Assembly: GCA_028867335.1 (NCBI GenBank)
Contig: JAGWGN010000010.1
Coordinates: 1-39,152, forward strand
DNA from: Microcaldota archaeon
GTDB taxonomy: Archaea; Micrarchaeota; Micrarchaeia; Micrarchaeales; CABMGC01
Direction of reading: 5' to 3'
Length of the DNA: 39,152 nt
Made by a program: the position numbers and the translations under genes. Below, in pieces: positions 1 to 39,152 of the stretch; positions within the stretch are counted from its first letter, which is position 1; every line of letters begins with the position of its first letter. A model generated the notes under the pieces. That model saw only the letters and a list, made by a program, of their open reading frames with translations. It was not told the DNA's origin and made no database searches.

Positions 1-394
1 TTCTGCTTACCCTAAGGAAGAGCGCCATTGTCGCAGCTATCGCAATCCACAGGGCGACTATCACCGCCATCCCTCCAAGCAGCGAGTGTGCCCCAAAGAA
101 CACAATTGACCACAGGGCATTAAGCGCCAGCTGGATCGCAAATGCGGATATTGCCCATCCACGCCACTTGTTCTTTATCCCGCTTTCGTAGACAAGGTAG
201 ATCGCGACCCCCATGAGCAGATAGAGGATCGTCCACACGGGGCCAAAGAGCCATCCCGGCGGGTTGAAGGCGGGCTTTGCAAGCGCGGCGTACCATGTGG
301 GTATCGAGCCGATGGTGAATGCGGATCCCGCCACCCCCGCAAGCTCGCAGATGACAATAGATGCGATGAGTGCGATCGGGCTTTTGATCTTCAT
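1..394 (-). CDS. tspO: TspO/MBR family protein (tryptophan-rich sensory protein), truncated at window edge
   Basis: Reverse-strand translation MKIKSPIALIASIVICELAGVAGSAFTIGSIPTWYAALAKPAFNPPGWLFGPVWTILYLLMGVAIYLVY...ALNALWSIVFFG has the TspO hallmarks (W-Y..L.KP.F.PP.W.FGPVWT.LY..MG; LN..WS..FFG). Confidence 0.93.
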   Translation of the reverse strand, partial: MKIKSPIALIASIVICELAGVAGSAFTIGSIPTWYAALAKPAFNPPGWLFGPVWTILYLLMGVAIYLVYESGIKNKWRGWAISAFAIQLALNALWSIVFFGAHSLLGGMAVIVALWIAIAATMALFLRVSR

Positions 395-431
395 GATTGG
401 GATACTGAATTGGGATTAATAATACTGAGCC

Positions 432-707
432 TCACTCAAAGCGGAAGAGCTCGAGTATCCTTGCGATCCTGTGGCTGTGGGTGAGCAGAGCGATGTATCC
501 CATCAGCGCAAGCGCGACCACAACGATGATTGTCAGTATGTAGTTGACCACGAAGAGCACGTCTATTGTATAGGGCGTGTCCACGCCCAGAGAAAAGACC
601 GTGAGCGCGGAGATGAAGATGTCTGCGATCAGCGAGGCGAAGGCTGTGCGCTCAAGCGCCTTCTTTAGCCTTTTTATCCTTGATTTGTGCCCTCTCTTTA
701 TTGCCAT
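432..707 (-). CDS. small membrane protein, two predicted TM segments
   Basis: ORF; start reset to MAIKRGHKSR... ; basic N-terminus followed by two hydrophobic segments. Confidence 0.6.
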   Translation of the reverse strand: MAIKRGHKSRIKRLKKALERTAFASLIADIFISALTVFSLGVDTPYTIDVLFVVNYILTIIVVVALALMGYIALLTHSHRIARILELFRFE

Positions 708-796
708 GGTCTCACCTAATCGCCTTTGCCCAAAAATGGCTAAAAGCATTCTGTGCGCCTTTTCCCTAAAGGAAAATTACGGCAGAACTCGTCTCC

Positions 797-1060
797 CTAA
801 TCCGAGAAGCGGTTGTAGATGTACGCGAAGATCGCGCCAGCCGCCGCCCCGTCGATCAGCCCGAGGATCCCTCCGATAACTGAGCCGATGGGCGTTGCCG
901 CAAAGCCAGGATAGATTGATCCCATCGCAGCTATGAAGTTGGCCGCGTATCCCGGGGCCGCCATCCCCAAGATGCCAAGGCCCAGCATCCCTGCGCCCCA
1001 CACTATTCCCGCTCCAAGGGCAGAGCCCTTGACACTGCATTTTATCGATTTGTTTGCCAT
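797..1060 (-). CDS. small Gly/Ala-rich membrane protein resembling archaeal proteins annotated as 'bacteriophage holin'
   Basis: 87 aa; GxGIVWGAGMLGLGILG...PIGSVIGGILGLIDGAAAGAIFAYIYN, the pattern of the short archaeal/bacterial holin-annotated family (recalled, not searched). Confidence 0.5.
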   Translation of the reverse strand: MANKSIKCSVKGSALGAGIVWGAGMLGLGILGMAAPGYAANFIAAMGSIYPGFAATPIGSVIGGILGLIDGAAAGAIFAYIYNRFSD

Positions 1061-1137
1061 CCAAATACCACTACTAACTGGAGATAAATCCTTATAGCAG
1101 TTTCGATGCGCGCCATAAGGATGCTTATGGCCGTGCC

Positions 1138-1350
1138 TTACTTTGACCTCTTTTTTACAATGAGATATGCAAGAGCGCCTGTCACCCAGGCGATCGCAAG
1201 TCCGATCCCGACCCCCTTGAAGTAGACGTTTGCGGTGAGATAGGAGAGCAAGAGAAGCAGGGCGCTGAGGACCAGCTCCAGGAGTATGAGCGAGAGCAAA
1301 AGCTTTGGGTACGTGTCTATTTTGCGCGTGTTTGTCCTTATCCTATCCAT
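1138..1350 (-). CDS. small membrane protein
   Basis: 70 aa ORF with two hydrophobic stretches and a basic C-terminus. Confidence 0.5.
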   Translation of the reverse strand: MDRIRTNTRKIDTYPKLLLSLILLELVLSALLLLLSYLTANVYFKGVGIGLAIAWVTGALAYLIVKKRSK

Positions 1351-1388
1351 CTAATCATCTTCCTATGCATTTGCGATTTGTCATTGGC

Positions 1389-2273
1389 CTATGAGAGGCT
1401 CACGGAGTCGTTTGGATTGAAGGCGTTGAAGTCGCATGGGTTTGCGTCCCGATAGGGCCTTGGGATCACCATCGAGGCGGCAGCCGCACCGTGCGCGGAG
1501 AAATTGGAGAGGACCTGCGGGGACATGTGGCTAAATATCGAGTCCAGGACCTGGCGGTACGTGCCGCTTGACCCGTTGTACTCGCTGAGCGCGATGTCGA
1601 ACTCCTGTATCGGGGAGGTGAGGTTCGCGTATCCTATCAGCTCTCCCGCCGTCACGTGCGAGCCCACCGTTATGCCGGGAAGCGGGTTTAGGTGGAAGAA
1701 GACAGCATTCCAGACTCCTGCAGCCGGATAGCCGAACTGCGGGCCGCTTTGGCTGTCCCCTATCCACACCTGCTTGCCGACAGGGGTCTGCTCGGTTATT
1801 ATGCTCTGCACCGTGCCGTTGAAGGGCGCGAACTCCTGGACCTGCGCTGTGGTGCCGATGAGCTGCGAGAGCGGGATGAAGTAGTGCTTCATCGACCTCT
1901 GCGTCTCCGAGTACCCCTGAACGTCATATCCGCTGTAGTCATGGCCCATGCAGCTTCTGAACTTGCTTATCTGCGAGATCTGCGAGAGGTTGACAGGGCT
2001 TGCGACTATGAAATTTGAGGCCGCGTAAATCTGGGGGGTGATGGTGGTTGTCCGGGTGGTCTGAAGCGTGGTCGAGGCGGTTGACTGGAGTGTGGTGGAG
2101 AGGGTTGTTTGCTGCGCCGAAGAGTTTGTAGTGCGGTTGCGGACAGGGATTGACGTTGAGGTCTTGTTACCTGAGAAATGGCCTCCGCCATAAAATGCAA
2201 GGTATGAAACTGCGCCCACAAGAAACAGGGCTGCAACGGCGGCTCCCAACAGCAGACCTCTTCCCATGGCCAT
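1389..2273 (-). CDS. secreted/anchored protein with Thr/Ser-rich linker and a peptidase M23 (LytM)-like barrel domain, catalytic residues apparently incomplete
   Basis: N-terminal hydrophobic segment, Ser/Thr linker (TTLSTTLQSTASTTLQTTRTTT), then FAPFNGTVQSI...VFFHLNPLPGITVGSHVTAGELIGYANL. Confidence 0.5.
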   Translation of the reverse strand: MAMGRGLLLGAAVAALFLVGAVSYLAFYGGGHFSGNKTSTSIPVRNRTTNSSAQQTTLSTTLQSTASTTLQTTRTTTITPQIYAASNFIVASPVNLSQISQISKFRSCMGHDYSGYDVQGYSETQRSMKHYFIPLSQLIGTTAQVQEFAPFNGTVQSIITEQTPVGKQVWIGDSQSGPQFGYPAAGVWNAVFFHLNPLPGITVGSHVTAGELIGYANLTSPIQEFDIALSEYNGSSGTYRQVLDSIFSHMSPQVLSNFSAHGAAAASMVIPRPYRDANPCDFNAFNPNDSVSLS

Positions 2274-2360
2274 ATTGAAACGGCAAGTCTCTTAAATCTC
2301 ACGCTTCTCGGGACAGCTCGCTCCCTTAGGATCTAGTGCCTTGGGGAATCAGGAAAACAC

Positions 2361-2852
2361 TCATTCAGTCCTTAAATCGGTATTCAGATCATCTATTATC
2401 TCGGCAACTTTTCCCTTATCCTCAAGTGCTGACTTCTGGGCCTCTTTTTGTTCATTAGCATCTTGTTCAAAGCCAAGAATTTTCTTGACCTCCTCAGAGG
2501 CGTACTCCTTCTCGGTGTTGCCCTCCAGGTTCATTATACCGACCTCTGCGCCCCTTGAGAGAAGCATCCGGACTGCCGGGACATTATCAACCTTGGCTGC
2601 AATGATGAGCGGAGTGTTTCCTTGATCGTCACTGAGGCTAACGTCGGCCCCATTATCCAAAAGAAACTCGACCAGGGCCAATTTCTCCGCCACTGCGAGC
2701 AGGAGCGGAGTGACCCCCCTTTTTGTTTGGAAATTAATCTGCGCTCCGTTGGCAACTGCCCTGATTGCGGTGTTTTGGTCATTTAGGAGTACTGCACGGA
2801 GTAAGTCGTTTGTCTCGGCTTTCATTTTCGGCTTTCTATTGAATAGTCTCAT
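2361..2852 (-). CDS. ankyrin-repeat protein with conserved C-terminal tail
   Basis: Repeats such as GVTPLLLAVAEKLALVEFLLDNGADVSLSDDQGNTPLIIAAKVDNVPAVRMLLSRGAEV; tail KVAEIIDDLNTDLRTE. Confidence 0.9.
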   Translation of the reverse strand: MRLFNRKPKMKAETNDLLRAVLLNDQNTAIRAVANGAQINFQTKRGVTPLLLAVAEKLALVEFLLDNGADVSLSDDQGNTPLIIAAKVDNVPAVRMLLSRGAEVGIMNLEGNTEKEYASEEVKKILGFEQDANEQKEAQKSALEDKGKVAEIIDDLNTDLRTE

Positions 2853-2876
2853 CTTGATCGCTCATTATTTTGGCCA

Positions 2877-3683
2877 CTATTTCCTAAGGTCATCCTCCAG
2901 GGAGTCTATTATCTCATCCACGTTATGCTTTCTGAGGCTCTCAGATTCCAGTTTGGCACGCCTAGGTGCGTCCCTTAGCTCCCTTACGAATTTTTTCATG
3001 TATTCCGAAAAGTAGAAGTCATGTCTGCCCTGCGGGTTTAGTATCTCGCCCAAATCCGCGCCCTTCTCTGAGAGGAGCTTGACTGCCGTGATCATCTCGT
3101 TCTCAGCAGCCCAGATCAGCGCATTTCTATTATGGCCATCTCTTGCGTGAATGTCGGCGCCCTTATTCAAAAGAAGCTTGACCAGCTTCACATTCCCGGA
3201 TGACGCCGCGCGCATAAGTGGGGTTCTGCGTCCTGCATCATATGTGTTTACATCCGCGCCCCCATCAATTAGAATCTGTGCAAGCTCAAAGCGGGTGCGA
3301 ATTGCCTCAGACTTCTGTTCAAGTGGTTCCGCGCACAGCTGAAGCAGAACGGTGTAGCCTTCGGCGTCTTTTTTATCCACAGACGCACCGGAATTTATCA
3401 ATAGCTTTGCAACATCGACCGCCCCGCCCTGCACCGCCCGCATTAGTGGGGTCTGGTAGATTACATCGCTGAAGTTGGGGTCTGCGCCGTTTTTCAGAAG
3501 AATTGAGGCGATCTCCGCGTTTTTACTTTCCGCAGCGGCGATGAGGGGGGTTTGGCCTGAGTTCACGCGGCAGTCAATGTTAGCTCCATCCTCAAGTGCC
3601 CTGAAAAGACCTGAGACATTGCCCTGGGTAACTGCGCTTAGCAGCTTCTCATCTGCAATTTTGTTCTCCTTGTTCTTCTCCAT
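2877..3683 (-). CDS. ankyrin-repeat protein with conserved C-terminal tail
   Basis: Multiple ~33-aa ankyrin repeats (GQTPLIAAAESKNAEIASILLKNGADPN...); tail HNVDEIIDSLEDDLRK. Confidence 0.93.
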   Translation of the reverse strand: MEKNKENKIADEKLLSAVTQGNVSGLFRALEDGANIDCRVNSGQTPLIAAAESKNAEIASILLKNGADPNFSDVIYQTPLMRAVQGGAVDVAKLLINSGASVDKKDAEGYTVLLQLCAEPLEQKSEAIRTRFELAQILIDGGADVNTYDAGRRTPLMRAASSGNVKLVKLLLNKGADIHARDGHNRNALIWAAENEMITAVKLLSEKGADLGEILNPQGRHDFYFSEYMKKFVRELRDAPRRAKLESESLRKHNVDEIIDSLEDDLRK

Positions 3684-3698
3684 CTATCCACTACATTT

Positions 3699-4703
3699 CT
3701 ATCGCTCAAAGACCAGCAGATGGTGCAGATCCCTTATAGTCGGCTGGTCGTAGCCCAGCGCCTCGCTACGGGTGCATTTCCATCCCTTGTCTCCAAACCT
3801 CTTTATCCATCCCTCTGCAGACTCGTATCTCCCTGGAACAGGAATCTCGGCACGGTTGAAGAAGCGGTTCCAGAGGACGTCGTTTAGGAAGGTCCTGCAG
3901 TAGTCCTCAATGCTCTCGCTCTCTGGGACTGTCTCGATCAGCACTATCTTGCTTTTTGTCACCCTTGTGAGCTCGCGGATTATCCTGAAGTTGTTGACCT
4001 CGTGGTGGAGCACGTTTGTCGCAAAGGAGCACTCGTAGTAATTGTCATCCACGGGGATCCTCTTGTTGTTCCAGGTGCGGTACTTGATGCCCACCGAAGG
4101 GCTCTTGAAGTCCCTTATGTCAACTGCCTCCACGTCAAGGTTTAGCGCATCGTGCAGGTGCTGGGCGTTCATCCCGCTGCCCGCCCCGTAGTCTAGTATC
4201 TTCCCGGAGGTTCCGGCAAGGAATGGCCCTATCTGCTCTGCGACCTTGTACTTTCTGTCCGAAAGTTTCTTGCGCAGCGCCTCCACCAACGGCCTTCCGT
4301 TGATCCTTGCCGCTTCCAGGAGGGAAGCAACCTCGTCCTCGGTCGAGGTTATCCTTCTTAGGAATCTTGCGGCCGCCTTTCTGTCCAGATAGAACGGATC
4401 GTATGGGGTGCTGATAACCGCTCTGTCGTTTAGGATTGCCTGCTGCCTGTCGTAGTGGCTGTCGACATAGTTGACCATCCTGCCAATTATTGCGCCGGCA
4501 AGCCTCTGCGCCCCGAGCCTCTCCATCCCTATCTGAACGAAAGTGTATGAGAAATCCTCAAGTGCGGCCTTTCGAACCTGCTTTGATGAGAGCGCGATCC
4601 TAACCCTCTTCTCAAGAGGGAGTATCTCCTCCTCCCTTAGCGCGTCGCCTAGCGACTCCTTGATTATGCCTGCCCCCTGCCTGATCTTTGCACCGATCTT
4701 CAT
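3699..4703 (-). CDS. class I SAM-dependent methyltransferase
   Basis: GKILDYGAGSGMNAQHLHDALNLDVEAVDI (motif I/II) and NVLHHEVNNFRIIRELTRVTKSKIVLIETVPE. Confidence 0.85.
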   Translation of the reverse strand: MKIGAKIRQGAGIIKESLGDALREEEILPLEKRVRIALSSKQVRKAALEDFSYTFVQIGMERLGAQRLAGAIIGRMVNYVDSHYDRQQAILNDRAVISTPYDPFYLDRKAAARFLRRITSTEDEVASLLEAARINGRPLVEALRKKLSDRKYKVAEQIGPFLAGTSGKILDYGAGSGMNAQHLHDALNLDVEAVDIRDFKSPSVGIKYRTWNNKRIPVDDNYYECSFATNVLHHEVNNFRIIRELTRVTKSKIVLIETVPESESIEDYCRTFLNDVLWNRFFNRAEIPVPGRYESAEGWIKRFGDKGWKCTRSEALGYDQPTIRDLHHLLVFER

Positions 4704-4737
4704 GAAACCACAACCTCATCAATCACTTGAGCCTGAA

Positions 4738-5031
4738 TCACGATTCGACCCGCAGCTTGTCGCGGACCTTCTCCTCTATCCTGATCCTCCTCCCGACATC
4801 GTCCCTTAGCGCATCCTTTAGGCTAAGCCCGCTTCCTGGGATCACAAATATCATCTCGTCCGTTTTTTGGAATGAGTGATTGTTTAGCTTGCCAAGAAGC
4901 CTCTGGTCCTCCTCCCGCATCTTGACAAACCGCTGCATCGCCTCGGAGGTCGCCGGGTCCTTGAACGCCTCGCTGACCACTTTCTGGTTGAACTTGTCCA
5001 GATTCCTAAAATCGTCTCTGCTTATCGCCAT
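4738..5031 (-). CDS. hypothetical protein, 97 aa
   Basis: ORF collinear with the downstream methyltransferase/ankyrin genes; charged, helix-rich. Confidence 0.55.
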   Translation of the reverse strand: MAISRDDFRNLDKFNQKVVSEAFKDPATSEAMQRFVKMREEDQRLLGKLNNHSFQKTDEMIFVIPGSGLSLKDALRDDVGRRIRIEEKVRDKLRVES

Positions 5032-5378
5032 AGTTTTCTACCGTAATTTCCAAATTGCGCTAGAGGCTCCTCGCCTCTCCCTTGAAGATCTCGCTCTTCT
5101 CGGTGAACTCCTTTACATTTCAGTTAGGATCTCCCTCTTCTCGCTGATTGCATGTTATCAGATTTATTCGGTTTTTCACCTTTAAAAAAGCATCTTCGCT
5201 GGGCGTTTAAAACAAGCTCTTTGTGTTTTTGTTACGTGCCAGCAATCCGTGGCTGCATGCGCAATCAGGCGCTTTTCAAAAACGCAAACTTATGGCGAAA
5301 AAACGATTATTTAGCAACACTTATAAATCAGGAAAATCCTAACCGGTTATCGGACAGTGAGGAAAGGCGGGTCTAATC

Positions 5379-7190
5379 ATGGAACTAAACGAACTCGAGA
5401 CGCTGCTCGCATCACTTAAGGGTGAGGAGAACGCGTTCGCGCTCTACAACGGCAAGAAGAAGAGGGAGATACGGCAGATAGCAGAGCTCTTCCTTGCGAC
5501 GCGCGACTACAACATCGAGAAGCTCAACTCGATAATCAAAAACGTCTCCGGCATGGGGCCCAAGTCGAAGAGGGTCGTGAGCTTATACGGCGAGAAGGGG
5601 GTCGGGAAATCGACCGCGCTGAGCATCTTCTTGCTGGACAATCTGCTCAAGGGGAACATAGACGGCATAGTGTACTACAGGTACGACTCGAAGGCCGAGG
5701 AGTTCAAGGAGATATTCAACGTCAACGGGGAGGCGGGAGGGAAGGTTGTCGCGTGCGTCGACGACATGGCATACTACTCATCCGCGCTTGCGCAGGGCAG
5801 GGCGGTAGACCTCACAAAGGGCATCGAGGAGAGAGCGAGGATATATCGAAGCGGCGGGACACGGCTCTTCATCTACATCTCGGATCTCACCCATGCGACC
5901 TTCCTCTCTACACTTGAGACGAAGATACTCGAGAAGGTGGGCCGGGGGGATTTGGTGTATAGCATGCCGAAGATGTCTGTCGGCAGCTCAGGAGCAGGGA
6001 ACAAGGACGAGGTCACACTTGACAACAGCTTCTATGGAAAGACGTACGCGCTTCTAAAGGGGAACCTCGAGTTCTTTGGCCTGGGCGTGCTCTTTGGCGA
6101 ACTGATAAGGGAGAGCGAGAACGTCCTTGCCGACAACCCGAGGCTGCTCAAGTTCTTGATAAAGCAGATAGAGTCAAAGGGCGGCGACATAGACGGGGCG
6201 ATATTTGCCGACAAGGAGCTGGGCAAGCAGGTTCTCAGGTCAGGGCAGATAGACTCCGCAAAGGCGATAGAGCATTTCAATGAGCAGGCGCGCAAGGAGA
6301 TCGGCACATACTACAGGGGGCTTGCAGACCATGCACACGGCGTAGAGAACGAGCACAAGAAGATGATGGGGCTGCTGCTTGATCTGCAGGCGGACATAGC
6401 CAAGATAGCAAGCATCGACAAGAAGAAGCTTGAGGCGTATCCGTACCTAAGGGAGATGATCACAAAGGACTTTGCAGGGGCTGAGGAGAAGATTGGGCTG
6501 CTGAGGGACTCGATGCAGTCAAGCATGAAGGCACTGCGAGAGGAGCTCGCGCGCGTTCTGAAGTGCGAGGAGGAGAATCCCCTGTCCGGCAAGGCAGACA
6601 TATCGGAGCTGTGGAGCGTGCACGCAAAGGAGGCATATTTCTACTCGCAGAGGGTTAGGAAGCTGGTCGGCAAGATAGAAAAGCAGATCGACCTGCTCCT
6701 TGGATCAAGAGCATTCGCGCAGGGAGGGGCATACGACTCCGGTGGCCTCAAGGTGGCAGTGAGGGCGATGGCGATCTCCGTTGACAGGAGAAAGACCTCA
6801 GGGCTGCTCAGGCCGAACACTGATGAATACAAGATGGTCGACGACCTCTTCTACATCTCAAATGCGATGCTCAAGAACCTGAAGGAGACAGAGGGCCTTC
6901 TCGACTCTTATCGGATAGGCCGGCAGATAGAGGAGATGGTGGAGCAGACCGGACAGAACGCGATCGGCCCGATCCAGGAGAAGATCGGCTACTACAGGGA
7001 GCTCTCCGAGAAGAAGGCGGATCTGGCCAAGTTCAACGAGCTCTACTGCGACATACGGCTCAAGGCCTCGCTCTTTGTCGCCCAGAACCCTAGCGTCTTC
7101 TCGGGCATGGACGCTGGCAAAGTCGACCTTGAGAAGGTGTTCGAGAAGTTCATCAAGGCGAGGATACGATCGAAGAAGCCTGTTTACTAG
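5379..7190 (+). CDS. P-loop ATPase, AAA/STAND-like N-terminal NTPase domain with long helical C-terminal region, uncharacterised
   Basis: Walker A GEKGVGKST, candidate Walker B KVVACVDDM; ~300 aa helical/charged C-terminal part; upstream TATA-like cttataaatc near 5320. Confidence 0.8.
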   Translation: MELNELETLLASLKGEENAFALYNGKKKREIRQIAELFLATRDYNIEKLNSIIKNVSGMGPKSKRVVSLYGEKGVGKSTALSIFLLDNLLKGNIDGIVYYRYDSKAEEFKEIFNVNGEAGGKVVACVDDMAYYSSALAQGRAVDLTKGIEERARIYRSGGTRLFIYISDLTHATFLSTLETKILEKVGRGDLVYSMPKMSVGSSGAGNKDEVTLDNSFYGKTYALLKGNLEFFGLGVLFGELIRESENVLADNPRLLKFLIKQIESKGGDIDGAIFADKELGKQVLRSGQIDSAKAIEHFNEQARKEIGTYYRGLADHAHGVENEHKKMMGLLLDLQADIAKIASIDKKKLEAYPYLREMITKDFAGAEEKIGLLRDSMQSSMKALREELARVLKCEEENPLSGKADISELWSVHAKEAYFYSQRVRKLVGKIEKQIDLLLGSRAFAQGGAYDSGGLKVAVRAMAISVDRRKTSGLLRPNTDEYKMVDDLFYISNAMLKNLKETEGLLDSYRIGRQIEEMVEQTGQNAIGPIQEKIGYYRELSEKKADLAKFNELYCDIRLKASLFVAQNPSVFSGMDAGKVDLEKVFEKFIKARIRSKKPVY

Positions 7191-7197
7191 GCATAGG

Positions 7198-7677
7198 CTA
7201 CAGCTCAAGGACCGCCTTGTCGTCACCGAACCTTGCCTTGTAGAGGACGTCGAACTTTGCAGGAGTCATCTTGAACCAGCAGTGCTTCCCCCCGTATCGC
7301 TTGTCGTTGTACACAAGCGTCTCACCCTCCTCCTTTGGGATCGGAACGCCCAGCTTCTCGCCGCGCAGCCTCGCAAGGTCTAGGAAGTCGCCCTCAAGCA
7401 TCCTTGCGGTGCCTGAAATCTGAACGGACTCGGTTTGCTGGCCGGGCCTATCGCTCACGGTTATCGCGGCTGCGACCTTGGGATTGCTAAGTATCGCCTT
7501 TGAGTGCCTAGCGGATGCGCTAGATAGCCAGTAGATATTGAAATCTGAATCGAGGACGTAGACGATTTCGCAGATCCATGGGCCGCCATCGTCAGCTGTC
7601 GCAAGGCTCATCAGATAGCCCTTTTGGAGAATAGACTTGACTATCTCCATGATCTCTGCCCTGCCTGCCTTTTCCAT
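7198..7677 (-). CDS. pyridoxamine 5'-phosphate oxidase (PPOX)-fold family protein
   Basis: GYLMSLATADDGGPWICEIVYVLDSDFNIYWLSSASARHSKAILSNPKVAAAI. Confidence 0.85.
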   Translation of the reverse strand: MEKAGRAEIMEIVKSILQKGYLMSLATADDGGPWICEIVYVLDSDFNIYWLSSASARHSKAILSNPKVAAAITVSDRPGQQTESVQISGTARMLEGDFLDLARLRGEKLGVPIPKEEGETLVYNDKRYGGKHCWFKMTPAKFDVLYKARFGDDKAVLEL

Positions 7678-7728
7678 GTTTTAGAATTAGAATAATGGAT
7701 TAATATTCATTTCTGAAAAAGAGTTCGG

Positions 7729-8115
7729 TTACCTAAGCAACTCTGCATCCCGTATTCCCTTGAAATCTGGATCGCCAGTTAGCACCTTTGCGTGCAAGTC
7801 CATCGCAGTCTGAAGCGTAAAGGCGTCCCCGAAGCTAAAGTTTGGCCTTGATTTCTTGATGCTTCCATGCAACAGCCCCACCTTCTTTGCAAATGCCTCG
7901 CCAACTATTGCTATCTGAGACATTGATGTGATTGCACTATATGCCGTGTCAACATCCCCGCCGGTTTTATGCACCTTAGAGACAACTTCGGTCACGGTTA
8001 CAGCGCTGGTGAATAATTCGGCATTGTTAATCCGTTTTTTAACCTCCCGTCCCATAGTTCTACCTTCAAGGTATTCGAGCCAGGCCCAAGCATCAATCAC
8101 GTACCTTTTCATCAA
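7729..8115 (-). CDS. vapC: VapC-type PIN domain toxin
   Basis: MMKRYVIDAWAWLEYLEG...E(VVSKV)...FSFGDAFTLQTAMDLHAKVLTGDPDFKGI: PIN acidic residues and GDxF. Confidence 0.88.
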   Translation of the reverse strand: MMKRYVIDAWAWLEYLEGRTMGREVKKRINNAELFTSAVTVTEVVSKVHKTGGDVDTAYSAITSMSQIAIVGEAFAKKVGLLHGSIKKSRPNFSFGDAFTLQTAMDLHAKVLTGDPDFKGIRDAELLR

Positions 8116-8311
8116 ACTCGTCCTCCTTTGTGAATGGACCGACGCCCTTCAGGGCGCCAAACCAGTCCTTTTTTTTCTTTGTAACTTTTATTGTTATCAT
8201 CTCGCCAGCAATTATACCCTCCTTATCCGCAATCTTCTTAGGTATCCTGACAAAGAGAGATCCTCCGAGCCTTCGGGTCTTAACCATCGTTTCCTGCATA
8301 ATTTCATTCAT
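8093..8311 (-). CDS. vapB: VapB/AbrB-like antitoxin
   Basis: VKTRRLGGSLFVRIPKKIADKEGIIAGEMITIKV (SpoVT/AbrB-like swapped-hairpin pattern); overlaps the start of vapC. Confidence 0.85.
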   Translation of the reverse strand: MNEIMQETMVKTRRLGGSLFVRIPKKIADKEGIIAGEMITIKVTKKKKDWFGALKGVGPFTKEDEFDEKVRD

Positions 8312-8326
8312 GCAATCAGATATTTA

Positions 8327-8347
8327 AGTTTAACTATTAGTTTAACT
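8327..8347. promoter_or_regulatory. putative VapBC operator: direct repeat AGTTTAACT x2 with 12-bp period
   Basis: AGTTTAACT at 8327-8335 and 8339-8347, 16 bp upstream of the vapB ATG (minus strand), next to AT-rich TATA-like ATATTTAA. Confidence 0.45.
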
Positions 8348-8417
8348 TTTTGCCTCTGTTTAGCAAGATGAAAGGTAATTTGCAAATATAAAAACCCTAC
8401 GAAAAAATTTGCATTTT

Positions 8418-8972
8418 TTACTCACCTAGCGGAATCTTCGCGAAGTCCCACCTCTTTGGCCTGCCCCTTCCCTCCCAGGTGCAAAGATGCAGGCAGTTCA
8501 CTGTGAATTGCGCCTTGAAGTCGAGGTTTCTGCAATCTTTTAGTATCGAGTAGAAGATCCTTTTGTCGATGTCGCCTCTTGCGATCGAGAAGTGCGGGAA
8601 GAACGGATGGCCAGTAGAGGCTCTGACTCTAAACGAGCGCTTTAGCTCCTTGTATAGCTCTACAAGCTGCTTTGGGCGCGTTGGCCTTAGGTAGACGACG
8701 TAGTTTCTCGTCCTGCCTGTGCGTTTCATGAAGTACCCTATCCCGTCGATCGTGAGCTTGATGGGATTGTGCCTTCTGCAGACCTCCCTCATTTTTTCTA
8801 GGGAGTCCCTCTCGAACTCCACCTCCCCTACATAGAGGATCGAGATGTGCGGTCCCTTCGGGTCCTCCATCGCCCTTGAGATCCCGTACCTCGCCTTGAG
8901 CCCTCGCATAAGGCCCATCATCCTTTTAGAAAGAGCCGCATCGGGTTTTATCACGACGGAGTATATCGCCAT
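8418..8972 (-). CDS. 2H phosphoesterase / 2'-5' RNA ligase (LigT)-like protein
   Basis: Two H-x-[ST]-x motifs, PHISILYVG and FFPHFSIARG. Confidence 0.8.
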   Translation of the reverse strand: MAIYSVVIKPDAALSKRMMGLMRGLKARYGISRAMEDPKGPHISILYVGEVEFERDSLEKMREVCRRHNPIKLTIDGIGYFMKRTGRTRNYVVYLRPTRPKQLVELYKELKRSFRVRASTGHPFFPHFSIARGDIDKRIFYSILKDCRNLDFKAQFTVNCLHLCTWEGRGRPKRWDFAKIPLGE

Positions 8973-9013
8973 GCTTGGAGTTGGGATTGAAGCTTAATAT
9001 CCCTTTTGCACTT

Positions 9014-9412
9014 TCAGTATCCGCGGACCTGCCTTTTCAGGATCTCCTTGCCCTCTGCGGTCATATCCATCCTGTCTATTATCTCGGAGGCCTTGGTGAG
9101 ATACCTTAGGTGCGCGTCGCTTAGCATCTTCTCCAGCGCGAGAGCGTAGACCCTCGGCCTGTTCTGCTCTGGGTAGAAGATGCGGAGAACCGCGTATGCG
9201 GCCTCGCCGCTGCAATTCGCCTTGACCAGGTGTATCGCGCCCTTCTGGTTTGACCTCTCCTCAAGGCCGTCGTATCCCATCCCGAAAATATGCGATTCGA
9301 TGGTCCAGACCCTTCCCCTGTGCTCAAACTCCCTGAACTCAAATCCTGGAGTGTCCCTGAGAAGATCGCTTGTGTGCTCCCTCTCGCTCCGCACTCTCCA
9401 TCTTTCCTCCAT
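9014..9412 (-). CDS. uncharacterised family 'A' (A1), paralog of 9948-10349
   Basis: Shares FxHxGRxW, SKGA/QKGAIxLxxxxxxGExxYAVLRIxY and EKMLSDAxxRxxxKAxEIID with A2. Confidence 0.7.
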   Translation of the reverse strand: MEERWRVRSEREHTSDLLRDTPGFEFREFEHRGRVWTIESHIFGMGYDGLEERSNQKGAIHLVKANCSGEAAYAVLRIFYPEQNRPRVYALALEKMLSDAHLRYLTKASEIIDRMDMTAEGKEILKRQVRGY

Positions 9413-9429
9413 CTCGTATCGCCTCTTTT

Positions 9430-9939
9430 TCAGTATATCCTCGTGAAGTCCAGCTTGTATCCTCCCTCCAGGTCAACCGTGATTTTGCATTTGCCGAGCA
9501 TGGAGCTGTATTCGTATCGCAGCTCCCCTCCGTTCTTGGGCTCGTAGTCGAAGATCTCAAAGAGGGTGTTGTCGTTCGGGTTGGGCTTGAATGCTGAGAG
9601 GTATCCGATGATCTGCCTTAGCTCCTCCTTTAGCCGGACCGTCTCGGCACGCCTGTAGAAGTGCGATGCGTAGTCGCGTATGATCGCCTCGCTCTTGCCC
9701 GCCTTTATTATGAGGTTGGTCTCGTATCCGTTGTCGTAGAAGAACTTGAGCCGCTCGAAGTTTGAGATCTCGCCCGCGTAGGTGACAGCGGTCCACACAT
9801 GCATTGTCGCCATGACGTGGTAGGTTATCTCAGGGGGATTAGGGGTGAGCAGCTTGTTGTGCAGGCGGATCGCGTTCTTTGCGATGCTGTTTAGTCCAAA
9901 GTGGTCCGAATTCCCCATGCTTTTTGGATCGTGATACAT
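9430..9939 (-). CDS. uncharacterised family 'B' (B1), paralog of 17374-17913
   Basis: LNSIAKNAIRLHNKL...FYDNGYETNLIIKAGKSEAIIRDYASHFYRRA aligns with LNALAKNSMRSR...FYVLNGYNTNIRMQTKGSKAQTLVEFATNVFRGS of B2. Confidence 0.7.
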   Translation of the reverse strand: MYHDPKSMGNSDHFGLNSIAKNAIRLHNKLLTPNPPEITYHVMATMHVWTAVTYAGEISNFERLKFFYDNGYETNLIIKAGKSEAIIRDYASHFYRRAETVRLKEELRQIIGYLSAFKPNPNDNTLFEIFDYEPKNGGELRYEYSSMLGKCKITVDLEGGYKLDFTRIY

Positions 9940-9947
9940 CCTAAGAC

Positions 9948-10349
9948 CTAGTTTTCCCTCAGCTTCGCCTTAAGAAGCTGCTTGTCCTCATCCGATGCAT
10001 CGAACGTGTCTATTATCTCTATCGCCTTTGCCTGGAAGCGCATAGCCGCGTCGCTGAGCATCTTCTCCATCGCAATCACATACACCTTCGCCTGCTTCTC
10101 GTCAGTGTATAGGATCCGCAGGACTGCGTAGCCCGACTCGCCGTCGCTGCTAACCCTGTATATCCTAAGGGCGCCCTTCGAGGCAACTCCGGTCTCGAAC
10201 TTTCCCTCAGCGTAGACCATGCTGTCCACATACTCCGCTGTCTTCCAGATCCTGCCTTGATGGACAAACGGTTCCAGTTTGAGCTCGTAGATCCCCTTGC
10301 TGACAAAGCTCTCCCCGTCCTTTAGAAGGTCTTTTTTCTTAAAGAACAT
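9948..10349 (-). CDS. uncharacterised family 'A' (A2), paralog of 9014-9412
   Basis: FVHQGRIWKTAEYVDSMVY...SKGALRIYRVSSDGESGYAVLRILYTDEKQAKVYVIAMEKMLSDAAMRFQAKAIEIID. Confidence 0.7.
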   Translation of the reverse strand: MFFKKKDLLKDGESFVSKGIYELKLEPFVHQGRIWKTAEYVDSMVYAEGKFETGVASKGALRIYRVSSDGESGYAVLRILYTDEKQAKVYVIAMEKMLSDAAMRFQAKAIEIIDTFDASDEDKQLLKAKLREN

Positions 10350-10359
10350 CTTTGATCAC

Positions 10360-10695
10360 TTAGAGCTCAAGCTTCTTCACAGTCTCAAAGAAGTAGTATC
10401 CGGAGAAGAGCGTATTGGTGCGGCTATCGCCGACGCTCTTTGCATAGTTTGCAGCCTCAAGCGAGATTGCCACATGGTCGTCTAGCTTGCTCTGCTCGCT
10501 TTCCTTGCGCAGGCACCTGTCAAAGAGGAGAAGCACCTTTCCCTGGAGCTCGCGTATCTCTGGCGCCGTGAGGTCCTCTGTCCCGTGCTTCTCAAGGTTG
10601 TATCTTATGTTCCTTGCCGCCCCGACAAAGAGCCCCTTCGCCTCAAGTTCCTCCGAGTCCTTTAGATAATCCGCCTTTGTCCTTGCCTTTGCCAT
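10360..10695 (-). CDS. uncharacterised 111-aa protein 'C' in the A/B module
   Basis: ORF collinear with A/B genes; TATA-like element ctataaatag (10723-10732) upstream on the minus strand. Confidence 0.6.
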   Translation of the reverse strand: MAKARTKADYLKDSEELEAKGLFVGAARNIRYNLEKHGTEDLTAPEIRELQGKVLLLFDRCLRKESEQSKLDDHVAISLEAANYAKSVGDSRTNTLFSGYYFFETVKKLEL

Positions 10696-10722
10696 TTTAC
10701 CAATAGGAACTCTTGATTGGGG

Positions 10723-10732
10723 CTATAAATAG
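10723..10732 (-). promoter_or_regulatory. putative TATA box for the C-A2-B1-A1 module
   Basis: Minus strand CTATTTATAG, about 28 bp upstream of the ATG at 10695. Confidence 0.45.
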
Positions 10733-10748
10733 TTTATTCAGCGAGCGT

Positions 10749-11132
10749 TTACTTGCGCGCAATGTCCCGATTGAGATCATTTACTATCTCCTCGATCGAG
10801 TCCCTGCGCTCAATGCCCAGCTGCAGCCTTTGTGCGCGCTCGCACCTTTCGATCCACTCCGTGATTATGCCACTTGTTTTTTCCGTAGCGATCTCAAATG
10901 CGCTCTGCTTCTCCGGATTTTTCATCTTGTAGTCTGCGCCCTTCTCAAGCAGCAGCCTGGTGACCTCCTCATTCCCGGCAAGGCAGGAGTGCATTATTGC
11001 GGTCCAGCCGTCACTATCCCTCATGTTTATGTCCGCGCCGGAGGAAAGGGAGTCGTTTATCATCCCGATGTTGCCGAGCACCACCCCTACCCTAAGCGCC
11101 TCGTTCATATCGCCCTCTATCAGCTTTGTCAT
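10749..11132 (-). CDS. ankyrin-repeat protein, short, with C-terminal tail
   Basis: MRDSDGWTAIMHSCLAGNEEVTRLLLEKGADYKMKN; tail RRDSIEEIVNDLNRDIARK. Confidence 0.88.
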   Translation of the reverse strand: MTKLIEGDMNEALRVGVVLGNIGMINDSLSSGADINMRDSDGWTAIMHSCLAGNEEVTRLLLEKGADYKMKNPEKQSAFEIATEKTSGIITEWIERCERAQRLQLGIERRDSIEEIVNDLNRDIARK

Positions 11133-11134
11133 AT

Positions 11135-11746
11135 CTAATTACCCTCAAGCTCTCTTACTATCTCATCGACGGACTCCGCCCGGACTAACGCCGAGAGCTG
11201 CAGCCCCTTCGAGACAAGTCCGTTCTCCAGTTTTTTAAGCACTTGCATATATTCGTCTATCTCCGCCTTCATCTCTGGCGAGCCGGCGCAGTCGGAGGCA
11301 TTCGCCCCATTGGCGCTTTTTGCGTAGGGGTCTGCGCCCGCCCTTATCAGAAGCCTCACTGCCCCAATGTTGTCCTTGTATGCGGAGTGCATCATTGCAC
11401 TCATTCCCGTCTCGTCCCTTGCGTCTTTGTCGGAGCCCCACTTGAGCAAAAGGTCGAGGGACCTTGTGGAATTCGTGCGCGCGGCAAGTATCAGTGCCGT
11501 TGAACCTAAAGAGTCCTTTAACTCTAGGCTTGCCCCTTTTTTAATTAGCAGCTCCACGATCTCCTCGCGGTCATAGTAAGCGGCACTCATTAGCGCCGTA
11601 GTCCGGCCCATACTCTCCGGCCTTCTTGCGTCTATGTCTGCGCCCATCGCAAGCTCCCTTTTCACGGCGTCCACATTTGCTCCAGCTGCCGCGCCGATGA
11701 GCCTCTGGTTAGCCGCTTCCAGATCCGCATTTTTGAGTTTTGCCAT
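11135..11746 (-). CDS. ankyrin-repeat protein, tail truncated
   Basis: GRTTALMSAAYYDREEIVELLIKKGASLELKDSLGSTALILAARTN...; ends RAESVDEIVRELEGN. Confidence 0.9.
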   Translation of the reverse strand: MAKLKNADLEAANQRLIGAAAGANVDAVKRELAMGADIDARRPESMGRTTALMSAAYYDREEIVELLIKKGASLELKDSLGSTALILAARTNSTRSLDLLLKWGSDKDARDETGMSAMMHSAYKDNIGAVRLLIRAGADPYAKSANGANASDCAGSPEMKAEIDEYMQVLKKLENGLVSKGLQLSALVRAESVDEIVRELEGN

Positions 11747-11752
11747 AAACAA

Positions 11753-11854
11753 TCACGTCCTTCGCAAATCTTTCTCAAGATCCTCGATGTCGCCCCTGTA
11801 GGCTGAGATAAAGAGCTTCTCGTTTGCAGCCTTGTTAACCCTGATTTTTTCCAT
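11753..11854 (-). CDS. 33-aa mini-ORF: ankyrin-family N-terminal cap joined directly to the C-terminal tail (internally deleted paralog or tail-only peptide)
   Basis: Translation MEKIRVNKAANEKLFISAYRGDIEDLEKDLRRT; compare N-terminus MEKNKENKIADEKLLSAVTQGN and tail EIIDSLEDDLRK of 2877-3683; not in the supplied ORF track because it is short. Confidence 0.55.
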   Translation of the reverse strand: MEKIRVNKAANEKLFISAYRGDIEDLEKDLRRT

Positions 11855-11861
11855 ATGTCGT

Positions 11862-12746
11862 CTATCCCCTTAGGTCTTCCTTTAATTCGCCTAGTATCTC
11901 CTCTATGGAGTCGGCGCGCTCAATCGACCTCCTTTGATCTTCTTCTTTAAGCATCTCGTGGAGGAACTCTCTTTGCTGCACCGTGATTGACGAGGTGTCC
12001 ACAGGTGAATCTGGATCTAGTAACTCCCTTGCATTTGCGCCACTGCTGTAGAGAAGGCGGACGCAGTCCATATGGCCAGCCTCTGTAGCCCAGGCTATCG
12101 CCGTCTTCCCGTCTTTGTCCCTGGCAAATACATCGGCACCGCTTTCAAGGAGCTTCGTTATTATCAGTTTGTTCCCTTTATCCGCTGCATACATAAGCGC
12201 AGTCAGCCCGAACCTGTTTTTTGAGTTGAGCCTTGCGCCCTTCTTTATAAGCAATCCTAGGGTGTCGTGGTGATCCCCGGAGAGGCCTGCGACCTCCATT
12301 AGGGGGGTCTCTGCGAGATCGCCGCGCCCGTTCACGTTTGCGCCGTAGCACTCGACGAGCATCTCGGCGATCTTGAAATCGCGCCTGTATATAGCTACGG
12401 AAAGCGCGGAGACCAGCTTATTGTCCCTCAGATTCACATCCGCCCCGTTCTGCAGAAGCACCCTTGTGCATTCGGGATATCCCCCCTGCACTGCAAAGAT
12501 GAGCGCGGTGTCCCCGCGATCTGGGCTTTTTATGTTGGGATTCGCCCCGTTTTTCAAAAGCAGGGAGACGCCGGTCGGAAAGCCCTCTCTTGCCACGATC
12601 ATAAGCGCGTTCATGCGATTATCGCCGATAGAATCTACCTGAGCTCCTTCCTTGAGCGCATTCGCCATTCCCTCAAGGTCAGTGACCAAGGCTGTGCTGT
12701 GCAGCCTGCCGTTTTTCTCTTTTTGGTCGATCCTGATCTTTTCCAT
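11862..12746 (-). CDS. ankyrin-repeat protein with conserved C-terminal tail
   Basis: At least six ankyrin repeats; tail ERADSIEEILGELKEDLRG. Confidence 0.93.
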   Translation of the reverse strand: MEKIRIDQKEKNGRLHSTALVTDLEGMANALKEGAQVDSIGDNRMNALMIVAREGFPTGVSLLLKNGANPNIKSPDRGDTALIFAVQGGYPECTRVLLQNGADVNLRDNKLVSALSVAIYRRDFKIAEMLVECYGANVNGRGDLAETPLMEVAGLSGDHHDTLGLLIKKGARLNSKNRFGLTALMYAADKGNKLIITKLLESGADVFARDKDGKTAIAWATEAGHMDCVRLLYSSGANARELLDPDSPVDTSSITVQQREFLHEMLKEEDQRRSIERADSIEEILGELKEDLRG

Positions 12747-12749
12747 GCT

Positions 12750-13352
12750 CTATCCCTTACGGTTGTCTTTCTTGTCTCGCTCGAGCTCATCGAGTATCTC
12801 CTCGATTGCACCTGACCTTACAAGCGCCATTTTCTGCCGCTGCTCCTGGCTTGGATCCCGTGGCCTGAGCAGGGCGGTGATGAACCTTGGGCTGACGGCA
12901 TAGTTTTCCGCCCTCTTTCCCTCGACATTTATTAGGTTGATGTCGGCGCCCGCCTCGATCAGGGCAATTGCAGAGTGAAGTTTTGCAGCAATAAAGGCGT
13001 GCATCAGAGGGGTGAATCCGCGGTTGTCCCTTGCATCCTTCTCTGCGCCCTTCTCCAAGAGAAGCTTGGTGATGGCGGCACTGCTTCCCATTGCGGAAAA
13101 CATCAGGGGAGTGAATCCCTCTTCGTCCCTTACGTTCACTTTTGCCCCGTTTCGGAGAAGCAATCGGGTTATTCCAAGGTGGCCCTTGGAGGCAGCAAAC
13201 ATCAAAGGGGTCTGATCATGGATTTGAATGTAGTTAACATCTGCACCTTTCTCGAGCGCCACCTTTGCCATCGTCAGGTTACCAGTCTGCGCAGCCATCA
13301 GGAGTTTGCGGCTCGAATTAAGTTTTGTAATTTCCGATGTTTTGGTTTTCAT
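12750..13352 (-). CDS. ankyrin-repeat protein with C-terminal tail; near-paralog of 13357-13947
   Basis: DQTPLMFAASKGHLGITRLLLRNGAKVNVRDEEGFTPLMFSAMGSSAAITKLLLEKGAEKDARDNRGFTPLMHAF; tail SGAIEEILDELERDKKDNRKG. Confidence 0.93.
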   Translation of the reverse strand: MKTKTSEITKLNSSRKLLMAAQTGNLTMAKVALEKGADVNYIQIHDQTPLMFAASKGHLGITRLLLRNGAKVNVRDEEGFTPLMFSAMGSSAAITKLLLEKGAEKDARDNRGFTPLMHAFIAAKLHSAIALIEAGADINLINVEGKRAENYAVSPRFITALLRPRDPSQEQRQKMALVRSGAIEEILDELERDKKDNRKG

Positions 13353-13356
13353 ACCG

Positions 13357-13947
13357 TCACTTTCTCAGGTCCTTTTCAAGACCGTCTATTATCTCGCTTA
13401 CCGCGTTCGCCCTGTCGATTGACTCCTTCTGTGAATCTTCCAAAATCGCGTTTGAATGGTCTAACAGCGAAAAGTAGAATGCCGGGGTCGGGGAGTAATA
13501 CATCGCGTTTCTTCCCTCCTTAGTTGTGGCATTTAGATCCGCACCTGCCCTGATTATGGCCATTGCCGAGCGGCGTCTTGAGTTAATTATTGCATGCATG
13601 AGTGGGGTCAGCCCTATATTGTCCGTTTCGTTGACGTTTGCGCCCTTCTCCAAAAGCAGCTCGGTCATCTGCGCTCTTGATCCCATAGCAGCAAACATCA
13701 GTGGAGTGAGGCCGTCTATGTTCATTGCCTCTATGTCTGCCCCTTTTTCAAGTAGCAGACGCGCAATTTTAAGAGGGCCCTTCGATGCGGCAAACATCAG
13801 TGGGGTTTGTCCCTCCTTATCGGCGCACTCGATGTTTGCCCCTTTTTTAATCGCCTCGAGAACAAGCGAGCTGTCTTTGGCTAGAACTCCGTCCATCAAA
13901 AGCTTGTTTGCCTTCTGCTTACCGATAATCCTTTCCATTTTTATCAT
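13357..13947 (-). CDS. ankyrin-repeat protein with C-terminal tail; near-paralog of 12750-13352
   Basis: GQTPLMFAASKGPLKIARLLLEKGADIEAMNIDGLTPLMFAAMGSRAQMTELLLEKGANVNETDNIGLTPLMHAI; tail RANAVSEIIDGLEKDLRK. Confidence 0.93.
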   Translation of the reverse strand: MIKMERIIGKQKANKLLMDGVLAKDSSLVLEAIKKGANIECADKEGQTPLMFAASKGPLKIARLLLEKGADIEAMNIDGLTPLMFAAMGSRAQMTELLLEKGANVNETDNIGLTPLMHAIINSRRRSAMAIIRAGADLNATTKEGRNAMYYSPTPAFYFSLLDHSNAILEDSQKESIDRANAVSEIIDGLEKDLRK

Positions 13948-14514
13948 CTACTCGCCAAGGTCCTTTTCAAGACCCGCTATTATTTCGGTGACGACATCCT
14001 TCCTTAGAAGTGCCTTTTCCTGTATTTTTTTCTCCGCTTTTCGCTTCTTTTTTATACGCAGCTGCATTTTTTCGTATTTTGCGATTAGATCGAAATACGG
14101 ACGCTGATGCCAAAATACTATGTCCAAAGCATAGTCTTTCACAACATTTCCCTGCCTGTCCTTTATGCCGACATCTGCGCCATACTTGAGGAGAAGTTCC
14201 ATTGTCTCAAAATTCTCCTGCTCTGTGGCATGCATCAGGGCGGTCTTCCCGTCCTTGTCTTTCGTGTTGGGATTTGCGCCTGCTTCCAAAAGCAGCCTTA
14301 GAATCTCAGCATTAGATTCACGCGAAATTGCGATCATAAGTAGAGTTTTTTTGTCTTCGGTACACACATTTACATCTGCGCCTTTCTTTATCAAAGTGGC
14401 TACAATTCTGGGATTGTCATTCATCTCATCCAGGCTTTTCTGGAGAGAAAAACTGGATAGCAGCTCATCGGTGGCTTGCGTTCTAATTGTGTTTGAAGTT
14501 TTGAGTGTTTTCAT
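13948..14514 (-). CDS. ankyrin-repeat protein with C-terminal tail
   Basis: LRLLLEAGANPNTKDKDGKTALMHATEQENFETMELLLKYGADVGIKD; tail RKDVVTEIIAGLEKDLGE. Confidence 0.92.
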   Translation of the reverse strand: MKTLKTSNTIRTQATDELLSSFSLQKSLDEMNDNPRIVATLIKKGADVNVCTEDKKTLLMIAISRESNAEILRLLLEAGANPNTKDKDGKTALMHATEQENFETMELLLKYGADVGIKDRQGNVVKDYALDIVFWHQRPYFDLIAKYEKMQLRIKKKRKAEKKIQEKALLRKDVVTEIIAGLEKDLGE

Positions 14515-14567
14515 GGACTTGCCTATTTTTCATACCTTCCGCTAACAGTATAATTAAGCGTTTTTGG

Positions 14568-14575
14568 TATATAAA
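14568..14575 (-). promoter_or_regulatory. putative TATA box of an internal promoter in the ankyrin array
   Basis: Minus strand GTTTATATACC about 55 bp upstream of the ATG at 14514, in the longest intergenic gap of the array (14515-14647). Confidence 0.5.
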
Positions 14576-14647
14576 CAGGGGTAAAAATAGCAGAATAGTG
14601 AGTATTTATTGTTGCTTTGTGAAGGGTGCTCTAGGGGTAAATGGCCC

Positions 14648-15241
14648 CTATTTTGGATCAAGATCACTGTTTAGGCCCTTTATAATATCGTCTACCGCAG
14701 CAACCCGGTCGAGATTGTCCCGCTGACCCTTTAGAAGCCTCAGGCTTGAGGTGTACTGATTGAGCTGCTGAAGCTCATTTGACTTGCCAAGCTGCACCAT
14801 CTTTTTTGCCAGGCTCTCGGGGACCGTGGGGTCCGCCCCTTTGTCTAGCAGGTACTGCGCAATCTGGGCACTCTTTGGATTTCGGATAGCATGCATCAGG
14901 GCGCTGTAGCCGTCTAGGTCAACCTGGTTGATTAGCGCGCCCTTCCCGAGAAGAAACTCGACCATCCTAAAATTGCAGCTCTCTGCTGCGCGCATAAGCG
15001 GCGTGAGCCCGTGTTCGTCGGCAGCGTTTACGTTTGCGCCCCTGCTGATCAGCAGCTCCGCGATCTGGGTTCCGCTCTTGTCATAGGCAGAGCTCATAAG
15101 TGCGGTGCGGCCCGCAAAGTCCTGTGCATTCACGTCCGCGCCGTTTTTAATCGCGGTGCGCACAAGTTTGTAATCGAAGTGAACTGCGGAGCTGAGCAGA
15201 AGGTTGTCCAGCGAATCGTTTTTGCTCCTTGTCTTCTCCAT
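14648..15241 (-). CDS. ankyrin-repeat protein with C-terminal tail
   Basis: GRTALMSSAYDKSGTQIAELLISRGANVNAADEHGLTPLMRAAESCNFRMVEFLLGKGALIN; tail RVAAVDDIIKGLNSDLDPK. Confidence 0.93.
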   Translation of the reverse strand: MEKTRSKNDSLDNLLLSSAVHFDYKLVRTAIKNGADVNAQDFAGRTALMSSAYDKSGTQIAELLISRGANVNAADEHGLTPLMRAAESCNFRMVEFLLGKGALINQVDLDGYSALMHAIRNPKSAQIAQYLLDKGADPTVPESLAKKMVQLGKSNELQQLNQYTSSLRLLKGQRDNLDRVAAVDDIIKGLNSDLDPK

Positions 15242-15249
15242 CCCATAGC

Positions 15250-15738
15250 CTATTTTTCAAGATCCCTAAGTATCTCCTGCACCTTGTCCGCCTTTCCAAT
15301 CGCTCGCTGTTGCTCCCGTCTTGAGTTGATTAGCTCCTGGAACTCGTCAAGCATCTGCTTTGACTCCTTTGTGATTGCATAGTAGACCGCAGTCTTCCCG
15401 ATGGAATCATTTAGTTCTATGTCAGCCTCGTTCTCAAGCAGAAACCGGATAGAGTTGTTCATACCGTGCTTTGCAGCAATGATAAGGGCAGTATCGCCTT
15501 CCTTGTTCTTGATATTCGGATCTGCCCCATGCTTCAGGAGAAACTCCACCATCCCGCTTCCCTTCTGGGCGCAGAGCATAAGCGGGGTCTCCCCCCTCTC
15601 GTTTGTGACGTTCATGTTCGCCCCGTCAGTGTAGGCCTTCCAGAGAAGCTTGAAATCATTTTTCGAAACCGCCTTCCAGAGCTTGAGGGTCGCCTCGTGC
15701 TTCTTCTCCTCTCCCTCTGGCTTCTTGAAAATTCCCAT
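15250..15738 (-). CDS. ankyrin-repeat protein, tail shortened; near-paralog of 15740-16285
   Basis: MGIFKKPEG...ATLKLWKAVSKNDFKLLWKAYTDGANMNVTNERGETPLMLCAQ; tail GKADKVQEILRDLEK. Confidence 0.9.
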   Translation of the reverse strand: MGIFKKPEGEEKKHEATLKLWKAVSKNDFKLLWKAYTDGANMNVTNERGETPLMLCAQKGSGMVEFLLKHGADPNIKNKEGDTALIIAAKHGMNNSIRFLLENEADIELNDSIGKTAVYYAITKESKQMLDEFQELINSRREQQRAIGKADKVQEILRDLEK

Positions 15739-15739
15739 C

Positions 15740-16285
15740 TCAATCGTCCTGCACATCCTCGCTTAGTCCCCTGACTATCTCATCCACGCCCTCTTTTTTC
15801 TCGACAGCAAGGCTCTGCGAGCGCCTTAATTCTGTTAGGCCGGAGAACTCGTCAAGCACATCCCTCACCTCCTTGGTTAGCGCCTGGTCTCTTGCGCTCT
15901 GGCCGTAGCCGTCTACGATATCTTGGCTTGCGCCCGCGGCGAGCAGGATTCTTAGGACCTCAATCCTCTGATGCATAAGTATCATGTTTGTGGCCTCAAG
16001 AGCGATCATCAGCGCAGTGCGCCCGTTCCCGTTTATCCTATCCGGTTCTGCTCCCCTCTCAAGCAGGATGTTGACAAGCTCGGGGGAAACCCTGGCCGAC
16101 CCCATTAGCGGGGTTTCGCCCAGATTACTCTTGGCCTCTATCTCGGCGCCCGCATTGATCGCGTCTGACATCATATATGGATCGTTTTTCTTGATTGCCT
16201 TCCAGAGCTTGACGTTCGCATTGTGCATTTTCGCATCTGCCAGCGCGCCTGTTGCAAGCCCTCTTAATCCGCGAAACAGTCCCAT
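15740..16285 (-). CDS. ankyrin-repeat protein with C-terminal tail; near-paralog of 15250-15738
   Basis: MGLFRGLRG...NVKLWKAIKKNDPYMMSDAINAGAEIEAKSNLGETPLMGSARVSPELVNILLERGAEPD; tail KKEGVDEIVRGLSEDVQDD. Confidence 0.9.
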   Translation of the reverse strand: MGLFRGLRGLATGALADAKMHNANVKLWKAIKKNDPYMMSDAINAGAEIEAKSNLGETPLMGSARVSPELVNILLERGAEPDRINGNGRTALMIALEATNMILMHQRIEVLRILLAAGASQDIVDGYGQSARDQALTKEVRDVLDEFSGLTELRRSQSLAVEKKEGVDEIVRGLSEDVQDD

Positions 16286-16286
16286 C

Positions 16287-16772
16287 TCAATCCCCCTTCC
16301 TCAGGTCGCCTTCGAGGTCGCCTATTATCTCATCGACTCCCTCTTTGCGCTTCACGCTGCCCAGCTGCCTTGCCGCAACTATCGAATCGATGAGCTTGGA
16401 TGCGTATCCGTTTAGGGAGGCATAGTGCCTCGCATCCTTGCCCTCGCCATCTCTCTTTGTTATGTCCGCCCCCGCCTCAAGGAGCATGATCACTATGTCA
16501 TCAAATCCCCTCAAGGCCGCAACCATGAGCGGAGTGCGGCCATTTGTGGTTGGCGCGTCAACCTTGGCGCCAGCCTTTAGCAGAATCTGGACGGTGCTTA
16601 CCCTTGCCTGTCCTGCCGCAATGAACAGAGGAGTCAGGCCCCTTGAATTTCTCGCCTCTATGTCGACTCCCCTCTTTATGGCAGAGCGCAGCATGGCATT
16701 GTTCCCCCACTCTGCGTCGAAGAACAGCCTCTCAAGCTGATTTTCCCTGTTCCTGACTCTTGCAGTCTTCAT
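16287..16772 (-). CDS. ankyrin-repeat protein with C-terminal tail
   Basis: GLTPLFIAAGQARVSTVQILLKAGAKVDAPTTNGRTPLMVAALRGFDDIVIMLLEAGADI; tail KRKEGVDEIIGDLEGDLRKGD; ATGA overlap with 16769-17368. Confidence 0.92.
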   Translation of the reverse strand: MKTARVRNRENQLERLFFDAEWGNNAMLRSAIKRGVDIEARNSRGLTPLFIAAGQARVSTVQILLKAGAKVDAPTTNGRTPLMVAALRGFDDIVIMLLEAGADITKRDGEGKDARHYASLNGYASKLIDSIVAARQLGSVKRKEGVDEIIGDLEGDLRKGD

Positions 16773-17368
16773 TCTTCCACCTGCTTTCTTATGTCGCTCT
16801 CAAGCGACTCTATTATCTGTGAAACCCCGTCCTTTCTTTTCAGCTCTCCTAGCTGCCTCGCTGCTTTATCCTGATCTTCATAGAACTTTTCGGGGTACTT
16901 TAATATAAGATGCTTTATCCTCTTGTCGTCTGTAAGATCGAATGCCTTTGAGTTCTTGCTGTTTTCGATGCCCGGGTCCGCGCCGCTCTCAAGCAGCAGC
17001 TTCACAAGCTCAAGGCTTCCGGTGCTGGCGGCGAGCATGAGCGGAGTCCAGCCGTGATCCGACTTTGCGTTTAGGTCTGCGCCCCTTGCAATCAGCAGCC
17101 TTGCAAGAGCCGCATCCGCTCTCTGCGCTGCAAAGGCAAGAGGAGTCCACCCGTACTTGTTTTTGGGATCGACCCTCACCCCCTCATCCAAAAGCAGATT
17201 CGCAAGTTCTGTGTGTCCCTTGTTTGCTGCATTCAGAAGCCTGAGCTCGGCGAAGTCGCCTCTTGGATCCATAGCATTCTCCCGTATTGCCTGAGCGACA
17301 ACCTTTGCGTTTCCCGTCTCAAGTGCCCAGAAGAGCTTCTTTTGGTCAAACTTGTTTTTTGCCAGCAT
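16769..17368 (-). CDS. ankyrin-repeat protein with C-terminal tail
   Basis: GWTPLAFAAQRADAALARLLIARGADLNAKSDHGWTPLMLAASTGSLELVKLLLESGADPGIEN; tail KRKDGVSQIIESLESDIRKQVEE; start reset to MLAKNKFDQ. Confidence 0.92.
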   Translation of the reverse strand: MLAKNKFDQKKLFWALETGNAKVVAQAIRENAMDPRGDFAELRLLNAANKGHTELANLLLDEGVRVDPKNKYGWTPLAFAAQRADAALARLLIARGADLNAKSDHGWTPLMLAASTGSLELVKLLLESGADPGIENSKNSKAFDLTDDKRIKHLILKYPEKFYEDQDKAARQLGELKRKDGVSQIIESLESDIRKQVEE

Positions 17369-17373
17369 TCCAC

Positions 17374-17913
17374 CTACCTGCCCTGCCCTTCTGCCGGGCC
17401 GTCTAGTGACTCGCCGATCAGCAGCTCTTGTCCCTCTATTGAGATGCTGCACAGATACGACCCTATCGTGTAGAGGCTCTGCGCCTTGAACATCTTGTCC
17501 CTCGGGTCGGGATCGATTCTGAAGAGGGGGTTTATCCCGTCAGAGATGCGCACGTTTTCGGAGAGGTACTTTGCGATCTCCCCAGACGCTTCCTTGAATT
17601 TATGGTCGCTGCTGCCCCTGAAGACATTCGTCGCAAACTCGACTAGGGTCTGCGCCTTGCTGCCCTTTGTCTGCATCCGGATGTTCGTGTTGTAGCCGTT
17701 TAAGACGTAGAACTCCACGTGGGGCAGCTTTGCATCCATTATCGCATACCACATCACAAGCGAGGAGAGCGCGTCGTAGAAGCGGTCGTCTATTGGCCGA
17801 AAGCGGTTTAGCCCCTCGGACGTGCTGAACCTTGAGCGCATTGAGTTTTTTGCAAGCGCATTGAGGGCCGACTTTGGGGAGTCCTCCTCCCTTCTCTCGA
17901 AGACAATAGGCAT
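17374..17913 (-). CDS. uncharacterised family 'B' (B2), paralog of 9430-9939
   Basis: See B1; upstream palindromic TATA-like TTTATAAA at 17941-17948. Confidence 0.7.
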   Translation of the reverse strand: MPIVFERREEDSPKSALNALAKNSMRSRFSTSEGLNRFRPIDDRFYDALSSLVMWYAIMDAKLPHVEFYVLNGYNTNIRMQTKGSKAQTLVEFATNVFRGSSDHKFKEASGEIAKYLSENVRISDGINPLFRIDPDPRDKMFKAQSLYTIGSYLCSISIEGQELLIGESLDGPAEGQGR

Positions 17914-18079
17914 TGTATCAGAAGGGAATCTGCCTGACGTTTTATAAACTTAACTTATCAGTTTGTTTATCGGACCAGAAGCGTCGAACAAAATCCCCTG
18001 GGCGGCAGGCGCTCTCGCGGGCGCCCTGCTCGCCAGAAAATCCTTAAATAAATATGCTTCTAATCTTCAACTGAGTGAA

Positions 18080-18415
18080 GTGGAGGACCTAGACAACGCA
18101 ATGGAAGTCCAGGAGGCCTACGAGGCGCGAGAGCGCGGGGAGCACGTTAGGCGCGACAACGGCCACACAAAGGCGCATGTGGGCGTGGTGGAGCACTTCT
18201 TCGACAAGATAGACGTGGTTGCGATAAAGCTAAGCGGTCCGCTCAAAGTGGGCGACATAATAGAGATAGGGGATGAGGAGAACGCAGTCCGACAGAAGAT
18301 AACCAGCATGCAGATAGACCGCGAGGACGTCGGGCATGCAGGCGAGGGGGACTCGATAGGAATAAAGCTGGCACACAAGGTCTCGCCTGGCAGCAGGGTC
18401 TACAGGCTCAAGTAG
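18080..18415 (+). CDS. EF-Tu domain-2-like (translation-factor beta-barrel) small protein
   Basis: HVGVVEHFFDKIDVVAIKLSGPLKVGDIIEIG...QKITSMQIDREDVGHAGEGDSIGIKLAHKVSPGSRVYRL; TATA-like ttaaataaata at 18044-18054 argues for GTG at 18080 or ATG at 18101 rather than the longer ORF. Confidence 0.7.
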   Translation: MEDLDNAMEVQEAYEARERGEHVRRDNGHTKAHVGVVEHFFDKIDVVAIKLSGPLKVGDIIEIGDEENAVRQKITSMQIDREDVGHAGEGDSIGIKLAHKVSPGSRVYRLK

Positions 18416-18463
18416 CTGGTTCTTTTCCATTAGGTCAGTTTCTGCAGGGCATGAAGGGAGCCA

Positions 18464-19261
18464 TCAGTACAAAAATTCCTCGCCAGTTTCTGCCCCCCTT
18501 AATGCTGCGATCACATCCTCCTTTCCCCACCTGATTATCCTTCCCCGATACTTCTCTGAGAGCGGGGCGAGCGTCTCATCCCCCGTCCCCCAGAATTTTG
18601 ACATGCTGAACCTCTCATCGCCCTCCACGTGGACTCCCAAAAGCGCCTTCCCTCCATGGAGGAGGGGATGGTAGCTTACTACCATCTCCCTTGGGCCCTC
18701 GCCAGTCGCTTTCTCCCCCACGTACTTGAAGCGTATTATCGCGGCACCGTCATTTAGCATCTGCGCAATCTGGCCGAAAGGGTTTCCGAATGGGTAGCTG
18801 GCCGAAACACTATCCTCGCGGAATATCCTCTCTATGTTGCAGTACATCTTCATGTAGATCCTGATCTCGAGCATGTCCTCGAGCAGCGCAGACTCCTTAT
18901 CCTTGTCATCGCCTATCGTCGCCCTTGGATGCAGCGAGTCGTTTAGGGCGGTAAGCAGCGTGAAGTGCAGGCTTGAGAGCCTGCCTGAGATCGCAGGGCT
19001 TAGTGAAATCCGTCTTTTCCCCATGAACTCCTCTGCGATCGCATCCGGCGCGGCAAGAGCCCTGCACAGCCTTGGGATGTCGAACTCCGACTCATGCCCC
19101 CTTAGGTAGAATCCTATCGCTGTGCTGAGCTCGCCCTTCAATCGGTTTAGAGTCGGAACTGAGGAGTTGAGCTCCTCAAGAGTTCTAAGCCTGTATGCCT
19201 CATTGGGGTTGAAGAGGTCGAATAGGTTTTGCGCGCTCTTTGCGGGCTTTGCTTTCCACAT
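18464..19261 (-). CDS. hypothetical protein, 265 aa
   Basis: ORF with its own TATA-like element on the minus strand (GGGATATAAAG near 19290-19300). Confidence 0.6.
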   Translation of the reverse strand: MWKAKPAKSAQNLFDLFNPNEAYRLRTLEELNSSVPTLNRLKGELSTAIGFYLRGHESEFDIPRLCRALAAPDAIAEEFMGKRRISLSPAISGRLSSLHFTLLTALNDSLHPRATIGDDKDKESALLEDMLEIRIYMKMYCNIERIFREDSVSASYPFGNPFGQIAQMLNDGAAIIRFKYVGEKATGEGPREMVVSYHPLLHGGKALLGVHVEGDERFSMSKFWGTGDETLAPLSEKYRGRIIRWGKEDVIAALRGAETGEEFLY

Positions 19262-19333
19262 ATGATCTTCCAGTAATCTCTTAAGCGCTTTATATCCCTT
19301 CTTGCCCGATTCGTTGATCTGAGAAGTAGATAA

Positions 19334-19735
19334 TCATCTGAAGAGAAGCGCGGGGCCGACGAAGCTGACCTTCGGGGTCTTGCCCGCCTCTTTGAATGCC
19401 GAGCGTATGCGTCCCTCCACATTGTTTGACTTTGTCAGGGTGAGCGGATTGTTTAGGGTTATCTTTACAAGGTAGTCCTCTGGCCCCTCCCTTGGCTGCT
19501 CGATCTTGCAGAGGCTGTACTCGGATTTTGCCTCCCTGTCGAGCAAAAACACGTTCGCCGCAAGCCCGCTCACTGTGAAGTACGGCTCCACATGCACCTC
19601 AAACTTGAGATCCCTTGCGAGGCTCTCCCCGAAATCCTTGAAGAACTGCGCGTCCTGAAAATAAGTGGTCCTGTTCCTAATTGCGTCCTTGAGCTCGCTT
19701 GGAATTATCTCCCGCTTCTGCTTGTGCCCGGGCAT
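19334..19735 (-). CDS. hypothetical protein, 133 aa
   Basis: ORF; no recognised domain. Confidence 0.55.
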   Translation of the reverse strand: MPGHKQKREIIPSELKDAIRNRTTYFQDAQFFKDFGESLARDLKFEVHVEPYFTVSGLAANVFLLDREAKSEYSLCKIEQPREGPEDYLVKITLNNPLTLTKSNNVEGRIRSAFKEAGKTPKVSFVGPALLFR

Positions 19736-19737
19736 GC

Positions 19738-19971
19738 CTATCTCTTGTAGAGCCTTCTGAACTTCTTCACCTTCAAAAAGTCCACAAGGTATATCAGAAA
19801 CGAGATCAAAACGATTACCCCGATCAGGGTTATCAGCGTTGCAGGCAGAAGTCCGAGGTTGCCCGCGATGATCAGAAGTATCAGAAGTATCAGGCCGGTG
19901 AAGATCACCGTGAAGAAATTGGATATCTCGACCTCCCTCAAAATGCCGTCTAGGATCTCGTCCTGTTTCAT
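19738..19971 (-). CDS. small membrane protein, two TM segments
   Basis: FFTVIFTGLILLILLIIAGNLGLLPATLITLIGVIVLISFLIYLVDFLKVKKFRRL. Confidence 0.65.
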   Translation of the reverse strand: MKQDEILDGILREVEISNFFTVIFTGLILLILLIIAGNLGLLPATLITLIGVIVLISFLIYLVDFLKVKKFRRLYKR

Positions 19972-20036
19972 ACTATCGCTTCTATAGCGAAGTCGAGATA
20001 TTTAAAAGTATCCTTTGATAATTTATTGGAGATACA

Positions 20037-20417
20037 ATGGATGGGGTAATACACTTTGAGATACCGGCTGAGAACGTGAAGAGGGCGCAGGGGTTTTACA
20101 AGAAGGCGTTTGGTTGGAGGATGAACGAGATGCCGGAGATGGAGTACACGATACTCATGACGACAGAGATTAACAAGAAGACGATGCGGCCAAAGGAGCC
20201 CGGAATCATAAACGGGGGCATGCTAAAGAGGGGGAAGCTCGTCAAGGGACCGGTCATAACGATAAATGTGGATAGCATAGAGGCTGCACTCAAGAAGGTG
20301 GTAAAGCAGGGAGGCAAGGTCGCCCGCGGCAAGATGTCAGTCGGAGGCATGGGATGGAACGCCTACTTCACAGACACCGAGGGCAATCTGATCGGCCTGT
20401 GGCAGAGCAACATTTAG
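20037..20417 (+). CDS. VOC (glyoxalase/bleomycin resistance) family protein
   Basis: GVIHFEIPAENVKRAQGFYKKAFGW...GGMLKRG...VDSIEAALKKVVKQGGKV...GMGWNAYFTDTEGNLIGLWQ. Confidence 0.9.
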   Translation: MDGVIHFEIPAENVKRAQGFYKKAFGWRMNEMPEMEYTILMTTEINKKTMRPKEPGIINGGMLKRGKLVKGPVITINVDSIEAALKKVVKQGGKVARGKMSVGGMGWNAYFTDTEGNLIGLWQSNI

Positions 20418-20457
20418 CTTTATCCTCAGATAATATCCTGTTGACAAATGTGAGCAG

Positions 20458-21348
20458 ATGCACTACGTAGTCGCGATACCTCTTGACAAGAAGCTTGCCG
20501 AGTTCATAGGCAAGGGAGGAGCTGAGGGCAGCATCAACTTCTACAACCGCAAGATGGGCGAGGACGTGATCGTCGGCCTTGCGCCGAGCTCGCTTGAGGA
20601 CAAGTTCTACGCGGTCGCGGAGACGTTCCTCATCTCGCAGCAGATCCTTGTGAGCACGGCAAACATAGACAAGCTGCTTGGCGAGATACTCGTCGCCTGC
20701 TCACTGCTTGACAAGCACGTGATATTCACAAACGAGAACGACATCACAAATTTCCTTGCAGGGATAAAGATACCCGACTACGAGATAATCCCGAGGGAGC
20801 AGCTTGTTGAGCGCATACTTGCGATAAAGAAGAACCCCACGGACGGCGAGCCTAGGGTGGACATAGACCACGCCTTCCCGGTAAAGGGGATAGGCTCAGT
20901 GGTCCTTGGGATCGTTACGCGCGGAACGATAAAGGTTCACGAGGAGCTATACCACAGCTCAGGAAAGACAATCAATGTCAAGTCAATGCAGAGCCAGGAT
21001 GTAGACATACAGACCGCAGGACCCGGAACGAGGGTCGGAATCGCGGTCAAGGGAATCGAGCACGATGAGATAAGCAAGGGAGACCTCTTCACAAAAGCCA
21101 AGACCCCTAGAGTCGGCCAGATAAAGGCGACAATAAGGGTGAGCGAAATTGCAAAGGAAGAGGTCAAGGCGGGAAACCGATACACACTTGTGACAAACTT
21201 CACGGATGTGAACGTGCTTGTCGAGCAGATCTCGGGAAGCGATGTAACAATCAAGTTTGAGAAGCCAATACCGATAATGCCGGGAGACCAGTTCCTACTG
21301 CTCAGGGAAAAGGCTCCGCGAATTTTTGCGGTCGGAAGGGTTGCCTAG
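20458..21348 (+). CDS. EF-Tu/SelB-like translation-factor family protein lacking the GTPase P-loop
   Basis: C-terminal FPVKGIGSVVLGIVTRGTIKVHEELYHSSGKTINVKSMQSQDVDIQTAGPGTRVGIAVKGI is an EF-Tu domain 2 pattern; N-terminal ~120 aa has no GxxxxGK[ST]. Confidence 0.82.
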   Translation: MHYVVAIPLDKKLAEFIGKGGAEGSINFYNRKMGEDVIVGLAPSSLEDKFYAVAETFLISQQILVSTANIDKLLGEILVACSLLDKHVIFTNENDITNFLAGIKIPDYEIIPREQLVERILAIKKNPTDGEPRVDIDHAFPVKGIGSVVLGIVTRGTIKVHEELYHSSGKTINVKSMQSQDVDIQTAGPGTRVGIAVKGIEHDEISKGDLFTKAKTPRVGQIKATIRVSEIAKEEVKAGNRYTLVTNFTDVNVLVEQISGSDVTIKFEKPIPIMPGDQFLLLREKAPRIFAVGRVA

Positions 21349-23861
21349 ATTCCGTTCTTCTCCCTGAACTTCATGTTCGCATCGATTCTCTCAAGCGCCT
21401 GGTTGTATCCGCGCATCATGTCGTCCCTTCTGTTTTCCCTCTTTGAGAAGAACCGGACTATCTCCGCCTTTGTCTTCCTGTCGCTGACAAATGAGAGAGC
21501 CTCTGCAAAGCGCGAGAGCATGTGCGTCCCGCTGTCGTACTTGCCCATCAGCATCCTCCAGTTCTTCTTTGTCCAAGCCCAGTACAGATCTCGCCCGACA
21601 AGGTTTCCGGTGAGCCGTATCGGAATCACCATGGAGTCCTGCAGCCTCACGTCCTTTGAGTACGCGATCTTCAGCGCCTCTGAAAGGACCTTCCTGTCGC
21701 CAAACGCGGTGAGTGCGCCGAGGAACCTTCTCTGCTCCTCAGGGATCTGCGCCTTCTTGTAGCGCTCGAAGAAGAAGTTGAAGTTCTTCGGCCCCATGTT
21801 CCATGCGATTGTGGCGAAGATCGCGCCCTTTATGTTCGAATCGATCTCCTTTCCCCTCCTGTAGTGCTCGAAGAGCTTTTTTGACTGTGCAACTGTTTCT
21901 ACGTCCCTTGCGATTCCAAGGTTTGCTATAACCCCTCCCCTTAGGATCGTGTCTATCTCCCGCTCACCCTTCTTTTGGGTCCATCCAAGTATCCTGAGCT
22001 GGTCTTTGTTGAACCCCACAAACACTCCCTTAACGGCTTCCTCAAGGCTTGTGCCATATGTCATGTTGAATAGCCAGCCAAGGTGGCCGGAGATATTAGA
22101 GCTGAGCGGATACCCGAGCCCAAAGCAGTATTTCTCGACGAAATACAGGTAGCTTGAGAGGGGCAGCCTGCCAGACCTGACAAAGGAGAAGAGGTCGTTT
22201 TCAATCCCCCATGCATCAAGTGTGCCGAGCTTCTTCTGCTTTATCATCCTGCCCAGATGCTCAAGTATCGCGCCCTCGTACTTCACGCGATAGAGCCCCT
22301 TCTGCCCAAGGTTTAGCTTTATGAACGGTGAGCTGCTCCTTATCAGCTGCTCGCTTTTCTCCATGAGCAGCATACCCTCGCCCTTGTCGGTCAGGTAGTG
22401 AATAGGTATCGGCCAGTGGTCCTCCATGTCTTTTAGCAGCGTGAATCTCTTTTGGGAGAGCCTGAATCCTCCTGCAACCTTCTTCACCTCGACCACAGGG
22501 TGCCCAGACTTTGTAACCCAGCTGTGCATGAGCTGAGAGACCTTGAGGTTCTTCCCCTCTTTTTTTGCCTCCTTAGCTATCGCGTTCCAGAGGTCCTCCT
22601 TTGCAGCATTTGAGTAGGCGTGATCGGCGAGGTATCTGTGCAGCCCCTTCCTAAAGAGCGGCTTGCCGACGTAGTCCTCGAGCATATAAAGCACGCTCCC
22701 CCCCTTCTCGTAGCTTATCGCATCGAATATCGAGTCGATCTGGTCCGGAGAGTTTATGTGCACGCTGATTGGGTGGGTGCTCTCTAGCGAGTCCGCGGTG
22801 AATGCCGCGCCGAGCCCCTCGTCGATGTACTGGACCTCGAAGTCCCACTGCGGATAGACCTCGTCGATTGCCTTGCAGGCAAGGAAGGTCGCAAAGCTCT
22901 CGTTTAGCCACAGGTCGTCCCACCACTTCATAGTCACAAGGTCCCCGAACCACTGGTGGACTATCTCGTGCGAGATCGTCTCTGACGCCTGCTGCTTTAT
23001 CGCGGCCGAGCTCTGCTTTGTTATGACAAACGCAATCTCCCTGAATGTGATTGCCCCCCAGTTCTCCATCGCCCCTGCGGCGAAGTCGGGAATCGCTATG
23101 AAGTCAAGCTTTGGGAGCGGGAAGTTTATCCCGAAGTACTTTTGCTGCCAGTCGAGAAACTTGATCGCATACCCAAGCGACTCCCTCACCTGCTCGACCT
23201 TTCCTGGAACTGTGATCGCGCGAAGCCTGAGCTTTCCGAGCCTCCCCTCGATCGCCTCGTAGTTGCCGACAAAGAGGTAGAGCAGATAGGTCGACATCTT
23301 TGCGCTCTTCTCAAATCGCACCATCTTCTTTCCGCGATCAAGGTTGCTTGTCTCCTTGATCGGCATGTTGGAGATTGCGTCGAGTCCGCGGTCGATTATG
23401 AAGGAGACATCGAATGTCGCCTTGAATGAGGGCTCATCAAAGCAGGGAAAGGCGGCCCTTGCATTGGGAGCCTCGAACTGCGTGGTGAGTATGTGGCGCT
23501 CCTTTCCCCTGTGGGTGTACTTGCTGCGGTAGAACCCGTACATTCCGTCATTGTTTATGCAGGTCGAGGTCATCGCAAGCTGGATTTTTCCCGATACGCT
23601 TTTCTTGAATGTGAATGTGGCCTGGCTTGACTTTTTGTTTAGGGTTATCTTTGCCTCCTGCACCTTGCCGTTTGCAAAGACCGACCCGCCATCGAACTCG
23701 ATCTCCTTCGCATTGATCTTGATGGACTTGGTCGGCCTCTTCACGTTGCAGGTTATGTCCTCGAACACCTTTGTCTTGAAGGTCTTGAGGTCGGGAACGA
23801 AAACGAGCTTGTAGTTGATTGGGAGGACATTGTCGCCTAGAGTTTCGTGGCCTGAAGTCAT
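21345..23861 (-). CDS. M1 family aminopeptidase (tricorn interacting factor F-like)
   Basis: GAMENWG and HEIVHQWFGDLVTMKWWDDLWLNESFATF (HExxH-x18-E). Confidence 0.97.
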   Translation of the reverse strand: MTSGHETLGDNVLPINYKLVFVPDLKTFKTKVFEDITCNVKRPTKSIKINAKEIEFDGGSVFANGKVQEAKITLNKKSSQATFTFKKSVSGKIQLAMTSTCINNDGMYGFYRSKYTHRGKERHILTTQFEAPNARAAFPCFDEPSFKATFDVSFIIDRGLDAISNMPIKETSNLDRGKKMVRFEKSAKMSTYLLYLFVGNYEAIEGRLGKLRLRAITVPGKVEQVRESLGYAIKFLDWQQKYFGINFPLPKLDFIAIPDFAAGAMENWGAITFREIAFVITKQSSAAIKQQASETISHEIVHQWFGDLVTMKWWDDLWLNESFATFLACKAIDEVYPQWDFEVQYIDEGLGAAFTADSLESTHPISVHINSPDQIDSIFDAISYEKGGSVLYMLEDYVGKPLFRKGLHRYLADHAYSNAAKEDLWNAIAKEAKKEGKNLKVSQLMHSWVTKSGHPVVEVKKVAGGFRLSQKRFTLLKDMEDHWPIPIHYLTDKGEGMLLMEKSEQLIRSSSPFIKLNLGQKGLYRVKYEGAILEHLGRMIKQKKLGTLDAWGIENDLFSFVRSGRLPLSSYLYFVEKYCFGLGYPLSSNISGHLGWLFNMTYGTSLEEAVKGVFVGFNKDQLRILGWTQKKGEREIDTILRGGVIANLGIARDVETVAQSKKLFEHYRRGKEIDSNIKGAIFATIAWNMGPKNFNFFFERYKKAQIPEEQRRFLGALTAFGDRKVLSEALKIAYSKDVRLQDSMVIPIRLTGNLVGRDLYWAWTKKNWRMLMGKYDSGTHMLSRFAEALSFVSDRKTKAEIVRFFSKRENRRDDMMRGYNQALERIDANMKFREKNGI

Positions 23862-23901
23862 AGTATCACACATCTTTCCAATGCCAAGCTTAATAATATT
23901 C

Positions 23902-24465
23902 CTATGAGCTCTTCCACAGATCCCAGAACTGGCCCTCAAGCCGCTTTATCTCATCCCTGTCATAGGCGACTTCCACATGCTCGACGTTCTCGTGCTGCCC
24001 CCGATATGTCAGATTCGCGGATCCCCGTATCGCCTCGTTCTCCGAGATGTAGAGCTTTGCGTGGACAAACTCTTTTGGTACCTTGAGGGTTATGTTAGTG
24101 GGCTTCTTTGCAGCGATGAACGCGGTTGCGATCGCAAGCAGCAGTATCACTGCGCTGAGCAGCCCGGCATAGAGGTAAATCCCAAAATAGTAGAGAAGCG
24201 AGTCTGCCACCGCAAATAGTAGAGTGGAGATCAAAAGGCCCGCGGGAAAGCGGCCTCTCTCGAGTAGCCTCTTTGCCGCAGGGTCAAGAGAGGAGGAGAT
24301 TATGTGGAATCTCTTCCCGCCACAGTGGCGCAGTATGTAGTTTGCATAGTGGGAATCGATGTAGGGGGATACGATCAGGATTTCCTTTCCGTTCTTGATC
24401 AGCTTCTCGATATACCTGTAGACGTTCTTGCCGGAGTAGGAAGGGGTCTTAAATATATCTAGCAT
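23902..24465 (-). CDS. phospholipase D-like (single HKD motif) membrane-associated protein
   Basis: VHAKLYISENEAIRGSANLTYRGQHENVEHVEVAYD (HxKxY...GSANLT...N.E); central hydrophobic segments. Confidence 0.8.
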   Translation of the reverse strand: MLDIFKTPSYSGKNVYRYIEKLIKNGKEILIVSPYIDSHYANYILRHCGGKRFHIISSSLDPAAKRLLERGRFPAGLLISTLLFAVADSLLYYFGIYLYAGLLSAVILLLAIATAFIAAKKPTNITLKVPKEFVHAKLYISENEAIRGSANLTYRGQHENVEHVEVAYDRDEIKRLEGQFWDLWKSS

Positions 24466-24501
24466 AATTGAATTAGCCGAGAATGGTATAAATTGATTTT
24501 C

Positions 24502-25464
24502 ATGGCTTCTAGGCAGGACCGCAAGATTGAGCTCGCTCACGAGTTCTTTGCAGACGAGTACGTTGACTACACTGTCTACTCAGAGCTTGCAAAGGGCGAA
24601 CGACACAGGGAGCTGAGGATCCTATTCGAAAGGCTCGCCAGAATGGAGCGCGGGCACATGATAGTCTGGGAGAAGATCCTCATGGAAGCGGGAGCGTTTC
24701 CCAAGAAGCCGATGTTTGTCCCCCTTAGGGTCCTTGGGTTTAGGATGGTGAAGAGGATACTTGGCCCCTCGTTTATGACCAAGCTGCTTGAGAGGCACGA
24801 GATAGGAGGGATCATCGCCTACGAGCAGGCCGTGGACTCAGGAGTGTTCGGCTCGTCAAATGTCAAGTCGGTCAATGAGATAATAGTGGAGGAGAAGACC
24901 CACGAGCGAAATTTGCTTCGCGAGGTCGAGTCCAACAAGGGAAGCCTTGCCTACATCAACTCGATAGTCCTCGGGCTCAGCGACAGCCTGGTGGAGGTGC
25001 TCGCCGCGGTAACCGGGATCGCCGCGTTCGCCACCTCGCCTGCAATAGTGATTGTTGGTGGGATAATAGTCGGTGTCGCGGGTACATTCTCCATGGCAGG
25101 GGGAGTCTACCTCGCCTCGAAGTCGCAGAACATAGTAACAAAGGCGATCGAGGAGGGCTCGTCGCAGAAATCCGCGATGACCGAGCCGTCCAAGGACGCA
25201 TACTACACAGGGGTGTTCTACTTCATGGGGGCGCTCATCCCGATCATCCCGTTCCTGCTGGGTTTCAGCGGATACGAGGGGATACTTCTCGCAGTGGCGC
25301 TTGACGTGGTAACGCTCGTCTTCGCATCTACTGTGATTGCAATCGTGAGCGACACGAGCATTCGGCACAGGACGCAGGAGATGGTGGCGGTAACGCTTGG
25401 CACTGCCCTGATAACCATCGTCATCGGCACCATAGCAAGGGTCTACTTCGGAGTTACGATCTGA
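24502..25464 (+). CDS. rubrerythrin-like/VIT1-CCC1 family transporter fusion
   Basis: N-terminal ferritin-like helices (LFERLARMERGHMIVWEKIL), then ERNLLREVESNKGSLAYINSIVLGLSDSLVEVLAAVTGIA... typical of VIT1/CCC1. Confidence 0.85.
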   Translation: MASRQDRKIELAHEFFADEYVDYTVYSELAKGERHRELRILFERLARMERGHMIVWEKILMEAGAFPKKPMFVPLRVLGFRMVKRILGPSFMTKLLERHEIGGIIAYEQAVDSGVFGSSNVKSVNEIIVEEKTHERNLLREVESNKGSLAYINSIVLGLSDSLVEVLAAVTGIAAFATSPAIVIVGGIIVGVAGTFSMAGGVYLASKSQNIVTKAIEEGSSQKSAMTEPSKDAYYTGVFYFMGALIPIIPFLLGFSGYEGILLAVALDVVTLVFASTVIAIVSDTSIRHRTQEMVAVTLGTALITIVIGTIARVYFGVTI

Positions 25465-25468
25465 TCCC

Positions 25469-27139
25469 TCACTTGTTTCCCTTCTCCTTTTTTGCAGGAA
25501 CCCTCTTCGCCGTGATCTTAGTGATGAAGTTGTCAAGAGGGGGAATCCTCTTTCTGAGAACCACAGCCATCGCGACTATCACCACAATGCCGCCGATTAT
25601 GTAGAGGCCGGAGCCGCCCGAGCTGCCGCCAGACGGGTTTGTCAATCCGACAACCGCGTAGTAATTCTGCGAGCTGCTGTACTGCTGGCTCGTCGCGCCG
25701 TTTGGCTGCGACCACTGCTCGTACACTGTCACCGGATAGCTTCCGCCGTTGCCCTGCGCATCGACGTTCACGTAGAACGTGACGTTCGCGCTCTGGCCGG
25801 GAGCTAGCTGCGCAAGGTACTGGTTTGGCGATGCCGGGACTATCGGGTAGATGCTCTGCAGGCTAAAGGTTACCTGCTGGGCCGTCTGACCGCCGATGTT
25901 TTTTATTCTAAATGTGAGCGGCACATATGTCGCCCCAGGAAGCAGCGTTCCGCTGACGCTGGTCACATTGTATATCGCGGAGTTCTGTAAGGTCACGTTC
26001 AGGTAGAGGGTCTTCTGCACCTTTGTCTGGTAGTTTGCATTCGAGTAGCTAAGCTCCACCGGAATCTGGTAGTGGGTCTTGTTGTCGTACTTGCTAGCTG
26101 ATATGAAGACCGCCTGGGTCTGGGATGCTCCAGGCTGCATCGTGCCTATGAAGATGCTGGATGCGGAGCTGCCGACTGTTATGTTCTGGGTCCCGATGAA
26201 GCTCACCGTCACGTTCTTTGCAACCCCAAGGCCGATGTTTTGTATCGAGACGCTGAGCGTCTGGTTGGACCCCGCGTAGAGGGTCTGAGGGGCTGAGGAG
26301 ACTATGCTTGGTATCAGGTTTGGCGCATTGATGATCACGCTGATCGGCACATTCACTATTGTTGTGACGTTCGAGCCGTACTGCGTGGAGTACTTTAGCC
26401 TGACTGGTATGTAGTTTTGCCCGGGCGTCATCGTGCTGTTTGCCTGCAAAGTAGCTGCCGCACTTGCGGAGGCGCCACCCCCAACGGTTCCCAGATTGAA
26501 TGTGGGCGTTCCTGATACCGTGAAGTTTGATCCGTCAAGCACCGTGATGTTCACGTTTGTCGCCGAGGCTGTTCCGGAGTTGAACGCGCTTATGTCTATG
26601 GTAGACTGGCTTCCCGGAACCACGGTGGTGACTGGGTTTGCAGTAAGGGTTATGCTCGGCGCTCCGCTTATGTAGAAGGTTATTGGGATGTTTGAGGAGG
26701 CCGCAAGATTGGTCGAGCCTCCGCTGGACGTTGCGCTTATCTGGTATGATGCAGTTACGTAGAGTGTGTATGTTCCGGACTGGACATTCTTTGGGACGCT
26801 TAGGTGGTAGCGGAAGAAGTACCCTATTCCCCCGTAGAGGCCGGGGCTAACCGAGGTTATCAGCTGCGTGTCGATAGGGGAGTAGTTGAAGAGCGGATAG
26901 GTTCCGGAAAGTCCCAAATTCACATTCTGCAAAGAGCCGTACGAGTTGTATAGCTGGAAGGAGACCGTGAAGTTCTGGCCCGCAAGAACGGGCTGCGGGG
27001 TTATTGCAAGGTTTGTGACCGAGAGCTCCCCGTTTGCGCTGACCGTCCCCATCAACACCAGCATCATGCCGACTGCGGCAAAGGCCGCCACCATTCCAAA
27101 TCCGTTTTTCATTTCCATATTTCGACACCTAAATATCAT
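25469..27139 (-). CDS. secreted, C-terminally anchored protein with CARDB/S-layer-like (COG1361-type) repeats
   Basis: Repeats of the type NLIPSIVSSAPQTLYAGSNQTLSVSIQNIGLGVAKNVTVSF; N-terminal signal peptide from MEMKNGF (27118); C-terminal TM and Lys-rich tail. Confidence 0.85.
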   Translation of the reverse strand: MIFRCRNMEMKNGFGMVAAFAAVGMMLVLMGTVSANGELSVTNLAITPQPVLAGQNFTVSFQLYNSYGSLQNVNLGLSGTYPLFNYSPIDTQLITSVSPGLYGGIGYFFRYHLSVPKNVQSGTYTLYVTASYQISATSSGGSTNLAASSNIPITFYISGAPSITLTANPVTTVVPGSQSTIDISAFNSGTASATNVNITVLDGSNFTVSGTPTFNLGTVGGGASASAAATLQANSTMTPGQNYIPVRLKYSTQYGSNVTTIVNVPISVIINAPNLIPSIVSSAPQTLYAGSNQTLSVSIQNIGLGVAKNVTVSFIGTQNITVGSSASSIFIGTMQPGASQTQAVFISASKYDNKTHYQIPVELSYSNANYQTKVQKTLYLNVTLQNSAIYNVTSVSGTLLPGATYVPLTFRIKNIGGQTAQQVTFSLQSIYPIVPASPNQYLAQLAPGQSANVTFYVNVDAQGNGGSYPVTVYEQWSQPNGATSQQYSSSQNYYAVVGLTNPSGGSSGGSGLYIIGGIVVIVAMAVVLRKRIPPLDNFITKITAKRVPAKKEKGNK

Positions 27140-28269
27140 TCCTCGTTGGAGGAGTTGAACACCCTAAAGCTCATATACACCATCACCACCGCAAACACGC
27201 TGAGCACCCCGAGATTGAAGAGGAGGTTGTTTATAGGTATGAATCCCTGGAGCGTTATCGCCCTTATCACGGTGTTTGCATACGTGAGCGGGTCCACAAC
27301 CGAGATCGCGGATAGCCAGGAGGGAAGGCTCTGCGTCGGGAGTATGCCCCCTGAGATGAACCAGAGTGGAAGCCCGACCACCTGCGAGAAGATCGCGTAT
27401 GCGTCCACCCTCTTTATCTTTGACGCGATCATGACTGCGATAGCGATGAACCCGAGGCTCAGTATGACTGAGACAACCACAATGAGCGCAAGCGAGAGCC
27501 ATCCCCCTGCCAGCTGCGCGCCGTCAAGTATCCCTATGGTGAGCGCAAGGAAGGCGAAGAGTATCCCCTGGGTTGCGCCTGAGAGGATCCTGCTGAGCAC
27601 GATCGCGTTCTTGTTTATAGGGGTTATGAAGAATGCCTTCAGGTTTCCCATCTGCCGATCCGAGATCAGAGAGATGCCTCCCCCGAAGAGCGCGCTGAAC
27701 ACGACCACCATCGGGACTATCCCCCCGACAAGGAAGTCCTTGTAGCTTCCCTTTGATGCGTACAGGGCGTTTGACGAGACCTCGCCTGCGGGATTTTGCG
27801 GTATCTGGATCCCTCCTGGCTGCCCAGCCTGCACGTTGCTTGTGTACTTTGACGCAGCGCTGCTGATCAGCGGCAGCGCAAAACTTGTGACCGAGAACTG
27901 CGTGTTGCTGTAGTAAACCTGGACGCCCGGTGTGCCGGGCTGGGAGCTCGGGAATGTTGGAAGTATTATCACCACGAGCTGCACCTTCCCGTTTTTCAGC
28001 AGGTTCAGTGCGGTGGGCTGGTCGGTTATCGACGTTATCTGCAGGTAGTTGTTTGACTGCAGCGTGCCTATGAGGGAAAGCGACTGCGGGTTGTTTGCGT
28101 AATTGACCACGGCAATCGGGACGTTGAGTATTGAGGATCCGACGTTGCCAAAGAAGAGGATTATGACGAGGGGGAACATTATGGATCTGACAAGGTTGAC
28201 CCTAAGGTTGCTCTTGAAGATCAGCATCTCCCTCTTATACAGCGTCAATGTGTCCCCTAGCATTCCCAT
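27136..28269 (-). CDS. ABC-2 type transporter permease
   Basis: N-terminal TM, large extracellular loop, five further TMs; KDFLVGGIVPMVVVFSALFGGGISLISDRQMGNLKAFFITPINKNAIVLSRILSG. Confidence 0.92.
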   Translation of the reverse strand: MGMLGDTLTLYKREMLIFKSNLRVNLVRSIMFPLVIILFFGNVGSSILNVPIAVVNYANNPQSLSLIGTLQSNNYLQITSITDQPTALNLLKNGKVQLVVIILPTFPSSQPGTPGVQVYYSNTQFSVTSFALPLISSAASKYTSNVQAGQPGGIQIPQNPAGEVSSNALYASKGSYKDFLVGGIVPMVVVFSALFGGGISLISDRQMGNLKAFFITPINKNAIVLSRILSGATQGILFAFLALTIGILDGAQLAGGWLSLALIVVVSVILSLGFIAIAVMIASKIKRVDAYAIFSQVVGLPLWFISGGILPTQSLPSWLSAISVVDPLTYANTVIRAITLQGFIPINNLLFNLGVLSVFAVVMVYMSFRVFNSSNEE

Positions 28270-28270
28270 C

Positions 28271-29290
28271 TCATCTACCCCCTCCCCTGCTTCCCCTCAT
28301 CATCGCGTCCATCCTCGATGAGGTGTCCTCGTGCGTGGTGTCCCTTGTCGAGGAGCCCGTGAGGGTCATGAAAACGTCGTCTAGCGTCGGCATGTGCATG
28401 CTGACTGAGGAGACCTTTATCCTCTTCTTGTTTAGCTCGGCGAGTAGCTTGGTCATTATCCTCTCCTCGTTTCCCACCTCGACTAGAGCGGTGACCTTGT
28501 CCACCTTTATCTCTGGCTTGAGCTTGAACACGGTCTTTAGCATGCTTGCGACTGCCGCGGCGTCGGCGTGGTCCTCGGCCACTAGCTCGAGTATCCTTCC
28601 GGTACCGACCACCTTCTTCAGCTCCGAGACGGTGCCTATCGCCTTTATCTTTCCGTGGTCGATTATCGCGATCCTGTCGCAGAGAGTATCCGCCTCCTCG
28701 AGGTACTGGGTGGTGAGTATGATTGTGACGCCCAGAGCATTGAGCTCCCTTATGTGCTTCCACATGTTGACCCTGTTCTGTATGTCGAGGCCGGTTGTCG
28801 GCTCGTCTAGGATCAGTATGCTTGGATGCTGTATCATCGACTTGACCAGCTCGAGCCTCCTTTTCATCCCGCCGGAGAACGTTCCTGCCTTCTTGTCGGC
28901 AAAATCGGTGAGCTCCGCCTCCTTTAGCGCCTCCGCTATCCTCTTGTTCCTCTCTGCAAGCGGCGAGACGTGGTAGAGCTCCGCGAATATCTCGAGGTTC
29001 TGCCTTGCGGTCAGATCCCCCTCCACCACGGTCTCCTGGGTCATGAGGCCTATTAGCTGCTTTATTCTCTCCCCCTCCTTCTTTATGTCGAGCCCGTTGA
29101 TCGTTATCTTGCCGGACGTGGACTTTATCAGCCCCAAAAGCATGTTTATCGTTGTCGTCTTCCCTGCGCCGTTAGGCCCGAGAAGCCCGAATATCTCTCC
29201 CTTCTTTATCTTGAAGCTTATGTCGTTCACCGCAGTCAGGGTGCCGAACTTCTTGACAAGCCTGTCGATCTCTATCGCGTACTCAACCAT
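28271..29290 (-). CDS. ABC transporter ATP-binding protein
   Basis: Walker A GPNGAGKTT, signature FSGGMKRRLEL, Walker B ILILDEPTTGLD. Confidence 0.97.
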   Translation of the reverse strand: MVEYAIEIDRLVKKFGTLTAVNDISFKIKKGEIFGLLGPNGAGKTTTINMLLGLIKSTSGKITINGLDIKKEGERIKQLIGLMTQETVVEGDLTARQNLEIFAELYHVSPLAERNKRIAEALKEAELTDFADKKAGTFSGGMKRRLELVKSMIQHPSILILDEPTTGLDIQNRVNMWKHIRELNALGVTIILTTQYLEEADTLCDRIAIIDHGKIKAIGTVSELKKVVGTGRILELVAEDHADAAAVASMLKTVFKLKPEIKVDKVTALVEVGNEERIMTKLLAELNKKRIKVSSVSMHMPTLDDVFMTLTGSSTRDTTHEDTSSRMDAMMRGSRGGGR

Positions 29291-29639
29291 TGAGCTCCCC
29301 CTTCATCAGCTTGTTAACCTCGGTGAAAGACTTTATCATCGCCCTTCTGGATGCGATGACTATCTTCTTCCCCTTGGCAGTGTGCACATAGTGCTTCTGC
29401 GCCTGGGCGCCCTTCATCACCACCCTGCCTTTTATGAAACCCTGCTTCTCGAGGGAGTTTATCGCATTGTAGAGGTCGTTTTTTGTCAGCCCCTTGAACA
29501 TGAAGACCTTCTTGCTCTCGATCGCCTTGAGCAGCTCGTAGGGGTATCCTGCGTGCCTGCTGAGGTGGTTTAGGAGTATTATCTTGAGCATCTCGTTGCG
29601 CAGGCCCTTGCTTATTGTGGGCTCGGAATCTTTCGCCAA
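29283..29639 (-). CDS. PadR-like winged-helix transcriptional regulator, apparent TTG start
   Basis: LKIILLNHLSRHAGYPYELLKAIESKKVFMFKGLTKNDLYNAINSLEKQGFIKGRVV; overlaps the downstream ABC ATPase gene. Confidence 0.8.
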   Translation of the reverse strand: MAKDSEPTISKGLRNEMLKIILLNHLSRHAGYPYELLKAIESKKVFMFKGLTKNDLYNAINSLEKQGFIKGRVVMKGAQAQKHYVHTAKGKKIVIASRRAMIKSFTEVNKLMKGELNG

Positions 29640-29657
29640 AATATCAACTAGCTTAAG

Positions 29658-29673
29658 TTTAAACTAGTTTAAA
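29658..29673. promoter_or_regulatory. putative operator: 16-bp perfect palindrome TTTAAACTAGTTTAAA
   Basis: Exact self-reverse-complement; extends to 22 bp with one mismatched pair; 18 bp upstream of the PadR-like start codon. Confidence 0.5.
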
Positions 29674-29767
29674 ATTAAACCAATTAGATATATAAGCCTT
29701 CCAGATGCGTTTTAAACGATGGCTGGGAAACGCTTATAAAGCGGGAGAGGGGAGTCTGATAGTTATT

Positions 29768-30409
29768 ATGGAGGTCCAAAAAAATCACGACCAGTGGGTC
29801 AAAAAGAAGTTCGCGTATGCGCTTTCCCAGGGGAACGAGGGAAGGCTCACCGAGGCCGTCCTCAAGAGGCTGATTGAGACGAAGGCGGAGAGGATATTTT
29901 ACGTGGGGTACTCAAGCAAGCCGCTCAGGGGGCTCGCAAACGTGCTCGTCAAGACCGCATACGAGGAGATGGCCGAATATGTGCACACGGGGAGCGAATC
30001 GAACACCCTTTTGGAGAGGAGAATGTTTTTCGCGGATCCGGAGATAATAGAGGCATGCAACAGCGTCGGCGAGACGTACGGCAAGCCGATAGTGTATGCG
30101 CTCAACGATATGTTCGATAGGCTCGACAGGAGCACGGAGAGAGTCAAGGAGGTACTTAGGTATGTCGGGCTGAGAAGGGATGACGCGGCCGCATACGACA
30201 TTCATTCGATGGAGCAGATAGCAAAGCGCTCAGATGCCCTAAACGAGATGTGGAGGAAGGGGGATAGGGAGAGGCTGATGGTAAATGTACTAATCGACAC
30301 CAGAAGGTATGAGGAGGAGATAACAGGCCTCGAGCAGCTTAGGGTTGACGAGGAGCTTGAGATGCAGAAAGCCGACCCGGACTGGTTCAACAATAACGCC
30401 CTCTACTAG
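29768..30409 (+). CDS. hypothetical protein, 213 aa, soluble
   Basis: ORF from MEVQKNHDQWVKKKFAYAL; no recognised domain. Confidence 0.65.
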   Translation: MEVQKNHDQWVKKKFAYALSQGNEGRLTEAVLKRLIETKAERIFYVGYSSKPLRGLANVLVKTAYEEMAEYVHTGSESNTLLERRMFFADPEIIEACNSVGETYGKPIVYALNDMFDRLDRSTERVKEVLRYVGLRRDDAAAYDIHSMEQIAKRSDALNEMWRKGDRERLMVNVLIDTRRYEEEITGLEQLRVDEELEMQKADPDWFNNNALY

Positions 30410-30477
30410 GCGGTAGTGCAAAGTATTTAAACCTCCGAAGCGTATTCTATATCGGTGCTTATCTGGTAGTGGGAAGG

Positions 30478-31542
30478 ATGCTTGGGCTCGGGGTAACCGG
30501 ACTTAAAAGTAACTTCGTCACTCTAGGGCATCCCTACAAGCTCAATTTTGCGATCACCTACTGGTGCCAGTCGCACTGCATAATGTGCAACATCTGGGAC
30601 ATAAAGCCAAAGGGGGAGCTGAGCCTTGAGGAGATCCAGGAGTTCGCAAAGAAAAACACCCACTTCAAGTGGGTAGAGCTAACCGGCGGGGAGCCGTTTC
30701 TTAGAAGCGACATAGTGGAGATAGCCAGGGCGTTCAAGGAGAACTCCAAGGGGCTATACATCCTGACCATGCCGACGAACTCGCTTTGCAACCTTGACAT
30801 GGTGATGAAGAGGATAACCGAGATCCTGGAGCTTGGGATACCGAGGATTGCGATAACCGTGAGCCTTGACGGATATCGGGAGCTCCACGACATGATAAGG
30901 GGGGTTCCGGGGAACTTTGACAAGGCGATGGAGATGTTCAAGAGGCTACAGGCCCTCAAGAAGAGGTACAGCAACCTCTTCTTTGTCTTCGGCTACACAA
31001 TGCTTAGGCAGAACCAGGGCCAGTTCATGAGGACCTTCGAGGAGGTAAGAAAAGTGATTCCTGACATAAAGTATAACGACTTCCACCTAAACCTTGGGCA
31101 GATGTCTGACAACTACTACCACACAAAGAACAGCGACATAAAGGTGAGCAACGCGCAGCTCGTCTCAAATGAGATAGAGGATGTGATAAAGCGAAGGGAG
31201 TTTGACCCTAGCATGATACAGGCGATCGAGAGGACCTTCCTTGTAAGGCTGGCGGAGTATGCAAGGACTGGCAAGCAGCCGATGAGAAGCAGGAGCATGG
31301 AGGCCTCGCTCTTCATGGACAGCTGGGGAAACATTTACCCATCGATCATGTGGAACAAGAAGATCGCAAACGTAAGGGAGATCGGATACGACCTAGGCAG
31401 GATATGGCACTCGCCGGAGGCCGAGCAGGTCAGGCGGGAGATACGCGAGGGCAAGGAGCCGGTGCAGTGGACATCCTGCGAGGCGTACCAGGCGATAATA
31501 GGGAACATAACTAGTTTTGTAAGCATGAAAAGCGGCAGGTAG
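30478..31542 (+). CDS. radical SAM domain protein
   Basis: CQSHCIMC (CxxxCxxC), ELTGGEPFLR, ITVSLDG. Confidence 0.93.
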   Translation: MLGLGVTGLKSNFVTLGHPYKLNFAITYWCQSHCIMCNIWDIKPKGELSLEEIQEFAKKNTHFKWVELTGGEPFLRSDIVEIARAFKENSKGLYILTMPTNSLCNLDMVMKRITEILELGIPRIAITVSLDGYRELHDMIRGVPGNFDKAMEMFKRLQALKKRYSNLFFVFGYTMLRQNQGQFMRTFEEVRKVIPDIKYNDFHLNLGQMSDNYYHTKNSDIKVSNAQLVSNEIEDVIKRREFDPSMIQAIERTFLVRLAEYARTGKQPMRSRSMEASLFMDSWGNIYPSIMWNKKIANVREIGYDLGRIWHSPEAEQVRREIREGKEPVQWTSCEAYQAIIGNITSFVSMKSGR

Positions 31543-31553
31543 GTTTTGATCAC

Positions 31554-33251
31554 ATGTACGTTCTTGGTTTATGGGATGGGCACGATTCGGGAGCAGCCCT
31601 GCTCGAGGACGGGAAGATAATCTTCGCAGCAAACGAGGAGCGCTACACAAGGCGCAAGCTCGAGATAAAGTTCCCCTACAACGCGATCCGCGCGGCGCTT
31701 GATTACGCGAAGATAAAGCCGACGGACGTTGAGATTGTCGCCTTCTCTACTACCTCCTTCACAAAGACGCTCGAGAGGGTTTTGCCCTACACAAAGGAGT
31801 ACTACTACACTTTCAGAAGGAGAAAGATGCTCAAACCTGCGCTGACAGACCTGCGACACTTCCTAAAGTACGAGATGACTTCTGTTGGGGTGCTGCCGCT
31901 CTGCGGAACGATCAGCAAGCGGATAATCGCAAACCAGCTTAACTCGATGGGATTTGAGGGATACAGGCTTTACGCTGTTGACCACCACACGGCGCACGCT
32001 GCGACAGCCGCGTTCGCATCCGGATTCGACAGGGCGCTTGTGATAACCCTTGACGGGCTTGGCGATGGGCTAAGCGGATCGATCAGCACGCTTGAGAAGG
32101 GAAAGCTGCAGAGGCACAAGGCGATCTCCGCCGGAAACTCCCTCGGCATATTCTACGAGCAGGTTACAAACATCGTTGGCATGCGGGAGCTTGAGGATGA
32201 GGGGAAGGTGATGGCGATGGCGGACTTCTCTTTCCCGTTCCCATTCGAGAAGAACATGCTAAAGGAGTTCTTCAAGGTGGACGGCACAGACATAATTGCA
32301 AAGTACGGGCCGGTGTCACAGTACAACATGCTGAGCAGGATAGCCTGGTCGATTCCAAGGGAGCAGTTCGCCTACATGGCGCAGCAGGTTGCGGAGAGGG
32401 TCCTCTCGGAATTCACGGGCAATGCTATTGACCAGTTCGGCATAGGCAATGTCGCTTTTGCAGGGGGAATCTTCTCGAACGTGAAGGCGAACATGAAGAT
32501 CAAGGACCTAAAGAAGCTCAGAAACTGGTTTGTCTTCCCGCACATGGGGGACGGCGGGCTTGCGATGGGAGCCGCGATGTACACAAACTATGTCGAGAAC
32601 GGGATAAGCTCCTACAAGATGGAGGACGCCTACCTTGGAAATGAGTTTAGTGAACAGCAGATCAAGAACGCGCTCAGAAAGGAGAAGAATCTGCACTTCG
32701 AGCAGGTCAAAGACCCTGGCAAGCACGCAGGAGAGCTGATAAACAGGAACAACTACCTCTTCTGGTTCCAGGGGAGGATGGAGTACGGCCCGAGGGCGAT
32801 GGGAAACAGGAGCATCCTTGCGAATGCGGGAGACGAGGATGTCAAGGAGAGGCTCAATTTGCACGTCAAGCAGAGGGAGTGGTACCAGCCATTTGCGCCT
32901 GCGGTGCTGCGCGATGATGCGAGCAGGCTCTTTGAGGGGCTAAAGGGCGACGGCAGGTTCATGACGATGGTCTACAAGGTTAGGAAGGAGTGCAAGGATG
33001 TGATGAAGTCCGTGATCCACGTTGACATGACCGCGAGGCCGCAGATACTCGAGAACAGGAACGTCCAGTACGAGAACATCATGAAGGAGGTGCGCAAGAA
33101 GGCGGGATACGGGGTGGTGCTAAACACGAGCTTCAACATACACGGGCTCCCGATAGTGCTGACCCCCGAGGATGCGATAGACACCATGAAGAAGACGAAC
33201 ACGCGCTACATGTTCCTGGGCGACTTCTTTGTGGAGAACAGATCACGCTGA
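31554..33251 (+). CDS. carbamoyltransferase (NodU/CmcH family)
   Basis: LGLWDGHDSGAALLEDGKIIFAANEERYTRRK; HHTAHAATAAF; GRMEYGPRAMGNRSILA. Confidence 0.96.
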   Translation: MYVLGLWDGHDSGAALLEDGKIIFAANEERYTRRKLEIKFPYNAIRAALDYAKIKPTDVEIVAFSTTSFTKTLERVLPYTKEYYYTFRRRKMLKPALTDLRHFLKYEMTSVGVLPLCGTISKRIIANQLNSMGFEGYRLYAVDHHTAHAATAAFASGFDRALVITLDGLGDGLSGSISTLEKGKLQRHKAISAGNSLGIFYEQVTNIVGMRELEDEGKVMAMADFSFPFPFEKNMLKEFFKVDGTDIIAKYGPVSQYNMLSRIAWSIPREQFAYMAQQVAERVLSEFTGNAIDQFGIGNVAFAGGIFSNVKANMKIKDLKKLRNWFVFPHMGDGGLAMGAAMYTNYVENGISSYKMEDAYLGNEFSEQQIKNALRKEKNLHFEQVKDPGKHAGELINRNNYLFWFQGRMEYGPRAMGNRSILANAGDEDVKERLNLHVKQREWYQPFAPAVLRDDASRLFEGLKGDGRFMTMVYKVRKECKDVMKSVIHVDMTARPQILENRNVQYENIMKEVRKKAGYGVVLNTSFNIHGLPIVLTPEDAIDTMKKTNTRYMFLGDFFVENRSR

Positions 33252-34061
33252 GCCTTTGGGATTTGCGTCGTGCTTCTTCTTATTCTTTGAAATTGACCTC
33301 GCTATCAGAAGGACTATTGCTATCCCAACAATTATGCTCCCGATCAGAAACGGACTTATTCCAGTGGAGGCGGATGGAGGGCTCTGGGACACCACTATTG
33401 GAGCAAAGCTTGCGTATGACGAATTTTTGTAGACATAATGATCAACTATCGCGCCGGTATAGCTTGCCTGGGTTGTAGGGTAATTGACGACAAACTGGAC
33501 CTTTTGTGTCCCGTAAGGCCCAAGATGCAGAAGGTAGCTTGGCTTTGTTATGAAGCTAAATGAGGGGGGGAATAGGGCCGAGACATTGACAGTCAAATTT
33601 GTGTTTATCGAGTTGAGAGCGGATACATTCATTATAGAGGTTCCGGAACTGCTGAATGTGTTGACGCTCAAAAACACCGCCGATACTGTGGATTTCCCCA
33701 TATTTACAGTGCATGGAAAGAGTGCGGTAAAGACGTTTGAGCCCTGCTGATAGGTTGCGACTAATGCGTCAATGAATGTGCCTTTGACTGTAATGTTTGT
33801 GAGCGGGATCAAAAATGTCGCTCCCTGATCTGATGGGAGGGAACCAAGTGGATAGGAGAGGTTCTCTGCCTGAGCGCCTGATAGGACAGGAGAGAGCTGA
33901 AGGTTGTACGCGGTGTCGTTGCCGCTGTTTACCAAGGTGAAATTGAGTATGTTTCCGCTCATCAGATTCGACTGGCAGGTTCCCGTTAGCGAGACAGTCC
34001 CCGCGCTTGCAGTCCCCAGGAGCATAATTAAGAGCATAGGGATCAGAGGGAGCTTGTTCAT
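33243..34061 (-). CDS. secreted, C-terminally anchored protein
   Basis: Signal peptide MNKLPLIPMLLIMLLGTASA; many NxS/T sequons; C-terminal FLIGSIIVGIAIVLLIARSISKNKKK. Confidence 0.75.
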   Translation of the reverse strand: MNKLPLIPMLLIMLLGTASAGTVSLTGTCQSNLMSGNILNFTLVNSGNDTAYNLQLSPVLSGAQAENLSYPLGSLPSDQGATFLIPLTNITVKGTFIDALVATYQQGSNVFTALFPCTVNMGKSTVSAVFLSVNTFSSSGTSIMNVSALNSINTNLTVNVSALFPPSFSFITKPSYLLHLGPYGTQKVQFVVNYPTTQASYTGAIVDHYVYKNSSYASFAPIVVSQSPPSASTGISPFLIGSIIVGIAIVLLIARSISKNKKKHDANPKGSA

Positions 34062-34069
34062 CAACTTAC

Positions 34070-34945
34070 CTATTTCTTCAAAAGGAAGTGGCCTATCGTA
34101 AGGTATGCGAGCTTCGCCGCAAGGTAGTTTGGCGCATTCATACCTGGAATCGGGCACAGCTCCACCAGATCGAATCCCACAAGCCTCTTCTCCTTTGAAA
34201 GCAGCTCCATGAATCGTACTATATCCTTGAACCTCATCCCGTCAGGCTCTGGGGTCCCGACGCTCGGCATCTCGCTTGGATCTAGAACGTCAAGATCTAT
34301 TGTTATGTAGATCTCATCCGTGGTTATCTTCGCAACCTCCTTTGCGATCTTCTCAATCCCCTTTGCGTGCACATCGCTCATCAGATATGTTGTGTGGTTC
34401 TTGCCACCGTTAGTGTCGCTCTCCATGCTCCTGATCCCGATGCTCACGACGTTCTTGCACAGCTCCCTTGTCCGGGCCATTGCGGTTGCATGCATGTACT
34501 TTGTGCCAAACATCTCGTCCCTTGTGTCCGAGTGCGCATCGAACTGTATGAAACTGATCTTCTTTCCGATGCTGGCCAGCGCCTCTGCGGCCCCGATTGT
34601 GAGTGTGTGCTCGCCGCCCAAAATCAGAGGGAGCTTGCCTGCCTTGATTATCAATTCGACCTCCTTTGCGATTTGCCTGACCATATTCCTAGGCGAGCTG
34701 AGATCCGGCGCCATCTCATCCATCGTGTAGACACCCACCTTGCTTATGTCCTCGCCGAGCTCGTAGCTATACCACTCCATGTTGCGGCTCGCCTCTATTA
34801 TCGCGCGTGGCCCCTCTCTTGTCCCGGACCTGTACGTCACGGTTGAATCGTAGGGAATCGGAAGGACTACTACCCTTGCCTTCTTGTATCCAATCTCCTC
34901 GACTCCGAAGAGGTTGTATTTGGGCAGTGAATTTAGGGGTTGCAT
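34070..34945 (-). CDS. speB: agmatinase/arginase family ureohydrolase
   Basis: LGGEHTLTIG, QFDAHSDTRDE, TIDLDVLDPSEMPSVGTPEPDG. Confidence 0.94.
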   Translation of the reverse strand: MQPLNSLPKYNLFGVEEIGYKKARVVVLPIPYDSTVTYRSGTREGPRAIIEASRNMEWYSYELGEDISKVGVYTMDEMAPDLSSPRNMVRQIAKEVELIIKAGKLPLILGGEHTLTIGAAEALASIGKKISFIQFDAHSDTRDEMFGTKYMHATAMARTRELCKNVVSIGIRSMESDTNGGKNHTTYLMSDVHAKGIEKIAKEVAKITTDEIYITIDLDVLDPSEMPSVGTPEPDGMRFKDIVRFMELLSKEKRLVGFDLVELCPIPGMNAPNYLAAKLAYLTIGHFLLKK

Positions 34946-35102
34946 GAATTAACTAGGCAGTTGAGAATATATAAATAGTGAGCAATTGCAAAGGGGGGTG
35001 TAGGATCCCAAAATATGCCACCCTCGGCAAATAAAAAGTGCTTCTCGACGAAGGAGATAGATGGCAAGGAAGAACGAGAGGACTGCAAGTCAACTTTACA
35101 GC

Positions 35103-37280
35103 TTAGCGCGTCCAAACCCGCTCGATTATTTGGCCGTTTGAAGTTGGCGATCCGTCGCAACCCGCAGTAATTGGCGAAGGGCAACCGGACCAGCCTGTGC
35201 CGCCCTGTCCGCCGCATGCGCCTCCGCCGCCAGCGCCTCCGCCGCCTCCGTGCTGGCACTTGGCACCATTTGACCCGCCGCCTCCGCCGCCGATATTTCC
35301 ACCAGGTTCACAGGTGCCACCAGTAGCACCAGCAACCCCATCACTGCCCTTGCCCACATTAATGGTCCCAGCAGTTATGGTTGTTGAATAACCTATTAAA
35401 ACGGTCCCGCCGCCTCCGCCGCCTCCGCCGCCGCCCGTGCCTGCACCCACAGCACCGCAACCACCGCTAGTGCCGTCTGTGGCAGCTTGGCCATTTGCAT
35501 TGATAACCCCTGAATTGACAAAATTGCCTGCGTAAACCTCTATTATCCCGCCGCCGATCCCGCCATTTCCTCCATTTCCTCCATAGCAATCATATGTGCC
35601 GCACCAATAAGAGTTTCCTCCGCCGCCTCCGCCGCCGTTGCCACCTCCGCCGCCATTCAGCGCTATCCCGAGATACTTACTTGTTCTTGTGATGCCTGCG
35701 CCGCCCGCGCTGCCTGCGCCGCCGCCATTGCTCCCTCCGCCGCCTCCGCTTCCTGCTGTCCCGCCATCATGGTTGTCAGTCAGTGTGCCGGAATTTGTAA
35801 AGGTATAATTGGCTTGGAGATAATATCCGCCTTCATCTACCGTAACTCCGGAATTGATCGTGATGCTCTGTGATGCGACAACATTGCATGAAAGTGCAAT
35901 AGATCCCGTGTAAGTTATGCTTCCTGAAAAGGTTCCGCATGTCGGGTTTACAGGTATTGTTGTTGTCGAAGTAGAGGTCGTGGTTGTAGTGCTGGTCGAG
36001 TAGAAGTTCGCCTGCTGTGTTATCACGCCGTTCATCCCGATTGTAGGGGCAGCGGTGTTGCCGCTGTAGCTGCCTGTTCCGCTGCCTGTCCAGCTAAGGA
36101 AGAAGTACCCGCCGTTTGGAGTCTCGCCGAGCGTTACCTGAGTTCCGGTGTTGTAGTACTGACTTGATGGCGTCACCGTCCCGCCGGCCGAAGGGCTTGA
36201 GGAGGTTGTGAGCAGGTACTGCGTTGTGTAGACTGCAGTAAGGGTGCAGTTCGTTGAGGCGATTATCGTTCCCGACTGCCCGGATGCGCCGCAGCCGCTT
36301 GCGGAGCTGAATGCATACTGTATTCCTGCGGAGCCCGCGACAGTGGATGCAAACGAGTACGAGTGGGATGATCCCTGCGCGTAGCAGAGGTTCACTGGGA
36401 AGCTGGAGTATCCGATCCCGTCGACCGTCAGCGCGTTTGCGGACGGCGAGGCCGAACCCAATGAGACGCTAAAGCAAACAGCAGGGAGGAAATGTATGAT
36501 CGTGTTTGAGGTTGCGTTGGCAAATGAGGCGGAGACCAGAACGTTCTCGGCAACGGTGTCGTAGATGTATGTGACCGCGTTCCCGCTCCCATCAGTAGAT
36601 GAGGCGCTTGGGCTTATCACGGCGCTTCCAGTGGTTGTGAAGTTCACGGTTGCGCCGGATAGCGGAGTGCCGAGCATCTTCACGTTCGCAGTCACCTTGT
36701 CCTTCACTGATGAGAGCGCGATCTGCGATGAGTTCTGCGCGGAGAGGATCATGTTGACAGTGATTGGGGAAAGAAGGGGTGATGTGTGGATATTAAATGA
36801 GCCTGAGAAGGACTGCCTCTGGTTCGAGGAGCAAAGGGTTACGTTTCCCCCTGGGCATGGGATGTAGCTGAAGATGAAGCTGCCCGCGCTAAGCGAGGAC
36901 TGCGCGATGGCAGGAGTTATAGTCGCATTGCAGATAACCGCGCCGCCTGGAAGTATGAAGTACGGAACGCACGTCCCCTGTATCGGCGCAAACCCGGTTA
37001 TGTTTGCTGTTATCTTGGGGCTTATTATCGGGAAGGGGTTGGTGTTGGTGAGAAGCAGTGCCATCTTCGATAGTGAGGATGATGATCCCAGGACAAGGTC
37101 CTGGCAGTGCGGACCGGACGAGAAGGTGCAGGTGGTGGGGGTTATTCCCGCTGGAGCAAAGACAAAGAAGTAAAGAGCTGCAATCACAACTGCGGCGATG
37201 AGAAACGCCCAGCTGTATGTCAAAAGATACTCTGTTGCGGACTGGGCCTTTCTTGCCGCTTTATTATCTGAATTGGACAC
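35103..37280 (-). CDS. large secreted protein: class III signal peptide/pilin-like N-terminus, Ig-like repeats, Thr linker, glycine-rich C-terminal domain
   Basis: KAARKAQSATEYLLTYSWAFLIAAVVIAALYFFVFAP; TTTTTSTSTTTIP; long GGGGGSNGGGAGSAGGAG and GGGGGNGGGGGGGNSYW tracts. Confidence 0.85.
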   Translation of the reverse strand: MSNSDNKAARKAQSATEYLLTYSWAFLIAAVVIAALYFFVFAPAGITPTTCTFSSGPHCQDLVLGSSSSLSKMALLLTNTNPFPIISPKITANITGFAPIQGTCVPYFILPGGAVICNATITPAIAQSSLSAGSFIFSYIPCPGGNVTLCSSNQRQSFSGSFNIHTSPLLSPITVNMILSAQNSSQIALSSVKDKVTANVKMLGTPLSGATVNFTTTGSAVISPSASSTDGSGNAVTYIYDTVAENVLVSASFANATSNTIIHFLPAVCFSVSLGSASPSANALTVDGIGYSSFPVNLCYAQGSSHSYSFASTVAGSAGIQYAFSSASGCGASGQSGTIIASTNCTLTAVYTTQYLLTTSSSPSAGGTVTPSSQYYNTGTQVTLGETPNGGYFFLSWTGSGTGSYSGNTAAPTIGMNGVITQQANFYSTSTTTTTSTSTTTIPVNPTCGTFSGSITYTGSIALSCNVVASQSITINSGVTVDEGGYYLQANYTFTNSGTLTDNHDGGTAGSGGGGGSNGGGAGSAGGAGITRTSKYLGIALNGGGGGNGGGGGGGNSYWCGTYDCYGGNGGNGGIGGGIIEVYAGNFVNSGVINANGQAATDGTSGGCGAVGAGTGGGGGGGGGGTVLIGYSTTITAGTINVGKGSDGVAGATGGTCEPGGNIGGGGGGSNGAKCQHGGGGGAGGGGACGGQGGTGWSGCPSPITAGCDGSPTSNGQIIERVWTR

Positions 37281-37370
37281 AAGAGTAGGTTAAATCCTCA
37301 CCTATAAAAAGATTGTGTAGGCCTCGGACAATCCTTGAGGATTTATATTCTTTGTCGCCTTACTTGATTC

Positions 37371-38231
37371 ATGGGCAAGATTGCAGCCATACTTAAGCTC
37401 ACAAGGATAGAGCACAGCATAATGCTTGTGATTGCGGTTCTCGCAGCCGAACTTATAGTCAACGGGGGAATGCTCCCTCAAACGCCCACACTTGTCTTCA
37501 GCCTGATAACCCCCATCTTCATCAGCATGGGTGCGTTTGCGATAAACGACTACTTCGACATAAAGGTGGACAGGGCAAACAAGAAGAACAGGCCGCTTGT
37601 AACAGGAGCACTTATGCCAAAGGAGGCGCTATACATCGCTATCGCGACAATACTGATCGGGGTCGCCTCGAGCTACTTCATCAACATCTACTGCTTTGCG
37701 ATCGCCATCTTCTTCGGGGCCATGTCTCTACTCTACAGCTACAGGCTCAAGGAGATGCTCTTTTGGGGGAATGCTTATGTTGCGCTCTCAATGGTGATCC
37801 CGTTCGCGTATGGTAACTATGTTGTCTCAAGCGCGCTGAGCTGGGCGATAGTCATAGTCTCTGTGCTGATCTTCTCGAGCGGGCTTGCGCGCGAGATACA
37901 CGGGACCATACGGGATCTGAAGGGGGACACAAAGGTCAGGAATGCTAAGACGATACCAAAGTACATGGGCAGGAAAGCGGCATCTATAGTCGCGCTTCTT
38001 CTCTACATCTTTGCAATCGCACTCAGCATGTATCTGTTCTTGCGGATACCGCCGTTCCAGTCAAATATGATCTACGCAATTCTTGTCGCCCTGACGGATT
38101 TGATGCTCCTGTACGTTGGCGTGGGATTTGTGGCGAACCCGAGGCAGGAGTTCTACGACAGGACAAGAAACGTCTCGCTTGCCGCAATGGGGATCGCGCT
38201 CATCGCCTTCTTGATTGTGCCCTTGATTTAG
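37371..38231 (+). CDS. UbiA family prenyltransferase (probably digeranylgeranylglyceryl phosphate synthase-like)
   Basis: NDYFDIKVDRANKKNRPLVTGAL (NDxxDxxxD) and second motif REIHGTIRDLKGDTKVRNAKTIP. Confidence 0.92.
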   Translation: MGKIAAILKLTRIEHSIMLVIAVLAAELIVNGGMLPQTPTLVFSLITPIFISMGAFAINDYFDIKVDRANKKNRPLVTGALMPKEALYIAIATILIGVASSYFINIYCFAIAIFFGAMSLLYSYRLKEMLFWGNAYVALSMVIPFAYGNYVVSSALSWAIVIVSVLIFSSGLAREIHGTIRDLKGDTKVRNAKTIPKYMGRKAASIVALLLYIFAIALSMYLFLRIPPFQSNMIYAILVALTDLMLLYVGVGFVANPRQEFYDRTRNVSLAAMGIALIAFLIVPLI

Positions 38232-39152
38232 GGATCGCAATCGCCGGCTTTTCCTCGGCCCTCTTCAGCAGCAGAAGTATGAGGACGATAAGCACCACAA
38301 AGAGCAATCCCACAATTGCAAAGAGCAGATCGTATATCTGGCCTATCTGATCCTCTATCCCTGAGAGCTGCGCCGAGATCTGGGAGGAGGTTATGTTCGA
38401 GGGGGTGTAGGGCACCAGCGAGCTGGTGATCAGCCTGTTTGCATCGCTTAGCCTGCCCGAGAGCACAGAGATTGTGTATGCGGTCTGTATGCTGCCGTTT
38501 ATCTGCGCAGGGTCATTTTGCAAAAGCGCCTGGTTCAGGTAGAAGACCGCCTGGCTTGCGAACTCAAACGGCCAGATGCCGTCGTTGCTCGATGAGGCGA
38601 TATTGGATCCGGTTGCGAGCACTATCTGCGAGTCGTTCATCGCCCCTGTCGTCGTGTTTCCGAATGTGAGGGCGTACTGGGCGTTGTATAGCGCAGCGCC
38701 GTAGAGCCTTGCTTTGTAATCAACCTGCGCAGCCTGCGAGTAGAGGCTCTGGTATTTCTGGACGGAATTCACCCTTGCCGAGACGTTCTGGAGGATTCCC
38801 TGGGATAAGTTCACAAACTGCGAGTTGCTTGTAGAGGCGATCTGGTACATGTTGTTTGCCGCGAGGCACCAGGCGTATGCGGTCCCGGTCTGCGAGATGG
38901 CCTGCGCGATTTCGTCGGTTGTGCTGGCGTTTAGCAGCTCGTGCTTGCTCTCATTTAGCGTTATCGAGGCCCATGTCTGCCTGACCTGGCCGCCGATCAC
39001 ATACTCGTAGTTGGCTGAGGTCAACAGTGGCGCGTTTAGCGAGGCGCAGTAGCTCGAGACGTTGTTGTAGACGGTCTCGGCGCTAGCCTGGGTCAGGTTG
39101 CTGTTTGCAAGGAGGAACGCGGTGGAGTACTTGGCGAATGCGAGGTCTGCAG
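38200..39152 (-). CDS. secreted/membrane-anchored protein with C-terminal TM, N-terminus beyond window
   Basis: Frame remains open to the window edge (…ADLAFAKYSTAFLLANSNLTQASAETVYNNVSSYCASLNAPLLTSANYEYV…); C-terminal LLFAIVGLLFVVLIVLILLLLKRAEEK. Confidence 0.8.
   Translation of the reverse strand, partial: ADLAFAKYSTAFLLANSNLTQASAETVYNNVSSYCASLNAPLLTSANYEYVIGGQVRQTWASITLNESKHELLNASTTDEIAQAISQTGTAYAWCLAANNMYQIASTSNSQFVNLSQGILQNVSARVNSVQKYQSLYSQAAQVDYKARLYGAALYNAQYALTFGNTTTGAMNDSQIVLATGSNIASSSNDGIWPFEFASQAVFYLNQALLQNDPAQINGSIQTAYTISVLSGRLSDANRLITSSLVPYTPSNITSSQISAQLSGIEDQIGQIYDLLFAIVGLLFVVLIVLILLLLKRAEEKPAIAIPKSRAQSRRR

What the first reader, a model, noticed from the sequence alone, without database searches (positions are those of the whole stretch)
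11753..11854. 33-aa mini-gene consisting of ankyrin N-cap plus tail with no repeats
MEKIRVNKAANEKLFISAYRGDIEDLEKDLRRT joins an N-terminal cap like that of 2877-3683 (MEKNKENKIADEKLLSAVTQGN) straight to the tail (I.DLEKDLR). It keeps ATG, frame and stop and sits a few bp upstream of the next array gene. Either homologous recombination between repeats looped out the whole ankyrin domain, or it is a tail-only competitor/regulatory peptide.
Basis: partly seen in the sequence, partly recalled or inferred. Interest (0 to 1): 0.66.

Follow-up and report, generated by a model that had tools for sequence, protein, structure and literature searches.

The report
Collapsed ankyrin gene: N-cap plus tail
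In a small archaeon's row of ankyrin-repeat genes, one 33-codon gene keeps only the beginning and the very end of a normal member, most likely because an in-frame deletion removed the middle; it is a real and unusual fossil, but nothing yet shows that its short protein does anything.

Summary
The ORF is real: ATG to TGA, 33 aa, minus strand. It has its own slot in a tight ankyrin array, 7 nt after one gene and 6 nt before the next ATG. I first suspected that its C-terminal half was simply the second helix of the N-terminal cap. Profiles from 22 sibling N-caps and 23 sibling tails rejected that. A chimera joined after ...YRGD|IEDLEKDLRRT scores 33 bits against 11 for a pure N-cap (gain 22.5; real N-caps gain at most 3.9). 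The observation therefore stands. The proposed mechanism does not quite fit. The junction lies in N-cap helix 2/tail, not between ankyrin repeats, so a short-homology in-frame deletion fits better than repeat-to-repeat recombination. The peptide also lost the tail's invariant Ile and its preceding half, which argues, weakly, against a tail competitor. Best reading: a recent collapse remnant, perhaps still translated. Along the way I found that the tail is private to this genome (27 matches at E<=1e-4; none in 300 other genomes of the phylum). In a confident model it is the end of a 41-residue C-terminal helix. It also ends one non-ankyrin protein and a frame-broken tail-only relic. It looks like a portable C-terminal tag, partner unknown.

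The parts
11753..11854 (-). 33-aa mini-ORF, ATG to TGA: zero-repeat N-cap/tail fusion
   Evidence: unique best small ORF on both profiles
11789..11854 (-). N-cap part, codons 1-22 (MEKIRVNKAANEKLFISAYRGD): leader plus first cap helix
11753..11788 (-). Tail part, codons 23-33 plus stop (IEDLEKDLRRT*)
   Evidence: 19.2-19.6 bits under tail profile; breakpoint optimum lies exactly here; closest tails C3_18535 (8/9 aa) and 13357-13947 (7/9 aa, 19/27 nt)
11866..11871 (-). AAGGGG, Shine-Dalgarno-like site of the mini-ORF, inside the last codons of the upstream gene
   Evidence: duplex energy -6.2 kcal/mol with anti-SD; 16S 3' end GATCACCTC found in this genome
11752..11761 (-). AGGACGTGAT, Shine-Dalgarno-like site of the downstream gene, which dictates the mini-ORF's last codons (AGG ACG TGA)
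   Evidence: duplex energy -9.7 kcal/mol
11862..12746 (-). upstream ankyrin array gene (294 aa), also starts MEKIR and ends ...EDLRG*
   Evidence: Pfam Ank_2 1.6e-45
11135..11746 (-). downstream ankyrin array gene (203 aa), in frame with the mini-ORF across one TGA
   Evidence: Pfam Ank_2 1e-22
13360..13434 (-). reference tail (DSQKESIDRANAVSEIIDGLEKDLRK) of gene 13357-13947
   Evidence: profile hit 3.9e-10; distal end of a confident 41-residue helix in the model
2880..2951 (-). tail of gene 2877-3683, the sibling whose N-cap is most like the mini-ORF
   Evidence: profile hit 1.5e-8

Best explanation
The mini-ORF is the collapsed remnant of an ordinary member of this ankyrin array. An ancestral gene (N-cap, several ankyrin repeats, linker, C-terminal tail helix) suffered one in-frame deletion that started just after the first cap helix and ended inside the tail (shown by profiles; the ancestor itself is not seen). 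The likely substrate is a short similarity between cap helix 2 (I/V-x-x-L) and the tail (I-x-x-L), for example the GGTCTT found in sibling caps and tails; this step is inferred. The deletion spared the start signal at the end of the upstream gene and the downstream gene's ribosome-binding site, which lies in the mini-ORF's own last codons, so the array is probably still read through (inferred). The event is recent or the remnant is constrained, because neither half shows decay. The peptide may be made, but the simplest view is that it has no selected role beyond keeping the array's translation spacing.
For: Sharp breakpoint optimum: chimera 30.5 bits, pure N-cap 9.7, pure tail 8.7; recomputed 33.2 against 10.7, gain 22.5, maximum 3.9 among real N-caps. 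No genuine helix 2 in 383 segments resembles the tail as closely. A second relic exists in the same genome: at the end of contig C17 an intact tail is followed by a frame-broken, bodyless tail (RTERIDEILDLLRGDLRV*) with no start codon in frame, so genes of this family do collapse. Array genes vary from about 127 to 294 aa and pack with gaps of a few bases, so loss of repeats is ordinary. Neutral simulation: ORF intact in 33% of runs at 5% divergence, 12% at 10%, with falling scores, so a remnant this clean must be young or constrained.
Against: No intact ancestor or strain without the deletion is available: the four same-genus genomes lack the tail and give at most weak, general ankyrin matches. 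The mini-ORF keeps a usable start signal and both halves look fresh, which a conserved function would also explain. The Ile codon at the junction is ATC, whereas tails nearly always use ATA, so the exact junction is uncertain by one or two codons.
Confidence: 0.7

Rival explanations
1. It is a functional microprotein: a repeat-less decoy that docks on the same partner as the full-length proteins' tails and competes with them.
For: Frame, start signal and tail core (I-x-x-L-E-x-D-L-R) intact. The tail is a shared module that also occurs on a non-ankyrin protein (C54 31770-32459...SKVNEIIEGLESDLRK*), so a common partner is plausible.
Against: The invariant Ile at tail position -4 (23/23 siblings) is Asp here and the preceding V and basic segment are gone. 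One instance only; none in the 39-gene array of a relative, whose smallest unit is 134 aa. No ortholog to show selection.
Confidence: 0.12
2. It is a short leader cistron kept for its position: its translation and TGA couple ribosomes onto the downstream gene, whose Shine-Dalgarno lies in the mini-ORF's final codons; the peptide sequence is irrelevant.
For: AGGACGTGAT, duplex -9.7 kcal/mol, among the strongest in the array, overlaps the last codons and stop of the mini-ORF, 6 nt before ATG.
Against: Several other array genes are packed in the same way without a mini-ORF, and protein-level resemblance to cap and tail would then be needless, though it could simply be inherited.
Confidence: 0.1
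3. No tail at all: the ORF is a natural N-cap, both helices, cut off by a stop just before the first loop, and the likeness to the tail is chance.
For: Spacing is canonical: T33 sits where the G of the first GA loop would be, and GDIE is typical ankyrin (seen directly in the sibling alignment).
Against: Helix-2 part scores -5.3 bits as N-cap, lowest of 22, and 19.6 as tail; best of 383 genuine helix-2 segments reaches 9.0. Chimera gain 22.5 against at most 3.9.
Confidence: 0.05
4. Assembly artefact: reads from two array genes were joined wrongly in a metagenome-derived genome.
For: Fragmented genome (61 contigs, 82.7% complete), array contigs such as C20 and C3 end inside or next to ankyrin genes.
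Against: Longest exact match of the surrounding 210 bases elsewhere in the own-genome stretches examined is 14 nt, and not at the junction. No direct repeat family listed covers the mini-ORF.
Confidence: 0.03

Closest known systems
Ankyrin-repeat proteins (Pfam PF00023/PF12796)
   Same: The first 22 residues match the N-cap of sibling ankyrin proteins, and the neighbours on both sides are clear ankyrin proteins.
   Different: The mini-ORF holds no repeat and matches no Pfam family.
Poxvirus ANK/F-box (PRANC) proteins (PMC4353913, PMC9414399)
   Same: Same general plan for the full-length siblings: a multigene family with variable ankyrin repeats and one constant C-terminal box.
   Different: No PRANC or F-box match in the mini-ORF or the four full-length siblings scanned; the tail is a helix end private to one archaeal genome; the mini-ORF lacks the ankyrin part altogether. 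Analogy of layout only.
Deletion remnants in tandem gene arrays (general class, own knowledge)
   Same: Short leftover with the two ends of a sibling gene, in the slot of a full gene, with a second decayed relic elsewhere in the genome.
   Different: Unusual in being in frame with start, stop and start signal preserved.

Membership tests
Ankyrin-repeat protein | at least one complete ~33-residue ankyrin repeat | tested here: not met
   no Pfam match for the 33-aa protein at 0.01; no residues for a loop or second helix of a repeat
Ankyrin-repeat protein | N-terminal cap helix like that of sibling proteins | tested here: met
   13.0 bits, siblings -0.2 to 15.1 left-one-out
This genome's constant-tail family | tail core I-x-x-L-[EN]-x-D-[hydrophobic] | tested here: met
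   19.2-19.6 bits; L(0) and D(+3) present
This genome's constant-tail family | invariant Ile at -4 and V/I/L at -7 with basic segment before it | tested here: not met
   Asp at -4 against Ile in 23/23; upstream half absent
ANK/F-box (PRANC) proteins | PRANC or F-box domain at the C-terminus | tested here: not met
   Pfam scan of the mini-ORF (nothing) and four full-length siblings (only ankyrin families)
Functional small protein | reading frame conserved across genomes with synonymous excess | tested here: inconclusive
   no relative with the tail among 97 relatives or the 300 other genomes of the phylum searched, so nothing to compare
Functional small protein | translated in the cell | not testable with these tools
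   no expression data; start signal only moderately supportive
Deletion remnant | intact ancestor or undeleted strain known | tested here: inconclusive
   no near relative carries this array

The most novel reading that the evidence does not exclude
The genome uses a private C-terminal helix tag, on about 27 ankyrin proteins and at least one unrelated protein, to bring variable binding domains to one common partner. The mini-ORF is a domain-free bearer of that tag that tunes or blocks the docking site.
Probability: 0.08. Interest if true: 0.75.

Novelty: new member of a known kind. Interest (0 to 1): 0.36.

Why it matters
By itself the mini-ORF is a snapshot of how members of a fast-changing tandem array are lost: whole binding domain removed, frame and neighbouring start signals spared. 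It drew attention to a more interesting object, a C-terminal helix shared by about 27 otherwise divergent ankyrin proteins and one non-ankyrin protein in a single small archaeal genome and absent from all relatives searched. If that tail is a docking or address tag, the array would be a repertoire of interchangeable binders on one adaptor, and the mini-ORF a natural zero-repeat control for experiments.

Tried and rejected
(1) My first idea, that the C-terminal half is simply cap helix 2, was rejected by profiles. (2) Pfam match for the mini-ORF: none. (3) Intact version in relatives: the four same-genus genomes and 93 further relatives lack the tail; 301 genomes of the phylum, own genome included, give the tail only in the own genome at 1e-4. 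(4) Viral contigs with a sibling protein: nothing; genome contigs with the downstream protein: only a Rickettsiales ankyrin. (5) RNA families in 10000-18500: none. (6) Zero-repeat genes in the independent array of G058: none, smallest 134 aa. (7) Model of the non-ankyrin tail protein: pLDDT 33, not used. (8) The gap 14515-14647 and the C59 gap hold no cap or tail remnant. (9) Structure search of a sibling finds designed and natural ankyrins only, no lead on the tail helix. (10) Literature: no paper on such arrays in small archaea found in six searches.

Full report
What is there. The ORF at 11753-11854 on the minus strand reads MEKIRVNKAANEKLFISAYRGDIEDLEKDLRRT*. It lies in a run of ankyrin genes on the minus strand (10749-17452, with two more at 2361-3683). 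The gene upstream of it ends at 11862 and the gene downstream starts with ATG at 11746. The mini-ORF is in frame with the downstream gene and only its TGA separates them from a possible TTG start at 11752.

Is the N-cap-plus-tail reading real? I doubted it at first, because AYRGDIEDLEKDLRRT also looks like the helix-turn-helix of an ankyrin cap, with the stop falling where the first GA loop should begin. To test this I collected the siblings from the window and from contigs C20, C3 and C59 and built profiles for cap and tail. The first half of the mini-ORF scores 13.0 bits as a cap helix 1, within the upper range of its siblings. The second half scores -5.3 bits as cap helix 2, the lowest of all 22, but 19.6 bits as tail, and none of 383 genuine helix-2 segments from this and related genomes exceeds 9.0. 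A scan of the breakpoint peaks sharply after ...YRGD, at 30.5 bits against 9.7 for pure cap and 8.7 for pure tail. A repeat with a slightly different tail profile gives 33.2 against 10.7, a gain of 22.5 bits, whereas real caps gain at most 3.9. Among 1,299 small ORFs in all frames of the own-genome stretches it ranks first on both scores.

What the tail is. In siblings the tail reads roughly R..L.RK..[VI][DE][ED]I[IV]..L[EN].D[LIV]RK at the extreme C-terminus. The Ile at -4 and the Asp at +3 are invariant in 23 tails, while the Leu codons are fully mixed, so the protein sequence is what is conserved. A confident model of gene 13357-13947 (pLDDT 96.9, 22 sequences) shows an ankyrin stack followed by one helix from residue 155 to 195, and the tail is its distal end. 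The tail is private to this genome: 27 matches at E <= 1e-4 here, none in the other 300 genomes of the phylum; in the first search of 97 relatives the best other score was 0.006. It also ends a 230-aa protein without ankyrin repeats on C54 (31770-32459...PRSKVNEIIEGLESDLRK*), for which no relative was found. The tail therefore behaves like a portable C-terminal tag. Its partner is unknown.

How the mini-ORF arose. The most economical account is a single in-frame deletion from the cap into the tail of one gene, or across neighbouring genes. Recombination between ankyrin repeats, as first proposed, would delete whole repeats and leave a hybrid repeat, which is not what is seen. A second collapse remnant exists at the end of contig C17, where an intact tail is followed by a bodyless, frame-broken tail, so such losses happen in this family. 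An assembly artefact is unlikely, because the longest exact match of the surrounding 210 bases elsewhere in the stretches examined is 14 nt and does not lie at the junction.

Does it do anything? It has a start signal in the upstream gene's last codons (AAGGGG, -6.2 kcal/mol), and its own last codons carry the downstream gene's Shine-Dalgarno (AGGACGTGAT, -9.7). As a caution, a third of random ATGs in the window have a duplex at or below -5 kcal/mol, so the mini-ORF's own signal is weak evidence. Neutral simulation says a frame this clean would survive 5% divergence one time in three and 10% one time in eight, with falling resemblance; so it is young or constrained, and without orthologs these cannot be told apart. 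Against a competitor role, the peptide lost the invariant Ile and the upstream half of the tail, and no like gene occurs in the independent 39-gene array of G058. I put 0.7 on a collapse remnant without a selected peptide role, 0.12 on a functional decoy and 0.1 on a leader role.

Known context. The layout of the full-length siblings resembles poxvirus ANK/F-box (PRANC) proteins (PMC4353913, PMC9414399), variable ankyrins with a constant C-terminal box, but the mini-ORF and the four siblings scanned show no such domain, so this is analogy only. Six literature searches found no description of such arrays in small archaea.

Noticed in passing
L061 5768-6460 (-), G000:C54:31770-32459: A 230-aa protein with no ankyrin repeats ends in the same tail (SKVNEIIEGLESDLRK*), so the tail is portable; no relative in 97 genomes and no confident model.
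   Followed up: partly
L060 about 6010-6226 (-), end of contig C17: An ankyrin-gene tail cut by the contig end, followed by a second tail (RTERIDEILDLLRGDLRV*) with no body, a stop in frame before it and no start: a decayed relic.
   Followed up: partly
window tails and C20, C3, C59, C54 tails: The Ile codons of the tail's EII are ATA in 39 of 42 cases against 105 of 273 in gene bodies (Fisher p 7e-12), although Leu codons beside them are fully mixed: a codon- or nucleic-acid-level constraint without explanation.
   Followed up: partly
L024-L026, G058:C1:689425-723757: A relative in another family has about 39 tandem ankyrin genes, nearly all overlapping the next by exactly 11 nt, with a different constant tail (LKPGIRSILRTGQEYNAARHGVSYAV) whose end contains the next start codon.
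   Followed up: partly
L030, L039 (G037, G043): Other relatives' ankyrin clusters carry their own shared tails (RGGVRGVKLREGFAKIHKK; KNQLKTEFSNVLRR), suggesting that a constant tail per array is a recurrent design.
   Followed up: no
window 9014-9412 and 9948-10349; 9430-9939 and 17374-17913: Two pairs of mutually similar small proteins (by eye) flank the ankyrin array; none has a Pfam match.
   Followed up: no
window 14515-14647: The only sizeable gap (133 nt) inside the main array, AT-rich, without cap or tail remnant; possibly a promoter or terminator region.
   Followed up: no
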